Below, piece by piece: positions 1 to 64,000 of a stretch of 64,000 nt of DNA (position 1 is its first letter; every line of letters begins with the position of its first letter). This stretch comes from Synechococcales cyanobacterium C42_A2020_086 (GTDB taxonomy: Bacteria; Cyanobacteriota; Cyanobacteriia; Elainellales; Elainellaceae), in contig JACYLU010000015.1 in NCBI GenBank assembly GCA_015272325.1, positions 1 through 64,000 on the forward strand, in the 5' to 3' direction. The notes below the pieces were generated by a model, which was not told the origin of the DNA, did no database searches, and saw only the letters and a program-made list of their open reading frames with translations. The translations under genes were made by a program, and so were the position numbers.

Positions 1-55
1 CGAGGACGTCGAACCATCCTCGCTGGGCTTGCGCTCTCCCCATTGCTATGGTCAT
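1..55 (-). CDS. psbD: Photosystem II D2 protein, 5' end only
   Basis: Only the first 18 codons are in the window; the gene continues past the left edge. Read on the minus strand from the ATG at 55 they give MTIAMGRAQAQRGWFDVL, which matches the invariant start of cyanobacterial and chloroplast PsbD (MTIA-GR---RGWFDVLDDW). D2 pairs with D1 in the photosystem II reaction centre in the thylakoid membrane and carries QA. A GGAG ribosome-binding site lies at 70-67, 11 bases before the ATG, and a TATATA that could be a -10 box lies at 88-83. The next gene is divergent. The identification rests on a short stretch but the motif is highly specific. In many cyanobacteria psbC overlaps the end of psbD; this cannot be checked here. 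Confidence 0.92.
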   Translation of the reverse strand, partial: MTIAMGRAQAQRGWFDVL

Positions 56-82
56 AGCGCTGAATACTCCAATCAGTTCAGT

Positions 83-88
83 TATATA
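83..88 (-). promoter_or_regulatory. Possible -10 box of psbD
   Basis: TATATA on the minus strand about 28 bases before the psbD start codon. No good -35 element is visible upstream, and the transcription start is not known, so this is only a candidate. Confidence 0.25.
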
Positions 89-339
89 AAGCTAGGAATG
101 AGTTCACCTGCTCTTAATCTATCGCATTGCCACCAATTGACAAAAACCGCAATAGATCGCGAGCACAGTTTACTTTTCTTTACTGTCTCCTCATTATACT
201 GAGAGTCTCCCAGTTTTTCACCCTTAACGAACGTTGATTTCCCAAAACCCATTGCAGGACAATTTAAGATACGTTGGATACTGGAGGCAGTATCTCTACT
301 ATGGACAGCCTTCCGTACAGCAGTTAGGCGAAGTCACGT

Positions 340-612
340 ATGCATGTTATCGATATCACGCTCAAAAATTCCCCGATTACCTTATCGGTGCAACGCAAAA
401 CCGAAGCAGATGCCAAAGCCGTCTATCAACAGATTTTAGATGCAATGCGAGGCGGGCAAGGAGGTGCTCTGGAACTGACCTGTGAGCAGCAGGTTGGCAA
501 GACCATTGCCGTCTTGGTTAACGAAATTGCGGCTGTGCAAGTTGCCGAGAAATCTAGCACCGCTACTGCGTCTGGCCGGCCACCAGGTTTCTTTGCAATG
601 TCCGATCGCTAG
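340..612 (+). CDS. UPF0367 family protein
   Basis: This 90-residue protein of unknown function belongs to the small cyanobacterial UPF0367 family. Seen in the sequence: an N-terminal beta-strand-like segment VIDITLKNSP, the block SVQRKTEADAKAVYQQIL, a central LELTCE, and a conserved C-terminal SGRPPGFFAM, all in the order I know from homologues. Length agrees with the family (about 85-95 residues). There is no signal peptide or membrane segment, so it should be cytoplasmic. It is divergent from psbD with 284 bases between the two starts. A longer frame beginning at 234 overlaps it in another frame and is not supported. No function is known and I do not propose one. Confidence 0.85.
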   Translation: MHVIDITLKNSPITLSVQRKTEADAKAVYQQILDAMRGGQGGALELTCEQQVGKTIAVLVNEIAAVQVAEKSSTATASGRPPGFFAMSDR

Positions 613-714
613 GAATCGAGAGACAGCCGCGTAGGGCAACCCAAGGGTTCAGCTTGTTAGCTCTTAGCCGATTAACCGAATGAGTCCAAACCGTAAGCTT
701 AAAATTTATTAAGG

Positions 715-744
715 ATTCAGCATACATTTAAAGATTCAGCATAC
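715..744. repeat. Short direct repeat ATTCAGCATAC x2
   Basis: The 11-mer ATTCAGCATAC occurs at 715-725 and 734-744, a 19-base period, just upstream of the ATPase gene. It is one of many locus-specific short duplications in this window. Confidence 0.8.
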
Positions 745-774
745 CAAGCGCGGGAAAGCGCATCGAGGAGAAGA

Positions 775-1443
775 GTGCCGTCGGCCATCACGATTCGCGA
801 TCTCAATTTCCATTGGTCTCAGGAGACGCCGATTTTGCAAGCTTGTACCCTGGAGGTTCCACGGGGCGAATTTTGGATGCTTTTGGGAACCAACGGTAGT
901 GGCAAGTCTACCTTGCTGCGGATTTTGGCAGGGTTGCTTGTGCCGCAATCGGGTGAGATTGAGGTGTTGCCTCCGGTAGGATTTGTATTCCAGAATCCAG
1001 ATCATCAGCTTGTGATGCCGACGGTTGGGGCAGATGTTGCCTTTGGGTTAGTCGAGGAGCGCCTCTCCTATCGGCAGGTGCGGCAGCGGGTTGAAGAGGC
1101 ACTGGCGGCTGTTAATCTGTGGCATTTGCAGCGACGCCCGATCTATGCCCTCAGCGGCGGACAAAAGCAGCGGGTAGCGATTGCAGGAGCGATTGCGCGC
1201 CATAGTGAAGTGCTGTTGCTAGACGAGCCAACGGCACTGCTCGATGCTGAGAGCCAGCTTGACTTGGTGGTTCAAGTGCAGCAGCTCGTCAAAAGTCGGG
1301 GGATGACGGCGCTTTGGGTAACCCATCGTTTAGATGAGCTTGATTACTGCGATGGAGCGTTCCTTCTAGAAGCAGGGCACGTTGTTGATCAAGGCGAACC
1401 CGCCCGCTTAAAGCAGCGGCTGATGCAGAAGCAAGTCGCGTAA
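775..1443 (+). CDS. ECF/CbiO-type ABC transporter ATP-binding protein
   Basis: A 222-residue ATPase subunit. All ABC motifs are present in order: Walker A GTNGSGKST (38-46), Q-loop FQNPDHQ (72-78), signature LSGGQKQR (126-133), Walker B LLLDEP (147-152) and the switch His184. The FQNPDHQ Q-loop followed by TVGADVAFGL is typical of the energy-coupling factor (CbiO/EcfA/BioM) branch, which drives uptake of metals or vitamins, so ECF-type transport is the best guess. Related single-gene ATPases occur in cyanobacteria and plastids. No transmembrane T or S component is adjacent, so the substrate cannot be told. Start: GTG at 775 with GAGGAG at 765-770; no better in-frame ATG exists before Walker A. 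Confidence 0.82.
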   Translation: MPSAITIRDLNFHWSQETPILQACTLEVPRGEFWMLLGTNGSGKSTLLRILAGLLVPQSGEIEVLPPVGFVFQNPDHQLVMPTVGADVAFGLVEERLSYRQVRQRVEEALAAVNLWHLQRRPIYALSGGQKQRVAIAGAIARHSEVLLLDEPTALLDAESQLDLVVQVQQLVKSRGMTALWVTHRLDELDYCDGAFLLEAGHVVDQGEPARLKQRLMQKQVA

Positions 1444-1556
1444 AGTCGCTGCATCTGGCGTTGAATTTACACAATGAAACAATTCACGGCAAGATAGAGA
1501 CAGAAGCGATTGTGTTTGCTCATGTCAATTCACATCTTGAATAAACTGTTGAAATC

Positions 1557-2138
1557 ATGCCATCCTCCACTCCTGATGCTCTGCTGCTTGTTGACGGTTA
1601 CAACGTGATTGGCACTTGGCACCATTTGGCCCGCCTACGGGACTGTGATGGTCTAGAGGCGGCTCGGCAGCAACTGGTCGATACTCTGCTGGAGTATACA
1701 GCTAGTCAAAATTACGAAACTCAGCTTATCTTCGATTCGCATTATCAGGACACGCCGGGGAATCGAGATGTAGTCACGAGCTATCTGACCATTTGCTACA
1801 CAGACTACCGGCAATCTGCCGACGCCTATATTGAGAAAGCTTGTGCGCTCTACCGCAATGATATTCGTAAGTTCAACCAGCGGTTAATTGTAGCGACGTC
1901 AGATCGAGCGCAGCAGCTCACCGTCATGGGCTATGGCGCGGAGTGGATCTCGGCACAGCGCTTGTGGGTTGAGGTCGAGTTAGCAGGTCAGCGGGTGCAG
2001 CGCAAGCAGCGAACCTTGCAGCAGCGGCAATCGCCCAAACGATTTCTCTCTAGTTCGCTCGATCCGGTGGCACAGCAGCGGCTAGCGCAAATGCGATATG
2101 GCATTAAAACCAACTCCTCAGACGGTTCCCTAGGATGA
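1557..2138 (+). CDS. NYN domain (YacP/Rae1-like) protein
   Basis: A 193-residue protein of the YacP/NYN family, PIN-like metal-dependent RNases. The opening LLLVDGYNVIGTW is the family hallmark. Candidate metal-binding acidic residues are Asp13 (VDGYN), Asp60 (IFDSHY), Asp89 (SADAYIE) and Asp116 (VATSDR), spaced as in the fold. The Bacillus relative Rae1 is a ribosome-associated endoribonuclease; a role in RNA turnover here is inference from that homology. The C-terminal 45 residues are Arg/Gln rich (QRKQRTLQQRQ), which would suit binding to RNA or the ribosome. The gene stands alone, 113 bases after the ATPase gene, and ends 110 bases before the tRNA. Confidence 0.85.
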   Translation: MPSSTPDALLLVDGYNVIGTWHHLARLRDCDGLEAARQQLVDTLLEYTASQNYETQLIFDSHYQDTPGNRDVVTSYLTICYTDYRQSADAYIEKACALYRNDIRKFNQRLIVATSDRAQQLTVMGYGAEWISAQRLWVEVELAGQRVQRKQRTLQQRQSPKRFLSSSLDPVAQQRLAQMRYGIKTNSSDGSLG

Positions 2139-2207
2139 GTAGTGCTTGCGGAACTTGGAGCGGCAACCTATGCGGGTCAAATGTCCGAAAAAAGTTTTGG
2201 CTGCCCC

Positions 2208-2237
2208 TTGTCAGAACCCTTTTACTCTCGCTACAAT
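2208..2237 (+). promoter_or_regulatory. Promoter of tRNA-Asn
   Basis: TTGTCA at 2208-2213 and TACAAT at 2232-2237 are separated by 18 bases, a good sigma-70 type match. The -10 box ends 11 bases before the first base of the tRNA, so transcription would start only a few bases upstream of the mature 5' end. Confidence 0.7.
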
Positions 2238-2248
2238 GAGGTTCGCGT

Positions 2249-2320
2249 TCCTCAGTAGCTCAGTGGTAGAGCGGTCGGCTGTTAACCGATTGGTCGCTGG
2301 TTCGAATCCAGCCTGGGGAG
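2249..2320 (+). tRNA. tRNA-Asn (GTT)
   Basis: A 72-base cloverleaf can be folded. The acceptor stem pairs TCCTCAG (2249-2255) with CTGGGGA (2313-2319), with one T-G pair; discriminator G2320. The D arm carries GCTCAGTGGTAGAGC. The anticodon arm is GTCGG-CTGTTAA-CCGAT with anticodon GTT at 2281-2283. The T arm is CTGG-TTCGAAT-CCAG. The CCA end is not encoded. The anticodon reads AAC/AAT. Confidence 0.97.
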
Positions 2321-2356
2321 TTTAAACGATTGAGATCTAAAGGCGATATCGAAGAG

Positions 2357-3541
2357 ATGACCGTCGATGGCTTAGATCGATTAGGTGATTGGTTGCTCGA
2401 TTCGTCTGTTACCTTTCTGAATCATGGCTCTTTTGGGGCCTGCCCCGTTCCCGTCCTGAATAAGCAGCAGCAGTTGCGCCAGCAAATGGAGAAGGAGCCA
2501 GTCTATTTCTTTGCCGTAGTGCTAGAGGCACTGCTCGACGAGGCGCGGCAGGAGCTAGCCGCCTTTGTGGGAGCTAGCGCTGCGGAACTAGCTTTTGTTC
2601 CCAATGCCACGACGGGCGTGAATACGGTGCTGCGGTCGCTGTCGCTGCAACCCGGTGATGAACTACTGACGACGAATCATGAATATAATGCATCGCGCAA
2701 TGCCCTCAATGTCGCCGCGCAGCAGACCGGTGCTACAGTTGTTGTTGCCGATATCCCGTTCCCGCCAATTTCAGCAGAGCAGCTGATTGCAGCAGTCCTG
2801 ACAAAGGTCTCGCAGCGAACCAAACTTGTTCTCTTGGATCATGTCACTAGCCAGACGGCAATCGTGTTTCCGATCCAACCGATTGCTCAATTTTTGGCTG
2901 CCCAAGCCATTCCGCTGCTCGTTGATGGGGCCCATGCACCGGGAATGATTCCTTTGAACCTCAAGACACTGGGTGTTCCCTACTACACGGGCAACTGTCA
3001 CAAATGGATGTGTGCTCCCAAGGGGGCAGCATTTCTGTATGTGCAGCAAGAGTATCAGGCGGCTGTTCGTCCACTGGTCATTAGTCATGGAGCCAACTCG
3101 CCGCGCACGGATCGGTCTCGCTTTCACTTAGAGTTTGACTGGGTTGGCACAGTCGATCCTACCCCCTATCTCTGTGTCCCTGAGGCCATTCGCTATCTAG
3201 CCGGATTGCTGCCAGGAGGTTGGCCGGCCTTGCAAGCTCACAACCAGGCATTAGTGCTGACCGCTAGAGAGCGACTGGCGCAGCAACTTGGCATGACAAA
3301 CCTCTGCCCAGCAGAATTGATTGGCTCTATGGCATCGCTGCTGCTACCGTCCGGATCAGCACTATCGCTACAAACCGCGTTATTTGAACGATTTCGCATC
3401 GAAGTGCCAGTCATTGCCTGGCCAGACAACACTACCCGGCTGATTCGCATTTCAGCACAGCTCTACAACACCCCCTCAGATTATGATGTTCTGGTCAGGG
3501 CATTGATGCAGCTCCTAGCTGAGGAAAGAGCGCGCGCATAG
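2357..3541 (+). CDS. Class V aminotransferase-fold PLP enzyme, isopenicillin N epimerase-like
   Basis: A 394-residue fold-type I PLP enzyme. Seen: FLNHGSFGACP near the N terminus, PNATTGVNTVLRSL, LVDGAHAPGM with the PLP-pyridine Asp190, and NCHKWMCAPKG with the Schiff-base Lys216 (ATG numbering). This combination is typical of the group annotated as isopenicillin N epimerase / cysteine desulfurase-like; most members are not penicillin enzymes and their substrates are unknown, so the specific reaction should be left open. The ATG at 2357 is preferred; a TTG at 2330, only 9 bases after the tRNA, would add nine residues without a ribosome-binding site. The gene lies 36 bases after tRNA-Asn and may be cotranscribed with it. 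Confidence 0.82.
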   Translation: MTVDGLDRLGDWLLDSSVTFLNHGSFGACPVPVLNKQQQLRQQMEKEPVYFFAVVLEALLDEARQELAAFVGASAAELAFVPNATTGVNTVLRSLSLQPGDELLTTNHEYNASRNALNVAAQQTGATVVVADIPFPPISAEQLIAAVLTKVSQRTKLVLLDHVTSQTAIVFPIQPIAQFLAAQAIPLLVDGAHAPGMIPLNLKTLGVPYYTGNCHKWMCAPKGAAFLYVQQEYQAAVRPLVISHGANSPRTDRSRFHLEFDWVGTVDPTPYLCVPEAIRYLAGLLPGGWPALQAHNQALVLTARERLAQQLGMTNLCPAELIGSMASLLLPSGSALSLQTALFERFRIEVPVIAWPDNTTRLIRISAQLYNTPSDYDVLVRALMQLLAEERARA

Positions 3542-3908
3542 ACCTGCATTTGGGCTAGCACCAGAAGCAAGAAACACACGCCTAAGGTATGACACAAGTC
3601 CCCCCTTGTGGGATGACATTGGCCACTATCCTTTGCCAAACTGGACTGGATTCAGCCGCGTAGCCGCATTCGGCCGATGATCCCAATTTCCCCTAACCCG
3701 ATTGGTGCAGTGGCGTTTGGGAGTGCAGCCGATTTAGATTCGATCTGGAACCAGGACATGGAATACGGAGCGCAGGACATCGCAGGTAGGACCGTTGGCA
3801 GCAGGCACCAAGGGATTGGATACATCGCCATTCAATCTGTTACGGTCGGGTCGATCATTAGAGAAGCAAGAGGAGCATTGACCCTCACGTTAGCGGAGGC
3901 AGGACGGC
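3542..3908. other. Intergenic region, no convincing gene
   Basis: 367 bases. A 6-bp hairpin CACAAG (3593-3598) / CTTGTG (3605-3610) with loop TCCCCC is present but has no T-run. An 82-codon open frame at 3677-3925 runs into the next gene, has no ribosome-binding site and no recognisable motif; I do not call it. Confidence 0.6.
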
Positions 3909-5729
3909 GTGAAAGGTGCTGGTAATCCGCGCTGGCTGCATGTCTTACTTCTGTTGCTGTGGACAACCGTGGGATTCGTTCTGCGATTTGCCAACCTGAC
4001 GGGCAAGCCACTGTGGACGGACGAGTTTTCTACGCTGGTGTTTAGTCTAGGCAATAGTTTCTTGGGCGTTCCCCTCGATCAGGTCATTACAGTAGACGAA
4101 CTGTTGCAACCGCTGCGCCCATCCCCCGAAGCCGGCATAGGGTCGGTGATTCAGAATCTTTTCAGCGAGAGCAACCATCCACCCCTGTACTTTGTGCTCA
4201 GCCATCTGTGGCTGAAGTTGTTTCCTACCTCTCCCCAAGGATTTGTCTCAGTTTGGGCCGCCCGATCGCTAGCAGCTCTTTTCGGGGTTTTGGCAATTCC
4301 CGCCACCTTTGGGCTGGCGTGGTTGGGGTTTCGCTCACTGACCGTCGCCCACATTGCCGCTGCCTTGATGGCGGTTTCTCCCTTTGGCGTGTATTTGGCT
4401 CAGGAAGCCCGACACTACACGCTACCCATTTTGTGGATATTGGCGTCTTTGTCTTGTTTGATGGTTGCAGCTCGTATTCTGCGCGACCGAGCTATGCTGC
4501 CGATGGGGATTTGCATCACCTGGATTCTCGTCAATGGGTTGGGTATAGCGACACATTACTTCTTTGTCTTTACGCTAGCCGCCGAAGCAATCGTAATCGT
4601 CAGTTTGGGACTCGTGCAAAGCTGGCGCGAACGAGGTATCTGGCATCCTTTGACCCACTGGCGACGAGTTTGGCTAGTGGCGGTGGGGACTCTAGCCAGT
4701 GGCCTCGTCTGGTGGCCTGTCCTGCAAAACATTCAAGGAGGAGAGCTAACCCGCTGGATTTACCAAGGAGACCGCTCGGGAATGGACTGGCTAGAACCAT
4801 TAGGGCAAGCACTGGCAGGCTGGATCACCATGCTGTATCTGCTACCCATTCAAGCCACTTCGCAGCCAGTAGTGATTCTCTCGGCGCTAGTGCTGGTTGG
4901 GCTAGTTTTCTGGACGGTTCCCCAAATTTATCGGGGACTGCGAGTGCAGTATGCATGGCGCCAAACGCGAATTGCTGTCTTGGTACTGAGCGCGTTTGTA
5001 GTTGCTGCGGTTCTGCTGTTTTTTGGCGTAACTTACTTTTTCGATACGGCCCTAACCAGCGCCTTTCGCTATAACTTTGTCTATTTTCCAGCAGCCATTG
5101 TGTTGATCGGGGCAGGGCTAGCAAGCAGTTGGAATGCCGCTCGCCAGATTGCCCAGACCCCTGCGACCTCAATACCGTTAGCATTGCTGAGTCTGATTCG
5201 GATTAGCAACCGCAGAGCCGTAATCGTGATCGGCGTCTGCAGCTTTCTTGGAGCACTCACAGTGATCAGCAATTTGGGATATCAAAAGACACATCGTCCT
5301 GATCTGGTAGCAAGCGCCATTCGTCAGCGCTCTGCCGAGACAGTGCTGGTTGCTATTCCCCACGAAACTCACGGACAGACTGGCCGCTTGATGGGTATCG
5401 CTTGGGATCTGCGGCATGCGCCCCTCAGTCCTGCTACATCCGAGCCGCTGTTTCTTCTAGCTCAGAATACAGGCACTCCTCGCTCGGTGCTAGCTGTTCT
5501 GAGACAGGCATTGAACCGCTTGCCTCGTCCCTTAGATCTGTGGCTGATTAATTTTCATCAGCTACCGCAGTCGCAGTTAAATATGGTATTAGAGCAGCAA
5601 CAGTGCACTGCCCAGACCAAAACCCAATCCACAGATGGCTACCGCTATCGTCTTTACCAGTGCCAGCAGCGCCCTCCCCGAGCCAAACCGCCCGTGAACC
5701 GCTCTCCAGCTAACCGCCAAAACAGCTGA
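3909..5729 (+). CDS. GT39-like (ArnT/PMT-type) membrane glycosyltransferase
   Basis: A 606-residue polytopic membrane protein of the GT-C fold. After a first transmembrane helix (about 9-27) comes PLWTDEFSTLVF with the Asp38-Glu39 pair expected of the catalytic first periplasmic loop in ArnT-like enzymes, then SNHPPLYFVLSHLW, the second hallmark. About ten further hydrophobic segments follow and the C-terminal 120 residues are soluble. Such enzymes move sugars from polyprenyl-phosphate carriers to lipids, glycans or proteins on the outer face of the membrane; donor and acceptor are unknown here. Start: GTG at 3909 with GGAGGCAGGA just upstream. It converges on the thioredoxin gene, with 3 bases between the stop codons. 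A 288-codon frame at 4208-5074 is a shadow. Confidence 0.82.
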   Translation: MKGAGNPRWLHVLLLLLWTTVGFVLRFANLTGKPLWTDEFSTLVFSLGNSFLGVPLDQVITVDELLQPLRPSPEAGIGSVIQNLFSESNHPPLYFVLSHLWLKLFPTSPQGFVSVWAARSLAALFGVLAIPATFGLAWLGFRSLTVAHIAAALMAVSPFGVYLAQEARHYTLPILWILASLSCLMVAARILRDRAMLPMGICITWILVNGLGIATHYFFVFTLAAEAIVIVSLGLVQSWRERGIWHPLTHWRRVWLVAVGTLASGLVWWPVLQNIQGGELTRWIYQGDRSGMDWLEPLGQALAGWITMLYLLPIQATSQPVVILSALVLVGLVFWTVPQIYRGLRVQYAWRQTRIAVLVLSAFVVAAVLLFFGVTYFFDTALTSAFRYNFVYFPAAIVLIGAGLASSWNAARQIAQTPATSIPLALLSLIRISNRRAVIVIGVCSFLGALTVISNLGYQKTHRPDLVASAIRQRSAETVLVAIPHETHGQTGRLMGIAWDLRHAPLSPATSEPLFLLAQNTGTPRSVLAVLRQALNRLPRPLDLWLINFHQLPQSQLNMVLEQQQCTAQTKTQSTDGYRYRLYQCQQRPPRAKPPVNRSPANRQNS

Positions 5730-5732
5730 CCG

Positions 5733-6050
5733 CTAAAGCTGAGGCTGTAGCCGTTGAATCAACTGCTGAGCCTGCATCACACCTTCAATCCGCTCCACGG
5801 GTTTCCCCTGCTTAAACAGCACCAGGGTGGGTAGGGCAGTAACTCTGTAGCGCGAAGCCAGCTCGGGATAGTTCTCAGTATTGATCTTGACAATACGAAG
5901 CTGCGGCTTCAGCTTAGCGTTGACCTGCTCCAGAATAGTTGCCATGAGTTGACAGGGACCACACCAAGGCGCATAGAAGTCCACTAACAGCGGCACTTCC
6001 GATTGGCTAATTAGGTCTTGAAAGCTGCCAAATTGTTTCTTAGTTGCCAT
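5733..6050 (-). CDS. Thioredoxin
   Basis: A 105-residue single-domain thioredoxin. The active site YAPWCGPCQLM holds redox Cys30 and Cys33, and the cis-proline loop is TALPTLVLF. The N terminus (KKQF--F--L---SEVPLLVDFYA) resembles what I recall of cyanobacterial y-type thioredoxin (TrxQ), which supports antioxidant reductases, rather than the m-type TrxA; this subtype call is from memory and moderate. There is no signal peptide, so it is cytoplasmic. The gene is monocistronic and convergent with the glycosyltransferase gene. Confidence 0.92.
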   Translation of the reverse strand: MATKKQFGSFQDLISQSEVPLLVDFYAPWCGPCQLMATILEQVNAKLKPQLRIVKINTENYPELASRYRVTALPTLVLFKQGKPVERIEGVMQAQQLIQRLQPQL

Positions 6051-6152
6051 AGCTGCTGCATCTCGTAGGTTGAATAGTTTGATACTTGCATCTAGCTATT
6101 TTGATTCTAGTCATCGGGCTGATGTCATCTTGGGAGCAGTATTGTCTAGATA

Positions 6153-6169
6153 GCCGTCCTGATGACGGG
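6153..6169. other. Small hairpin upstream of fabG
   Basis: CCGTC-CTGAT-GACGG forms a 5-bp stem in the 238-base region between the divergent thioredoxin and fabG genes. It has no T-run; function is unknown. Coordinates are approximate to a base or two. Confidence 0.3.
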
Positions 6170-6228
6170 TAGAAGCCGTCCTGCCCTTTGCTCTAGTCCC
6201 CCTTCTGATGTAGCGTGGATTATGCTAG

Positions 6229-7053
<825 letters not shown>

Positions 7054-7275
7054 GCAAGAGTGCGGCTGAGTCTCGGAACTAACAGCAGGCACCGCGATCG
7101 CTTCCGTCCTGGCTGAACAGACGTGACGAGCAGACAAACTGCGCCGTTTGCCCTACACCGTAAATCGGCGGTCAGCATCATTGCCCCATTTGTCCTCTGC
7201 TGACTCTCCAGCGTTCTAGAATTTCAGCCGTGAACGCCGTTTGCTCTCTATATCTGTTATGTTTGTCGCTCTTCA

Positions 7276-8061
7276 ATGCAATTCATGGATTCTCCGATCC
7301 GGATTAACGTGATTAATGGCAATACCTATGCGCCGATGACTCGGGGCATCAATGAATCTGCCCAGATGGCTAAGTTTGCCAATACTCACCTCGTCACCAC
7401 TCAACCTCACGCTGGTCCAGAATCAATCGAAGGCTACTACGATGAGTATCTAGCTATACCTGGCATTCTGGAACAAATTATCCTGGCTGAAGCAGACTTT
7501 GATGCCTTTGTGATTGCCTGCTGGGGCGATCCGGGGGTAGAAGCTGCCCGAGAAATTACTGCTAAACCGGTAATCGGCATTGCCGAAGCCAGTATGTATG
7601 TTGCCAACATGGTTGCTGCCCGTTGGGGAGTAGTGACTACGCAGCATCGGTCTCGCGACATGATCGAAAAAACGATCTATCGGGCCGGCTTTGCCCACCG
7701 CTGCGTTTCCATCCGCACAACGGGATTAGCAGTGATAGAAACTGAGCAAGCACGGCAAGCCACCCTAGAAGCACTGGAAACCGCCGGACGTTTAGCAATC
7801 ACCGAAGATCGGGCTGAAGCGCTTTGTTTAGGGTGTGCTGGCATGAGCCGCCTCGACCAGGAGTTGGAGCAGCGTCTTGGTGTCCCTGTTATTGATGCTG
7901 TGGCTGCTGCTGTCAAGCTAGCAGAAGCACTAGTGGGGCTACAGAAGCAAACTAGCAAAGCCTTGACCTACAAACCCCCTGAAATAAAACCTATTCTCGG
8001 CTTCCCGGATCATATGCAGCCGCAGCAGTGGCGGGTCAATAAGCGGGCTGATACAGGCTAA
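7276..8061 (+). CDS. Hydantoin racemase / Asp-Glu racemase family protein
   Basis: A 261-residue member of the Asp/Glu/hydantoin racemase superfamily. The two catalytic cysteines of the two-base mechanism are present: Cys82 in ACWGDPGVEAARE and Cys187 in LCLGCAGMS. The N-terminal IRINVINGNTYAPMT matches hydantoin racemase (HyuE) proteins. In other bacteria these racemise 5-substituted hydantoins or related ureides; no hydantoinase or carbamoylase gene is adjacent, so the physiological substrate is open. The ATG at 7276 or the one at 7285 could start the protein. It converges on the histidine kinase with a 25-base gap. Confidence 0.82.
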   Translation: MQFMDSPIRINVINGNTYAPMTRGINESAQMAKFANTHLVTTQPHAGPESIEGYYDEYLAIPGILEQIILAEADFDAFVIACWGDPGVEAAREITAKPVIGIAEASMYVANMVAARWGVVTTQHRSRDMIEKTIYRAGFAHRCVSIRTTGLAVIETEQARQATLEALETAGRLAITEDRAEALCLGCAGMSRLDQELEQRLGVPVIDAVAAAVKLAEALVGLQKQTSKALTYKPPEIKPILGFPDHMQPQQWRVNKRADTG

Positions 8062-8086
8062 TGCAAACTCATACAACTCAAGAGCG

Positions 8087-10198
8087 TTACTCTTGATGCA
8101 TTTGCTTGCTGCACTCCTTTATTTCCGAGTATTCCCGAGGCAGTGTGAACCAGAACATAGTACCCTCACCGGGAGTGCTCTCTACCCCAATCTCGCCGCC
8201 GTGGGCTTGAATGATTTGCTGACAAAGATACAGTCCTAACCCCAATCCGACAGACTTAGGCTTGCTGCTGCCTCGAAAGTAGGGGTCAAACAGCTTTTTG
8301 CATTGATCAGCACTAATTCCAACGCCGTTATCTGCTACCGTGCAACGGACCCATGCCGCCTCTGCTTGGGCAGCAAGTGTGAGGGTCAGTCCGGGTGGGT
8401 TGTGTTTCAGAGCATTAGCAATCAAATTTTGATAGACACGAGTAAGCTGCAGGGGATCGGCATTAACGCGGGGCAGCTCGGGGGAAATGCGATTGTCTAA
8501 GGTGGTATTGGCTTTCTCGATCATCGGCAGCAGATCTGCCACCGCTGAGTTTACCAGACTGTGTAGCATCAGAGGCTTGGGATGCAGCGTGATTCCCCAG
8601 ATCTCGGCAGCATGGGTATCAATTAATGAGTTGATCAGCTCAAGCTGGCGTTGGTTACTTTCCTGCATTCGCTCCAGCACCTTGCGCGGCAGGATTAGCT
8701 CATCGCCGGACTGCTGACTGAGATTGTTTAGCACCATCGACGTGCCAAGTACCGGATTTCGTAAATCGTGCGAGACCGCATGCAGAAACAGGTTCAACTG
8801 ACGTCTCAACTCAGCTTCTAGGGTACGGAGCTGTTCGTTTTTTTGCTCTAACCCCAGGGAGTATTCTTCCAACTGCTGATGCGACTGTTTTAGTTCTTGC
8901 CGCATGTGGTTAAACGCATCCGCCAGTATACCCAGTTCATCGGCACGTTGCAGATTCACCGAGCGATCCCAATCCCCTAAAGCCAAGGCATTGGCCGCCC
9001 GACTCAATTGCAGAATCGGCTTTGTGATCCAACGGCTGGTGGCAATCCCCAAGGCAATGGCACCGGCTAACGCCAGCAAACACAGCAGAATCGTCAGGCG
9101 CGTGTTGGCGTAGATTTGCGCCATGAAATCGTCTTCAGGAATTGTAATTACCACGAGCCAGTCCAGTCCCTGGTCATTGCGGATAGGCTGAATCCGCACA
9201 AACTGAGTTCTGCCTTGAAAATCGCGGAACTCCAATTGGGAAGGGCGCTGCTGCAAGCCAAAATTAACCCGATCAAAGCTGCCAAACCGCTGCATCAGGA
9301 ATGTCGCGGTATCGCGGGTGAGCGGATCCAAGCTGCTGATAATATTCAATCGCTGTGGCTGCTTCTGGCTGGGAATGAACGGGGATTCAACTGAACTGGC
9401 AATCAGCTCACCGTCTAGCTCCATGATGAAAATTTGTCCCGACTGCCCAACCTTCAAGGTTTTGAGAAACTCGCTGATGCTAGACAAACTCAAGGTGGCA
9501 TCTGCGACCCCCACAAAATTGCCTTGCTGGTTATAGAGTGGTTGATCGGCCGAGATGACAAGATCGACATCAGGTGGAACCGTGACATAGGGATCGAGCC
9601 AAACCATGCGCCCAGCTTGCAGCGCTGCCTGATACCAATCGCGGGTGCGCGGGTCGTAGGGCGTTGTTTGCAGTAGTTCAACTCTTTTGCCCCAGTCGTT
9701 CAGCTTCCAAATTTGCAGGTTGGCATCTTGCCGCTGGTCGCGCAGGTTCATCACGAGCTTGCCCTGCGGATCGTACCCCACATCGATGTAGTCGCCCTTG
9801 GCCGTGCCGATAGCTAGAAAGGAAATTTGGGCAGGTGGCTCTGCATCCCCCGGCTGCCGCCGATTGAATCGCTGAAACTGATTCCAGAGATAATTGTCCA
9901 GAGAACTCACATCATCCAGGTTCAACAACCCCATCCGGACGGCGTCAGCATTAGTTTCGTTGGCGAGCCGCGGCATATCGAGATAGGTTTTCAGCGTCTG
10001 ATCGATGCGTTCTGCTACCTCACCTTCTAGCTGAGCAGCCAGATCCCGAACCGCCTCCTGCCCGTTGCGAAATGAAAGAAAGCCGATCAACCCCACGATC
10101 AGCAGCATTTGCAGCACAAACGGAATGATCAGAACAGCCCGCAGCGGAATTTGACCGAGCGTTTTAACCAAGAAGTGGCGAATAGAGGGCTTGGGCAT
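8087..10198 (-). CDS. Cache-HAMP sensor histidine kinase
   Basis: A 703-residue membrane sensor kinase. Order: transmembrane helix 21-43; extracytoplasmic double-Cache sensor about 45-365, with the marker YDPRTRDWYQ at 181-190; second helix 367-388; HAMP 389-440; a coiled coil; HisKA with phospho-acceptor His477 in FLHAVSHDLRNP; HATPase_c with N box NALKHNP, G1 DNGVGIS and G2 GLGLGLYLC. Cache domains usually bind small molecules such as amino or organic acids outside the membrane; the ligand here is not predictable. No response-regulator gene is adjacent, so the partner lies elsewhere. It is divergent from the photolyase gene. Confidence 0.92.
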   Translation of the reverse strand: MPKPSIRHFLVKTLGQIPLRAVLIIPFVLQMLLIVGLIGFLSFRNGQEAVRDLAAQLEGEVAERIDQTLKTYLDMPRLANETNADAVRMGLLNLDDVSSLDNYLWNQFQRFNRRQPGDAEPPAQISFLAIGTAKGDYIDVGYDPQGKLVMNLRDQRQDANLQIWKLNDWGKRVELLQTTPYDPRTRDWYQAALQAGRMVWLDPYVTVPPDVDLVISADQPLYNQQGNFVGVADATLSLSSISEFLKTLKVGQSGQIFIMELDGELIASSVESPFIPSQKQPQRLNIISSLDPLTRDTATFLMQRFGSFDRVNFGLQQRPSQLEFRDFQGRTQFVRIQPIRNDQGLDWLVVITIPEDDFMAQIYANTRLTILLCLLALAGAIALGIATSRWITKPILQLSRAANALALGDWDRSVNLQRADELGILADAFNHMRQELKQSHQQLEEYSLGLEQKNEQLRTLEAELRRQLNLFLHAVSHDLRNPVLGTSMVLNNLSQQSGDELILPRKVLERMQESNQRQLELINSLIDTHAAEIWGITLHPKPLMLHSLVNSAVADLLPMIEKANTTLDNRISPELPRVNADPLQLTRVYQNLIANALKHNPPGLTLTLAAQAEAAWVRCTVADNGVGISADQCKKLFDPYFRGSSKPKSVGLGLGLYLCQQIIQAHGGEIGVESTPGEGTMFWFTLPREYSEIKECSKQMHQE

Positions 10199-10360
10199 AA
10201 TCGGGGGCAGTGGAGTGGAGGCAGAGCTTGCCGCAAGACCGCGATGATCACTAGAATAGCGTTCCCTTCTGCTGCCTCACGTGTATGCTCATAGAGATTT
10301 CCGATCCCAGGAACTTGAAACTTCCTTATCCTGGTAAGAGTTCCGTCTCTCTGCTGCTTC

Positions 10361-11803
10361 ATGACCGATCTGATCATCTTCTGGCATCGTCGCGATCTGC
10401 GTACGGTGGACAACCTTGGACTTGCGGCTGCCCGCGACCGTAGTGCTCACATCGTGGGAGTGTTCTGTCTCGATCCAGCGATTCTCGACCGCGATGATGT
10501 TGCTCCTGCCCGTGTTACCTACCTGATTGGCAGCCTGCAAGCCTTACAGGAGAGCTACGCCCGCGCGGGCAGCCAGTTGATCATCCTCCAGGGATCACCG
10601 CTCGATAGGATTCCTGCCCTAGCTACTGCCCTACAAGCGACAGCGGTCTATTTCAATCGAGATGTGGAACCCTACGGACGGCAGCGCGACCGAGACGTAG
10701 CAGATGCCCTGCGGCAAGCTGGCATCGAGGTGCAGGCTTTCTGGGATCAGTTGCTGCATGCTCCTCAGCAGATCGTCACCAGCAGCGGGCAACCCTACAC
10801 AGTCTACACCCCTTTCTGGCGCAACTGGCGCAGCCAGCCTAAGCGGGATCCAGCTCCTGCGTTAACCACGCTCGCCGAGTTTACCGAAACAGAAGCCGAT
10901 GCGGCCGTAGCTGCTGGCGGTATTGCCTTACCTACTGCCAACGATCTCGGCTTTCACTGGGAAAATGAGTTGCCCATTGCCCCTGGCACCGAAGCAGCCC
11001 AGGCACGTCTGGAGGAATTTTGTAGTCGGGCGATTACCGAATACCGTGAACAGCGCAATTTTCCTGCCGTTGCTGGCACCTCGCAGTTGAGTGCTGCCCT
11101 GAAATTTGGCACCATTGGCATCCGCACGGTCTGGGCTGCGACCGAAGCGGCTCTTGCCAAGAGTCGCAGTGACGATACACGGCAACAGATCCAAACCTGG
11201 CAACAGGAGCTGGCTTGGCGAGAGTTCTATCAACATGCGATGTACTTTTTCCCTCAACTCGCTGAGGGGGCCTATCGCCCGGCACTGCAGCAATTCCCCT
11301 GGGACAATCGCGAAGATCATTTTCAAGCTTGGTGTGAGGGCAAAACCGGTTACCCGATTGTGGATGCGGCCATGCGGCAACTGAATGAGTTTGCCTGGAT
11401 GCATAACCGCTGCCGGATGATTGTTGCCAGCTTTCTTACCAAAGATCTGCTCATCGACTTTCGCTGGGGAGAAAAGTATTTTATGCAGCGATTGGTGGAC
11501 GGCGACCTATCGGCGAATAATGGTGGCTGGCAGTGGAGTGCCTCCAGCGGTATGGACCCAAAACCGCTACGCATCTTTAATCCAGCTAGCCAAGCGCAAA
11601 AGTTTGATCCCGACGGTGAATACATCCGCCAGTGGCTGCCAGAGTTGCGCAGTCTCGATACCGAAGCGCTTGTTACCGGCAAAATCTCCCAGGATGAGCG
11701 CGACCGTTGTGGCTATCCTGAACCGATTGTGGATCACAAAAAGCAGCAAGCGGTGTTTAAGCAGCGCTATCAACAGCAGAAACTCGTTCAGGCAGAATCC
11801 TGA
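10361..11803 (+). CDS. phr: Deoxyribodipyrimidine photolyase
   Basis: A 480-residue class I photolyase-cryptochrome family protein. The N-terminal LIIFWHRRDLRTVDN and cofactor-domain block are followed by the FAD-binding region: WQQELAWREFYQHAMYFFP, AMRQLNEFAWMHNRCRMIVASFLTKDL (about residues 336-362), and WQWSASSGMDPKPLRIFNP. These match the 8-HDF-type cyclobutane pyrimidine dimer photolyases of cyanobacteria; it repairs UV dimers using blue light. The length is standard and all core motifs are intact. A DNA-repair photolyase is more likely than a cryptochrome, but that distinction is inferred. ATG at 10361, weak ribosome-binding site. Confidence 0.92.
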   Translation: MTDLIIFWHRRDLRTVDNLGLAAARDRSAHIVGVFCLDPAILDRDDVAPARVTYLIGSLQALQESYARAGSQLIILQGSPLDRIPALATALQATAVYFNRDVEPYGRQRDRDVADALRQAGIEVQAFWDQLLHAPQQIVTSSGQPYTVYTPFWRNWRSQPKRDPAPALTTLAEFTETEADAAVAAGGIALPTANDLGFHWENELPIAPGTEAAQARLEEFCSRAITEYREQRNFPAVAGTSQLSAALKFGTIGIRTVWAATEAALAKSRSDDTRQQIQTWQQELAWREFYQHAMYFFPQLAEGAYRPALQQFPWDNREDHFQAWCEGKTGYPIVDAAMRQLNEFAWMHNRCRMIVASFLTKDLLIDFRWGEKYFMQRLVDGDLSANNGGWQWSASSGMDPKPLRIFNPASQAQKFDPDGEYIRQWLPELRSLDTEALVTGKISQDERDRCGYPEPIVDHKKQQAVFKQRYQQQKLVQAES

Positions 11804-12044
11804 GTTAGTCCACGGCCCTGCTCGCGGCATCGCAGCTCCAGTTTCCAGTCAATCCGTAATTTCCTCGGTTGAAGTGTTAAATTTCGGCTGTTTTTTTAGC
11901 CTTGGATGAAGATTGGTCTGCGTCGTTGAGCCATGCAGGCTGCGTCTTTTCTAGAAAACCCGTCTTTTCGCGAATGCCGTGGCCCTAAAGGTATTTGTAA
12001 ATTGGGATACATACAATCAATATTGACTGATGGAGTCACTGCTG

Positions 12045-13001
12045 ATGAACAAAATGAATAGGCGGTTTTCGCTTAGACTGCTATCGGTTACAGGTGCTAT
12101 GGCTGGACTCTCGCTCGCTACTTTAGCAGTTGCTCCGGCTCAAGCAGCCTCGTTTAGTCTCAATCTCAAGCAGGTGACGGGCGATCCGGCAGAAGTCAAA
12201 ATCACCGTCGATGATGAACAAGCTGGAGCCGGCAAGCTATTTGTCAGAGTCGATGTTGCTGAAGGCTACATTGGCGACATTCGCGGCATCTTTTTCAACC
12301 TCACCGACACCACGCTGTTGAATGGTTTATCAATCACGGGTCAGGATATCACTCACTCGGTGTTAGGTGGCACCAAAAATACCGGCGGCGGCAACAACAT
12401 GAATGGAGCGAGCAGTGACCCGTTTAATATTGCCATCGAGATTGGCAATGCCGGCATCGGTAGTTCTGGTGGCAACGCGAAAAATGCAGGCAAAGGCAAC
12501 ACTAAGGGCAAATCCTCTACCGGCTCAACCACTGGATCAACCGTTGCTGCTGATATTCGCTCTACATCCTTCGTGCTCTCTCACCAATCAACTCCTTTGA
12601 GCCTGTCTTTGTTTGATAAGCAGAGCATCGGCGTACGGTTAATGAGCGTTGGTGCCAATCGGGAGGGTAGCAGCAAGCTGGTTGGAACGGTCACTCTGCC
12701 GGCATTGCCTAGCCCACCTCAAGAACAACCCCCTCTGCCAATGCCCGAGGGTCCTTCGCTGCCGGATCCTGTGGCTGAGGTGCCCAATCCTCCGGTGGTC
12801 GATCTGCCTCCCAGTAATCCTGAGACATCTACCCCACCTACCCCTCCGATGGAGAATATCTACCTTCCAGTGCATGGCGAATTCCCAGAGGATCGCACAG
12901 AAGCACCCGTGGAGGTTCCTGAGCCGGGTACTGCCTTAGCACTGACCTTAGGAGGCATCGCTGCCCTGAAGGGGTTGAAGCGCCAGCGCACGCTGAGCTA
13001 G
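12045..13001 (+). CDS. PEP-CTERM sorting domain protein
   Basis: A secreted protein of 318 residues from the ATG at 12045, chosen because GGAG lies about 8 bases upstream; an ATG at 12030 adds five residues. A signal peptide is clear (RRFSLRLLSV then a hydrophobic core ending APAQAAS). The central domain is rich in Gly/Asn/Ser, a proline-rich spacer with repeated PP and NPP follows, and the C terminus is VPEPGTALALTLGGIAALKG then KRQR: motif, hydrophobic helix and basic tail. That tripartite end is cut by exosortase and suggests cell-surface or exopolysaccharide attachment. No exosortase gene is in the window. Function of the folded part is not known. Confidence 0.85.
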   Translation: MNKMNRRFSLRLLSVTGAMAGLSLATLAVAPAQAASFSLNLKQVTGDPAEVKITVDDEQAGAGKLFVRVDVAEGYIGDIRGIFFNLTDTTLLNGLSITGQDITHSVLGGTKNTGGGNNMNGASSDPFNIAIEIGNAGIGSSGGNAKNAGKGNTKGKSSTGSTTGSTVAADIRSTSFVLSHQSTPLSLSLFDKQSIGVRLMSVGANREGSSKLVGTVTLPALPSPPQEQPPLPMPEGPSLPDPVAEVPNPPVVDLPPSNPETSTPPTPPMENIYLPVHGEFPEDRTEAPVEVPEPGTALALTLGGIAALKGLKRQRTLS

Positions 13002-13072
13002 TCGGACAGAATGTGCTGAGGCCATAATCGAATTGCTTTTCACCCTAACAGAGTCTAAAACTACGGCTCACT

Positions 13073-13112
13073 AGGTGCCACTGCTGGAGCAGAGCGCACC
13101 TTTTTTATTTTA
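13073..13112 (+). terminator. Rho-independent terminator of the PEP-CTERM gene
   Basis: AGGTGC (13073-13078) pairs with GCACCT (13096-13101), with an inner CTGC/GCAG stem in the loop, followed directly by TTTTTTATTTTATT. It lies 72 bases after the stop codon. Confidence 0.75.
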
Positions 13113-13233
13113 TTAAAGTTTTTTGTGAGGCTTCGTAATCCTACGAAGGGTTGCTGTAGTTCGTCCTAATCGAATTCCTTGGTTTCTGGTGGAGGAATGG
13201 GCTACACCCTGCTCAGGTCTAGACAATCTTATG

Positions 13234-13246
13234 CTACATCTTGTAG
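13234..13246. promoter_or_regulatory. Perfect dyad CTACA-TCT-TGTAG
   Basis: A 13-base inverted repeat about 25 bases before the open frame at 13269. It could be an operator, but there is no independent support. Confidence 0.25.
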
Positions 13247-13268
13247 TTTTATGTAGTAAGATCTCTTT

Positions 13269-13520
13269 TTGCCCCTCATGGTTTTCCTAGAGACTTGGAT
13301 GCTGCGCTTTAATTTGAACAGGGCGTTCTGGAATGAACATCCTGACTCAATTGAGCTGCATTTAGGAGGCATGACAGCCTACGATCACGAAAGTAAGGGT
13401 GTGTATGCGGTTCGACCGGTGGGGATGCCGCCACAATTCACAAAACGGGTTACACAGCTGAGGTTTACGCAGAGGTTTACCCAACTGAATACTTTAGACT
13501 GTCCAGTTCAGAGTGGTTAG
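13269..13520 (+). CDS. Doubtful small open frame, unknown protein
   Basis: An 83-codon frame (TTG at 13269, first ATG at 13278) that I do not recognise. The first 55 residues look protein-like (LRFNLNRAFWNEHPDSIELH); the rest contains repeated FTQR/FTQL from a short DNA duplication. For it: a stem-loop with a T-run at 13567-13606 lies 46 bases after its stop and a dyad lies upstream, which would frame a transcription unit. Against it: weak start signals and no known family. Treat as hypothetical. Confidence 0.33.
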   Translation: MPLMVFLETWMLRFNLNRAFWNEHPDSIELHLGGMTAYDHESKGVYAVRPVGMPPQFTKRVTQLRFTQRFTQLNTLDCPVQSG

Positions 13521-13566
13521 CGGCTGTTTGGGATAAATCCCTTAGATAGCGCCTGATGAACGCTTC

Positions 13567-13606
13567 CCCCCGCTCTCTGTGGTCTCAGATGTCGGGGGTT
13601 ATTTTT
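13567..13606 (+). terminator. Stem-loop with T-run before the HNH gene
   Basis: CCCCCG (13567-13572) pairs with CGGGGG (13593-13598), loop of 20 bases, followed by TTATTTTT. It ends just before AAGGAG, the ribosome-binding site of the HNH gene, so it either ends an upstream transcript or is a leader structure of the HNH mRNA. Confidence 0.5.
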
Positions 13607-13622
13607 AAGGAGTCTTTCAGCA

Positions 13623-14159
13623 ATGCCAGCTCAACAGTCCCATCTCCAACCTGCTGTGTTGCAGAATTCGGTGGTCGTGTTCTCTAAAAACTACCTGCCG
13701 TTGGCTCGTATCAACATTAAGCGGGCAATTGTGTTGCTGGTCACTGGGCAAGCGGAATCTCTGGAACTGGGCAACCCAACGACGTGGGAGGTGCGCTCAC
13801 CCAGTATGGTTTTGCAGGTGTCGGAGCATATTCGTCTCACTGGGGGCAATCCGGAACGGCTCTGGAAAGTACCTCCTGTGAACCGTCGGGAAGTGCTACG
13901 GCGCGACAACCACACCTGCCAATATTGCGGTAGCACCAAGCATCTGACCATCGATCACGTGATTCCGCGCTCTCGGGGTGGCTCCCACACCTGGGACAAC
14001 GTTGTGACTGCCTGCGAGCGCTGTAACTCCTTGAAGGGGAACCAACTTCCTCATGATGCCAACATGATTCCCCGGACCAAACCCAAGGCACCCGCCCACC
14101 CCGCCGTGGCATTTGCCGAGCAGTTCTGGAAGGCCCAGCAAACCCGCGAGGAAGGATAG
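13623..14159 (+). CDS. HNH endonuclease
   Basis: A 178-residue protein with a complete HNH nuclease domain at about 90-140: zinc pair Cys99/Cys102 (CQYC), catalytic Asp111-His112 in IDHVIPRSRGG, Asn126 in DNVVTAC, and the second zinc pair Cys131/Cys134 with Asn135 and Lys138 (CERCNSLKG). The N-terminal 85 residues (VVVFSKNYLPLARINIKRAIVLL) form a conserved domain that always precedes this HNH type in cyanobacteria. It is widespread and often single copy in that phylum, which suggests a housekeeping DNA role rather than restriction; that is inference. ATG at 13623 with AAGGAG 11 bases upstream. A 127-residue gene follows after 20 bases. Confidence 0.9.
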   Translation: MPAQQSHLQPAVLQNSVVVFSKNYLPLARINIKRAIVLLVTGQAESLELGNPTTWEVRSPSMVLQVSEHIRLTGGNPERLWKVPPVNRREVLRRDNHTCQYCGSTKHLTIDHVIPRSRGGSHTWDNVVTACERCNSLKGNQLPHDANMIPRTKPKAPAHPAVAFAEQFWKAQQTREEG

Positions 14160-14179
14160 GACCAGGAGACGCAGTACCT

Positions 14180-14563
14180 ATGTTGAAACTCACCTACACC
14201 GATGCTGGTCTACATCTAGAGCGACTGGGGACCTCTCTAGAAGTGATGGTGGCTCAGCGCGTGATTTTGGCGTTGCGGGTCGGCTATCCGCTACAGGTGG
14301 AGCCTAGCCGCGCCTCCTTTTTGCTGGCAGCCTGCACACCAGGCTTATCGCACCTTGAGGCAGCTCTGCAGCACGATTGTAGTGCCATCAGCATTACACC
14401 AGTGGATGCCGAGTTTGTAGAAATCAGCTTACAGGGCAGTTGGGTGGCGGCTGGCTCCCATGCTCATGAAGGCATGTTTTTGGCGGCCTTTTCTGACCCT
14501 ATTGAGTTTGTTCTGTATTCGCTATGGACGCTGACCCAGTCTCAGGTTTCATTTCTGGTCTAG
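14180..14563 (+). CDS. Conserved hypothetical protein paired with the HNH nuclease
   Basis: A 127-residue protein of unknown function, starting 20 bases after the HNH gene, so the two are probably cotranscribed. It has alternating hydrophobic segments (RVILALRVGYPLQVEPSRASFLL) and an aromatic C-terminal part (FVLYSLWTLTQSQVSFLV), no clear membrane anchor, and no cysteine or catalytic signature I can recognise. It resembles cyanobacterial proteins annotated only as hypothetical. Its place next to the nuclease suggests a shared process but nothing in the sequence shows which. Confidence 0.7.
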   Translation: MLKLTYTDAGLHLERLGTSLEVMVAQRVILALRVGYPLQVEPSRASFLLAACTPGLSHLEAALQHDCSAISITPVDAEFVEISLQGSWVAAGSHAHEGMFLAAFSDPIEFVLYSLWTLTQSQVSFLV

Positions 14564-14866
14564 CGATCCGTTGAGGAAGGGTTTTTGAGACTGAACGATG
14601 CAGTGAGTACACTCGGTTCTCTCTAAAGCAGTTCCCTCTAAAGTAGGTTGGCAAGAGTATCGCTCAACCTTGACAATCGCTTTTGCCGGCTCACAATGTA
14701 AAGAGGCTGAGGGCAGTGAGCGCTGGTCAGCGTGTAGCGGTTTGTCAGTTAATTGCATCAGCCTGTCATTCGTTTGGCAGTAGTTTGATCGATCTCGAGT
14801 CATCTTGAATGGTTCACTCAGGATTCTGAATCGCCCTAGTTTTCCCTGTCTTATTTAGAGCTGGTT
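14564..14866. other. Intergenic region
   Basis: 303 bases with no supported gene. CTCTAAAG occurs twice about 20 bases apart near 14620-14640. I see no hairpin with a T-run and no clear promoter. Confidence 0.6.
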
Positions 14867-16435
14867 ATGGAATTTGTCTCTGATCCGCCCATCTCTCTCA
14901 AGATTGAGAAAATGCGGCAGCGTGTGCGCTGGCGAGATCCAGCTATTGTGCAGCGGGGCATCGACCAAACCCAGCTTGTCATCGATGACGGCGTAGCAAC
15001 AGAGCCAGATGGCTGCTTTTCCTTTATGGTGCTGGGCGACAGTGGTTCAGGCTCGCACCGGGGGCACAACCCGCAGCGGCAGATCGCTGAAATGATGCTC
15101 AACCACAGCCAAGATTGTGGATTTGTGCTGCACACCGGAGATGTGGTCTATTTGGTGGGTTCTAGCGAGTACTACTACAAAAATTTCATCAGCCCCTACC
15201 GAGAGCTACTCGTTGGCGGTGAGCGCCCGCACCAGATCGCTTATGACCAGATGACCTTCAACCTGCCGTTTCTGCCGGTACCTGGCAATCATGACTACTA
15301 TGATTTGCCGCTGCTGTATGGAGTCCTAGCTCAGACGGTCTTACCCTTGCGATATTTGCTGCGCTCTCGGATTGATCTAGACGTGGGCTGGCGAGGCTCT
15401 AGCCAAGGTAAGGTTTACGCCCAGGCCTTTTTAGATTACTTGCTAGCTCACAAGGGTCCAGCGTTGGCTGAGCATCTCGACCGGCACTACACAGCCCAAA
15501 ACGGCACCGCTCGCTGTCTACGCTATCAGCCGGGACACTTTACCCGTCTTCCTAATCGTTATTACTGCTTCCGTTATAAAGGCATTGATTTTTTTGCGTT
15601 AGATTCCAACACGTTCAACGAGCCTGCTCCTCTGTCTCAGGATGCCAAAGGTGCTGCCCATCGCCAGAAGCTAGAAAAGCAGCGGGCAGAGGTACGACAA
15701 GAGCAACACGAGCTGATGCAGCAATCGATGCAGATCACTCCTACCCAACCCGATGAAGCAGAGCGCCTTGACGACATCCGCATCAAGCTGGAACAGCTCG
15801 AAGAGGTCGAAAAAGACATTAATAAGCAGCTAGCATCTGGGCGAGAGCGGGTCATTGATACCGAACAATTGAACTGGCTGAAGCAAAGCCTGATTGAGTC
15901 GTGGTCTACCGAGGCAGTACGGGGGCGTGTACTGTTTTTTCACCATCCACCCTATGTCACCGAAGCCACAAAATGGCAGCAGGCTCAAACTCTAGCGGTG
16001 CGCCATCGGCTGCGGGAGGTACTCGATCAAGTAGCAGCGGCTATTGGCGAACCGGCACAGCAACGTCCCTTAGTCGATCTGGTGCTGAACGGTCATGCCC
16101 ACTGTCTGGAATACTTGCGCACTGGCGACACTGGTCATGCCGATTCGCACATTCCCTGGATTGTGTGTGGTGGCAGCGGCTACAGCCTGCGGCGACAGCG
16201 CCCAGAAGGACCTGAACTCACAGAATCTGATAACGCAGAGCCAGTCCGTCCGGTCGCGGAATCTCTGCTGTTTGTGGGACGAAATGGCAGCGGCTCCGAC
16301 CGGCGACGTCCCTACTCCTGCCTGCGCATTGATGTTCACGCTGGTACACCACCCAAGTTCGTGGTTCAACCGCTCGTTGCCGAGCGCTATCGACATCAGT
16401 GGTATGAACCGGTATTCAAGCCGTTTGAGCTATGA
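14867..16435 (+). CDS. Metallophosphoesterase with coiled-coil insertion
   Basis: A 522-residue calcineurin-like phosphoesterase. The dinuclear metal motifs are intact: GDSGSG (Asp58), HTGDVVY (Asp92), PGNHDYYD (Asn141, His142), FFHHPP and LNGHAHCLEY. Between the fourth and fifth blocks lies a highly charged insertion at about 258-335 (KLEKQRAEVRQEQHELMQQ and IKLEQLEEVEKDINKQL) predicted by eye to form a helical hairpin or coiled coil, which is unusual for the family. There is no signal peptide. The substrate could be a nucleotide, phospholipid or phosphoprotein and cannot be told. Upstream and downstream genes run separately. Confidence 0.85.
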   Translation: MEFVSDPPISLKIEKMRQRVRWRDPAIVQRGIDQTQLVIDDGVATEPDGCFSFMVLGDSGSGSHRGHNPQRQIAEMMLNHSQDCGFVLHTGDVVYLVGSSEYYYKNFISPYRELLVGGERPHQIAYDQMTFNLPFLPVPGNHDYYDLPLLYGVLAQTVLPLRYLLRSRIDLDVGWRGSSQGKVYAQAFLDYLLAHKGPALAEHLDRHYTAQNGTARCLRYQPGHFTRLPNRYYCFRYKGIDFFALDSNTFNEPAPLSQDAKGAAHRQKLEKQRAEVRQEQHELMQQSMQITPTQPDEAERLDDIRIKLEQLEEVEKDINKQLASGRERVIDTEQLNWLKQSLIESWSTEAVRGRVLFFHHPPYVTEATKWQQAQTLAVRHRLREVLDQVAAAIGEPAQQRPLVDLVLNGHAHCLEYLRTGDTGHADSHIPWIVCGGSGYSLRRQRPEGPELTESDNAEPVRPVAESLLFVGRNGSGSDRRRPYSCLRIDVHAGTPPKFVVQPLVAERYRHQWYEPVFKPFEL

Positions 16436-16464
16436 GATTTAGGCAGTAGATTTAGACAATTAAG

Positions 16465-16494
16465 CAGGCAAGATGTGTAAACAGGCAAGATGTG
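16465..16494. repeat. Direct repeat CAGGCAAGATGTG x2
   Basis: The 13-mer occurs at 16465-16477 and 16482-16494 in the 108-base gap between two convergent genes. Confidence 0.85.
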
Positions 16495-16543
16495 ACTCAT
16501 CGCCCCTCAAAGGTGCCGGGACTGGCCCCTAGGATCGATAGGA

Positions 16544-18676
16544 TCAATGCTGTCCTACCGCTTTGGCAACCACAGCAATCAGTTCATTGGGTTCTACCGG
16601 TTTGGGCACATGCAGCTCGAACCCGGCAGCGAGTGCTTGCCTCTGATCTTCTGCCCGCACATAGGCCGTCAAGGCAATGGCTGGGATGCGATTCCCCCCA
16701 TGAGGCTCTCGGTTGCGTACCGTGCGGATCAGAGCGTATCCGTCCTCTTGAGGCAAACCAAGGTCGCTGATCAGCACATCGGGATTGGTTTGCTCTAGAT
16801 AGTGCAGCGCCTCACGAACAGAAGCAACGGCTGTGACCTGAGCACCCGATTGCTCCAGAACCATCGCGATATAGTCCCGCGTATCGGCATGGTCTTCCAC
16901 CACCAGGATTTGGATTTCTGCAAGCAAGGGGCAGGAGAGTGGATCTGAAGATGGAGGAACTATGGTTGGTTCATGGGTTGGTTCATGGGTTGGTTCGGGT
17001 TGTTCGGTTGGTTCAGGTTGTAGACAGCGGAGCGGCAGGCGCAGGGTAAAAGTTGCTCCTTGCCCTTCGCCATCACTTTCGGCTAACACTTCGCCGCCGT
17101 GTTGTTCGACCAAATGACGGACAATGGCTAACCCTAGCCCTAACCCGCCATAGGAGCGAGTGGTCGTGCTGTCGGCCTGACGAAATCGCTCGAAGATATG
17201 GGGCAAGACATCGGCGCGAATTCCGATGCCGCTATCAATGATTTGAATCTGCGCCATCTCGATCCAGCTCGGCGAAACTGGTTGTTGGGTGTAGTCTGCT
17301 TGGGCAGCTCCTTGGTGCGAGTGTCGCTCTCGTGGTGGGCTATCCTCCCGATGGGCAGTGCAAGTCGTCTGAGTAAGCCGAATTTCAATGCGTCCGTGAG
17401 CTGCCGTAAATTTCAACGCATTTGACAGCAAGTTCCAGATCATCTGTCGTAGTCGTTCTGGATCTCCAACTACTGGGCCAACCGTTGGATCCAGATGGTG
17501 AATCAGCTCGATGGATTTCTCATTGGCTAGGGGACGAAACGTTTCCAGAACCGATGCAATCAACGGCACTAGCTGCACTGTCTGCATGTTCAACCGCAGT
17601 TTGCCGCCAATAATTTGCGAAACATCCAGGATATCTTCGATGAGCTGCGCTTGTGATCGGGCGTTGCGTTCGATAGTTTGCAAAGCTCGGGTTATAGTCG
17701 GTTCATCTAACCGACGACTCAGCAGCAGTTGCGACCACCCTAAGATCGAGTTGAGCGGCGTCCGCAGTTCGTGGGACACCATTGCCAAGAATTCGTCTTT
17801 CATGCGGTTGGCAGCTTCGGCCTGCTGGCGGGCTGCCTGTTCACGAATTATTTGAGCCTGAACCTGTTCTGCCTGTTTGTGGTCGGTCATGTCTTCAATG
17901 GTGCCAATATGACCCAACAGCTCCCCTTGTTCGGAGAGCATTGGCGCCGTCCGCATGTGCACCCAGCGTAGACCAGACTCGCTGAGCAGGCGAAATTCAC
18001 CAGAATAATCTTGCCTCTGCTGCAAACAAGAGAGCCAGCCTCTGAGAACATGCCCCCGATCCTCTGGATGCAGCAGCGCCGACCATTGGATTTCGTGTCC
18101 GGCTGCCAAGCGGCTGCCACAAATTGCCTGACAGTTGGGGTTAGTGTAGGTGCAAATTCCTGTTGTATCGGTGAGGAAAATGCCTACCGGCGAACAGCGA
18201 CTCAGCAGCCGAAAGCGCTCTTCACTGTGTTTAAGTTCCGCATTGATAGTTTCGAGCTGAGCAGTCTGCCGCTCCACTTCCAGTGTTTTTTTAAACAGCT
18301 CTACAAAAACAGCAACTTTAGAGGTGAGGATGGCAGAGTCAATGGGCTTGTGTAAGTAGTCCACAGCTCCCAGGGAATAGCCTTTAGAAATCAAGTGACT
18401 ATTCGTATTAAATGCCGTTAGAAAAATGATGGGAGTATTGCGCGAGCGCTGACGTTGACGGATTAGAGCGGCAGTTTCCAACCCATCCATGCCCGGCATC
18501 TGCACGTCGAGCAGAATGACTGCAAAATCCTGATGCAGCAGACAGCGTAAGGCCTCCTCACCCGATTCAGCTTTCACTAGGTTTTGCCCCAACTGAGCCA
18601 AGATTGCTTCTAAAGCAATCAAATTCTCTGGATGATCATCCACTAGCAAAACATTAACAACCGGCTCAGACACCAT
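16544..18676 (-). CDS. Hybrid REC-PAS-histidine kinase-REC protein
   Basis: About 710 soluble residues. Order (ATG numbering): receiver with phospho-Asp57 (LLDVQMPGMDG) and HKP Lys; PAS about 150-265 (VGIFLTDTTGICTYTN); HisKA with His302 in FLAMVSHELRTPLNS; HATPase_c with DSGIGI and GLGLGLAIVRH; a proline/threonine linker made of EPTH repeats; C-terminal receiver LVVEDHADTRDYIA with DLGLPQEDG. A low-complexity insertion (His/Arg/Gln rich) interrupts the ATPase domain before the G1 box. It should act in a cytoplasmic phosphorelay receiving signal through its N-terminal receiver. ATG at 18676 is preferred; a TTG at 18691 would add five residues. No partner gene is adjacent. Confidence 0.9.
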   Translation of the reverse strand: MVSEPVVNVLLVDDHPENLIALEAILAQLGQNLVKAESGEEALRCLLHQDFAVILLDVQMPGMDGLETAALIRQRQRSRNTPIIFLTAFNTNSHLISKGYSLGAVDYLHKPIDSAILTSKVAVFVELFKKTLEVERQTAQLETINAELKHSEERFRLLSRCSPVGIFLTDTTGICTYTNPNCQAICGSRLAAGHEIQWSALLHPEDRGHVLRGWLSCLQQRQDYSGEFRLLSESGLRWVHMRTAPMLSEQGELLGHIGTIEDMTDHKQAEQVQAQIIREQAARQQAEAANRMKDEFLAMVSHELRTPLNSILGWSQLLLSRRLDEPTITRALQTIERNARSQAQLIEDILDVSQIIGGKLRLNMQTVQLVPLIASVLETFRPLANEKSIELIHHLDPTVGPVVGDPERLRQMIWNLLSNALKFTAAHGRIEIRLTQTTCTAHREDSPPRERHSHQGAAQADYTQQPVSPSWIEMAQIQIIDSGIGIRADVLPHIFERFRQADSTTTRSYGGLGLGLAIVRHLVEQHGGEVLAESDGEGQGATFTLRLPLRCLQPEPTEQPEPTHEPTHEPTIVPPSSDPLSCPLLAEIQILVVEDHADTRDYIAMVLEQSGAQVTAVASVREALHYLEQTNPDVLISDLGLPQEDGYALIRTVRNREPHGGNRIPAIALTAYVRAEDQRQALAAGFELHVPKPVEPNELIAVVAKAVGQH
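16964..17017. repeat. 12-bp in-frame tandem repeat in the kinase linker
   Basis: GGTTGGTTCATG occurs at 16964-16975 and 16976-16987, then GGTTGGTTCGGG at 16988-16999, a 6-base interruption, and GGTTGGTTCAGG at 17006-17017. On the minus strand it encodes the EPTH/EPT units of the linker before the last receiver domain. Confidence 0.9.
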
Positions 18677-18691
18677 AAACCCATCGGCCAA

Positions 18692-19335
18692 TCACAACGA
18701 CGCTCTTGAAAGCAGTTTGAGAACAGCTTGAGATCCTCCCAGTACTATTGAACCCAGTCCCAAGCAAAGGATGAAACCCACAGCGTTAAAACCAGATTTT
18801 GAAATTAGGCGCTAGAAGGGACCAGAAGCAAGAATTTCACTTTGGAATTGCCCGAGACATAGCCCATTGACCGGTTACAAGCGACGCTGACTCAAGCACG
18901 CCAACCCAATCAGCCAACGCCACAACGAAGCACCCGAGGATCCAAACTGGCGGCAGCGAGCAATTTCTCGCCCATTATCCGTCTATCGATAGGGGGGTCG
19001 CCCTCTACCTCAAGGTAGAAGCCAGTCGTCAGAGGTTGTTCTGAGAAGGGGGTAACCTTTATACCTAAAATCAATCAGGCTCTAATGTAGAACTGGAAGG
19101 CTGACCTTAGCGGATGCCCTAATGGATGAGAGACCTTGAGACCCAAAGCTTGTCGCATCTTATGCCTTTACGACATCTTGTTTTATCATGAGACTGTTTT
19201 ATCATGAGACTCGTTAGTCCTAATCTAGGACCGAACAGACTCGGAATCCGGTCAACAAATGGTTAACAAAGATAGATCGCTTAAACCAGATTGGGACTCA
19301 TCAGCGATTCGTGCTCATGGATGTCAATGGATGTC
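18692..19335. other. Long intergenic region
   Basis: About 640 bases between the divergent kinase and HTH-like genes. It contains a perfect 16-bp tandem duplication (19180-19211) and little else I can define. I found no tRNA fold, no riboswitch consensus and no supported reading frame. A small RNA cannot be excluded by eye. Confidence 0.55.
19180..19211. repeat. 16-bp tandem duplication
   Basis: GTTTTATCATGAGACT is present twice back to back (19180-19195, 19196-19211) without mismatch. Confidence 0.95.
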
Positions 19336-19695
19336 ATGACAACACACAACACAATGGATGCTACGACGCCAATTCAAGGATTGATGACTGTCGAGGCCGT
19401 GCAGAAAGCGCTCAATCGTTCCCGCGCTTCGGTGTATCGCTACGCTAACACAGACCCCGCAGAGTTAAACCCACCCTATGATGCTCGCAAGCTTAATCCG
19501 GAACTGCGCATCAATAAGGATGACCCCCTGCTCTTTCACCCTAACGAAGTGGGGCGGTTCGCTCAAGATGTACTAGGGATTAAACAGGTGAAGATTGAAA
19601 TACAGCCACCTACTGAAACCCTCACCCACGAATTGCTGCGAGCGATCCTCACGGAACTGCGGCAGATTCATGCTCTGTTAGAATCCCAATCCTGA
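19336..19695 (+). CDS. Small HTH-like protein
   Basis: A protein of 119 residues from the ATG at 19336 (an ATG upstream at 19291 or downstream near LMTVEAVQ is also possible). The segment TVEAVQKALNRSRASVYRYANTD resembles the helix-turn-helix of excisionase/MerR-like proteins, where recognition is by SRASVYRY. After a loop rich in Pro and Asn (ELNPPYDARKLNPELR) comes LLFHPNEVGRFAQDVLG, and the C terminus is a helix (LLRAILTELRQIHALLES) fit for dimerisation. I recall similar short proteins in other cyanobacteria with no function assigned. DNA binding is an inference. No mobile element is near, so it is probably not a phage excisionase. Confidence 0.7.
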   Translation: MTTHNTMDATTPIQGLMTVEAVQKALNRSRASVYRYANTDPAELNPPYDARKLNPELRINKDDPLLFHPNEVGRFAQDVLGIKQVKIEIQPPTETLTHELLRAILTELRQIHALLESQS

Positions 19696-19944
19696 GTGAA
19701 GAATTCAATGGGATTAAACCAACGGTTCAACCAAGGGTTAAACTCACTGTTGTTGAGCAGGCTGAGTTGCGAAAGAGTCGAATCGACTAGCGGCGTGTGC
19801 CGCTCAAGGTATGCCGTTGCCTGATTGCGGCTTCTAGAAAAATCGCAATTTTCAGCGGCTTCTCACCTGTGGCTCAGTTAACTGCATCGGAAATGTATTA
19901 GCCTGTAAAGTGGTAGTTTGTGATCCAGGATGGGGTAACTACTT

Positions 19945-20787
19945 GTGCTGAAATCCTTCGTTGAGACTTGGAGAACTGATTTTCGTATCATCTTTGAACG
20001 AGACCCGGCAGCCCGCAATGCGCTAGAGGTTCTCTTTTGTTACCCCGGTCTACAGGCGCTGCTCATGCACCGCTTTTCGCATATGCTGTATCGGCTGCGC
20101 GTGCCATTTGTCCCCCGTTTCCTTTCTCACATTGCTCGCTTCTTGACGGGGATTGAGATCCATCCTGGCGCAACCATCGGGCGGGGCGTCTTTATTGACC
20201 ACGGCATGGGCGTCGTCATTGGTGAAACGGCAATCGTTGGTGATTACGCACTCATCTATCAAGGCGTCACCCTAGGCGGTACAGGTAAAGAGAGTGGTAA
20301 GCGTCATCCCACTCTAGGCGAGAATGTTGTGGTGGGCGCAGGCGCAAAGGTGTTGGGCAATCTCACCATTGGCGACAATGTACGGATTGGTGCTGGCTCC
20401 GTGGTGCTGCGCGATGTGCCCTCCGACTGCACGGTTGTTGGTGTTCCAGGGCGAATTGTCTACCGCTCGGGAGAACGGGTCGATCCCCTCGATCACGGTC
20501 GCTTGCCGGACTCGGAAGCTCAGGTGATTCGGGCCTTGGTGGATCGAATTGAGGCGTTGGAACAGCAATTGCAAGAGATGCGGCAGGCTTCGTCCACCGT
20601 CGCTCCTAGCGTTCCCCCGGTAGCTCAGTCTGTCGCTCATTCTATGGCGTCTGCTGCTGCATCCGGTGCCCAGCCAGCTGTTACATCAACCCTTGAACCT
20701 GAGCTGCTGCTGCCTAGCTCAACTCATGGAAGCTGCCGCCTCGATCATCGTGTGATTGAAGAGTTTTTAGACGGCGCGGGCATCTAG
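19945..20787 (+). CDS. cysE: Serine O-acetyltransferase
   Basis: A 280-residue CysE. The N-terminal helical part ([25 protein letters not shown]) is followed by left-handed beta-helix hexapeptide repeats from about 68 ([18 protein letters not shown]) to 175, with the catalytic His in [14 protein letters not shown] and the acetyl-CoA loop [15 protein letters not shown]. It makes O-acetylserine from serine and acetyl-CoA, the first step of cysteine synthesis. The last 80 residues form a coiled-coil segment ([14 protein letters not shown]) and an Ala/Ser/Pro tail, longer than in enterobacterial CysE and common in cyanobacteria. Start is GTG at 19945 with a weak GGATGG upstream. It is monocistronic. 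Confidence 0.93.
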
Positions 20788-21264
20788 GAATTGGGAATGC
20801 AAGTTACCCAGTTTGGCTTAATGACGGATGGGTTTGGGCAACCCTGCCCGATCTGAACCAACCGTTTACAGTAGCAGATGATATATTATGAGAGCGCTTC
20901 AGGCAGAACCGTTTGCCTAGTTTAAGATCCTGGGATTTCCTAACCTCTATCGCCAGGTACGGGTTGAATACATTGGGGAAATACGTCGAAACCCAGTGGA
21001 ATTCTCAAGTCAGCTGCTCTAACTCAGGACGCGGCTCTATCTGTGCTGCTGCTCGGCACTATGGCTAAACTCAGTTGAGAACAATTGAGAAAATCGTTGA
21101 GAACGATTCGGGATTAGCCTAGTCGGAGGACGATTTCAGGACTTCCGTATTTTTATCATTTGGATACTGGATACGCATTTGGGTACGGTAGTTGCAAGAA
21201 TTCAGTTGAACCCGCTGAGCAGAAGCATTGATACAGGCATTAATACAGGCATTGATCAAGAGGC
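20788..21264. other. Intergenic region
   Basis: 477 bases without a supported gene between cysE and mqo. It ends with a 12-bp tandem triplication (21225-21260) directly before the mqo start. GTTGAGAAC-like words recur around 21073-21107. No terminator or tRNA was found. Confidence 0.6.
21225..21260. repeat. 12-bp tandem triplication before mqo
   Basis: GCATTGATACAG, GCATTAATACAG and GCATTGATCAAG follow one another without gaps. The third copy contributes the CAAGAGG that serves as the ribosome-binding region of mqo. Confidence 0.9.
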
Positions 21265-22626
21265 ATGAGCATGACAAATTCTCCCTATGATGTAGTGATT
21301 GTGGGCGGTGGTGTTGCTGGAACAGCGTTGCTGTATGCCTTGGCGCGCTTCACCGATCTAAAGCGGGTGGCGCTCATCGAAAAATATGCCCAGGTGGCGG
21401 CGGTGAATTCGCGAGCCACCAACAATAGCCAGACCATCCACTGCGGTGACATTGAAACCAACTACAGCCTCGAGAAAGCCCTGAAGGTGCGACAGTCGGC
21501 GCAGCTACTAGTGCGCTATGCCGAGCAACTGCCTGCAGCTCAACGGGATCAAATGATTCATCGGTTTCCCAAGATGGTGCTGGGTGTCGGAGCGGAAGAA
21601 TGTGCATTTTTGCGCCATCGCTATGAAGTCTTCAAGCCCCATTTCACGCAGATGCAGCTCTTGGAGAAGTCACAAATTGCCGCGATTGAGCCGCATGTGG
21701 TGCTGGTCGATGGTCGGGAGCGTCCAGAAGAATTGGTGGCTCTGGCAGTGTTGGAAGACTACACGGCAATTAACTATGGCGTGTTGGCGCAGTCCTTTGT
21801 AGAGCAGGCGCAGGCTAGCGATAAAACCGTAGATTTGAAGCTGGGCAATCCGGTGCAAACTATTGAACCTATTGGCGACAGATATCGCGTCACAACGGCA
21901 ACTGAGACAATGACAGCGCGATTTGTCGTGGTGTCTGCGGGGGGGCATAGCCTGCTGTTTGCCCATCGGATGGGAATTGGCCTAGAGTACTCCTGCTTGC
22001 CAGTGGCCGGAAACTTCTACTTCACACCCCAGGTGCTGAACGGTAAAGTATACACGGTTCAAAACGATAAACTGCCCTTTGCGGCGATTCATGGCGATCC
22101 AGATATCACCGTGCCCGGTAAAACGCGGTTTGGTCCAACGGCGTTGCCGCTGCCGCTGTTAGAGCGCAACAATCTGCATACGTTGATAGACTATCTGGAA
22201 GTATTGAAGCTCGATCAAACTGTAGCGGGCGTGCTGTTAGATCTGTTAAAGGTAGGAGACATTCGCAATTATATTCTCAAGAATATAGCGTTTGAAGTAC
22301 CAATGCTCAACCGGCGGCTCTTTCTCCGCGATGCTCGCAAAATTGTGCCTTCGCTGCAGCTCGCAGATCTGGAATTTGCCCAGGGCATTGGTGGTGTGCG
22401 GCCGCAGCTCATTGACCGCAGCCAACGCCAGCTCATTCTAGGCCAAGCTGACATTGATCCAGGCAACGGTATTCGCTTCAACATTACCCCCTCACCGGGG
22501 GCAACCACCTGCCTCGGCAATGCAGAGCAAAATCTGCTGCGGATTCAGGAGTATTTGGGTTGTGCGTTTGACCGCAGTTGGTTTACAGCTGATCAGCCCC
22601 TGGATCAGCCTCTGTCTGTAGGGTGA
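21265..22626 (+). CDS. mqo: Malate:quinone oxidoreductase (Helicobacter type)
   Basis: A 453-residue FAD enzyme. The N terminus has the dinucleotide motif VVIVGGGVAGTALLY. Three blocks match the epsilon-proteobacterial Mqo type closely: NNSQTIHCGDIETNY, LPVAGNFYFTPQVLNGKVYT followed by VQNDKLPFAAIHGDPD, and GKTRFGPTALPLPLLERN, with GVRPQLIDR and NITPSPGATTCLGNA near the end. It oxidises malate to oxaloacetate and passes electrons to the quinone pool at the membrane, bypassing NAD-linked malate dehydrogenase. The length (about 450) fits that type rather than the 540-residue enterobacterial one. ATG at 21265 with AAGAGG upstream (ATG at 21271 also possible). The gene stands alone. Confidence 0.87.
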   Translation: MSMTNSPYDVVIVGGGVAGTALLYALARFTDLKRVALIEKYAQVAAVNSRATNNSQTIHCGDIETNYSLEKALKVRQSAQLLVRYAEQLPAAQRDQMIHRFPKMVLGVGAEECAFLRHRYEVFKPHFTQMQLLEKSQIAAIEPHVVLVDGRERPEELVALAVLEDYTAINYGVLAQSFVEQAQASDKTVDLKLGNPVQTIEPIGDRYRVTTATETMTARFVVVSAGGHSLLFAHRMGIGLEYSCLPVAGNFYFTPQVLNGKVYTVQNDKLPFAAIHGDPDITVPGKTRFGPTALPLPLLERNNLHTLIDYLEVLKLDQTVAGVLLDLLKVGDIRNYILKNIAFEVPMLNRRLFLRDARKIVPSLQLADLEFAQGIGGVRPQLIDRSQRQLILGQADIDPGNGIRFNITPSPGATTCLGNAEQNLLRIQEYLGCAFDRSWFTADQPLDQPLSVG

Positions 22627-22761
22627 TGGAGGGTGATGGTTTAGCAAGGCAACGGATTGTAGATGGGTTTTGGGAATGAACCGGACGTTGCCCACAGGCT
22701 GGAAGCGGGTTAACCGGGTCCTGGGATTTGCGATGTCTAAAAAGCCTGCTCCTAAAAATGC

Positions 22762-23241
22762 CTAGAGGGGATCGCAGCGAATTTCGAGCAGAAACCCGTC
22801 AGGATCATAGAAGTAAATGCCTCTGCCGGTTGGGCGACTGACTGGGCCGTGATCGATCGGCACTTGGTGCTGCCGCAGGACCTCAACGGCATCGTCAAAG
22901 CGGTGCGGATCGATATCAAACGCTAGGTGACCAGCCCGAGTAAATTCCCGCTGCGGATCAGGATCGGGCGGGGTGAGGGCAGGCTTCCAGAACAAATCAA
23001 TGACTGTGCCATCGGGAGTGACGAAGTTAGCCGCTTCGCCCGCCTCAAACAGCGCCTTCAGCGTTTCTGGAACTTCTGTGCCCTGCAGCTCTCGCAGCCC
23101 TAAAATCGTGCCATAGAAGTGGCGAGAGGCTTGCATATCCTGGACATGCAGCGCCAGGTGATGCACTCGTCGCAAAAGTCCGGGTGTGAGACCCGGCGTG
23201 AGATCAACGGACGAGGTAGACGAACTCGAGTTCAAATTCAT
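22762..23241 (-). CDS. VOC (glyoxalase/dioxygenase superfamily) protein
   Basis: A 159-residue protein with the two beta-alpha-beta-beta-beta modules of the vicinal oxygen chelate superfamily: VHHLALHVQDMQASRHFYG (from residue 26) and RAGHLAFDIDPHRFDDAVEVL, ending YFYDPDGFLLEIRCDP. Potential metal ligands are His27/28, His in AGHLAF and Glu in LLEIR. The substrate cannot be read from sequence; glyoxalase I, fosfomycin-resistance-like and dioxygenase members share these features. The first 22 residues are a Ser/Thr-rich leader. It is convergent with mqo, with 135 bases between the stops. Confidence 0.82.
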   Translation of the reverse strand: MNLNSSSSTSSVDLTPGLTPGLLRRVHHLALHVQDMQASRHFYGTILGLRELQGTEVPETLKALFEAGEAANFVTPDGTVIDLFWKPALTPPDPDPQREFTRAGHLAFDIDPHRFDDAVEVLRQHQVPIDHGPVSRPTGRGIYFYDPDGFLLEIRCDPL

Positions 23242-23319
23242 AGGACAGCAGAAGCGCTAGAAACTGAGAAAGGCTCGATCCGAAGAGTACTACCAGAATA
23301 CTGCCAAGGAGTCTAGATT

Positions 23320-23340
23320 GATCTAGATCAGATCTAGATC
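23320..23340. repeat. Palindromic 10-mer GATCTAGATC x2
   Basis: The self-complementary 10-mer GATCTAGATC occurs at 23320-23329 and 23331-23340, in the region between the divergent VOC gene and the small zinc-binding protein gene. It could be an operator or another local duplication. Confidence 0.7.
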
Positions 23341-23489
23341 GATTGAGATCAGTCAGACCCTTGTCAAACTCCTGCGTTCAGGATAACGTTTTTCTCCCCT
23401 ACGCCCGCATCTTCTCCCTAAGGCATAGCCACAATAGTTCCCCATGCCGCAAGATAGAACACAACCTTTCGCGCAGGAGAATGCAGTTT

Positions 23490-23702
23490 ATGTCTGAAGC
23501 GGGGATGCAAGTGTGCCCAGTTTGCGGTGTCAAAATTTTGCCAGTGATTGGTGGCGATCGGGTTTTGTTCTCCGCGGGTCCACCGGGAACCAGAGCGATT
23601 TTGTGGGCGCGGGTGTGCCAGTATGCTCAGAAGCCTGGCTGCATTAATCAAGACAAAGGTGCTATCGGGGATGTCAAACCTCAAGATTACTATTTGTCTT
23701 AG
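23490..23702 (+). CDS. Small zinc-binding protein (CPVCG)
   Basis: A 70-residue protein starting at the ATG at 23490, 10 bases after AGGAG (23475-23479); upstream in-frame codons from 23343 are not protein-like. It has CPVCG near the N terminus and VCQYAQKPGCIN near the C terminus, so four cysteines could hold one zinc. The block DRVLFSAGPPGTRAILWARVC between them is conserved-looking. I recall similar short proteins in many cyanobacteria, without known function. The stop codon overlaps the first copy of a 10-bp repeat. Confidence 0.72.
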   Translation: MSEAGMQVCPVCGVKILPVIGGDRVLFSAGPPGTRAILWARVCQYAQKPGCINQDKGAIGDVKPQDYYLS

Positions 23703-23733
23703 GTCTTTTTGTCTTAGGTCTTCGTCTTAGGTC
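23696..23733. repeat. 10-mer GTCTTAGGTC x3
   Basis: Copies at 23696-23705, 23711-23720 and 23724-23733. The first copy contains the stop codon of the small zinc-binding protein gene. Confidence 0.9.
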
Positions 23734-23889
23734 GTCTTGGGAAGTTGCTGAGCCAATCAGGACGGAAGCCGATTGAATTTGTTATTCTTACTAACTCTAG
23801 CCTTTGTGTTGGCGCGTCGCGCTATTCCCTGAGTGGTAGGGTGACTTGAAGCTGCCTGGCGAGGCAGAAAAGCCGCTCATTATCAAATC

Positions 23890-24696
23890 ATGCAGAAACA
23901 ACTCTTCAACGGCAAAAAAACCGTTCAAGGACGGGCCATCTTTCTCGGCGAACGTCTCGATTTAAAGGCACTTGAGAAAACCGATTATTTGGCTACGCCA
24001 CCGCTAGTCGTTCCGGCAGGGGAGCAAGGCTGTGCAGTTCTGTTTCCGTATGGTGCCACAGTCTTGTTTGGTCTCAGTCCAGTGGAAGAAGCCTCGTTTC
24101 TCACCTACCTCCAACCGCTAGTGGTGGATCCTTTTGCCTCGCCTGAAACCGAGGATGTAATTCTGCGATTAGAGGATACAGAAGGTGTGCGGGTAGAAAA
24201 TGGCATCATCTGGTTACACAATTTCAGCATCGAATGCCTGCAAATTGTGGCGGATGTGTTAGCCAAAAGCGTGGTCTTGGCCCATTACGAAGAAGGAACC
24301 GGCAAGATTTTTGATCAGATTGAGCCGTTTGCCGATAGCTTGCAGCGCACTACCAAAGACGAACGATGGGGCAAGGAACTGCTGCGACAGCTTGGTAGAA
24401 CCCTTTCTATTCAGCACAAGATTGTGGGACGAGTTGAAATCATCGACAAGCCCGATCTGCTCTGGGATGCGCCTGATCTCGAGCGGCTGTACAGTCGTCT
24501 CGAAAAAGAATACGAAATTGGAGAGCGCCATATGGTTCTAGAGCGCAAGCTAGACTTAATCTCTAGCACGGCCGAAACGGTGCTTGACCTGTTGCAGCAC
24601 AACACTGGGTTACGGGTTGAATGGTATGTCGTGATTTTAATTGTGGTTGAGATTCTGCTTTCGGTCTACGACGTGTTTCTACAGATGCGAGCCTGA
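23890..24696 (+). CDS. RMD1/DUF155 family membrane-anchored protein
   Basis: A 268-residue protein of the RMD1/YagE (DUF155) family. The middle contains FPYGATVLFGLSPVEE and the family core VLAHYEEGTGKIFDQIEPFADSLQ followed by DLERLYSRLEKEYEIGERHMVLERKLDL. The C terminus holds one transmembrane helix (about 243-263, WYVVILIVVEILLSVYDVF), as in yeast Rmd1 relatives that sit in the mitochondrial membrane. Bacterial function is unknown. ATG at 23890. No operon partner: the next gene downstream is on the other strand. Confidence 0.83.
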   Translation: MQKQLFNGKKTVQGRAIFLGERLDLKALEKTDYLATPPLVVPAGEQGCAVLFPYGATVLFGLSPVEEASFLTYLQPLVVDPFASPETEDVILRLEDTEGVRVENGIIWLHNFSIECLQIVADVLAKSVVLAHYEEGTGKIFDQIEPFADSLQRTTKDERWGKELLRQLGRTLSIQHKIVGRVEIIDKPDLLWDAPDLERLYSRLEKEYEIGERHMVLERKLDLISSTAETVLDLLQHNTGLRVEWYVVILIVVEILLSVYDVFLQMRA

Positions 24697-24759
24697 GTCC
24701 TGACGCTAGGGGCTGCTCATTTTAGGAACTCAAAGAACGCATTGGGAACTTACTTCAAC

Positions 24760-25230
24760 TTACTTCAGCAGCGCTTCTAGTTTTTTGACTGCCCATAAAA
24801 TCAGCAGCGTCGCTGTACCGCCTACCAAGCTGATAAACCACAGCCCACAGCCGGCTGCTGCCCCCAGAGACGCCGACACCCAGATGGCGGCAGCAGAGGT
24901 TAGTCCTTGCACGCGGATCTCTTCGTCGGAATCATTGCGCGTGTTGAGGAAAATTTCCCCTGCTCCCAGAAAGCCAATTCCAGCGACTAACCCTTGCATC
25001 ACTCGACTGGCGGTATTGGGTTCCTCCTCTACCATGCCTGTCTGAATGCTGATCATCAAAAAGATTGCTGCCCCCAAACTGACCAACATGTGAGTACGCA
25101 ACCCAGCCGGTTTGTTTTCGATCTGGCGCTCTATCCCTACCATGCCGCCGACAACAATAGCCAAACCCAAGCGCAGCAAAACGCCTCGCCAATCGGTAGG
25201 CGCGAGCAGGTCCAGTCCAGTATTCCACAC
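24760..25230 (-). CDS. MgtC/SapB family membrane protein
   Basis: A 156-residue inner-membrane protein with about four helices. The family signature GGMVGIERQIENKPAGLRTH followed by MLVSLGAAIFLMIS is complete, with the conserved Arg/Glu/Asn set. MgtC homologues help survival under magnesium limitation and modulate membrane ATPase in pathogens; in cyanobacteria the role is not settled. The short length matches the SapB-like core without the C-terminal ACT-like domain of Salmonella MgtC. It starts 4 bases after the stop of the DUF3288 gene, so the two form an operon. Confidence 0.87.
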   Translation of the reverse strand: MWNTGLDLLAPTDWRGVLLRLGLAIVVGGMVGIERQIENKPAGLRTHMLVSLGAAIFLMISIQTGMVEEEPNTASRVMQGLVAGIGFLGAGEIFLNTRNDSDEEIRVQGLTSAAAIWVSASLGAAAGCGLWFISLVGGTATLLILWAVKKLEALLK

Positions 25231-25234
25231 GACT

Positions 25235-25570
25235 CTAACTCCAGTCTTCTCGCTGATTGCTGCGACCGCGGTATACCTGAGCGGCTTGGTGAATCAGCCG
25301 TGTTTTAGCAAACAGCGCATCTTCGGTGAGTTGCCACTGGCGCAGCACCGTATCTAGGTCTGTCTGGATATCGCGTGCTCCTGGAAACCCGCGATAGCGA
25401 ATCCGCAGCCGGGCCAGTTCTGCCAAGTTATAGTCGCTGGGTTCACCCACTAGCAACTGATTGACGATCTGGCGATCGGTACTCCAGAGCGGATGCTGTT
25501 GGTCTTTGGGAGTGGCGGAGTCGGCAACCATAGGATGAACCTGCACGGCATAAAAATCAGGTTCTCTCAT
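25235..25570 (-). CDS. DUF3288 family protein
   Basis: A 111-residue cytoplasmic protein of unknown function. The block KDQQHPLWSTDRQIVNQLL followed by DYNLAELARLRIRYRGFPGARDIQ is what I know as the cyanobacteria-specific DUF3288. The start could be the ATG at 25570 or the ATG at 25531 (MVADSATPKDQQHP), which fits the usual family length better. Its stop is 4 bases upstream of the mgtC-like start, implying cotranscription; whether the proteins work together is unknown. Confidence 0.78.
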   Translation of the reverse strand: MREPDFYAVQVHPMVADSATPKDQQHPLWSTDRQIVNQLLVGEPSDYNLAELARLRIRYRGFPGARDIQTDLDTVLRQWQLTEDALFAKTRLIHQAAQVYRGRSNQREDWS

Positions 25571-25790
25571 CCTATCGGATCACGCTTTAGATGCAACCCA
25601 TTGCTTTTCAGCCGTATTCAGTGTGCTATCCGGCGGCAATGCCTGGGAGTGGCATCCCGTCAGGGAACCCACTCAGCTCTGATTCGGTCGTCATGGTAAA
25701 CTCTCCAGCAAGAATATTTTTTGCCTAAAACGCTGCAGCCCTGCTGCCAGACCTAAACCAGGCTCTCATTCACATTCGATGCTTCATCTA

Positions 25791-25810
25791 GTTCAATCTA
25801 GTTCAATCTA
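25791..25810. repeat. 10-bp tandem duplication GTTCAATCTA
   Basis: GTTCAATCTA at 25791-25800 and 25801-25810, preceded by a partial copy TTCATCTA, in front of the SH3 gene. Confidence 0.9.
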
Positions 25811-25837
25811 GTCGGGCGATGCCGAGGAGTGCTAACG

Positions 25838-26518
25838 ATGCTGTGCAGACGAATTCTACTGAAGCAAGTTGGAATTGCTGTGACCCTAGTTGCGGTCACG
25901 TTCACCGGAGGCGGATGGAAGGCATCTGCAGCCGGCACCACCTATGAACCCGCCACACCAAGTTCCACCAGCACCACCGAGACTCGCTCGGGCACCGGAG
26001 TCACCGTTACGGGACTGGTAGAGCGCCCGGAACTGGTGGATGCCTGCCGCTTTAGCCCCAGAGGCAATTTAGAGGTATTTGCCGACGCGGCCCTCACCCG
26101 CCGCCTGTTTACCCTGACCTCCGCCAGCACGCCGGTTTACCTGACGGGCGTCGTAGGCACAGGCATTGCCCAAATCAAAGACCCAGCCCTAGGCTGGATC
26201 CGCACTGCCAATGTCGAGTTGTGTTCCGCGCCTCCCACGACGCCACCGCCAGTCAGTGAGCAAATTTGCTACCGGGTGATTGTGGATCGGCTGCCGGTAC
26301 GCACGGGTCCGGGGAACCAGTTCACGCTGCTGGGCACCTACCGTCAGGGCGGTACGGTCTTCGCCACGACGAATCCGCCGCGCGAACAAACCACCAGCGA
26401 CGGGCGAATCTGGACTGAGATCAATGCTCCGAACGGCACGGGCTGGCTAGCGCGCACGGGAGCCAACGGTGTTGGGCAAACGATTGTGCAGCTTCCGAGC
26501 GACGAGTGCAACGACTAA
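25838..26518 (+). CDS. Secreted SH3-domain protein
   Basis: A 226-residue exported protein. Start ATG at 25838, 8 bases after GAGGAG (25824-25829). The signal peptide has Arg4-Arg5, a hydrophobic stretch [12 protein letters not shown] and an AxA-like end (ASAAG). A Ser/Thr spacer precedes two SH3-like modules: about 55-125 ([18 protein letters not shown]) and about 145-215 ([19 protein letters not shown] then [15 protein letters not shown]), the latter a clear SH3_3 motif (VRTGPG). Such domains usually bind peptidoglycan or surface proteins in the periplasm. Four cysteines could form disulfides. The stop overlaps that of carB by four bases. Confidence 0.82.
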
Positions 26519-29500
26519 GGGCGGCTCTTACCCACGTAATCTTGCAGCGCCTTCACATCTAGCGGCTGAGATTGCAGCGAGCGGATCGCAGCGGCAGTAG
26601 CTTTGGCTCCGGCGATTGTGGTCACCGTGGGAATTTTGTAGGCGAGGGCCGTGCGGCGAATGGCTCGATCGTCCACCAGCGCCGTTTCGCCTAGAGGCGT
26701 ATTCACCACAAGCTGAATGTCTTGGTTCTTGATATAGTCCATGACATTCGGGCGACCTTCATACACCTTCAGCACCAGATCGACCTCCAACCCGTTTTCC
26801 TGCAAAACGCGACGGGTGCCTTCGGTGGCGACGACATGCAGCCCCAGATCAAGGAGTTCTTTAACCACCGGCACGGCGGCTTGCTTGTCGCGGTCGTTCA
26901 TTGAGACAAACACGGTACCGTTCATCGGCAAGTGCTGCGAAGCGGCGAGTTCGGCCTTGGCGAAGGCTTTGCCAAAATCGGTGTCAATACCCATGACTTC
27001 GCCGGTGGAGCGCATTTCCGGTCCCAGAATAATGTCGGTGCCGGGAAACTTCGAGAAGGGCAGCACCGCTTCTTTCACGGAAATGTGCGTCGGCACGATC
27101 TCTTCGGTAAAGCCCAGCTCCTCCAGGGTTTTGCCCGACATCACCCGCGACGCCAGCTTCGCCAGCGGCACGCCGATTGCCTTCGAGACAAAGGGCACCG
27201 TCCGTGAGGCTCGCGGGTTGGCTTCCAGAATGTAGACTTGATCGCCGTCTACCGTCCCCTGGATGGCGTACTGCACGTTCATCAAGCCGACCACCTTCAG
27301 CGCCTTCGCCAGCTTGATTGTCCAGGTGCGGATCGTGTCGAGGATGTCTGGTGACAGGGTGATGGTGGGAATCGAGCACGCCGAGTCGCCCGAGTGAATG
27401 CCCGCCTGCTCGATGTGCTCCATGATGCCACCGATCACCACGCGACCTGTGGCGTCGGCAATCGCGTCTACATCCACCTCGATGGCGTTTTCCAAATATT
27501 TGTCGATCAGGATTGGATGATCTGGCTCCACCTGCACCGCGTAGCGCATATAGCGCTCCAGATCGTCATCGGAGTAGACAATTTCCATCGCCCGTCCCCC
27601 TAAGACATAGCTGGGGCGCACCACCACCGGGTAGTCGATCCGCTTTGCGACTTGCAGCGCCTCTTCAAAGCTGCGGGCAATACCGTTGGCCGGCTGGCGG
27701 ATGTCTAACTCCCGCAGAATTTTTTCAAACCGTTCCCGGTCTTCGGCAGTGTCAATGGCATCCGGCGAGGTGCCCCAGATCCGCGTCGTCACCTCGGGAT
27801 TTTTACTCAAGTAGTTTTGCAGTGGCACTGCCAGCTTCAGAGGGGTCTGCCCACCAAACTGGATGATCACGCCTTCCGGCTGTTCGGCTTCCAGGATATT
27901 CAAAACATCTTCTTTGGTCAGCGGCTCAAAGTAGAGGCGGTCGCTGGTGTCGTAGTCGGTGGAGACGGTTTCTGGGTTGGAGTTGACCATGATCGTCTCG
28001 AAGCCGTCTGCCCGCAGCGCGTAGGAGGCATGGCAGCAGCAGTAGTCGAACTCGATGCCTTGCCCAATCCGATTGGGACCGCCACCCAAAATCATCACCT
28101 TGCGCTTGTTCGAGGCGACCACCTCGGTTTCGCGGTCGATCTGCGCCTCATCGCCACCCAGAACTTCAAACTCACTTTCGTAGGTGGAGTAGTAGTAAGG
28201 TGTAAAGGCTTCAAATTCGGCAGCGCAGGTATCCACGGTTTTGTACACCGGAACCACACCCAGCGATTTGCGGTAGGCTCGCACCTCGTCTTCGCTGGTT
28301 TTGGTAGCATAGGCAATCTGGCGATCGCTGAAGCCCTGCTGCTTGATCGCGTAAAGCTGCTCGCGGTTGAGGCTTCGCAGCGGTGTCTGCCGCAGCACTT
28401 TCTCGGTATCGAGCAATGCCTGCAGCTTGTCGAGGAACCAGGGATCGATGGCGGTGAGTTCGTAGATTTCCTCGACGCTCATGCCCATCTTCATGGCGTA
28501 GCGCACGGTGAAGATCCGCTCCGGATTCGGCGTCCGCAGTCCTGCCCGGATTTGCTCTAGGCTTGGCAGCTTTTCGGCACGGTCGCAGCCCCAGCCGGCC
28601 CGTCCGGTTTCCAGCGAGCGCAGCGCTTTCTGAAACGACTCCTGAAACGTCCGCCCGATTGCCATGGCCTCACCCACCGACTTCATCTGCGTCGTCAGGA
28701 CGGGCTGCGAACCGGGAAACTTCTCGAAGGCAAAGCGAGGAATCTTGGTGACGACATAGTCAATCGTCGGCTCGAAGCTGGCGGGAGTTTTCTTCGTGAT
28801 ATCGTTAGGAATTTCGTCGAGAGTGTAGCCCACGGCTAGCTTAGCAGCCATTTTGGCAATCGGGAAGCCGGTAGCTTTGGAGGCTAGAGCCGAGCTGCGC
28901 GAGACGCGGGGGTTCATCTCGATCACAATCACCTCGCCGGTCTCCGGATTCACTGCAAACTGAATGTTGGAGCCACCCGTTTCGACGCCAATCTCGCGGA
29001 TGATCTTGATTGAGGCATCGCGGAGCCGCTGATATTCTTTATCGGTCAGGGTTTGCGCCGGAGCTACCGTAATCGAATCGCCGGTGTGGATGCCCATGGG
29101 GTCGAGGTTCTCAATCGAGCAGATGATCACGACATTGTCTGCCAAGTCGCGCATCACTTCCAGCTCGTACTCTTTCCAGCCGAGCAGCGATTTTTCGATC
29201 AAAATTTGCGAGACCGGGCTGGCATCTAGTCCCGACTGAGCAATTTCTTCAAATTCTTCTTGGTTGTAGGCAATGCCGCCGCCGGTGCCGCCGAGGGTAA
29301 ACGCCGGGCGAATAATCAGCGGGTAGCTGCCAATCTCATGGGCAATCTGCTTTGCTTCTGCCATCGTGTTGGCCAAGCCCGACGGGCAAACGCCGACGCC
29401 AATTCGCTCCATGGCTTCTTTGAATAGCTTGCGGTCCTCGGCCATCTCGATTGCCGGCAGCTTGGCCCCGATCAGCTCGACGTTGTATTTCTCCAGCACG

Positions 29501-29817
29501 CCGTTTTTGGAGAGAGCGACCGCTAGGTTCAGGGCTGTTTGCCCGCCCATCGTGGGCAGCAGGGCATCGGGGCGCTCTTTAGCAATAATTTTTTCGACGA
29601 TTTCTGGCGTCAGTGGCTCGATGTAGGTGCGGTCTGCCGTCTCTGGGTCGGTCATGATTGTTGCCGGGTTGGAGTTGACCAACACGACCTCGAAGCCTTC
29701 GTCTCGCAGTGCTTTGCAGGCTTGAGTTCCAGAATAGTCAAACTCGCAGGCTTGCCCAATCACAATCGGACCGGAGCCAATCAGCAGAATTTTGTGGATG
29801 TCAGTACGGCGAGGCAT
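26515..29817 (-). CDS. carB: Carbamoyl-phosphate synthase large subunit
   Basis: A complete 1100-residue CarB. Two homologous halves each carry a preATP-grasp ([20 protein letters not shown] at 10-29; [20 protein letters not shown] near 575) and an ATP-grasp domain ([19 protein letters not shown] and [20 protein letters not shown]). The last 150 residues are the MGS-like allosteric domain ([20 protein letters not shown]). It makes carbamoyl phosphate from bicarbonate, ammonia (from CarA) and two ATP, for arginine and pyrimidine synthesis. carA is not in the window. It is downstream of pyrG on the same strand with a 163-base gap. Its stop TAG shares the four bases CTAA with the TAA of the convergent SH3 gene. 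Confidence 0.97.
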
Positions 29818-29980
29818 AGGTTAGAGCCAGGATCATCGTTTAAATCCAGACTATTTTAGAGGCATTTGGGTTGATTGTTTTGCTGTCTCTGATTCATGTT
29901 GCCAATCCCGCTTCTGCCATAATTAGCTCATGATCGGCCTAGCGACAGCCAGCTGAACCAGCGCACTGGCTCCATCCGCT

Positions 29981-33608
<3,628 letters not shown>

Positions 33609-33858
33609 GGCGGCAGATTCCTTTTGGATCCCTGAACAAGGCGTTGCTTCTCCTAGCGTATCTCACAGATTGGTTCTAGAAGCAGCAGCCATGACCAGCA
33701 AGTGAGGTCGCTATAACTTAGCTCAACCCGAAATCCGCAAAACCGCCCGCTAACTCAACGCATCTCTGTTCTTGCTGCTTAACCTTCAGGTAGAGATGGA
33801 GATACAGGCTTTTCGATGAGCACTGACTACACAAAAAAATGGGAAGAACGTAGACTGT

Positions 33859-35373
33859 CTAGCCTTTACTGGACTGAGAGCCAACCCGGTTCTGCTCACG
33901 GCGATTGTAGAAGTGCGTCTGCTGCAATTGCTGAAAGTCAAAGCGGTAGGCGTTTGCCCCCCGGGTGATGAACAGTCCTAACCCAATCACGAGGGTAGAT
34001 ACGACAATTGGGGCGATAAAGCTGACCAGCAAATCACCGCCGAAGGGAATGGCTAACCAGGGGCTGTAGTCGGGTTTTGGAAAAAACAAAGCACCGGCCG
34101 CGATGCCAATCACCGCACTCCAGAAGGACAATGAACCACTGAGCCACTGAGAATAGAGTCCGCAGAGAACCGGCACAAAGGCTCCAGCGCAGACCAAATC
34201 TGCTAGCAAAAACAGGTAGAGCACGTTGTAGCCCTGGGCTGCAATGACAATGGCAATTACGCCAATGATGACAGTGAGAATGCGAGAGGTGCGCAGCAGC
34301 CCACTAGATTGCATTCTGGGAAATAGCCGCATTAAATCAGTGGTGAAAACGCTGGTAATGCCATTGAGGAGTGTGTCGATACTGCTCATCACCAGCGCCA
34401 GCGCCAGCACCAATACGCCGATCGTAACGCCTATGGGCAGATTGAGCTGCTGGATCAGCGAGAAGAAAGCGCGGTCATCCTGGAAGCCAAAGTGGGCTGC
34501 TAGTAGCCCTAGGCTGCCGGCGATCAGCAGCATTGGCAGAATCACCAGGGCTGATGCCAAGAAAGCCCGCCTCACCACCCGATTGTTGCGGCTCGCATAA
34601 ACCCGCTGCCAGTTGCCTTGATTGAACACCTCCGCCACCAGTACAGCGATGACCAGCGTGGCTCCAAATTTAATGCCCGCTAAATTGCCAAAAGACAGCA
34701 ATTCTGGCAAATTCAGCCGCACGGGTTCTAGGGCCGCGTTCCAACCGCCCATGGCGTTTAGGGCAACCAGCAAACTCACGATCAGCAAAGGCACAATGAT
34801 GGCAAACTGAATCGCGTCTGTAAAAATAGTCGCTCCTAGTCCGCCGTAGGTGGTGTACAGAAAGGTCGCTGTCACCACAACGAGAGCGGTCCAGCCCAGC
34901 GGCACGTCGGCTAAAATCTGCACAGCCTTGGCGATGCCAGTCAGTTCTGCCGTTAGGTAGATAAACATGTAGAAAACCATAATGGCCAGCACTAGTCCAT
35001 ACATGGCATTGCCAAACCGGTACAGCACAAACTCATTCAGCGAGTGCCCGTTCGGCATGATCTGGCGAATCCGAGGACCGATGCGGGTAAAGACAAAAAT
35101 CGGAGCAGCAGAACCCAAGCAATAGCCCAGAATACCCGTGATGCCGCTGGTGGAGCCTACCTCGGGCGGGCTGAACAGAATCCACACCCCCATTGCGGAC
35201 GCCACAATCGTCGCAAAGGCCATGCCGCTGCCAAACTGATTGCGGCTGACGATGTATTCTTCTAAGTTAATCGTGCGCTTGCTAGCGTGCAAAAACCCTA
35301 GCAGAGCAAATCCGCCGGCCGTCACTAGCGTTACCAAGAGCGCCACAGCTCCAATAGACATTTCGATAGACAT
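33859..35373 (-). CDS. Sodium:solute symporter family protein
   Basis: A 504-residue transporter with about 13 hydrophobic helices. Start at the ATG at 35373, preceded by GAGGAGG at 11 bases; a TTG at 35406 would add 11 residues without such a site. Family features include NLEEYIVSRNQFGSGMAFAT near the N terminus, GVWILFSPPEVGS, LYTTYGGLGATIFTDAIQFA (the classic SSS signature region) and NQGNWQRVYASRNN. Members carry sugars, amino acids, urea or monocarboxylates with Na+; the substrate cannot be assigned. It stands alone, 250 bases from the TPR gene start. Confidence 0.87.
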   Translation of the reverse strand: MSIEMSIGAVALLVTLVTAGGFALLGFLHASKRTINLEEYIVSRNQFGSGMAFATIVASAMGVWILFSPPEVGSTSGITGILGYCLGSAAPIFVFTRIGPRIRQIMPNGHSLNEFVLYRFGNAMYGLVLAIMVFYMFIYLTAELTGIAKAVQILADVPLGWTALVVVTATFLYTTYGGLGATIFTDAIQFAIIVPLLIVSLLVALNAMGGWNAALEPVRLNLPELLSFGNLAGIKFGATLVIAVLVAEVFNQGNWQRVYASRNNRVVRRAFLASALVILPMLLIAGSLGLLAAHFGFQDDRAFFSLIQQLNLPIGVTIGVLVLALALVMSSIDTLLNGITSVFTTDLMRLFPRMQSSGLLRTSRILTVIIGVIAIVIAAQGYNVLYLFLLADLVCAGAFVPVLCGLYSQWLSGSLSFWSAVIGIAAGALFFPKPDYSPWLAIPFGGDLLVSFIAPIVVSTLVIGLGLFITRGANAYRFDFQQLQQTHFYNRREQNRVGSQSSKG

Positions 35374-35696
35374 CTCGTACTCTGCCTCCTCTACGGCAAA
35401 ACGCAATGGGCAGGCTAGAGGTTTGGTAGAGAAAGCAACAGCCAGTCTAGGCAGCCCAAATCGTCGCTGCCACCGATTAGGGGTGCAGCTAGCTGGTTGC
35501 AGCTATTTGGGGGAATGCTGTCTAGCACTCCTCCCTCAGACAGTGGCTCGTCACGAAGCCTTACTCTACGAATCCACGCTTCCCTCCGCTGGTATGACCC
35601 AGACTCAGGTTCTCAGGGTGTAATCTCAGCCTGAGCAACTCAGGCACCCCTAGCTTGGTGCTGATTGTACCATTGAATTGGCCCCGATAGGGAGGT
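35374..35696. other. Intergenic region
   Basis: About 320 bases between the CheY-like gene (its stop at 35697) and the symporter start, all on the minus strand. I see GCAGCTAGCTGGTTGCAGCTA, an imperfect repeat near 35487-35507, and no supported gene or terminator. Confidence 0.5.
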
Positions 35697-36080
35697 TCAT
35701 TGCAGCGTCCACCCAAGCAACTGCGCCACCTGATTGGCCAGCTCTAGCGGCTCGAAGGGTTTGGCAATGGTACCGGTAATACCTATCTCGCTGTAGCGGC
35801 GGTAGTCGCTGGCTTGCACCTTGGCGGTTAGGAGAATGACCGGGATGTGGCGAGTTTGAGGGTTAGCCTGCAGCGCTTGAAAGGTTGTCAACCCGTCCAT
35901 ATCGGGCATCATGACATCGAGCAAAATCGCGTCGGGCTGCTCACTTTCTGCTTTGTCAATTGCCTCTTGCCCAGAGCTAGCAGTTGTAATATGCCAATGG
36001 GTAACTGCTTCCAAGCAAATCTGTGTGACTTCCTGAATGTAGGGTTCGTTGTCTACAACAAGAATAGATTTAACAGCCAT
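35697..36080 (-). CDS. CheY-like response regulator
   Basis: A 127-residue stand-alone receiver. Phospho-acceptor Asp55 is in AILLDVMMPDMDG, with Thr/Ser switch in VILLTAK and the conserved Lys107 in IAKPFEPLE. The acidic pocket reads VVDNEP, so one of the usual two Asp residues is Asn, which could lower Mg2+ affinity; this variant is common in cyanobacterial PatA/CheY-like proteins. It is 240 bases downstream of the large hybrid regulator on the same strand and may receive phosphate from its Hpt domain; that is inference. Confidence 0.88.
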   Translation of the reverse strand: MAVKSILVVDNEPYIQEVTQICLEAVTHWHITTASSGQEAIDKAESEQPDAILLDVMMPDMDGLTTFQALQANPQTRHIPVILLTAKVQASDYRRYSEIGITGTIAKPFEPLELANQVAQLLGWTLQ

Positions 36081-36320
36081 GATGGTTGAGCCATGATGAT
36101 TGAATGGAAATGCTATGCAATTCGGTGCTGTATCCGTTGAAGGCTAGTGGAAGTTTGATTACACAAGTCATAGAACAGGTTATAAATTAATTCATAAAAG
36201 TTCGTAAAGAAATTCGATGACGGCATAGGCAGCATAGGTTTAACAGTAGTCAGACATCATAGGATGATGAGGTGAATTACGCTAGATTAGCGCTCTAGGC
36301 TGAATGATTAAATAGTGGAA

Positions 36321-38750
36321 TTAAATAGCAGACGTAGACTTGCAAAAATCAGATTTATTGGCACAAGAATGATAGGCTGAATGCTGATCACGCGGTTGCT
36401 CTGCCAAATTATCTGCCAAACTATCTGCTAAAACAATAGACTGCTGGAGTGCACTCTGGTACAGTGCCGGTAGATTTTCGCCATCATCTGGATAGTGAGC
36501 CACGCCCATGCGAAAGGTGACTGGCTCAAAACCAGCGGCAATGAGGTCCTGCTGAAGCACTGACAGGAGTGCTTGCAGGCGGTTCTGCCCGTCTTTCGGC
36601 ATACCATACAGCCCCAGCACAAACTCGGTTTCACTCCAGCGAGCCACCACATCTTCTTCCCGCACCCCATGACGCAGCCCGCATCCTACCTGTCGCAAAA
36701 CAGCCGACCCTGGAGAGTGTAGGGCAGGCATGGGTTCTACTTGAATCAGCATCAGGCTGAGGCCTTGCCCCTGCCGTTGGGCCAAGCGCAGCAGCTTATA
36801 CAGGTCTAGAGTGGCTTTGGGGCGGGTAGACACTTGCGTCAGCCGGTCGATCTCCGATAAGTTGCTGAGGAGGCGCACCCGTTCTAGGCGATGCATAATT
36901 CGAGTCACAAATTCAGGACCCACAATCGGCTTACTCACAAAGTCATCGGCTCCGGCTGCAAACACCTGGCTAATTGTGCGGGCATCGCGGCAGGAGGTCA
37001 AAATTAAAATCGGGAGACTGCTCCAGTCAGGATTCTGACGGACCTGCCGACACAGGTCAATCCCGTTGATGGGCGTCATTTTCAGATCGAGCACCAGCAA
37101 ATCTGGGGCCGCCGCCTCCAAGGTTTGCCAGAAGCGAGTTGGGTCGTCTAGGGTGACGGCATGCAGCCCCCAAGGTTGCAGCAAGACCCGCACCACCGCC
37201 AAGAGATGGGGGTCATCATCGACCACCATGATGGTGGCATCCGTCTTAGCCGCAATCGAGTTTGCTTGATGCAGCTGCTGCATTACGTCCTTTAAGACCT
37301 GGGCTGGGGTGCTAAGGGGCGGCAGGCACACGCAGGGAGCCAGATCTTGGCAATCCAGCGGAACGGCAGGTTCGAGAAGCCGCACCAACAAAGGTACGGT
37401 GGGCAACTGCCGCCGTAGGTCAGACAGACCAGATTGATCAACCGAGCAGGCATTGAGCAGCACAACCTGCGGACAGAGCTGGGAAAGCCGGGCTTGAGCC
37501 ATTGCCAGATGGGTCGCTAGTTCCGTCCGCAAACCCCAGTGGGTGGCTTCGGCAATCAACGCTGCTGCGGTGCTGGGATTGCTGTCGATCAGCAAAAGCA
37601 GGGGTGGTTCATCGGCTGGGTCCCCCGCCGGTGCCGTTGCTGTAGACAGAACCGAGGGTGACTTCTTCAAGGCAGCCGGTGCTTGACTAATGGTTTGCCG
37701 CAGCACCGCTACCAATTGCCGCAGCCGTTGGCCCTCCGCCGCACTCCATCCAGAACAATGCAGCAGCTGATTGATCGAGCGAGCCATCTGGGAGCCGGTC
37801 TCTAAGCCGAAGGTGCCCAAGGAGCCAGCCAAACTGTGGGACTGCTGCTGTGCTTGCTGCTGTAGATCCTCAGTCAACGTCTGGCTAGAAATGGCTGTGG
37901 CAGCCTGCTCGAGTACTGCAACCTGCTCTAGGATTCGAGGCTTGAAGCGATCCCACACATCGGCGATGGCTGCCAATGTCTGCTCAGCCGAAGACGAGGC
38001 AGGTGCTTCAGCTCCTGGATGAGCACATTTCGACCCGGCATCTCTGGCTTGACCCGAGTGACGCTGCGGCGGTGAACTAGCAGGCTTTAAGCGATAGCCA
38101 ATGCCATACACTGTTTCAATACAGTCGGTGGGAGCACCAGCCGCCTTGAGCTTTTGGCGCAGCCCTTTGATGTGAGTGCGAACCGCTTCCTCTCCAGGAA
38201 TATCCTCAAAGGACCAGAGATTCTCTAAGATAGCGCTGCAGCTAAAAACCCGGCGCGGATTGCGCAAAAATAGCTCCAGCAGTGCGTATTCTTTGGGCGT
38301 CAGCGCTAGGATCTGCCCCCGGTAGCTCACTTCGCAACTATGCGGATCTAGCTGCAGCTGCTCCCAGGTTAATACTGCCTGCGCAGTCGCTTGCCCCCGA
38401 CGCAACAGTGCCCGAATCCGAGCCACTAACTCTTCGGGGTCAAAGGGTTTTACCACATAGTCATCGGCTCCCGCATCTAACCCCACCGCCTTGTCGTGGC
38501 TGCTGTCGTGAGCGGTGAGCAGCAAGATGGGCATCTGGTAATGGTGAGAGCGAATTTGCCGACAGAGGCTGATGCCATCGAGTTTGGGCAGCGCGATATC
38601 GAGCAGCACCAAATCGTAGGGAAAGGTTTCAATCAACTCCCAGGCAGAGGCACCATCAGTTGCGATTTCCACAGTGTAGGTTTGGTTGCCTAGCACAGTG
38701 GCTAGAGCACTGGCGGTCAGGTTATCGTCTTCCACCACTAAAATTTTCAT
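36321..38750 (-). CDS. Multi-domain response regulator REC-wHTH-Hpt-pseudoREC-REC-degenerate GGDEF
   Basis: An 809-residue fusion. Order: OmpR-type receiver 1-120 with Asp51 (LLDIALPKLDG) and Lys101; winged-helix DNA-binding domain about 125-222 (LTPKEYALLELFLRNP, RTHIKGLRQKL, GIGYRL); Hpt about 255-360 with His305 in QSHSLAGSLGTFG; a pseudo-receiver about 383-495 with Asn433 at the phospho site (VVLLNACS); a true receiver 505-625 with Asp555 (LLVLDLKMTP) and SKP Lys; and a GGDEF-like domain 630-775 in which the motif is RWSETEF (704-710), so no diguanylate cyclase activity is expected. It should act in transcription through a phosphorelay. Divergent from the zinc-ribbon gene. Confidence 0.88.
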   Translation of the reverse strand: MKILVVEDDNLTASALATVLGNQTYTVEIATDGASAWELIETFPYDLVLLDIALPKLDGISLCRQIRSHHYQMPILLLTAHDSSHDKAVGLDAGADDYVVKPFDPEELVARIRALLRRGQATAQAVLTWEQLQLDPHSCEVSYRGQILALTPKEYALLELFLRNPRRVFSCSAILENLWSFEDIPGEEAVRTHIKGLRQKLKAAGAPTDCIETVYGIGYRLKPASSPPQRHSGQARDAGSKCAHPGAEAPASSSAEQTLAAIADVWDRFKPRILEQVAVLEQAATAISSQTLTEDLQQQAQQQSHSLAGSLGTFGLETGSQMARSINQLLHCSGWSAAEGQRLRQLVAVLRQTISQAPAALKKSPSVLSTATAPAGDPADEPPLLLLIDSNPSTAAALIAEATHWGLRTELATHLAMAQARLSQLCPQVVLLNACSVDQSGLSDLRRQLPTVPLLVRLLEPAVPLDCQDLAPCVCLPPLSTPAQVLKDVMQQLHQANSIAAKTDATIMVVDDDPHLLAVVRVLLQPWGLHAVTLDDPTRFWQTLEAAAPDLLVLDLKMTPINGIDLCRQVRQNPDWSSLPILILTSCRDARTISQVFAAGADDFVSKPIVGPEFVTRIMHRLERVRLLSNLSEIDRLTQVSTRPKATLDLYKLLRLAQRQGQGLSLMLIQVEPMPALHSPGSAVLRQVGCGLRHGVREEDVVARWSETEFVLGLYGMPKDGQNRLQALLSVLQQDLIAAGFEPVTFRMGVAHYPDDGENLPALYQSALQQSIVLADSLADNLAEQPRDQHSAYHSCANKSDFCKSTSAI

Positions 38751-39182
38751 TGCTCACGAGCCTGCAACCCAGGCACAGACGATACACAACGAGACACAAC
38801 GACAATTCACACAACGGTTTTGGGTCAGATGAGTCTGGTATGAAGCGACAATGCAACAGCGGTACCCCCTATCCATCTTGATCCTAAAGGGCAAACCTGT
38901 ATCTATTCTCAGTTGGTTACAAATTTCAAAGCGGCAGTACCGTTCTGGGATCGATCTTGGCTAGAAATGCGCCAGAGGAAAATCAAGCCGTCTCACCTCA
39001 CAAGTTCCTCATCTTTGTTACCTACAGTAAGACTGTCAACTCATACAAGCTGGGTCTGCAAGCAAAAGGAAGTACCCAAGCCACAACCTGTCTTTGCTGT
39101 TTATCCCGGATCAGTTCTGATTTCCATTCTCAATTGATGCATCCCTTCAATAATTCCGTTTTAGAGAGGCTTTAGATTCATC
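38751..39182. other. Intergenic region between divergent genes
   Basis: 432 bases. ACACAAC-type words recur (38790-38815). Frames of about 70 codons here have no start signals or motifs and are not called. Promoters of both flanking genes must lie here but I cannot place them. Confidence 0.55.
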
Positions 39183-39353
39183 ATGACTACCTGCCCTTGT
39201 TGCTCAAATTCCATGCTGCGTCACGTGCAAAATCATCAAGTGTATTGGTTTTGCCGTAACTGCTGGCAAGCGATGCCCTGCCTAGAAGCCGAACCGGTGT
39301 TGTCCTCTAAGCTGACTCTAGAGAAGGCTCTTGTTGCAGCATCAGCCCGCTAA
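39183..39353 (+). CDS. Small zinc-ribbon protein, 56 residues
   Basis: A 56-residue protein from ATG 39183 to TAA 39353. It opens MTTCPCCSNSMLRHVQNHQV and continues YWFCRNCWQAMPCLE: two CxxC knuckles (Cys4/Cys7 and Cys24/Cys27) 16 residues apart, with Cys6 as an extra. That is a zinc-ribbon arrangement. Its size fits small proteins I recall next to response-regulator genes in other cyanobacteria. The second half (SKLTLEKALVAASAR) is a short amphipathic helix. No function is known. The ribosome-binding site is weak (AGAGAGG about 14 bases upstream). Confidence 0.72.
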   Translation: MTTCPCCSNSMLRHVQNHQVYWFCRNCWQAMPCLEAEPVLSSKLTLEKALVAASAR

Positions 39354-39394
39354 ATGATTGCCGCTGTTTAAAACCGTTTAAGGTTTAAGACTAT

Positions 39395-39414
39395 TTAAGA
39401 CGACTTAAGACGAC
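39395..39414. repeat. 10-bp tandem duplication TTAAGACGAC
   Basis: Two perfect adjacent copies, 39395-39404 and 39405-39414. Confidence 0.95.
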
Positions 39415-39565
39415 TCGTTCCGTTGTACTGATTTAGGAGAATTCGCTGTATGGCGAGTACAGCGATGTAAACTTGATAGCGTGAGTTCTATTGAGTAAGA
39501 TTTAGAGCGTGAATTGCATTCCGTAAAGTAAAAATCTTGATGAGGTTGTGTGAATACCAGATCTG

Positions 39566-39585
39566 ATATTGGCGAATATTGGCGA
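39566..39585. repeat. 10-bp tandem duplication ATATTGGCGA
   Basis: Two perfect adjacent copies, 39566-39575 and 39576-39585. Confidence 0.95.
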
Positions 39586-39793
39586 ACTTTACCGTATAGA
39601 TTCCGTTGATTCAGGATAATATTAAAGTTAATTAAAGTCGTTCGTTTGCCGATGGATTGTTGTCAATCTCTGCCACAGGAATGATTTGGAGTTTCTGCCG
39701 ACCGCTGTAGAGTAAAGCTGTGCCTCTGCACTTCAGTATTCATTGACAGCTTAACGATGCAGCCACCCCTACCGTTAAGGAGCCAGTAACCCT

Positions 39794-41101
39794 ATGCCCG
39801 GTACTGGCCTGGATGCAATGTCATCCTTTCCGTATTTCTCTGCACATTCCTTGCAGATTGCCTGTCCTCCTCTGCCGCAATGCCGAGTCTGCGTTATTGT
39901 TCCGGTTCGCAACGAAGCCGAAATTTTAGAAGCGAGTCTCGCTGCCCTTGCTCATCAACTGGATCTTGACGGGCACCCCCTTGACCCAACCCAGTATGAA
40001 ATCATTCTGTTCGCCAACAACTGCACTGATGACTCTGCTGCCATTGCCCGTCGCTTTGCCCAGCGTCACCCAGCGATAGTCCTGCATGTGGTCGAGCAAA
40101 CTCTGCCCACAGCAGAAGCCTACATTGGGCGAGTACGGCAACTCTTAATGGATGCTGCTTACACGCGGCTAATGGCAGTAGGGCACCCTCGCGGCGTGAT
40201 TGCCTCGACCGATGCTGATACCCGAGTTGCATCCACCTGGATTGCAGCAACTCTGCAAGAAATTGCCCAGGGGGCTGATGCGGTGGGCGGACGGATTATG
40301 ACCGATGGGCCCGGACGCGCCGCCCTAGACACCCATGCCCGAGCTTACTTTCTGCGGTGCGTCGGCTATCACTTTTTGTTAGCAGAGCTGGAAGCTTATT
40401 TAGACCCTGATCCGTTCGATCGCCATCCCCGCCACCACCAGCATTTTGGTGCCAGCCTAGCGGTGACCGCAGAGATGTATGCCCGTGCAGGGCGGATGCC
40501 TGCCGTACGCACTCCCGAAGATGTTGCATTTTACCAAGCGCTGCTGCGAACCGGAGCGCGTTTTCGCCATAGTCCTCTGGTTCGGGTCACGACCTCAGCT
40601 CGTTCGGTGGGGCGGACTGACATGGGCTTAGCCAATCAGCTCAATCAGTGGGCTGTCATGGGGCAGCAACAGCAACCGTTTCTTGTGGAACCAGTTGCCG
40701 CCGTTGAGACCCGACTCCATGCCCGGCGACAGCTCCGGAATCTCTGGCGGCGTAGGCTAGAAGGCTATGGAATTGGCGAAACTATTGTACCGCTGGCGCA
40801 GCAGCTGCAAATTTCACCCGACTGGCTCTGGACTGAACTCGCCCAAGCTGCCACCGTTGGGGCCCTGTGGGAACAGATCGAGCAGCGGCAGCACCAGGAA
40901 GGACTGTGGCAACAGCACTGGGGGCTAGAGCGAATCGAGCAAGCCATTGCCGATCTGCGGCTGCGGCTCTATAAACTCCGGCACAGTGCTGTCGTGTACG
41001 CTGCACCCGAACGCTTTTGTTCGCCCGTGGCGTCTAAACCCGCTCGAACACATCGAGGCGATACGTTGCTTCCCGCTGACTGTTCAGATGTCGCAGGGTA
41101 G
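39794..41101 (+). CDS. Family 2 glycosyltransferase
   Basis: A 435-residue cytoplasmic GT2. It has CVIVPVRNEAEILEASLAAL (33-52), FANNCTDDSA and the metal/donor-binding DADTRV (Asp140, Asp142), then a long segment with HARAYFLRCVGYHFLLAELE. There are no strong membrane helices, so it is not a NodC-like polymerase. Start ATG at 39794 with AAGGAG about 12 bases upstream. Its last 22 codons (41034-41101) lie on the complement of the methyltransferase gene and the encoded tail does not look conserved. It faces the methyltransferase, PIG-L and acyl-CoA dehydrogenase genes; this set recurs in other bacteria as I recall, so it probably transfers a sugar in the same unknown pathway. Confidence 0.82.
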   Translation: MPGTGLDAMSSFPYFSAHSLQIACPPLPQCRVCVIVPVRNEAEILEASLAALAHQLDLDGHPLDPTQYEIILFANNCTDDSAAIARRFAQRHPAIVLHVVEQTLPTAEAYIGRVRQLLMDAAYTRLMAVGHPRGVIASTDADTRVASTWIAATLQEIAQGADAVGGRIMTDGPGRAALDTHARAYFLRCVGYHFLLAELEAYLDPDPFDRHPRHHQHFGASLAVTAEMYARAGRMPAVRTPEDVAFYQALLRTGARFRHSPLVRVTTSARSVGRTDMGLANQLNQWAVMGQQQQPFLVEPVAAVETRLHARRQLRNLWRRRLEGYGIGETIVPLAQQLQISPDWLWTELAQAATVGALWEQIEQRQHQEGLWQQHWGLERIEQAIADLRLRLYKLRHSAVVYAAPERFCSPVASKPARTHRGDTLLPADCSDVAG

Positions 41102-41606
41102 GTATCTGCAAAAACGACTCATGCACTGCGTCCCCAGTTAGCGGATAATCGGGGGCGGGCTGGGTCCAGTGCACCAGCAGCAGATGCCCCCCTGGCTGCA
41201 AAGAGGTAACGATCTGCTGCTGCGCCAACGCTAAATCCTCCCAGCACCAGTAGTAACCTACTTCCGATAGCACCACCAGATCAAACATTTGGTTCGGATA
41301 CTGCTGCGGCACGCGCATTAATTCAAACTGCACATGGGGCAAATCCCGACACCGTTCGATTGCCCGTCGCTGAGCGATTTCAGACACATCGATCGACAGT
41401 AGCGCCTCGCAATGTTGAGCTAGCAGTGCGGTCAGCACACCGATTGAGCCGCCAATTTCGAACGCGGAACGATAAGGCGGGCGGGGTAAAGCAGCAATCG
41501 TGGCTTGATATTTGTTGGCTTCGTAATCGCTGGTTTCAAATTTCCAAGGATCGGGATCGGCGCTGTAGAGAGCGTCAAAGTAGCTAGGCGGCAGAGATTG
41601 TTGCAT
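41034..41606 (-). CDS. NodS-like SAM-dependent methyltransferase
   Basis: A 190-residue class I methyltransferase. It starts SYFDALYSADPDPWKFETSD, followed by YEANKYQATIAALP, the signature of the NodS family. The SAM-binding motif I is FEIGGSIGVLTALLA (49-63), post-I is SIDVSE, and the motif II region is DLVVLSEVGYYW. NodS in rhizobia N-methylates the deacetylated glucosamine of Nod factors; the homologues in non-rhizobial clusters are not characterised, so N-methylation of an amino sugar is an inference. It is the last gene of the minus-strand set after the dehydrogenase and deacetylase and overlaps the convergent glycosyltransferase gene by 68 bases. Confidence 0.85.
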   Translation of the reverse strand: MQQSLPPSYFDALYSADPDPWKFETSDYEANKYQATIAALPRPPYRSAFEIGGSIGVLTALLAQHCEALLSIDVSEIAQRRAIERCRDLPHVQFELMRVPQQYPNQMFDLVVLSEVGYYWCWEDLALAQQQIVTSLQPGGHLLLVHWTQPAPDYPLTGDAVHESFLQIPTLRHLNSQREATYRLDVFERV

Positions 41607-41632
41607 GATTCAAAAAATAGATTCAAAAAATA
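41607..41632. repeat. 13-bp tandem duplication GATTCAAAAAATA
   Basis: Two perfect adjacent copies, 41607-41619 and 41620-41632, immediately upstream of the methyltransferase start codon (41606), so they form the mRNA leader of that gene. No Shine-Dalgarno sequence is apparent there. Confidence 0.95.
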
Positions 41633-41694
41633 ATGATGAATTGATCATGAAATGAAAGTAACCATCAACGGTAGAGAGCTAGCGAGAGGCCACA

Positions 41695-41744
41695 ATGATG
41701 TTGGTCTAAGGTCGATCTAATGATGTTGGTCTAAGGTCGATCTA
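41695..41744. repeat. 25-bp perfect tandem duplication
   Basis: The 25-mer starting ATGATGTTGGTCTAAGG and ending GTCGATCTA is present at 41695-41719 and again at 41720-41744, followed by a partial AGGTCTA. It lies between the deacetylase stop and the methyltransferase start. Confidence 0.97.
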
Positions 41745-41748
41745 AGGT

Positions 41749-42642
41749 CTAAAACGCGAGATGATAATCGAGCGAGAGCCAGGAACGGTCTCTAGATTTA
41801 CTGTCTAGATTGACTAAGCCAGAATCTGACACGGGCGCAGGATCCACTGCCAACGCTGCTTTGGATGCCTCTAAATACATCTCCCAGGGCTGCTGAAAGG
41901 GAGCGAGCATGTCTGGCGTTAAGCGAAAGCCACTGGGGTCATCGTCGATGAGATCGGTGATCTGCGAACGATAGGCGGTCATTGCCTGAACTTTGCGAGC
42001 CAATACCGAGGAAATATCCAGCCGCCAGACCTGAATCCCCCGCGGCAGGGGTTGGCGCTGAGCGGGGTCCCAGTCCCAAATCGGATATTCCAGCAGGCGG
42101 GGTGAATAGTCGAGTTCAGCCATTGCTCCTTGCAACAGCCACCAACTCGCCCGGTGATCGGGATGGGGGTCATAACGCCACGGCAGCAGAATCAGTGAGG
42201 GTGCCAGATCAATGAGCTGAGCTTGGCAGCGCTCCACAGCTAGGGCGAATTCAGGTTGCTCGGGTAAAGGAACCGCCCCATCCGGCAGATCCCAGAAAGT
42301 AATGGCGGTGTCTGCAACGCCCAAATGGGTCAAGGCAGTTCGAGTTTCGTTGGCTCGCAATGCTCGCAGTGCTGCCGCCGGATAGCGCCGCGAGTTGGGA
42401 TGAGATTTTGTGCCGTCGCTAATCACCCAAACATGCACGGGGTAACTCCGTTCACGCAGCAGGGCAATGGCTCCACCGCAGCCCAGGGTTTCATCGTCGG
42501 GATGGGGAGCAACGATCAGCACGGGCGGCATTGCACCAGCCTGCTCCGCAAAAAGAGCGGATAACACCCTATCAATAGAAAACAGTGGTAACTGAACAGG
42601 AGACGAAAATGGAAATGTATCAGTAGACATATCAGCAGACAT
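41749..42642 (-). CDS. PIG-L family deacetylase
   Basis: A 297-residue protein from the ATG at 42642 (ATG 42630 is an alternative). The open frame extends to 42804 but that part overlaps the dehydrogenase gene and is not protein-like. The zinc-binding motif is VAPHPDDETLGCGGA (His47, Asp49, Asp50), with the third ligand in DPHPDHRASWW. PIG-L enzymes remove N-acetyl groups from GlcNAc-containing lipids or sugars (GlcNAc-PI, MshB, BshB). There is no signal peptide, so the substrate should be cytoplasmic. It lies 73 bases after the dehydrogenase gene and 142 bases before the methyltransferase, in one direction; deacetylation would expose an amine for the methyltransferase. Confidence 0.87.
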   Translation of the reverse strand: MSADMSTDTFPFSSPVQLPLFSIDRVLSALFAEQAGAMPPVLIVAPHPDDETLGCGGAIALLRERSYPVHVWVISDGTKSHPNSRRYPAAALRALRANETRTALTHLGVADTAITFWDLPDGAVPLPEQPEFALAVERCQAQLIDLAPSLILLPWRYDPHPDHRASWWLLQGAMAELDYSPRLLEYPIWDWDPAQRQPLPRGIQVWRLDISSVLARKVQAMTAYRSQITDLIDDDPSGFRLTPDMLAPFQQPWEMYLEASKAALAVDPAPVSDSGLVNLDSKSRDRSWLSLDYHLAF

Positions 42643-42671
42643 AGCTTCAGCGGCTACCCATTTGGCAGCAT

Positions 42672-42699
42672 GGCAAATATGGGCAAATATGGCAAATAT
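42672..42699. repeat. GGCAAATAT x3
   Basis: Copies at 42672-42680, 42682-42690 and 42691-42699 in the short gap between the dehydrogenase stop and the deacetylase start. Confidence 0.9.
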
Positions 42700-42715
42700 T
42701 ACAGTGAGGCAGCTT

Positions 42716-43996
42716 CTAACCGCCTTTAAATCCCTGCCACAGATGACGGGCTGCCGCTGACTGAGCGAGAACATAGTGCCCCACATTGGCAATTGCTGCA
42801 TCATAGGCGGGTTGCCGCAGGTATAGCGTTAGATCTCGCAGGATGCGTTCCATCGGGTTGGGTGGCAGTAGACCGCGAGTGCCCACCGAGCGCTCACACC
42901 ATTGCATCATGTCCATACAGATCTGCTCAATTGCTGTGCGCACCATATTGACATAGGCGACCAGCGAGTCGGCAGCGGAATGGGCAGCAGTAGGCTCTCC
43001 GCCAAATCGAGGAGCATAGGCAGCAACTTGATCGGCTGCTGCCCGTAGCCATAGTTGTCCGCTTTCCAGAGCAATAGCCATTTGGCCGAGTCGCTCTTCC
43101 TGGTAGGGGTAATCGGTGCGACCCTGAGACTGCAAAAACTGCCGCGTTAGGTCGAATAGGGCTTCTGCCGCTCCTAGCTGCACTGCCGCAAAGCGAATAA
43201 CGCCCCCCGTCAGCCAGGGTTGGCGGTTGTAGTCGCCGGGATTGCCAATCAGATCTTTGGCGTCCAGTTCCACCCCTGTAAAGTCAATTTTGTAGCTGGC
43301 AGTGGCTCGCATTCCTGCAGGCTGCCACCAATCGGGGTCGCTGATGGTGGTTACTTCATCCATGGGAACAATTGTCATCTGCCAGCGACCGTCGGGCAGC
43401 ATTCCGTTCACAAAAGGGCGATCGACATAGCCAGCCCCCGAGCAGAAAGTTTTACAGCCTTCGAGTCGGTAGCGACCGTTAGCGAGGGGGATAATCTTAA
43501 CGCCATCTGCAGCTTCGGCATTCCAAACTCCAAACAGCTTGGAGCGATCGCGAGCATCGCTGGCATAGCGGGTGATCTGCTCTGGAGTACCAAAAGTCTG
43601 GATCAGTTGCAGCGCGTTCACATGCCCTTCATAGATTCGCCCCACGGCCAAGTTGCCGTAACCAATCCGTTGCAGCAGCAGCAGCAGCTCGTGAGTCAGG
43701 TGAGCGTCAATCCCCAGTCCCAACCCACCCAGGTCAGGATGCAGGGGGGCAGACAGAAGCCCGGCGGCGGTCATCTGCTGAAATTCCTGGACCGGGAATG
43801 CTCCTAGCCGATCGATGGCGGCGGCATTGGCAGCGCAGGCTTCAGCAATGGTGGCAGCGCGAGCGAGCAGCTCTGCTACGGCAGCAGCCAACTGGGGTTG
43901 GGTTGGCAACACCACTGGAGGTGTGTGCGAAGTGAGTTGTGCAGTAATAGAAGCCTCCTTTGCAGTCTGGCAGTGGCAGCGGTGGCGAAATCCCAC
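42716..43996 (-). CDS. Acyl-CoA dehydrogenase-like flavoprotein
   Basis: Up to 426 residues of the acyl-CoA dehydrogenase superfamily: N-terminal helical domain (FQQMTAAGLLSAPLHPDLGG), middle beta-domain (TFCSGAGYVDRPFVNGM, WQPAGMRATASYKIDFTGVE) and C-terminal helical domain (VRFAAVQLGAAEALFDL-type region, RSVGTRGLLPPNPMERILRDL). The usual catalytic-Glu motif YEG is not evident, so the reaction may differ. Start is uncertain: GTG at 43996 has no ribosome-binding site, while AAGGAGG (43960-43954) stands 5 bases before an in-frame ATT at 43948. It opens the minus-strand set leading to the deacetylase and methyltransferase; its job there might be oxidation of an acyl or amine group, which is inference. 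Confidence 0.82.
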   Translation of the reverse strand: MGFRHRCHCQTAKEASITAQLTSHTPPVVLPTQPQLAAAVAELLARAATIAEACAANAAAIDRLGAFPVQEFQQMTAAGLLSAPLHPDLGGLGLGIDAHLTHELLLLLQRIGYGNLAVGRIYEGHVNALQLIQTFGTPEQITRYASDARDRSKLFGVWNAEAADGVKIIPLANGRYRLEGCKTFCSGAGYVDRPFVNGMLPDGRWQMTIVPMDEVTTISDPDWWQPAGMRATASYKIDFTGVELDAKDLIGNPGDYNRQPWLTGGVIRFAAVQLGAAEALFDLTRQFLQSQGRTDYPYQEERLGQMAIALESGQLWLRAAADQVAAYAPRFGGEPTAAHSAADSLVAYVNMVRTAIEQICMDMMQWCERSVGTRGLLPPNPMERILRDLTLYLRQPAYDAAIANVGHYVLAQSAAARHLWQGFKGG

Positions 43997-44097
43997 AAGC
44001 AGCGTGACACAGGCTACGTCAAGCCACCCACTTTTTCAGCATCATCCATTAGAAGGTGAAGCAGCGTCCTCTATCTTGCGGTGGGATTTTGAGCCAG

Positions 44098-45216
44098 CTA
44101 TGCCAGGAATGCCACGAGCTGCTCTAGCTTTTGCCAAGCTGCCCCGCTGCGAATAATCTCTTGTGCCATTTCTACCCCACGGCGATAGACCGCATCGTCT
44201 GTCTTGTCATCGTCCAGTACACCGCCGACCTTCAGAGCCAGAGCCGCATTGAGAGCCACGACATCCTGCTGAGCCGGCGTCGCTTTGCCTTGCAGCACAG
44301 CCTTCAGGATCTCAACGTTTTGATTCACCTCGCCCCCTCTGAGAGCACTGAGCGGTGCCGGAGACAATCCCACTGCTTCCGGCCGCAGCACATAGGACTG
44401 TACTTGCCCACTAGAGAGCACCGCCAGATCAGTAGCATCGCCCAGTCCTGCCTCATCTAGGCGCTCGCGACCGTGCAGCACAATGGCTTCTGATCTTCCC
44501 AAAAGTTGCAGCGCCTGCGCCACCGTTGCCACAACCTCCGGATTAAAAACTCCCATCACCTGCCCGGTAATCGGCAGCGGATTCACCAGTGGACCGAGCA
44601 AATTAAACACCGTGCGTACCTTCAAGGTTTTGCGCAGCGGAGCTACTGCCTTCATCGCCGGGTGCCAACCGGGAGCAAACAAAAAGGTAATTCCCACTTC
44701 GGAGACCGCAGCCTGAATTCGCTCTGGTTCTGCTGCAAGATTGACCCCCAACGCTTCCAAGACATCCGCTGATCCGACTTTGCTGGAGGCAGCCCGGTTG
44801 CCGTGTTTAGCTACTGCTACCCCTGCAGCGGCGGTTACAAAGGCCGTTGCGGTTGAGATGTTAAAAGTCGAAGCGCGATCGCCTCCCGTGCCACAGGTAT
44901 CGATCAAGGGAACCGGCAGCAACCGCTCTGTAGCCAGCGACTGGCTCAAGGACTGAGATTGCAGCACCTCTGCCATGCCAGCCAGCTCTGGAGCCGAAAC
45001 CCCTTTCATCTGTAGCGCTGCCAGAATCGCCCCCGACAGCACCGGTGGAATCGCCTCACTCAACCAGCCTTGCATGAGTGCGGCAGCTTGCGGTCGCTCC
45101 AGCGATTGCCCATCAAGCAACTGCTGCAAAACAGCCGACCAATCCAGCTCGGTAGGGGCAGCCGCCAAAACAGACGTAGCAGACGTAGCAGAAGAAATAG
45201 AAGCAGAATCACTCAT
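44098..45216 (-). CDS. trpD: Anthranilate phosphoribosyltransferase
   Basis: A 372-residue TrpD. The PRPP-binding glycine loop is [14 protein letters not shown] (GTGGD at 109-113), with [21 protein letters not shown] (137-157) and the second metal/anthranilate region [12 protein letters not shown]. It joins anthranilate and PRPP in the tryptophan pathway. The N terminus has about 22 extra Ser/Ala residues before [14 protein letters not shown], so a later start is possible, but no internal Met is available there. No other trp gene is adjacent, as is usual in cyanobacteria where trp genes are dispersed. Confidence 0.95.
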
Positions 45217-45316
45217 GGCGAAGGTTCAACGCAACAGACACACAGACCGCCATTGCGATCGGCGCATCGTCTCCAAGACAACAACTCAACTGCATCCATC
45301 GGCAATTTCTGAAGCC

Positions 45317-46795
45317 CTAGGGCACCAGTTCCGGATGGCGGTCTTCCGGCTGCTCATCGGGCGAAGGCAGGTCCTTCAGCGAAGCAGCGTCAGTGGGAGG
45401 GGAAGCAGCGGTAGACTCCGCCGGCAGCCCCAAGAGGCGACGGTAGAGATCGATATATTCCACCGCTGAGTTATCCCAACCAAAGTTCTGGGCCATGCCT
45501 CGCTTTTGCAGCTCCCGCCACGGACCTTTGAACTGGAAGGCTTCCCACGCACGCACCACGCAGGTGTAAAGGTCAAGCGGCTCATAACGATCAAAGCAGT
45601 AACCGGTACCCGTGCCCTTCATCGGGTTGTGATGTTCTACTGTATCCACCAAGCCGCCGGTGCGCCGCACGATGGGCACACAGCCATAGCGCAGTGCCAG
45701 CATTTGGCTAATACCGCAAGGTTCAAACCGCGATGGCATCAGGAAGGCATCGGAGCCGGCATAGATGCGCCGTGCCAAGGTGTCGTTGTGCAGCAGGTAG
45801 GCCGACACCCGACCCGGATAGCGAGAAGCAATTTGCCAGAGCTGGGTTTCATAGTAGCGGTCGCCGGTGCCCAATACCACAAACTGAGCATCTGAATAGG
45901 CAATGAACCGATCGAGCATCTGCAAGATCAAATCCAGCCCCTTCTGCTCAACTAAGCGAGACACCATACCGACTAGAAACGCGCCAGAGTTGACCTCTAG
46001 CCCTAGCTCTTCCTGCAGCGTTACCTTATTCGCGGCACGGCGGTCTAGGGTATCGGCGGTGAAGGTCTGGGGAATGCTCTTATCGGTCGCGGGATTATAC
46101 AGATCGCGGTCAATGCCGTTAAGGATGCCAACCAGTTTGCCGCTAATGAACGAGAGCAAACCATCGAGCGATTCGCCGTAAGCCGGGGTTTTGATCTGCT
46201 GGGCATAGGTTGGTGAAACGGTCGTCACCATGTCGGCAAACTGGACTGCTGCCGCCATCGTGTTGTGACCTTCCATGTACCAAGGGCACCAGGTAATCTG
46301 CTCCAAGCGCCAGCGCCACGGTCCTTGGTAGGCTAGGTTGTGGATTGTGAAGACAGTTTTGACGTCCGGCGTTTCGTGCAGCCAGACGGGAATCATGCCG
46401 GTGTGCCAATCATGGCAGTGAACAATGTCGGGCTTCCAGTAGTTCCAGCAAAATTCGGCTGCCCCGTTAGCAAACAGAGTAAACCGCCAATCTTCGTCTT
46501 CGCCGTAATAGATGCGACGGGGCGTGAAGGAAGGGTGACCGAACAAATAGAGGGGGACATCGGTTCCGGGCAACACGGCTTCATAGACATGAAACTCCTG
46601 GAACATGGCCGTACCCTTCCAGATCGGCTTCTCGGGAATTTTCATTTTGTCGGGTAGGAAGCCATAGTACGGCATGAAGACTCGGACATCATGCCCCATT
46701 TTTCTCAGCACTTTAGGCAGTGCGCCCACCACGTCACCCATGCCACCAACCTTGGCAATGGGAGCTGCTTCTGCTGCAACAAACAGAATCCGCAT
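45317..46795 (-). CDS. glgA: Glycogen synthase (ADP-glucose type)
   Basis: A 492-residue GT5 enzyme starting at the ATG at 46795 ([20 protein letters not shown]); the frame remains open upstream to 47038 but is not conserved. The ADP-glucose-binding KVGG motif is at 15-18, HCHDWHTG follows, and the C-terminal half has [12 protein letters not shown] and the catalytic [13 protein letters not shown] with [10 protein letters not shown]. It elongates glycogen from ADP-glucose in the cytoplasm. The sequence agrees with the GlgA1-type isoform of cyanobacteria as I remember it. A Ser/Pro-rich tail follows the fold. It is divergent from the ComFB-type gene across 726 bases. Confidence 0.95.
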
Positions 46796-47521
46796 ATTAA
46801 CTTCCTGTGTCCCCTGCGAATAGAGCGTGAACCTTGAACCTGACTGCGTACCTATGGTTACGTACCTAATAATGGACCTGAAGTAGACCGTACTTAAACC
46901 GTACTGTGTGACTGTGTGGCTATCCCCATCTATCCCCGCTGACCTCTTCCGAGGAAAGCTGTGACAGAAGAGTAGCCCCATAGAACCCAGTGGCTCCCTA
47001 GACCGAACCTGAACGCAACTCAACGAATAGAAGGTCAAGTGTAGGGTCGAGTCTAGCTTGGGTCTAGCTTAGGTCTAGCGGAACTAAGCGGGTAGTGCTC
47101 TGCAAGTTAGGGTTTTTGGGTCCAGATGCAGGACGCTTCGCACTCCCGATCATGACTTGGTTTAGAACTACCAACTAAGCTTTATCAGGTCTATAGTACT
47201 TTTTTCCCGACCATAATCAAAGGCAAGATGGAGCAGTTTCTCGGATCAGACGAGGTATCCGGCGAGGTATCCGGTGCAAGCGGTGCGGGTGACTAGCACT
47301 ACAGACCAACAGCACCTACATCCATGACGCTGCTGATGATAGGGCAAAAAGCGAACTCAGCCACGTTTTTCTCTGATGATCAGCAATTTTGTTCCGAATG
47401 ATTACTGAAAGTCAGTCTTGTATCCTCTCTAGGATTTTTTGAAGTTCTAGGGGATAATACAGAAATTAAAGCTGTACATAGATGCAGCTCGATACACTCT
47501 AAAGCTATTCCAAGGAATACA
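46796..47521. other. Long divergent intergenic region between glgA and the ComFB-type gene
   Basis: 726 bases without a supported gene. It contains tandem duplications at 47051-47072 (GTCTAGCTTGG/GTCTAGCTTAG, plus a partial third) and 47251-47274 (CGAGGTATCCGG twice). Near 47428 ATCCT-CTCT-AGGAT is followed by TTTTTT, a weak terminator-like hairpin upstream of the ComFB-type gene. TATAGT (about 47190) and GATAAT (about 47454) could be -10 boxes. Confidence 0.55.
47251..47274. repeat. 12-bp tandem duplication CGAGGTATCCGG
   Basis: Two perfect adjacent copies, 47251-47262 and 47263-47274. Confidence 0.95.
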
Positions 47522-48133
47522 GTGACCATGGGCATCTACCGCAATGTCATGGAGTTGCTTGTAGAACAAGAGGTTGAGCGCCAGTTTCAAAGCTTACCGA
47601 CCGGCTTAGCCTCCTATGTTCATCCAGTCGAATGGGCGGCCTATGCGCTCAATCAACTGCCTCCCCTTTACGCCACCAGTGAACGGGGTCTGAACTATCA
47701 GCTGCAACGCGGGAAAGCCAAGTATGGCTCTCAAATCAGCCAGGCAGTGCAGCGAGCACTCGTCGCCATCCGCCGCGATCCGCTGCGGAGCGGCAAGCCT
47801 CTAGAAGCCAGCGCTGCTCTTCCCTCGCCTGAAGTTCTGACTCAATTGCGACAGTTACTCAAAAACGATAAGGTCGAGTGGCATACGCTGCCGATTGCGG
47901 TAGAACACGCCTTGAAACGCGCTAGCCAGGGGCAACTGCCAGTTGAAGTACGGGCAACGCCTCGTCCCACTTCGATCTACTCATCTATTCCTCGCTCGTC
48001 GCCGTTTCCTGAGTATGGAACGGCATCTGCCAACCACCGCACTCCCCGCCAGCAGGTTCGTCCCTCTTCTCCGCCTAGCCCACCTGCCGTCGAGATCTTC
48101 GGCTGGGATGACCCGCTCTACCACTCCCGTTAG
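47522..48133 (+). CDS. ComFB-type late competence domain protein
   Basis: A 203-residue protein. Residues 5-100 form a ComFB-like domain: YRNVMELLVEQEVERQFQSL, then YVHPVEWAAYALNQLPPLYA followed by TSERGLNYQLQRG and the helix ISQAVQRALVAIRRDP. The motif ALNQLPPLYA with a following S/T-E/S-x-G is the family core. Recent work on cyanobacterial ComFB-type proteins points to cyclic dinucleotide binding and effects on motility and competence; I apply that only by homology. The C-terminal 60 residues are Ser/Pro/Arg rich and probably disordered. Start GTG at 47522 after AAGGAA, or ATG at 47528. It is divergent from glgA. Confidence 0.8.
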   Translation: MTMGIYRNVMELLVEQEVERQFQSLPTGLASYVHPVEWAAYALNQLPPLYATSERGLNYQLQRGKAKYGSQISQAVQRALVAIRRDPLRSGKPLEASAALPSPEVLTQLRQLLKNDKVEWHTLPIAVEHALKRASQGQLPVEVRATPRPTSIYSSIPRSSPFPEYGTASANHRTPRQQVRPSSPPSPPAVEIFGWDDPLYHSR

Positions 48134-48161
48134 CGGGACTCTTAGCGTAATAGCGTAACTC

Positions 48162-51100
48162 TTACTCCACCAGCGTCTCTTCGGGTATGTCGGTGGTGCG
48201 AATAATCGGATCATCGGTGGGCGCCGGTTGAAACACCGCGTCTAGGGCTTGACCTAGCGATTCTGCCATGGCAATGCGGTTGCCATACACCACAATCACG
48301 CGTGCAAGCGTGGGGAGCTGATTCTGCTCGGCTACTAGATAGATTGGCTCTACATACAGCAGCGACTGCTCGATCGGAATTACGAGCAAGTTGCCCTGAA
48401 TCACCCGCGACCCTTGGCGATTCCACAGGGAGATCCGCTCCGAAATGACCGGATCCTGGTTGATTCGAGCTTCGATCTGCTCGGGCCCAAAGATCAGATC
48501 TTGTTTCGGGAAAGTATACAGCAGCATCCTGCCATATTGGTCGCCGTCAGACCGCGCCGATAGCCAGGCAATCAAGTTATTTCGCTGAGCTGGCGTGAAT
48601 GGACGCAGCAAGATGAACTCCTCGGTTTCCCCGATCGGCAGTTTCATGATCAGGTAGTAAGGCTCTACGAGCTGCTGCTCACCGCCATAGATCTCGTTGG
48701 GTGCCCGCCACTGGTCTTCTCGGTTATAAAACACCACCGGATCCGTCATGTGGTAGGTCATGAGCTGATTAGCCTGCACCCGATAAAAGTCCTGAGGGTA
48801 ACGAATATGACGCTGCAGGGCTTCCGGCATGGCGCTCAACGGCTGAAATACGCCCGGAAACACCCGACTCCAGGCTTGAATCAGCGGGTCTTGAGCATCG
48901 GCGATGTAAAAATTCACCGAGCCGTGATTGGCATCAATTACAACCTTCACCGAATTGCGGATATAGTTAAAGTCATTCTCTAGCGGATCCGAGTAGGGAT
49001 AGCGAGAACTGGTGGTATAGGCGTCGATGATCCAGTAGAGATAGCTGTCGTCTAGCGTGGGCGATAGTTCAGGGCGATAGCCCCGCTGCCATTGCTTGTT
49101 GCCGGTATCCACAACGACAAGATAGGGATCGCTGTCGTATCGTAGGAAGGGCGCAATGGCCCTAATGCGGTCCGTAATATTGCGACGAAACAGCAGCCGT
49201 GTATCGCTAGTGAGGTCTTCGCTGAGCAGCATCCGCCAATCTCGCAGGTGTTTGGCATACAACAAGCGCTGCCAGAAGGCGCCAATGGGGACTCCACCGC
49301 GTCCAGAGTAGGTGTTGTAGACGTTATCGCTACCGCTAGGGTAGTCTAGCTCTTTCACCCGTGTGTTGGTCATCACATAGGTGTTTGTGCTTTCCCCGTA
49401 GTAAATGCGTGGGCTGCCAATGGGAATGCTGCTGCGCACGCGCGGATCCACCGTTGCCACTCCAATTCCCTGAATCAGGTAGTCGGGCAGTCCACCCTCG
49501 GCAGCTGTGTTCACCGGACTGACAGTAAACCCATAGCCGTGGGTGTAGATCAGATGCTGGTTGATCCAGGTTTGAGCAGCCGTCGGCACCGATGTGTAAT
49601 CGAGTTCACGGGCAGCGATCAGCACCTGCTGCTGAGCTATTCGACCATCCTGGGTAGGTAGGGCATAGCGATCAATATCAGCATCGGGAAATTCGTAGTA
49701 AAGGCGGATGCGCTGCAGTTGGCGGTTGGTTTCTAGCAGCGGGCGTTTGTCCCATAGGCGAATGTTTTCAATGGTGAGGTTATTTCGCTGCAAAACCTCA
49801 GCCGTGAGGGTGCCTTCAGGGTCAAAGGTTTGCACATCGATCTCGTCTAGCTTGAACCCGCGACGAGTCAAAGCAATCGTGCGCCGCAGGTAGGGCTGCT
49901 CGAGCTGGAGTTCGTTGGGCTGGACCAGCAACTGCTGCACGGCCACTGGCAGCCCATAGGCAACGACAGCGACTAGCAGCACATACAGCCCTAGTAGCGC
50001 CAAGGGTCGCAGGTGTAAGGGCACAGGCGCAATAGCGACCGGTGGATTGGTGCGGCGGGCCGACGCTAGGGTTGGGTAGGTGGGCAAGGGTTTAGGCTTT
50101 AGGGCGGGGTCCGGAACTCTGGCCCGATAGATGCGGCTCCCCATCAATAGCGATCGTCCCAATAGCCAAAGGGCCAGCGGCACAGCTAGCAGGCTCAGCC
50201 CAGTGAAGACGGGCAACTCAACTGTAGCGCTGGTGTAGCTTGCTCCGTAGGATGCGCCCTCGGTGGAGTAAAGCAGATCATAGCGGTCTAGCCAGAAGCC
50301 CAGAGCAATCGATAGCAGCAGACAGCCTCCCAACGCTGACAGGTGCTGCTGTTGCGGTCGCGAGAATCCGGGGAAGTAGCCTTGGCTGAGGCTATCGCCG
50401 GAAAGCAAATAGATCAAACTGACCGACAAAAACGCCTGCACCAGCAGCCCGGTAAGCCAAAATTCCAGCAGTTCCCACACCGGCAAGCTAAAGATGTAGA
50501 AGCTAAGATCGCGCCCAAACAGGGGATCGGTTTCTCCAAACTCGACAGGATGCAACGCCAGCAGCAGCTTGGTCCAATGTTCAGACAGCACTAAATTGAA
50601 GCCCAAGCTGAGCAAAATGGCCACAACAACCGACCCAACCGCAGGCACCAGGATTAGCGTGACAGCCAGTAGCCCAATCACGACCGGCTGCCAAGGCTGC
50701 GTTATGCCCTGCTGGATAAGCTGCCCCAACACCGGCAGGCTAAATCTAAGCGGCACCGTTGTTCGGGAGCTTGCCAAGCTGAAATTGGGCTGCCAGTAGT
50801 TAGCCGCCAAAGTTCCGTAATAAAACAGGCTGGCCGCCAAAATCAGGCTCAGCAGCAAAACCACTGGCAGCAGCCGTACAATTCCCATGTGGCCAGGCAG
50901 CACCGGACGGTCTAGTTCTGAGGAGGGTCGGGGCCACATCCGTCGTCGCGCCACCGCGTGGTTCACGCCCAGCACCGTTAGGCTAATGGCAAACACGGTT
51001 AAGCCAATGCCGACCTGAGTCGAAATCCGCGTCACAAAGAGCTGCAGGTAGTCGAGCTTGTGAAACCAGAGACCCTCAGCCAAGAAGAAGGTTGCCAGAT

Positions 51101-51179
51101 CCAGCAAAATCAGCCCGCCTACTAGGAAGGCAGTCCAGCGTAAAATCTGACGGGTGCGGTAATCCTTGAGCCGAATCAT
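48162..51179 (-). CDS. UPF0182 family large membrane protein
   Basis: A 1005-residue protein of unknown function. About seven hydrophobic helices fill residues 15-420; the rest is a large domain, presumably extracytoplasmic. Family blocks are easy to see: DYLQLFVTRISTQVGIGLT near the start, LPVWELLEFWLTGLLVQAF, RRTIALTRRGFKLDEIDVQ, IRLWDKRPLLETNRQLQRIR, YYEFPDADIDRYAL and FYIADAQDPLIQAWSRVFPG. Length agrees with the family (900-1000). Found in cyanobacteria, actinobacteria and others without a known role. ATG at 51179. Confidence 0.92.
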   Translation of the reverse strand: MIRLKDYRTRQILRWTAFLVGGLILLDLATFFLAEGLWFHKLDYLQLFVTRISTQVGIGLTVFAISLTVLGVNHAVARRRMWPRPSSELDRPVLPGHMGIVRLLPVVLLLSLILAASLFYYGTLAANYWQPNFSLASSRTTVPLRFSLPVLGQLIQQGITQPWQPVVIGLLAVTLILVPAVGSVVVAILLSLGFNLVLSEHWTKLLLALHPVEFGETDPLFGRDLSFYIFSLPVWELLEFWLTGLLVQAFLSVSLIYLLSGDSLSQGYFPGFSRPQQQHLSALGGCLLLSIALGFWLDRYDLLYSTEGASYGASYTSATVELPVFTGLSLLAVPLALWLLGRSLLMGSRIYRARVPDPALKPKPLPTYPTLASARRTNPPVAIAPVPLHLRPLALLGLYVLLVAVVAYGLPVAVQQLLVQPNELQLEQPYLRRTIALTRRGFKLDEIDVQTFDPEGTLTAEVLQRNNLTIENIRLWDKRPLLETNRQLQRIRLYYEFPDADIDRYALPTQDGRIAQQQVLIAARELDYTSVPTAAQTWINQHLIYTHGYGFTVSPVNTAAEGGLPDYLIQGIGVATVDPRVRSSIPIGSPRIYYGESTNTYVMTNTRVKELDYPSGSDNVYNTYSGRGGVPIGAFWQRLLYAKHLRDWRMLLSEDLTSDTRLLFRRNITDRIRAIAPFLRYDSDPYLVVVDTGNKQWQRGYRPELSPTLDDSYLYWIIDAYTTSSRYPYSDPLENDFNYIRNSVKVVIDANHGSVNFYIADAQDPLIQAWSRVFPGVFQPLSAMPEALQRHIRYPQDFYRVQANQLMTYHMTDPVVFYNREDQWRAPNEIYGGEQQLVEPYYLIMKLPIGETEEFILLRPFTPAQRNNLIAWLSARSDGDQYGRMLLYTFPKQDLIFGPEQIEARINQDPVISERISLWNRQGSRVIQGNLLVIPIEQSLLYVEPIYLVAEQNQLPTLARVIVVYGNRIAMAESLGQALDAVFQPAPTDDPIIRTTDIPEETLVE

Positions 51180-51259
51180 GGGTGCGGAGATGCAGCGACT
51201 ATACCCTCTACCCTACACCCAATTATTCTGGATCGGTTGGGCCAACGCCTGCACCGCAT

Positions 51260-52831
51260 TCAGCACACAGCAACCACTCCACCCCGACGCGGATCGCCCG
51301 CTCCAGACAAGGTACCGTTATTACAGGTCACGGCGTGGACGCCGCCAAAGAACATGTTCTGCTGTGGCCAGTGCTCTAGCTTGCCGTTGAACGGAAATTC
51401 AGCCCGATCAGCCGCTGCCTGCTCAAACCCCGGTTCTAGATTAAAAACACCGTCTTCCCAGTGCACGCGCGGGCTGCCAACAGCTTGCTCAACGGACATC
51501 TCGAAATCCAATAGATTCGAGATCACTTGCAAAATAGCAGTGCGGATGCGGTTTGAGCCACCCGAACCCAGCACTAGCTCGGGCTGCGCTCCCCGTAGCA
51601 CCATAGTCGGTGCCATCATCGAGGAAATCCGCACATTCTCCTGCCACTGGTGGAAGCCTTGGGGATGCAGATCCGCCTCACCCAGCATATTGTTGGTCAT
51701 CATGCCTGTACCTGGAATCACATAGGACGATCCTTCGCCGTTCGAGGTAGTGACACTTGCCGCATTGCCCTCACTATCCATGACGCTAAGGTGCGTTGTG
51801 CTGCCCCATTTGTTGACCGCAAGCTGCTGCCAGGTCCTCAGGTGGTCGGGCGAGAGAAAGCGCTCCGCCACGTCTGGTTCGTAGAGGCGAGCATCGTAGC
51901 CATCGCGACGCGCTTGGTTGGTTAGCTGCATGGTGTTGGCCAAAAGCTGCAAATGCTCACGACTGCCAACAGCAAGCTGAGATAGGGAATGTTGCTCCAG
52001 CAGGGATAGCGCAAAGGCAATCAGCGTTCCGCCGGAGCTAGGGGGTGGGTTCGTAACCAGCGTATTGCCTCGGTACTGCATCATCAGCGGCTGCCGCTCC
52101 ATCACCTGATACTGCTCTAGGTCTGCTCGGGTCAGGTACCCTCCCTGGGCCTGACAGTCCTTGACAAGTTTCTGAGCAATATCGCCGTGGTAGAAGCCGC
52201 GGGCCCCTTCTGCCGCCAAGTAGCTCAAGCTATCTGCCAGATCCGGTATGGTGAAGCAGCTTCCTGGTGCCCACAACTTCCCCTCGGGAGCAAAGATTGC
52301 TCGCGACTCGGCACTGCCCAACAGGATGGGAGCCAGAATGGTCATGCAATAGGTTTGAAACTCACTGATGGCAACGCCGGTCTTGGCGTAGTGAATCGCC
52401 GGCTCGCTAACCACTGCCCACGGCAATCGCCCTAGGCGTTGATGGACGTGAAATAACCCGCCCATTGTACCCGGAACGGCAACCGAACCTAGTCCAATAT
52501 GAAATTCCTGGGTGACGCCACCAAAATCAACCTGAACAGGATAGAAGTCAATTGTTCGTCCATTGGGCTTCTGCTGCGGCGTTTGGGTAAAAAAATCGAA
52601 CAGAATATTTTGGTTGTCCTGGGTGTGGGCCAGCAAAAACCCTCCGCCCGCAGCCGACGTTAGGGTGGGTTCTGCCACAAACGATGCCATCACTGCTGCT
52701 ACGGCTGCATCAAAGGCATTGCCGCCCAACCGCAGCATCTCACACCCCGCTTCCACGGTTTTGACATGGCCGGCTGCAATCACACCACGGGTTTTCGAGA
52801 GCATACGGAAACAATTCACTGAGGGTATCAA
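51260..52831 (-). CDS. Gamma-glutamyltransferase family protein
   Basis: A 523-residue Ntn-hydrolase. The N-terminal block AGCEMLRLGGNAFDAAVAA and SAAGGGFLL are typical. The autocleavage and nucleophile Thr345 lies in WGSTTHLSVMDSEGNAAS, giving a large subunit of about 344 residues and a small one of about 180; PSSGGTL and GSGGSNRIRTAILQVI are present. The enzyme would cleave glutathione or gamma-glutamyl compounds. The expected signal peptide is missing at the N terminus, so the protein may be cytoplasmic, or an unusual start is used. ATG at 52831 or 52804 (MLSKTRGVIAAGH). It is 80 bases from the UPF0182 gene start, same strand. Confidence 0.87.
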   Translation of the reverse strand: MIPSVNCFRMLSKTRGVIAAGHVKTVEAGCEMLRLGGNAFDAAVAAVMASFVAEPTLTSAAGGGFLLAHTQDNQNILFDFFTQTPQQKPNGRTIDFYPVQVDFGGVTQEFHIGLGSVAVPGTMGGLFHVHQRLGRLPWAVVSEPAIHYAKTGVAISEFQTYCMTILAPILLGSAESRAIFAPEGKLWAPGSCFTIPDLADSLSYLAAEGARGFYHGDIAQKLVKDCQAQGGYLTRADLEQYQVMERQPLMMQYRGNTLVTNPPPSSGGTLIAFALSLLEQHSLSQLAVGSREHLQLLANTMQLTNQARRDGYDARLYEPDVAERFLSPDHLRTWQQLAVNKWGSTTHLSVMDSEGNAASVTTSNGEGSSYVIPGTGMMTNNMLGEADLHPQGFHQWQENVRISSMMAPTMVLRGAQPELVLGSGGSNRIRTAILQVISNLLDFEMSVEQAVGSPRVHWEDGVFNLEPGFEQAAADRAEFPFNGKLEHWPQQNMFFGGVHAVTCNNGTLSGAGDPRRGGVVAVC

Positions 52832-53222
52832 CTCAAAACTGTAGCGCTAATCGAGAGTGCTAATCGAGTCAGGTGCTGGCAGTCTGTCAACGTTTGCTGT
52901 CACTCGAACTCGCAACTTCAGGAAGTCAGAGCTTTCTCACTGGCATCCTCAGTCGCATCGATCTCAATCACAGTTCAAACTATGCTCAAACCATCAACAG
53001 CACTAATCTGCATCAACCTCACCCTGAATTTACCGGATTTGGCTGTGCCGTCTACCCTATAAGCAGGTCTACAAGTAAGCAGATCTACAAGCAGAACGCT
53101 GGATTTTCTGTCGTTCTCGGGTATGAAATCCGGGCACCCATTCTTAGAAACGGGAGCTGATCTCGTCGGGCTGCAGTGGTGCCTAGATCCTTCCCACCTA
53201 TTCCCTAACCACCCTAACTGCC
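52832..53222. other. Intergenic region with two imperfect duplications
   Basis: 391 bases between divergent genes. GCTAATCGAG occurs at 52846-52855 and 52859-52868; AAGCAGGTCTACAAG at 53061-53075 recurs with one change at 53077-53091. A 95-codon frame at 52873-53160 has no recognisable motif or ribosome-binding site and spans the second duplication, so I do not call it. Confidence 0.6.
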
Positions 53223-53963
53223 GTGAAACACGTTCTCATTATTCTGCATCAAGCCATCTCTGAGCCTGGATTGGTGGGCACACTGCTGCAAGCCCAGGGG
53301 TATGAGCTAGATGTGCGTTGCCCTGCGACTGGGGCAGAGTTGCCCTCTGACTTAGATCAGCATGCTGGGGTCGTAGTCTTTGGCGGACCGATGAGCGCCA
53401 ATGATGATGACACCCTGCCTTTTATTCGCCTAGAGCTAGATTGGATTGAGACCGTGCTCGCCGCGCAAACGCCCTTCTTGGGAATCTGTTTGGGGGCGCA
53501 ACTGCTGGCGCGAGTTCTAGGAGCCACCGTTAGCCGTCATCCTGAGGGCATCCGCGAGATTGGCTATGTGCCGATTCAGCCGACTTTGCCGCCAAACGGG
53601 GTGCCCAATCCGCTGTCGGCTTTGCAACAGGTTTACCACTGGCATCAAGAAGGTTTTGACCTGCCGCATACGGCAACCCTGCTGGCAACCGGCGAGGTGT
53701 TTCCGCACCAGGCATTTCGCTATGGCAATGCCTACGGCGTGCAGTTTCATCCAGAAATCACCATGCCTATGATTGAGCGCTGGACCACCGAAGCTGCGGA
53801 TCATCTGCTATTGCCCGGTGCCCAGCCGCGCGAGGTGCAGATGCAGCAGCACCAGGAGCACGGACCTAAAGTAGCAGACTGGTTAAATCAGTTTCTAGCC
53901 CAGTGGCTCAACTCGACCTCTGCAACCGAACAGGCAGCACCTCCCGTTTCGCTGACGCTCTGA
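53223..53963 (+). CDS. Class I glutamine amidotransferase-like protein
   Basis: A 246-residue stand-alone GATase1 domain of the GMP-synthase-like type. The nucleophile Cys89 is in LGICLGAQLLA, with the catalytic His176-x-Glu178 in VQFHPEIT, and FGGPMSANDDD forms the oxyanion-side loop. Many cyanobacterial homologues are annotated only as type 1 glutamine amidotransferase. It would release ammonia from glutamine or a gamma-glutamyl substrate; no synthetase partner is adjacent. Its neighbour on the other strand is a gamma-glutamyltransferase gene, a coincidence that may be worth noting. Start is GTG at 53223. Confidence 0.85.
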   Translation: MKHVLIILHQAISEPGLVGTLLQAQGYELDVRCPATGAELPSDLDQHAGVVVFGGPMSANDDDTLPFIRLELDWIETVLAAQTPFLGICLGAQLLARVLGATVSRHPEGIREIGYVPIQPTLPPNGVPNPLSALQQVYHWHQEGFDLPHTATLLATGEVFPHQAFRYGNAYGVQFHPEITMPMIERWTTEAADHLLLPGAQPREVQMQQHQEHGPKVADWLNQFLAQWLNSTSATEQAAPPVSLTL

Positions 53964-54026
53964 GTGCTCTGCTTCAGTCGGGGTTGAGCGGCCCTAGTTT
54001 TTTCGCAAGCCTCTCACGACAAGCCT

Positions 54027-55133
54027 CTAGGGGGCTTCACTGCGCTCGATGATGATTTGCACTACCAGCGCATCGTCGGCGATTGGTATACCCTGGGCGC
54101 GGGCTGGCTCAAACTGCCAGTTGTTTACTAAACACTGAGCTAGGGCATCGTAGGCGGGGCTGTCGCTAGATTCGCGGGTTACGGTATCCGTAACGGTTCC
54201 GGTTTCGTCGGTACTGACCTGTACTGTCACGGCGGTGCCCAGAAATTCAACGGCTTCTGGGGTCACGGGACAGGGCGATGTGCTGGGGTCCACGGCAAAG
54301 GTCTGTTCGTTGGCACGGGGGCGAGCAGGAGTATTCAGGGGTAGCTCGGCAGGTGGCGGTGCAGTGAGGCGAGCCGTGAGCTGAGCAGGAACCACTCCCT
54401 GCGGTGTGACGACCGACGGCAACGGCGAAGGATTCGCAGACGGCAGCGGCAATGTTCCAGACACATCCGGCACCGGCGTATCGATTGGCAGGGTAGAGAT
54501 CAAGGGGGACGGCGACACCGACGGCGTCGGAGTAGGAATAGGAGAGGGGGCAATCGGACGATTTTCCTCAGGAAGTCCGCCAAATTCCGGTGTGGCGATC
54601 GACGGAGTAGACACAGTCGAAGGGGTGACGGACGGAGTCTCTATTGATGAAGGCGGGGGAGGTTGCGGCGACGGTGCAGTAGGTGACTGAATCGGGGATG
54701 GATTGGGAGCCGAGGGCGGCGCAATACCAATGCTGCCAGGAGTCGTGCCCCAATCGCCCAGAGAAGCACTCGGTGCGGCAGGAGTCGTCGGCACCCCAGC
54801 AGCGTCCGGTGGCGTAGACTGAGCGGGTGCCGCACTCAATGGCGGTTTTGTAGCGGGTGGTTTTGTGGTGGACGGGGAGCTGGGTGGCGCAGCAGCGGGC
54901 GGGTTGGCAGCGGCGGGTTGCTCCTCTTCTGCTAGTTCGATCAGGTCGATGGGTGTTGCTGCTACTGATGGAGCCGGCAGCACAAAGCGCTGACTCAACG
55001 GTTGCACCAGCCCCAGCAGACCCCAATGCATCGCAATCGATCCGCCGATCAGCAGTCCCCAAAACCGCCAGGAGCGAGATGGGGAGGATAGGCGGTCAGA
55101 GCCGGCAGCATTCGTGGAATCCAATCGGGTCAT
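54027..55133 (-). CDS. TonB-like protein with long Pro/Ser/Thr spacer
   Basis: A 368-residue inner-membrane-anchored protein. One transmembrane helix (about 25-45, WGLLIGGSIAMHWGLLGLV) is followed by DLIELAEEE, about 190 residues of Pro/Ser/Thr/Ala repeats (PPSSPSTTKPPATKPP) and a C-terminal domain from about 285 (EAVEFLGTAVTVQVSTDETG, YDALAQCLVNNWQFEPAR) that resembles a TonB C-terminal fold. TonB passes energy from ExbB/ExbD to outer-membrane receptors, but neither exbB/exbD nor a receptor is nearby, so an energy-transducing role is only probable. ATG at 55133. Confidence 0.75.
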   Translation of the reverse strand: MTRLDSTNAAGSDRLSSPSRSWRFWGLLIGGSIAMHWGLLGLVQPLSQRFVLPAPSVAATPIDLIELAEEEQPAAANPPAAAPPSSPSTTKPPATKPPLSAAPAQSTPPDAAGVPTTPAAPSASLGDWGTTPGSIGIAPPSAPNPSPIQSPTAPSPQPPPPSSIETPSVTPSTVSTPSIATPEFGGLPEENRPIAPSPIPTPTPSVSPSPLISTLPIDTPVPDVSGTLPLPSANPSPLPSVVTPQGVVPAQLTARLTAPPPAELPLNTPARPRANEQTFAVDPSTSPCPVTPEAVEFLGTAVTVQVSTDETGTVTDTVTRESSDSPAYDALAQCLVNNWQFEPARAQGIPIADDALVVQIIIERSEAP

Positions 55134-55230
55134 GGTTGAACCATGGAACTAGAGCATCCTGGACTGATCATCTCAACTGATCCTACTGAATCCTGTCGAG
55201 GCAGACCGTCCATAGGTGAGATCCGGCTCA

Positions 55231-55707
55231 CTACTGAGGCGAATTGGATGGCATCTCGGCAGCACTCGACTCAACCGCACGAGCCATAAAGGATTGGCGA
55301 ATCCACTGCGTCAGAATGTGAGACAGCAGCCCCAAAGGACCGGCAAACAGGCAAAGCACCAGCGAGTGAATCGTCCAAACGCCGGTTCGCTGCCCTTCCC
55401 AGTAGATCCAGCGCCCCACAAACAAATCCATCACCAGAAAATGCACCCATCCGGTGGCAGTAACCCGCTCATTGGCAAACAAACGCGCCAGATCTGCCAA
55501 CTGCGGATTCGCAAAATCAGCCGCGGTGTCCGGATCCAAACTGTTGCTAAAGAGATAGAGGTATAGCCCTGCCAACACCACAAACGGCAGAAACGACTCC
55601 ATCACTTTTCGGGTGCCCTGCCAATTAGGCAGCAGGATCATCAGCAGCCAGAAGGGCAAGACAAAGAGATTGGCACCGTTAAACAGTAGATCAAGCGATA
55701 TGGGCAT
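55231..55707 (-). CDS. ABA4-like membrane protein
   Basis: A 158-residue protein from the ATG at 55707 (MPISLDLLFNGANLFVLPFW); the frame is open up to 55995 but that would overlap the divergent gene and is not conserved. It has about four helices and the family blocks LPFWLLMILLPNW, GWVHFLVMDLFVGRWIYWE and FAGPLGLLSHILTQWI. Plant ABA4 is needed for neoxanthin synthesis; cyanobacterial relatives are of unknown function, with a carotenoid role as a hypothesis. The His and Asp in HFLVMDLFVGRW are the conserved polar residues. Confidence 0.83.
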   Translation of the reverse strand: MPISLDLLFNGANLFVLPFWLLMILLPNWQGTRKVMESFLPFVVLAGLYLYLFSNSLDPDTAADFANPQLADLARLFANERVTATGWVHFLVMDLFVGRWIYWEGQRTGVWTIHSLVLCLFAGPLGLLSHILTQWIRQSFMARAVESSAAEMPSNSPQ

Positions 55708-55955
55708 AACAGCAAGCAGTAAATAGGGCTTATGTCTAGCAAAGCATAGTTTTGCCAGGGGTGCCTTTACCAGCCAGAGCGACGAACCTAGCCAAGATTG
55801 CGTAGAACAAACGATGGGTAACCCTAGAAAAATCGAATAGAGTTGGAACATCTCAAAGCGACAGATCACGGCTAATGGCTTACGGCTGATAGCTAGGGAA
55901 GAACCGCTTGAGAAATCAATGACGCGATGCGTGAGATAGATTGAGCTGAGCGGAC

Positions 55956-57011
55956 ATGGGGTTAGAAACCATTGTGACCCTGCTGCTGGGAACACTGGCA
56001 GTGGCGTGGGGGATGCGGTTAGGGCGCGTGCTGCTGCGCAAAGGCGCTACGGCCAGCAATTTGTTTCAAGGCAAGAATGCTGCCTCAATGGCCTTTCTGG
56101 GAAGCTACATGGGGCTGCTGCTGCTGGCGCTGTATGTTCCTCAGCTACAGGCCTTGCCATTGGAGTGGCGCGTGTCGGGAATGCGGGTCACCTGGACCCT
56201 GATTCGCGTTATGCTGCTGGGTTTTTGCGGGCTGGCTTGGGTGGTGAGCTGGAAAACGGCGCGGTTGCAGGTCGTGGCGGTTGTGCTGCTGGGGCTGCTG
56301 GGCTTGGGCAGCTTTCTTGCGGCTGAGGCTTACTTTTTGGCCCCCATTCACGCCTCGCTGCACGATAATTTGCTGCCCAACGGCATTTTTCAGCAAACCT
56401 CCAACAGCAGTTGTGCTCCTGCGGCCCTGGCGACCGTGCTGCGGCGCTGGGGCATCGAAGCCACCGAATCGAGCGTTGCTGAAGCCGCCGGGACGAGCCG
56501 CCTAGGCACCTCGATGCCGCAGTTGATTGTCGCAACTCAGGCAATTGGCATGGACGCGATCGAGCTGGCTCCGACTTGGGAGCAAATGCGCCGCATCAAC
56601 CGTCCGGGGGTGCTGGCCACCTGGCTCTATTCAGAAACGGGACGTGCCCCCCATACCGTTAGTCTGCTGGCGATGACGCAGAACACCGTGATCATTGCCG
56701 ATCCCGCCTTTGGCAAATTTTACGAGCTGGACCCGGCTCAGTTTGAACATGTTTGGCGGCATCAGTACCTGCCGGTGTTTCTGCCTGAAGATCGCACCCT
56801 CGCCCCCGACCGAGCAGCAGACTACCTGCGCCGCCTAGGATATCTGGATGCAGCCACGCCGTTGACCCCCGACCGACTACAACAGGCCATTCAGCAGTTT
56901 CAAACGGCTGTTGGCGTTAACGTCACTGGCAACCTCGATCCAGCAACCGCCCTGCTGCTGAGCGGTCCGTTTCTTGCGAATCAGCCCAGGCTCGATTCCC
57001 CTCTTCCCTGA
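55956..57011 (+). CDS. Membrane-anchored C39-like cysteine peptidase with peptidoglycan-binding domain
   Basis: A 351-residue protein. Four hydrophobic segments (about 3-21, 44-62, 79-98, 103-125) are followed by a C39-like papain-fold domain: Cys153 in QQTSNSSCAPAALATVLRRW, His233 in APHTVSLLAM and Asp249 in IIADPAFG form the expected triad. A peptidoglycan-binding type 1 domain ends the protein (LTPDRLQQAIQQFQTAVGV then TGNLDPATALLL, about 290-340). C39 peptidases usually cleave double-glycine leaders as part of an ABC exporter; here no ATPase is fused or adjacent, so the target is unknown. Start ATG 55956 after GAGCGGA. Confidence 0.8.
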   Translation: MGLETIVTLLLGTLAVAWGMRLGRVLLRKGATASNLFQGKNAASMAFLGSYMGLLLLALYVPQLQALPLEWRVSGMRVTWTLIRVMLLGFCGLAWVVSWKTARLQVVAVVLLGLLGLGSFLAAEAYFLAPIHASLHDNLLPNGIFQQTSNSSCAPAALATVLRRWGIEATESSVAEAAGTSRLGTSMPQLIVATQAIGMDAIELAPTWEQMRRINRPGVLATWLYSETGRAPHTVSLLAMTQNTVIIADPAFGKFYELDPAQFEHVWRHQYLPVFLPEDRTLAPDRAADYLRRLGYLDAATPLTPDRLQQAIQQFQTAVGVNVTGNLDPATALLLSGPFLANQPRLDSPLP

Positions 57012-57074
57012 CTCGACTCCTGAAGGGCGAACGCCAAACGGTAGGATCAGAGAGGACGCAACGGGAGAACGGCA

Positions 57075-57449
57075 GTGAGTCAGTTTAGGGGTCTGGCAAA
57101 AGCATTGCAAAACGCGCTGGTAATGGGGCTAGTGCTGCTAACGCTGCTGGTGAGCGGGCAGCCGGTCATGGCGGCCGAAGTGGGTTTGGAAACCGCTGGC
57201 GCTCAGATCTTCGAGGTGCACTGCGCAGGCTGTCACATCAACGGCGGCAACATCGTGCGGCGCAACAAAACGCTGAAGCTGAACGCCCTGAAGCGCAATG
57301 GAGTCGATTCGCTAGACGCCATCAGCGAAATTGTCGCAAACGGCAAGGGCAACATGTCGGCCTACCGCGATCGCCTCAGCGAGCAGGAGATTCACGCGGT
57401 TGCAGCCTACGTGCTAGAACGCGCCCAACAGAACTGGCAGAAGCGTTAA
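57075..57449 (+). CDS. Cytochrome c6-like protein
   Basis: A 124-residue exported c-type cytochrome. The signal peptide spans about 1-34 (ALVMGLVLLTLLVSGQPVMAAE). Haem c is bound by CAGCH (Cys50, Cys53, His54); Met94 in GKGNMSAY is the likely sixth ligand. The mature size of about 90 residues and the pattern GGNIVRRNKTLKLNALKRNG resemble lumenal cytochrome c6 and its low-potential c6B/c6C variants; the usual c6 PAF after the Met is SAY here, so I do not assign petJ. It would carry electrons in the thylakoid lumen or periplasm. GTG at 57075 with GGGAGAAC upstream. It converges on nurA with a 7-base gap. Confidence 0.85.
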   Translation: MSQFRGLAKALQNALVMGLVLLTLLVSGQPVMAAEVGLETAGAQIFEVHCAGCHINGGNIVRRNKTLKLNALKRNGVDSLDAISEIVANGKGNMSAYRDRLSEQEIHAVAAYVLERAQQNWQKR

Positions 57450-57456
57450 AGCGGTT

Positions 57457-58626
57457 CTATCGCCGGCGGATTTTGCTGACCATTTTGCGCGAGAACCGCA
57501 GATTTAGGTCCATTTGCTCTGCCCATTCTTGCAGGATTTTGAAGAAAGCCTGGCGATCTTCCGCTTTCAAGACAGCGACTTGGTCGGCCGTTTCAATTAC
57601 GTAAGGGTAGCCGCCGCCAATAATCACCTCGCCGCGCACCCAATCTAGCACTCGTTCTAGCAGTCCCGCTTCATACATCCATAGCGGCATCTCCAGCCGA
57701 GCTGGGTAGCTGTCGCGGTTGGCTTTCAGATAGGTAAAGGCAATCTGGTGGCGTTCGTCTTCGTAATCGCTGAGAATGCCAGATCGCTGGCAGAGAAACA
57801 GCGGCGTCCGATCGCCCCACTCCATGAATTTGTTCAGCAACTGAGCGTCGTGCAGCGACTGCGACTCGGGCAGCTCGAAGAGTTGCTGCAGCATTGTCGT
57901 TAGGTCTTGGGCGTAGGAGGTGTCGATGTAGGCGACGAGCGGCACCCGATATTGGCGGCTAGTTTTCAGCAGATCCAGCAAACATTCGATGTAAAATTGG
58001 CGGCTTTTGGCTTCAAAGGCTTCGGCAAAGGTGGCGACAAGGGAACCATCCAGAAACACCAGGCAATCCTGTGCACGGGCATGGGCTTTGATATAGTCGA
58101 TCAGGCGCTCAATCTCCATCTGAAAGCGGCGCATGTTCACCCGTCGATCCACCGGCTCGCCGCTGTTGCCGACTTGCAGATCGCTTGGCGTCATCACATC
58201 CAGACAGATATCTTTTTCGTATTCGCCGGTCGGCAAATGGGGATTCTCGAACCAGCCCACCTGCACCAGCGCAATTGGAAGCGATAGATCTTTACCGGGA
58301 TAGATCTGCGACCCATCCACTGCAAAGGTAGTAATGCCCGTTAGCCGCTGCCGCACCCAGGCCAGGCTCTGCTCACGGCTCTGCCACACCAAATGGCAGG
58401 AAATGACGCCCCGCGTTGCCTTATCGAGCGGCTCCAGCAGGCGGGCACCACACTCGGCAGGTAGAGCGTCTAGGCGTTGACGCAGCTCGGATTCTTCGCG
58501 GGGATCTAGTTTTTCCAGAACGGCCTGATAGAGCTGCAACTGGTGCCAGGTTTCCTGGTTAAAGCTGACAAAATCATCCCGCTTGGTGTTTAGAATTTCA
58601 TGAATTTGTGACGGCTTGAGGGGCAT
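57457..58626 (-). CDS. nurA: NurA-domain nuclease
   Basis: A 389-residue protein with a NurA domain. The metal-binding Asp104 is in TTFAVDGSQIYP and Asp193 in CLVFLDGSLVATF, the two invariant motifs of this 5'-3' nuclease family. The C-terminal part has QIAFTYLKANRDSYPARLEMP and a basic tail (RKMVSKIRRR). In archaea NurA works with the HerA helicase at double-strand breaks; no herA is in the window. Cyanobacterial NurA proteins are common but little studied. The N-terminal 90 residues are helical. ATG at 58626. Confidence 0.82.
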   Translation of the reverse strand: MPLKPSQIHEILNTKRDDFVSFNQETWHQLQLYQAVLEKLDPREESELRQRLDALPAECGARLLEPLDKATRGVISCHLVWQSREQSLAWVRQRLTGITTFAVDGSQIYPGKDLSLPIALVQVGWFENPHLPTGEYEKDICLDVMTPSDLQVGNSGEPVDRRVNMRRFQMEIERLIDYIKAHARAQDCLVFLDGSLVATFAEAFEAKSRQFYIECLLDLLKTSRQYRVPLVAYIDTSYAQDLTTMLQQLFELPESQSLHDAQLLNKFMEWGDRTPLFLCQRSGILSDYEDERHQIAFTYLKANRDSYPARLEMPLWMYEAGLLERVLDWVRGEVIIGGGYPYVIETADQVAVLKAEDRQAFFKILQEWAEQMDLNLRFSRKMVSKIRRR

Positions 58627-58793
58627 AGGAACATCGGCAACAGGTACAGATTAACGATTATCGCCCATTCTCTGAGCGCAATTCATGCTTGCCCAGATTA
58701 GAAACTGGCAATTGCGCCGAGCGGTGCTTGCCCATGCTCCTGAACGGTCTTGATCGGCGAACTCTTTCTTGCTTGAACGGTTATTTTTGTGCT

Positions 58794-60995
58794 TTATTGC
58801 TGCTTTTTGTCCGACGCACCCATGCCCCAGTCGCTCCAGAGGCGGCACAGCGTTTGCACCTCGCTTTGGGGATCTGCAGCAATCATCTCCCAGGCGTACT
58901 TAATGGCTTGCTTTTCGGCATTAGTTAGCTTCCAGGACAGGGGCGGGTCGTATTTGCCGTGGGCATCGAAAAAGTACGGTCGTTGCAGCGAGGGATCAAA
59001 CTCTTTTTTCATGTGCTGAACCTGCTGAAAGGATGGAAAAGAGATCGGCACATGCTGAATGTCAACCCCCTGTTTCTGCCAACGCTGAACTAGTAGCTTG
59101 ATCGCCGCTTCGTTGCGAGCTGTTTGGGTGGAGTCGCGTACCCGAAAGAGCGCCAGTAGAGGACCGAGCAGCGCCATTCCCCAACCGCCCTGATCTGACC
59201 TGGTTTTGGTCTGGAAATCGGCTGCAGATCGAGGAAAGGCATTGATTTGCAGCAGCACAATTCGCTGAATTGGCGGTGGGGAGAACGACGCCAACCATTG
59301 GTTGAGCCATTCTACGACCGTAAACACGCCAGAATTGTCAAAATAGCCGCCGTCGGCAATGTGGTAGTTTCTGCCCGCGAAGTCGATGCTGCTGCGGCAG
59401 ATCGGCGAAATGTAGGGGAAAGTAGCAGACAGCCGCGCGGCCGTCGTGACGTGGATATCGCGATTGCCGTAGAGCGTATTGAAGTCTGTGACCCGCTGAT
59501 CGCTCTGCTGCAGAGAAACTACAAAGGTCATGGGGGAAATGAGAAAGCGGCGCCCGTCCTCCACGAGGGTGGCGTTAAACACGGGAATTGGGATCTCGCC
59601 GCGAAGGACTTGGTCGCGCCAGGTGTTCAGCGTTGCCGCTTGGTGTTGCAGTTCTCCGGTCCAGTCTACTTCCACCGCCGTGCCGCGATCGCAAAGCCGG
59701 GGAGCCAGAAACGGCAGCCCGATGAGCCGCCACAGATCGGGATAGGTCAGCCCCCAGCCCACCGCATCCAAACTATCGCCCGTGGCGCTGTCGAAAATGG
59801 CATCGAGATCCTGCAGATCCGGACAACCCTGCTGCGGATCGAATCGGTCGAGAAAATACATCGTGCCGACCGATCCTCCCGACACGGAACTGATCAGTCC
59901 AATCGCCTGGGTGAAAGAGGGCCCTAGCAAGCGCTGCAAGCCTGTCAGGACTTCTACAGTCCACCCAGCAGCCTGAATGCCGCCGCCGCTAGCGCAAACG
60001 AGTACCAGCACCTTCTCGCCGGTCTGATGCTGCAAGCGCCGGTTTAGCACGGTCGTAAAGTCTGCCAGTGCCTCTGGAAGCGGCTTCTCTAGGGGCTTCA
60101 TTTTGAAGAAGTGGTTGACGTTAAACAGAGCGTAGCTGCTGGCCGATACTCCTAAAAACAAAAACAGCGGCAGAATTCGATAAGCATCGAAGAAAAACGT
60201 CATGCCACCCAACAGTACAGTCGCACCAGCAACGAGAAACATCACGTATAGCAGGGCCGGAGCTTCAGAGCGATGGGAGCGGGGCTGGGGTTGAAACCGC
60301 CAGCCGATGAAACCGTATACTGCTAAGCCAATCCCAAAATAGGCAAGCGCCGTTAGATGTCCCGAAGCTAGCTCTCCGGTTTGGGGATCGATGTAGCCCT
60401 GGGTGTGCTGCTTGGTAAAGCGTGTGACTGCCTGAAGCAACAGCGATTGCAGCGGTGCATTCTCGACGAGCCAGAGCCGCATCCAGCGAGCTGCCATCAG
60501 CAGAGCCACGCTGAGGGCAATCCCCAACGCGACGCCGGTCCAGCGGGAGCGACCTCTGGGCTTTTCCCGTTCCGGATAGGTATCGCTCGAGATATCCATG
60601 CGTTCTTTAGACAGCACAATGGCGGTGATGCAAACCGGCAGCGCTAGCCCAATCGCCAGGATATACTGCCAGACCTCGGGCAACGTGGTCCAGACCGGCA
60701 CAGCAAACCGCGCCGGAGCATTGCGAACAATGATCGTCGCCACGAGCACCACGGACGTTCCCGCCATGACAGCACTGATGATCACAAAAGCCATTTGCCA
60801 CTTGCCACGCAGCACAAACAAATTGCGCAGCATAGCCCGCAACCATGTGACCGCCAGCAGAGGCAAACCCATCAATAGCAGTCCAGACAGCAGGGGAACC
60901 CGCAGGTGAAACACATAAGACCAGAAGGGATCAGGCGTATTGAGCCACAGCCCTAGCGCCAGCAGCAGCACGCCCAGCCAAATTGCAAGTTTCAT
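58794..60995 (-). CDS. Membrane-anchored patatin-like phospholipase
   Basis: A 733-residue protein with about eight hydrophobic helices in residues 1-295 and a patatin domain from about 325 to 690. The oxyanion loop is CASGGGIQAAGW (334-345), the nucleophile Ser372 is in SSVSGGSVGTMY, and the catalytic Asp is in IADGGYFDNSGVF (near 547). The serine/aspartate dyad implies acyl hydrolase activity on lipids at the membrane. A membrane region of this size fused to a patatin domain is unusual compared with the small soluble bacterial patatins. The gene is on its own; nurA ends upstream with a 167-base gap on the same strand. Function unknown. Confidence 0.83.
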   Translation of the reverse strand: MKLAIWLGVLLLALGLWLNTPDPFWSYVFHLRVPLLSGLLLMGLPLLAVTWLRAMLRNLFVLRGKWQMAFVIISAVMAGTSVVLVATIIVRNAPARFAVPVWTTLPEVWQYILAIGLALPVCITAIVLSKERMDISSDTYPEREKPRGRSRWTGVALGIALSVALLMAARWMRLWLVENAPLQSLLLQAVTRFTKQHTQGYIDPQTGELASGHLTALAYFGIGLAVYGFIGWRFQPQPRSHRSEAPALLYVMFLVAGATVLLGGMTFFFDAYRILPLFLFLGVSASSYALFNVNHFFKMKPLEKPLPEALADFTTVLNRRLQHQTGEKVLVLVCASGGGIQAAGWTVEVLTGLQRLLGPSFTQAIGLISSVSGGSVGTMYFLDRFDPQQGCPDLQDLDAIFDSATGDSLDAVGWGLTYPDLWRLIGLPFLAPRLCDRGTAVEVDWTGELQHQAATLNTWRDQVLRGEIPIPVFNATLVEDGRRFLISPMTFVVSLQQSDQRVTDFNTLYGNRDIHVTTAARLSATFPYISPICRSSIDFAGRNYHIADGGYFDNSGVFTVVEWLNQWLASFSPPPIQRIVLLQINAFPRSAADFQTKTRSDQGGWGMALLGPLLALFRVRDSTQTARNEAAIKLLVQRWQKQGVDIQHVPISFPSFQQVQHMKKEFDPSLQRPYFFDAHGKYDPPLSWKLTNAEKQAIKYAWEMIAADPQSEVQTLCRLWSDWGMGASDKKQQ

Positions 60996-61302
60996 GGGTG
61001 CCTCAAAGCGTGAGATTCAATCCAGATTTCATCGTTGGTTCCTTCTTAGTCCACAACTCAGCCCTCTTTGGGAATCTCTCACAAAAATTAAGACGATTGA
61101 GTCGCCTCTATTCCCCTCATTGACGACAAATGGCTTGACAGTGGAGTTCGTTCCCCCATTCCGCTGGATTGAGCGGCAATTTGCTCAATTTTATTAAGCT
61201 GTGTTTCATTTCGGTCAAATCTCTACAGATTCCGCAGAAAGGGCTGTAACGTCCGTGATACGATGCCTTTCGTAGCCTTAGGAGAACGTAGGAGATAAAC
61301 CT

Positions 61303-62526
61303 TTGACACTACGGGTTGCTGTTGTTGGATCGGGTCCAGCAGGTTCCTCCGCTGCTGAGACGTTAGCAAACGCTGGTATTGAAACCTATTTATTTGAGCG
61401 CAAGTTAGACAACGCCAAACCGTGTGGTGGTGCGATTCCCCTCTGCATGGTGAGCGAGTTTGACTTGCCACCCGAGATCATCGATCGCCGCGTTCGCAAG
61501 ATGAAGATGATCTCCCCCTCCAACATTGAGGTGAACATTGGGCAAACGCTGAAGGACGACGAATACATCGGCATGTGCCGCCGGGAAGTGCTCGATGGGT
61601 TTCTACGCAATCGGGCTGCCAAACTAGGCGCAAAGCTGATCAACGGCACTGTGCATGCCCTCGATCTGCCTGCTAGCTCAACGGAGCCTTACACCATCCA
61701 CTACGCCGATCATTCCGACGGCAGTGTTGAAGGTGTTGCCCGAACCCTGCAAGTTGATTTGGTAATTGGTGCCGACGGAGCCAACTCCCGTGTCGCTAAA
61801 GCGATTGACGCTGGCGATTACAACTACGCCATTGCCTTCCAAGAGCGGATCCGCCTGCCAGAAGACAAAATGGCATACTACGAAGAACTCGCCGAGATGT
61901 ATGTGGGCGACGACGTCTCCACCGACTTCTACGCCTGGGTCTTCCCGAAGTATGACCATGTGGCCGTTGGTACTGGCACCATGAAGGTGAATAAAGCCGA
62001 TATCAAGAAGCTACAGGCTGGCATCCGAGCGCGGGCAGCTAAGCGACTAGAAGGCGGCCAAATCATCAAAGTGGAAGCACACCCCATTCCCGAGCATCCC
62101 CGGCCCCGGCGAGTGGTTGGGCGAGTGGCTCTCGTCGGCGATGCGGCGGGCTATGTCACCAAGTCTTCCGGTGAAGGCATCTACTTTGCTGCCAAGTCGG
62201 GACGCATGTGCGCCGAGACGATTGTGGAACTCTCGCAGCACGGGCAGCGCATCCCCACCGAAGATGACCTGAAAGTCTACCTGAAGCGCTGGGATAAAAC
62301 CTACGGCTCGACCTACCTAGTGCTCGACTTGCTACAGCGTGTCTTCTATCGCTCGGATGCTACTCGCGAAGCCTTTGTGGAGATGTGCGCCGACGTCGAT
62401 GTGCAGAAGCTCACTTTCGACAGCTACCTCTACAAAACGGTCGTTCCCGCCAACCCGCTCGTGCAGCTCAAGATCACCGCTAAGACGATTGGTAGCTTGC
62501 TCAGAGGAAATGCTCTCGCACCTTAA
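61303..62526 (+). CDS. chlP: Geranylgeranyl reductase
   Basis: A 407-residue flavoprotein. The FAD-binding motif VAVVGSGPAGSSAAETLA (5-22) is followed by FERKLDNAKPCGGAIPLCMV, the DDEYIGMCRREVLDGFLR block, LVIGADGANSRVAKAID and VALVGDAAGYVTKSSGEGIY, all characteristic of ChlP. It reduces geranylgeranyl groups to phytyl for chlorophyll and tocopherol synthesis, with NADPH. Start is TTG at 61303 with AGGAG (61290-61294) 8 bases upstream; the next in-frame Met is far inside, so TTG is needed. A rho-independent terminator follows. Confidence 0.95.
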   Translation: MTLRVAVVGSGPAGSSAAETLANAGIETYLFERKLDNAKPCGGAIPLCMVSEFDLPPEIIDRRVRKMKMISPSNIEVNIGQTLKDDEYIGMCRREVLDGFLRNRAAKLGAKLINGTVHALDLPASSTEPYTIHYADHSDGSVEGVARTLQVDLVIGADGANSRVAKAIDAGDYNYAIAFQERIRLPEDKMAYYEELAEMYVGDDVSTDFYAWVFPKYDHVAVGTGTMKVNKADIKKLQAGIRARAAKRLEGGQIIKVEAHPIPEHPRPRRVVGRVALVGDAAGYVTKSSGEGIYFAAKSGRMCAETIVELSQHGQRIPTEDDLKVYLKRWDKTYGSTYLVLDLLQRVFYRSDATREAFVEMCADVDVQKLTFDSYLYKTVVPANPLVQLKITAKTIGSLLRGNALAP

Positions 62527-62584
62527 CCCTATGATCTAAAAGTGATCTAAGTGATCTAATGGTCTCGATTAGATCATCCTTATA

Positions 62585-62605
62585 GGCGCAGTTAGCGCCT
62601 TTTTT
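62585..62605 (+). terminator. Rho-independent terminator of chlP
   Basis: GGCGC (62585-62589), loop AGTTA, GCGCC (62595-62599), then TTTTTT (62600-62605). It lies 58 bases after the chlP stop codon. Confidence 0.88.
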
Positions 62606-62786
62606 GTGGATAACAGAGATGACGGTGCGGATTATAGGATAAACGAGAAAAGGAACATTGTCTTGAGGTTATTCAGATACATGAAATGAAATTGTTTCAG
62701 CGATAAGCCGTGAAAGCGCACATTAATAATGGAGAGATACTAAGAGCACTAATCGAGAGATACCCTTTAGATAGAGAATGAGGCGT

Positions 62787-62832
62787 AGGATAGGCATTCA
62801 GGATAGGCATTAATGGCAACATTAATGGCAAC
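62787..62832. repeat. Two neighbouring 12-bp duplications
   Basis: AGGATAGGCATT at 62787-62798 and 62800-62811; ATTAATGGCAAC at 62809-62820 and 62821-62832. The last copy contains the stop codon of the amine oxidase gene. Confidence 0.95.
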
Positions 62833-64000
62833 AGGATTTGGGAGGAGCAGGCGGCACATCGTTAGCTGGATTGAGATCAAAAAAGTTAACGGGCTTGAGC
62901 ATGAAGCCGATGTAAGACACGGGCATCACTGGCCAGTCTTCGCAGCGCGGAATATGGGTGTGATTGAAGGTGTACCAGATCACGATATCGGTATTTTCGA
63001 CCGAGTCGTTTGCTTGAGTCCATTGAGGTAGCCCCGCACCGCCAACATGTTGATTGGGGTAGTCGCCGGCTGGGAATCGCTCTGTTTCGTCGTAGGGTGT
63101 CACCCAGAGGTGCTTGGTCATATAGCCACCGCGCTGCATGACGCTGGCTTCTGGGTGGGCGAAGGGTAGAGCGTTTTCGCCAGGCATCAGCTTGTAGCCA
63201 ACCGGGTAGCCCATGCGGTTTTGCACCGAAGGATTAACGATTTTCCAGTAGCGAGCCTTAAACGGATCGATCAATCGCTGCGCCTCTTGCTCGGTTGCCA
63301 GCAGCGTGGATTTGGCGTAGAAGGCATTGCCGTAGGGATTTGTTGCTCCCAGAGGGACCGCTTCAGTATCCACTTCGTAGACCGAGTTGTTGACTCCATC
63401 GATCATCATGTCCATCCGCACACAAAACACATGCTGATGGTTAGGGGCATAGAGTTGCGGAGTCAGCTCGGTGCCGTAGGCGGGTTTTTCTCCCGGCATC
63501 ACGGCGGCTGTGGTCATCATGCCCGTCAGCTTCACTTCGTATTGAATTGTGCCATCTTGATAGAAATACCAGAAAAAACCATACTCGTAGTTGCCTACCG
63601 TGGCAATAAACGACAGCACCAGACGCCGAGATCGCCGCACCTCAACCTGATCTGTCCGCCAGTCGGTGTGCTTCCAGAGGATGCCATAGTCCTCCTCATG
63701 CATACAGATGGCGTTCTTGATCTCGAAAATCTCGCCGCGGGTGTTGGCCATCACCGCATCGAAATAGTAAATCTCGCCTAGACAATCACAGCCTAGCTTG
63801 AGCGAATTGGCCAGAGTGCCAACGCCGTATTCGCCTACATCGAAGGCATTTTTGCGAGCCTGGGTAATGTTGGTATCGCCGTAGGGCACCGTCATTTCCA
63901 CTAGGGATGCGCGATAGAAAATCGGTCGCACTCGTCCCTGATCCTCGTAGCCGACTTGGTACAGCACTAGCCCTTCTCGAGGCGTAAAGCCAATCCGCAT
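62822..64000 (-). CDS. Copper amine oxidase, C-terminal 392 residues
   Basis: The gene is cut by the right edge; the visible part is the catalytic beta-sandwich domain of a copper/topaquinone amine oxidase. Seen: RIGFTPREGLVLYQVGYED, the catalytic-base Asp in FDVGEYGVGTLANSLKLGCD, the cofactor Tyr in TVGNYEYGFFWYF (Tyr converted to topaquinone), copper ligands His-x-His in NHQHVFCVRMDM, and the third His in FNHTHIPRCEDWPVMP. It oxidises primary amines to aldehydes with release of ammonia and peroxide. The C terminus ends PPAPPKSCCH, an unusual Cys-Cys-His tail. Any signal peptide would be outside the window. Confidence 0.93.
   Translation of the reverse strand: MRIGFTPREGLVLYQVGYEDQGRVRPIFYRASLVEMTVPYGDTNITQARKNAFDVGEYGVGTLANSLKLGCDCLGEIYYFDAVMANTRGEIFEIKNAICMHEEDYGILWKHTDWRTDQVEVRRSRRLVLSFIATVGNYEYGFFWYFYQDGTIQYEVKLTGMMTTAAVMPGEKPAYGTELTPQLYAPNHQHVFCVRMDMMIDGVNNSVYEVDTEAVPLGATNPYGNAFYAKSTLLATEQEAQRLIDPFKARYWKIVNPSVQNRMGYPVGYKLMPGENALPFAHPEASVMQRGGYMTKHLWVTPYDETERFPAGDYPNQHVGGAGLPQWTQANDSVENTDIVIWYTFNHTHIPRCEDWPVMPVSYIGFMLKPVNFFDLNPANDVPPAPPKSCCH

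Follow-up and report, generated by a model that had tools for sequence, protein, structure and literature searches.

In Nod factor synthesis, NodB de-N-acetylates a GlcNAc unit and NodS then N-methylates the amine. In the mycothiol and bacillithiol pathways, a glycosyltransferase of the GT4 family acts first, followed by a PIG-L-type deacetylase (MshB or BshB), and the outcome is a small, stress-related glycoside. Amino sugars are also oxygenated by the nitrososynthases DnmZ, ORF36 and KijD3, the substrates of which are dTDP-sugars. In the window, by which we mean the whole 64,000-nucleotide stretch of DNA analysed, four genes that invite comparison with these systems lie together:

39794..41101, plus strand: GT2-family glycosyltransferase with a GT-A fold (435 amino acids; PF00535)
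41034..41606, minus strand: NodS-like class I SAM methyltransferase (190 amino acids; PF05401)
41749..42642, minus strand: PIG-L (LmbE-like) zinc deacetylase (PF02585; the open reading frame as listed extends to 42804, 351 amino acids)
42716..43996, minus strand: flavoprotein with an acyl-CoA dehydrogenase (ACAD) fold, DszC-like subfamily (426 amino acids; GTG start; ACAD domains)

The set spans about 4 kb, between positions 39794 and 43996, with the glycosyltransferase gene on the plus strand opposed by the flavoprotein, deacetylase and methyltransferase genes, all on the minus strand. The convergent glycosyltransferase and methyltransferase genes overlap tail-to-tail by 68 bases. A preliminary description had placed these four families here, and the open reading frame list and the Pfam domains agree: PF00535 scores 41.9 bits (cut-off 23.3), PF05401 (NodS) 53.8 bits (cut-off 24) and PF02585 (PIG-L) 80.1 bits (cut-off 28.2), and three of four ACAD domains of the flavoprotein are over the Pfam cut-off. 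The start of the deacetylase is uncertain, as tblastn matches begin at residues 52–95 of the open reading frame in most homologues, at residue 32 in locus L011 and at residue 1 in locus L027; the ATG at 42642 is the likely start.

With Nod factor tailoring, the module shares the NodS domain and, in Rubrobacter, a deacetylase of the Polysacc_deac_1 family, which we take to be the family that includes NodB. In contrast, PIG-L replaces NodB in the other module loci that have a deacetylase, a GT2 enzyme without a membrane stretch is found instead of NodC, and the flavoprotein is extra. The methyltransferase reaches only 67.6 bits with the NCBIfam NodS model NF041650, far under the equivalog cut-off of 300, and the hosts are cyanobacteria, Deinococcus and Hymenobacter. 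The mycothiol and bacillithiol pathways have in common with the module a glycosyltransferase and a PIG-L-type deacetylase, with weak matches to the BshB1, BshB2 and MshB profiles. These matches are, however, far under the curated cut-offs (49.6 versus 182.5, 49.3 versus 195.25 and 21.6 versus 224.35, respectively), the glycosyltransferase is a GT2 and not a GT4 enzyme, and a methyltransferase and a flavoprotein take the place of the cysteine ligase.

From the observed linkage, co-occurrence, correlated trees, family assignments, metal-site conservation and fold, we propose that this co-inherited unit makes a small intracellular N-methyl-aminoglycoside, in oxidised form, for use in dry, light-exposed or oxidative conditions; we give this reading a probability of roughly 0.57. 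The soluble GT2 enzyme would transfer an N-acetylated amino sugar of the GlcNAc type to an acceptor, the PIG-L enzyme would strip the acetyl group, and the NodS-like enzyme would use SAM to methylate the amine thus exposed. Oxidation of the product would fall to the ACAD-fold flavoprotein, working either as a dehydrogenase, though not one for fatty acyl-CoA, or as an N- or C-oxygenase, and the outcome would be a soluble, stress-related aminoglycoside. We infer the sugar that is donated, its acceptor, the order in which the steps run, the kind of oxidation, the solubility of the product and its role in physiology. The module would show NodB/NodS-type chemistry outside symbiosis.

The PIG-L protein has the HPDDE...HxDH metal site: all 18 PIG-L sequences aligned, 17 of them distinct, keep the residues H, D, D and E and the H-x-D-H motif. 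Four other loci of the metal-site alignment set lack a PIG-L match. The deacetylase profile (A3) matches the structures of diacetylchitobiose deacetylase, BshB and MshB, and the methyltransferase profile (A2) those of NodS (3ofj; E 5e-26) and 4isc (E 6e-43). We propose, from sequence, that the PIG-L protein is a de-N-acetylase and that the NodS-like protein N-methylates the amine it frees. In Rubrobacter, a Polysacc_deac_1 (NodB-type) gene lies beside the flavoprotein, methyltransferase and glycosyltransferase genes, and PIG-L was not found in the 14.5-kb window around them; a NodB-type deacetylase in the place of PIG-L points to sugar de-N-acetylation. The deacetylation and subsequent N-methylation suggested in the preliminary description are strengthened by this stand-in; the product itself we infer.

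The glycosyltransferase has a DxD motif, with residues T139, D140 and D142 invariant in 36 of 36 aligned sequences. A fold search with its AF2 model (pLDDT 87.3) gave generic GT-A matches, with polysaccharide and teichoic-acid glycosyltransferases among the matches listed, a fold too generic for donor and acceptor to be named from it. Among other readings, an unlikely one is that the enzyme glycosylates a membrane lipid, which would then be de-N-acetylated, N-methylated and oxidised, comparable to a simplified Nod factor or a GPI precursor. Members of each of the PIG-L, NodS and GT2 families work in pathways that are lipid-linked or lead to lipochito-oligosaccharides, and the glycosyltransferase matches HpnB and polyprenyl-phosphate transferases, though weakly. 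Hydropathy exceeds 1.6 in 21 of 79 PIG-L relatives, as it does in 4 of 60 glycosyltransferase and 1 of 80 flavoprotein relatives, so solubility is not uniform. In the window, however, the glycosyltransferase (highest 19-residue hydropathy 1.31), methyltransferase and flavoprotein have no clear membrane-type stretch, and the hydropathy peak of the PIG-L reading frame falls 5' of its likely start.

Nor does the gene content of the loci favour a lipid-linked product. Clustering of the open reading frames of at least 100 amino acids from 85 loci, in which most non-module clusters were unannotated, placed the four families in 84, 82, 79 and 63 loci. The next family outside the Hymenobacter chromosome context occurs in 15 of the 85, in mixed positions and on either strand, and the remaining clusters either belong to the Hymenobacter chromosome context or form small groups; no fifth family spread over the cyanobacterial loci was found. 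The same result counts against decoration of an exopolysaccharide or cell-envelope glycan by the unit, which we consider improbable. Such a role would suit the resemblance of the fold to polysaccharide and teichoic-acid glycosyltransferases, and a further glycosyltransferase gene and glf adjoin the unit in two Deinococcus loci, with extra glycosyltransferase genes also in the Sphingobium and P. sediminicola loci; these additions are, however, lineage-specific.

The flavoprotein contains the motifs EGH(V/L)NA and RDL..YLRQ. Its AF2 model (pLDDT 86.9) retrieved DszC, TdsC and the related 5z8t/5gj7 at Foldseek ranks 1–15. The best folds are those of DszC, TdsC and MsuC (Z 38.8–39.2; TdsC 5xdc, Z 39.2, rmsd 2.4, 363 residues aligned), but true ACADs are tied with them at Z 38.3, so that the two kinds of enzyme cannot be told apart by fold. 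By sequence profile, the best matches are to the DszC/TdsC/MsuC/SfnB group, with DszC at 2e-29 versus 1.6e-18 for 4u83, the best listed acyl-CoA dehydrogenase outside the DszC group. In the alignment, Arg, Gly, Val and Arg-Gln stand opposite the DszC residues His92, Tyr96, Asn129 and His391-Asp392, respectively (DszC numbering by hand count), so that Arg-Gln occupies the position of what is presumably the DszC catalytic pair, His391-Asp392. The NCBIfam equivalogs are also missed (DszC, 80.5 versus 850; SfnB, 79 versus 430.9). The nitrososynthases share the fold (KijD3, Z 36.9, rmsd 2.8, 365 aligned; DnmZ, Z 36.5, rmsd 2.8, 361 aligned) and act on an amino sugar such as the module would offer; in their case, however, the sequence match is weaker than to DszC (DnmZ, 3.9e-13) and the substrates are dTDP-sugars.

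These comparisons bear on the possibility, which we regard as more doubtful still, that a fatty-acyl chain is the substrate of the flavoprotein, which would then be a genuine acyl-CoA dehydrogenase, and that the product is an N-acyl or lipid-modified sugar. The tied folds and the Pfam ACAD domains would fit such an enzyme. The profile preference for DszC argues against it, as do the catalytic-region motif, which reads YLRQ in 18 of the 21 module sequences (20 of them distinct) and ILLQ, FIRQ or FLRQ in the remaining three, and the lack, across the 85 loci, of any further widely shared family, for instance one of thioesterases or CoA ligases. The LHDP motif is kept in the three cyanobacterial paralogues aligned. 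One other ACAD was aligned, from D. radiodurans, and it lacks the YEGT motif, which we take to carry the catalytic glutamate of acyl-CoA dehydrogenases; this alignment does not place the catalytic base. The term "acyl-CoA dehydrogenase-like" used earlier is compatible with the tied fold comparison; by sequence, the flavoprotein is poorly described as an acyl-CoA dehydrogenase and is nearer to the DszC-type flavin monooxygenases, with the His-Asp pair replaced. A role in fatty-acid metabolism is not favoured by the sequence, and a flavin-dependent oxidation of the aminoglycoside is proposed instead.

According to the preliminary description, the same four families adjoin one another in bacteria that are not related, and this is borne out. 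Close homologues of all four are common to the same 14 of 60 related genomes, in two of which the glycosyltransferase sits on another contig; 45 genomes have a close homologue of none of the four, and one incomplete genome has a flavoprotein copy with stops only. The 80 best-matching named loci comprise 60 cyanobacterial loci (by title), 17 from Hymenobacter and three others. The order flavoprotein-deacetylase-methyltransferase is contiguous in 77 of them; in L093, PIG-L is missing between the flavoprotein and the methyltransferase, and L041 has only a broken flavoprotein. The glycosyltransferase gene is inside the locus in 60 of the 80. Of 15 genomes searched whose locus had none, 12 encode a close glycosyltransferase elsewhere (E 1e-164 or better), four on the contig of the flavoprotein at a distance of 33 kb to 3.9 Mb and eight on another contig; in the other three it was not found. 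Around the weaker ACAD-like loci L018–L022, the other three genes are absent within about 1.5 kb on each side. The named loci and the relatives' genomes are not independent samples: G061 (L036), G070 (L078) and G072 (L041) share their places and scores with G001, G022 and G024, respectively.

The protein trees, the comparison of which had been suggested earlier, have correlated distances (0.91–0.96 for 34 rows and 0.52–0.86 for 19 cyanobacterial rows); agreement here means distance correlation, and low-support branches disagree between trees. The 34-row trees leave out L109, which has a very long branch, and L047 and L087, which are identical to L010 and L014, respectively. Each of the four proteins belongs to a large family, but the identical genome sets, the contiguous cores, the co-retention of the glycosyltransferase when not adjacent and the correlated trees rule out, for practical purposes, that four common families are adjacent by chance.

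In a pattern scan of one genome per species (84,980 species), 510 loci encode a relative of the flavoprotein. The gene set is present in cyanobacteria (all four genes in Nostoc UHCC 0926), Hymenobacter, Deinococcus, a verrucomicrobium and proteobacteria, and is carried on proteobacterial plasmids as well as in Deinococcus. Variants occur in an acidobacterium in which PIG-L is not in place and in Rubrobacter, with its different deacetylase. Members are missing in Roseomonas and D. radiodurans windows, in which no glycosyltransferase was seen, in a Methylobacterium FF17 window with the flavoprotein alone, and in Paraburkholderia D15, with the methyltransferase and glycosyltransferase only. In open-licence PMC full text, the cluster was found only in gene-map legends, next to an Acinetobacter BLUF gene, with no product. 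The legends concerned (Fig 3 and S1 Fig of PMC9020721) list DUF2171, acyl-CoA dehydrogenase, GlcNAc-PI de-N-acetylase, methyltransferase and glycosyltransferase genes in the neighbourhood of the blsA/anbluf65 photoreceptor gene; they give a gene map, and these parts of the paper propose no function or product for the genes. In excerpts of two further papers, the changed proteins include one with DUF2171 and members of the acyl-CoA dehydrogenase family (PMC10653896), and acyl-CoA dehydrogenases fall on drying (PMC13130816); no tie to the cluster was found in either excerpt. A set this widespread, with no product found in the open-licence texts searched, suggests that a common metabolite may have escaped notice. 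More tentatively, and with less confidence than in the pathway itself, we suggest that the product could be a widespread and not yet described N-methylated, flavin-oxidised (perhaps N-oxygenated) amino-sugar glycoside, protecting against drying, light or oxidative stress, and that the module has spread as a whole across phyla and plasmids.

The neighbourhood of the module on plasmids is weakly suggestive of such a stress link. Stress genes occur in 7 of 13 plasmid module windows versus 1 of 13 (strict) or 2 of 13 (lenient) offset windows from the same plasmids, with one-sided sign test values of 0.035 (7:1) or 0.0625 (6:1) for a gene list drawn up after the module windows had been seen; the other 6 of 13 module windows contain no listed stress gene. 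Methylobacterium FF17 (no listed stress gene; flavoprotein alone), Nostoc UHCC 0926 (no annotation) and Paraburkholderia D15 (no flavoprotein) were left out of the comparison; the last has a catalase family gene, so that its omission works against the stress reading.

A long N-terminal extension is present in 14 of the 79 methyltransferase reading frames found in the 80 loci. The motif DIDGTLT occurs in all 13 extended proteins inspected, three of which were run against Pfam, and in one lineage of cyanobacteria the methyltransferase carries a HAD domain as a fusion. A HAD hydrolase was rejected as a general member of the module: a match to the HAD part (E 1e-8) occurs in only 3 of 18 genomes chosen for their non-fused clusters, and there is no match in the window's own genome. 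The fusion, once taken to hint that an intermediate is phosphorylated, stays a lead for that one lineage.

The module in the window comprises four genes, of which the flavoprotein, PIG-L deacetylase and methyltransferase genes form the core. The open reading frame (ORF) listing places the four where the preliminary description had them:

39794-41101, plus strand: GT2 glycosyltransferase gene (ORF listing; Pfam GT2 domain)
41034-41606, minus strand: NodS-like methyltransferase gene (ORF listing; Pfam NodS domain)
41749-42804, minus strand: PIG-L ORF, start uncertain (ORF listing; Pfam PIG-L domain)
42716-43996, minus strand: flavoprotein gene, just upstream of PIG-L (ORF listing; Pfam ACAD domains)
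44098-45216, minus strand: gene read as trpD, next upstream of the flavoprotein gene (our own translation)

The convergent glycosyltransferase and methyltransferase genes share their last 68 bases. For PIG-L the start is uncertain because most homologue matches begin at ORF residues 52-95 (at 32 for locus L011 and at 1 for L027); a start at 42642 is likely. None of the four proteins reaches an NCBIfam equivalog cut-off. Outside the module, the window encodes an 809-residue protein (36321-38750) whose sequence reads like that of a multi-domain response regulator, accompanied by a 127-residue response regulator (35697-36080).

The enzyme set is real and widely shared, with no described product found in the literature searched, and functional linkage of the four genes is close to certain. 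Each protein was searched separately against 60 genomes: that of the window and those of 59 relatives. Close homologues of the flavoprotein (at least 450 bits) occur in 15 of the 60, and those of the methyltransferase (at least 218 bits), glycosyltransferase (at least 393 bits) and PIG-L (at least 248 bits) in 14 each. These levels fall in clear gaps, the next scores being 78 bits for the flavoprotein, 108 for the methyltransferase and 115 for PIG-L, with no next glycosyltransferase match at E 1e-30. All four occur in the identical 14 genomes, in two of which (G001 and G022) the glycosyltransferase is on a separate contig. The fifteenth flavoprotein genome, G024, is 85% complete and has two stops within the match. 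The remaining 45 genomes contain a close homologue of none of the four; some have distant relatives of PIG-L, the methyltransferase or the flavoprotein. The window's genome has a second PIG-L gene on another contig (C24, 29384-29761), 31% identical to that of the cluster. NodS-like domains (37-38% identical) also occur in open frames of 1173-1204 residues (G016:C73, G024:C184, G050:C24), an architecture unlike that of the module.

A pattern scan of one genome per species (84,980 species) gave 510 loci encoding a flavoprotein relative, and the best 80 were kept, a sample that favours close relatives of the window. By title, 60 of these 80 are cyanobacterial and 17 Hymenobacter; the other three are Pyrinomonadaceae, Puniceicoccaceae and one titled Tatlockia (68% match). 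The same-strand order flavoprotein, PIG-L, methyltransferase is found in 77 of the best 80. The exceptions are L041, with a broken flavoprotein and no neighbouring module genes found at the locus; L064, where 1.9 kb separate PIG-L from the methyltransferase; and L093, where the interval between flavoprotein and methyltransferase lacks PIG-L and a weaker PIG-L lies past the glycosyltransferase. The glycosyltransferase gene lies inside 60 of the 80 loci, convergent on the methyltransferase gene in 43 (27 with overlapping reading frames), directly upstream of the flavoprotein in five and otherwise arranged in 12. The other 20 loci have none, also by tblastn, and several of them stop soon after the methyltransferase. 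Genomes of 15 such loci were searched: 12 encode a close glycosyltransferase elsewhere (E 1e-164 or better) and three do not. Co-retention of the glycosyltransferase with the core therefore does not need adjacency. In four of the 12 the displaced gene shares the flavoprotein's contig (distances of 33 kb and 1.9, 2.5 and 3.9 Mb); in the other eight it is on a different contig, though in some of these a contig break could hide adjacency to the flavoprotein.

Trees of the four proteins from 37 loci, made by a quick method, are not identical, and their agreement was measured as distance correlation. After removal of two duplicate rows and one row with a very long branch, 34 rows remain and the correlations are 0.91-0.96, attained by none of 2000 permutations; for cyanobacteria alone (19 rows) they are 0.52-0.86, attained by at most four of 2000. 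The preliminary description had named chance proximity, revealed by disagreeing trees, as what would speak against its cluster; the tree distances correlate instead.

For the substrate, de-N-acetylation of an amino sugar followed by N-methylation is likely. The PIG-L metal-site residues are kept in all 18 aligned sequences (17 distinct), and the profile matches structures of diacetylchitobiose deacetylase, BshB and MshB. On a Rubrobacter indicoceani plasmid (L111, 4951-9602), a Polysacc_deac_1 gene, of the family to which NodB belongs, stands in PIG-L's place beside the flavoprotein, methyltransferase and glycosyltransferase genes, and PIG-L was not found within the 14.5-kb stretch examined there; the flavoprotein and glycosyltransferase are divergent (162 and 175 bits). 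Because an unrelated class with the same known activity occupies the same place, this swap, although one case, is our best single argument that the step is sugar de-N-acetylation. A Pyr_redox_2 gene lies between the methyltransferase and glycosyltransferase genes there; its product could be a reductase partner.

NodS methylates the amine that NodB frees. The NodS structure 3ofj is the nearest named structure to the methyltransferase profile (E 5e-26); 4isc, titled merely "Methyltransferase", is closer (E 6e-43). One cyanobacterial lineage has a HAD-type hydrolase domain joined to the N-terminus of its methyltransferase (L032 5253-6596, L058 10872-12260, L064 12054-13388 and ten further loci), often without an adjoining glycosyltransferase gene; a search of the window's genome gave no match to the HAD part. 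Nod factors and mycothiol involve amino-sugar tailoring, the same kind of chemistry, and by this analogy the module would be a variation on it and not categorically new.

The glycosyltransferase AF2 model (pLDDT 87.3) matches generic GT-A folds, and the DxD motif is invariant in 36 sequences (alignment A6). A simple hydropathy scan found no membrane-type stretch in the window's glycosyltransferase, methyltransferase or flavoprotein, and the PIG-L peak precedes the likely start. Among relatives, 1.6 is exceeded by 21 of 79 PIG-L, 4 of 60 glycosyltransferase and 1 of 80 flavoprotein sequences and by none of the 79 methyltransferases.

The flavoprotein looks like a separate subfamily, with a putative oxidation step. 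Its profile matches the flavin monooxygenases DszC (2e-29), TdsC (8e-26) and MsuC (2e-22) better than 4u83 (1.6e-18), the best listed acyl-CoA dehydrogenase outside the DszC group, and in between (3e-21) are 5z8t and 5gj7, named acyl-CoA dehydrogenase type 2, the former titled flavin-containing monooxygenase in the fold search. The AF2 model (pLDDT 86.9) is closest to the DszC/TdsC/MsuC group (TdsC Z 39.2, rmsd 2.4, 363 aligned); other ACAD-fold proteins score 38.3 and below, practically a tie, so the fold does not decide the class. At the catalytic residues of DszC, numbered by hand on the profile alignment, His92, Tyr96 and Asn129 become Arg, Gly and Val, Ser163 is retained and His391-Asp392 becomes Arg-Gln. 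Neither of the replacing arginines varies in alignments A1 (9 sequences) or A5 (20 sequences). A broader set of 21 rows (20 distinct) has Arg at the first of these positions in 19 cases and Lys in two, and 18 rows show the YLRQ motif (ILLQ in Rubrobacter, FIRQ in Acinetobacter, FLRQ in Cupriavidus). Three cyanobacterial paralogues outside the module retain the DszC-like LHDP motif. Some flavoproteins have a long N-terminal extension:

L023, 5714-8077: Deinococcus
L110, 5696-8035: Deinococcus
L116, 5702-8050: Deinococcus
L098, 7165-10062: Hymenobacter (ORF)

Pfam found nothing in the extensions of L023, L098 and L110, nor did NCBIfam in those of L023 and L098. That of L098 may be a mere upstream open frame. 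That of L023 reads like a glycoside-hydrolase barrel, and the gene immediately upstream at this locus is a GH1 gene.

The set occurs on plasmids of Deinococcus, Paracoccus, Komagataeibacter, Sulfitobacter, Acinetobacter, Cupriavidus (PIG-L about 3 kb off, opposite strand), Bradyrhizobium, Sphingobium and Nostoc. In D. radiodurans L110, an opposite-strand helicase gene (8752-11364) splits PIG-L from the methyltransferase and the glycosyltransferase was not found within the examined window; this cluster is possibly decaying. Nor was a glycosyltransferase found within the examined Roseomonas window. Paraburkholderia D15 has the methyltransferase and glycosyltransferase only, and on a Methylobacterium sp. 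FF17 plasmid the flavoprotein (L024, 6902-8068) is the sole module gene in its window, with cyclic-di-GMP and PilZ genes nearby.

The flavin step, the product and a stress role of the module are put forward as hypotheses. After the module windows were seen, a stress list was drawn up (catalase, Dps, DUF892, PA2169-type, DUF4142 or general stress protein, trehalose synthesis, Ku/LigD, YetF/DUF421, DUF2171, superoxide dismutase). Annotated plasmid sequence surrounding the module was compared in 13 windows; seven of these contain a listed gene (Deinococcus AJ005, Komagataeibacter, Sulfitobacter, Acinetobacter, Cupriavidus, Bradyrhizobium, P. sediminicola) and six none. Control windows of equal size on the same plasmids, offset by 70 kb (40 kb for Acinetobacter), gave 1 of 13 by strict count (superoxide dismutase, D. 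radiodurans) and 2 of 13 leniently, adding a GlsB/YeaQ stress membrane protein (Bradyrhizobium). With this post hoc list, the one-sided sign test gives 0.035 or 0.0625, and the association on plasmids is suggestive only. By a simple reading of the names, the cyanobacteria among the best 80 of the 510 loci include many genera of soil, rock and lichens. In Acinetobacter, the legends of Fig 3 and S1 Fig of one report (PMC9020721) list the same genes beside the BLUF photoreceptor gene anbluf65/blsA.
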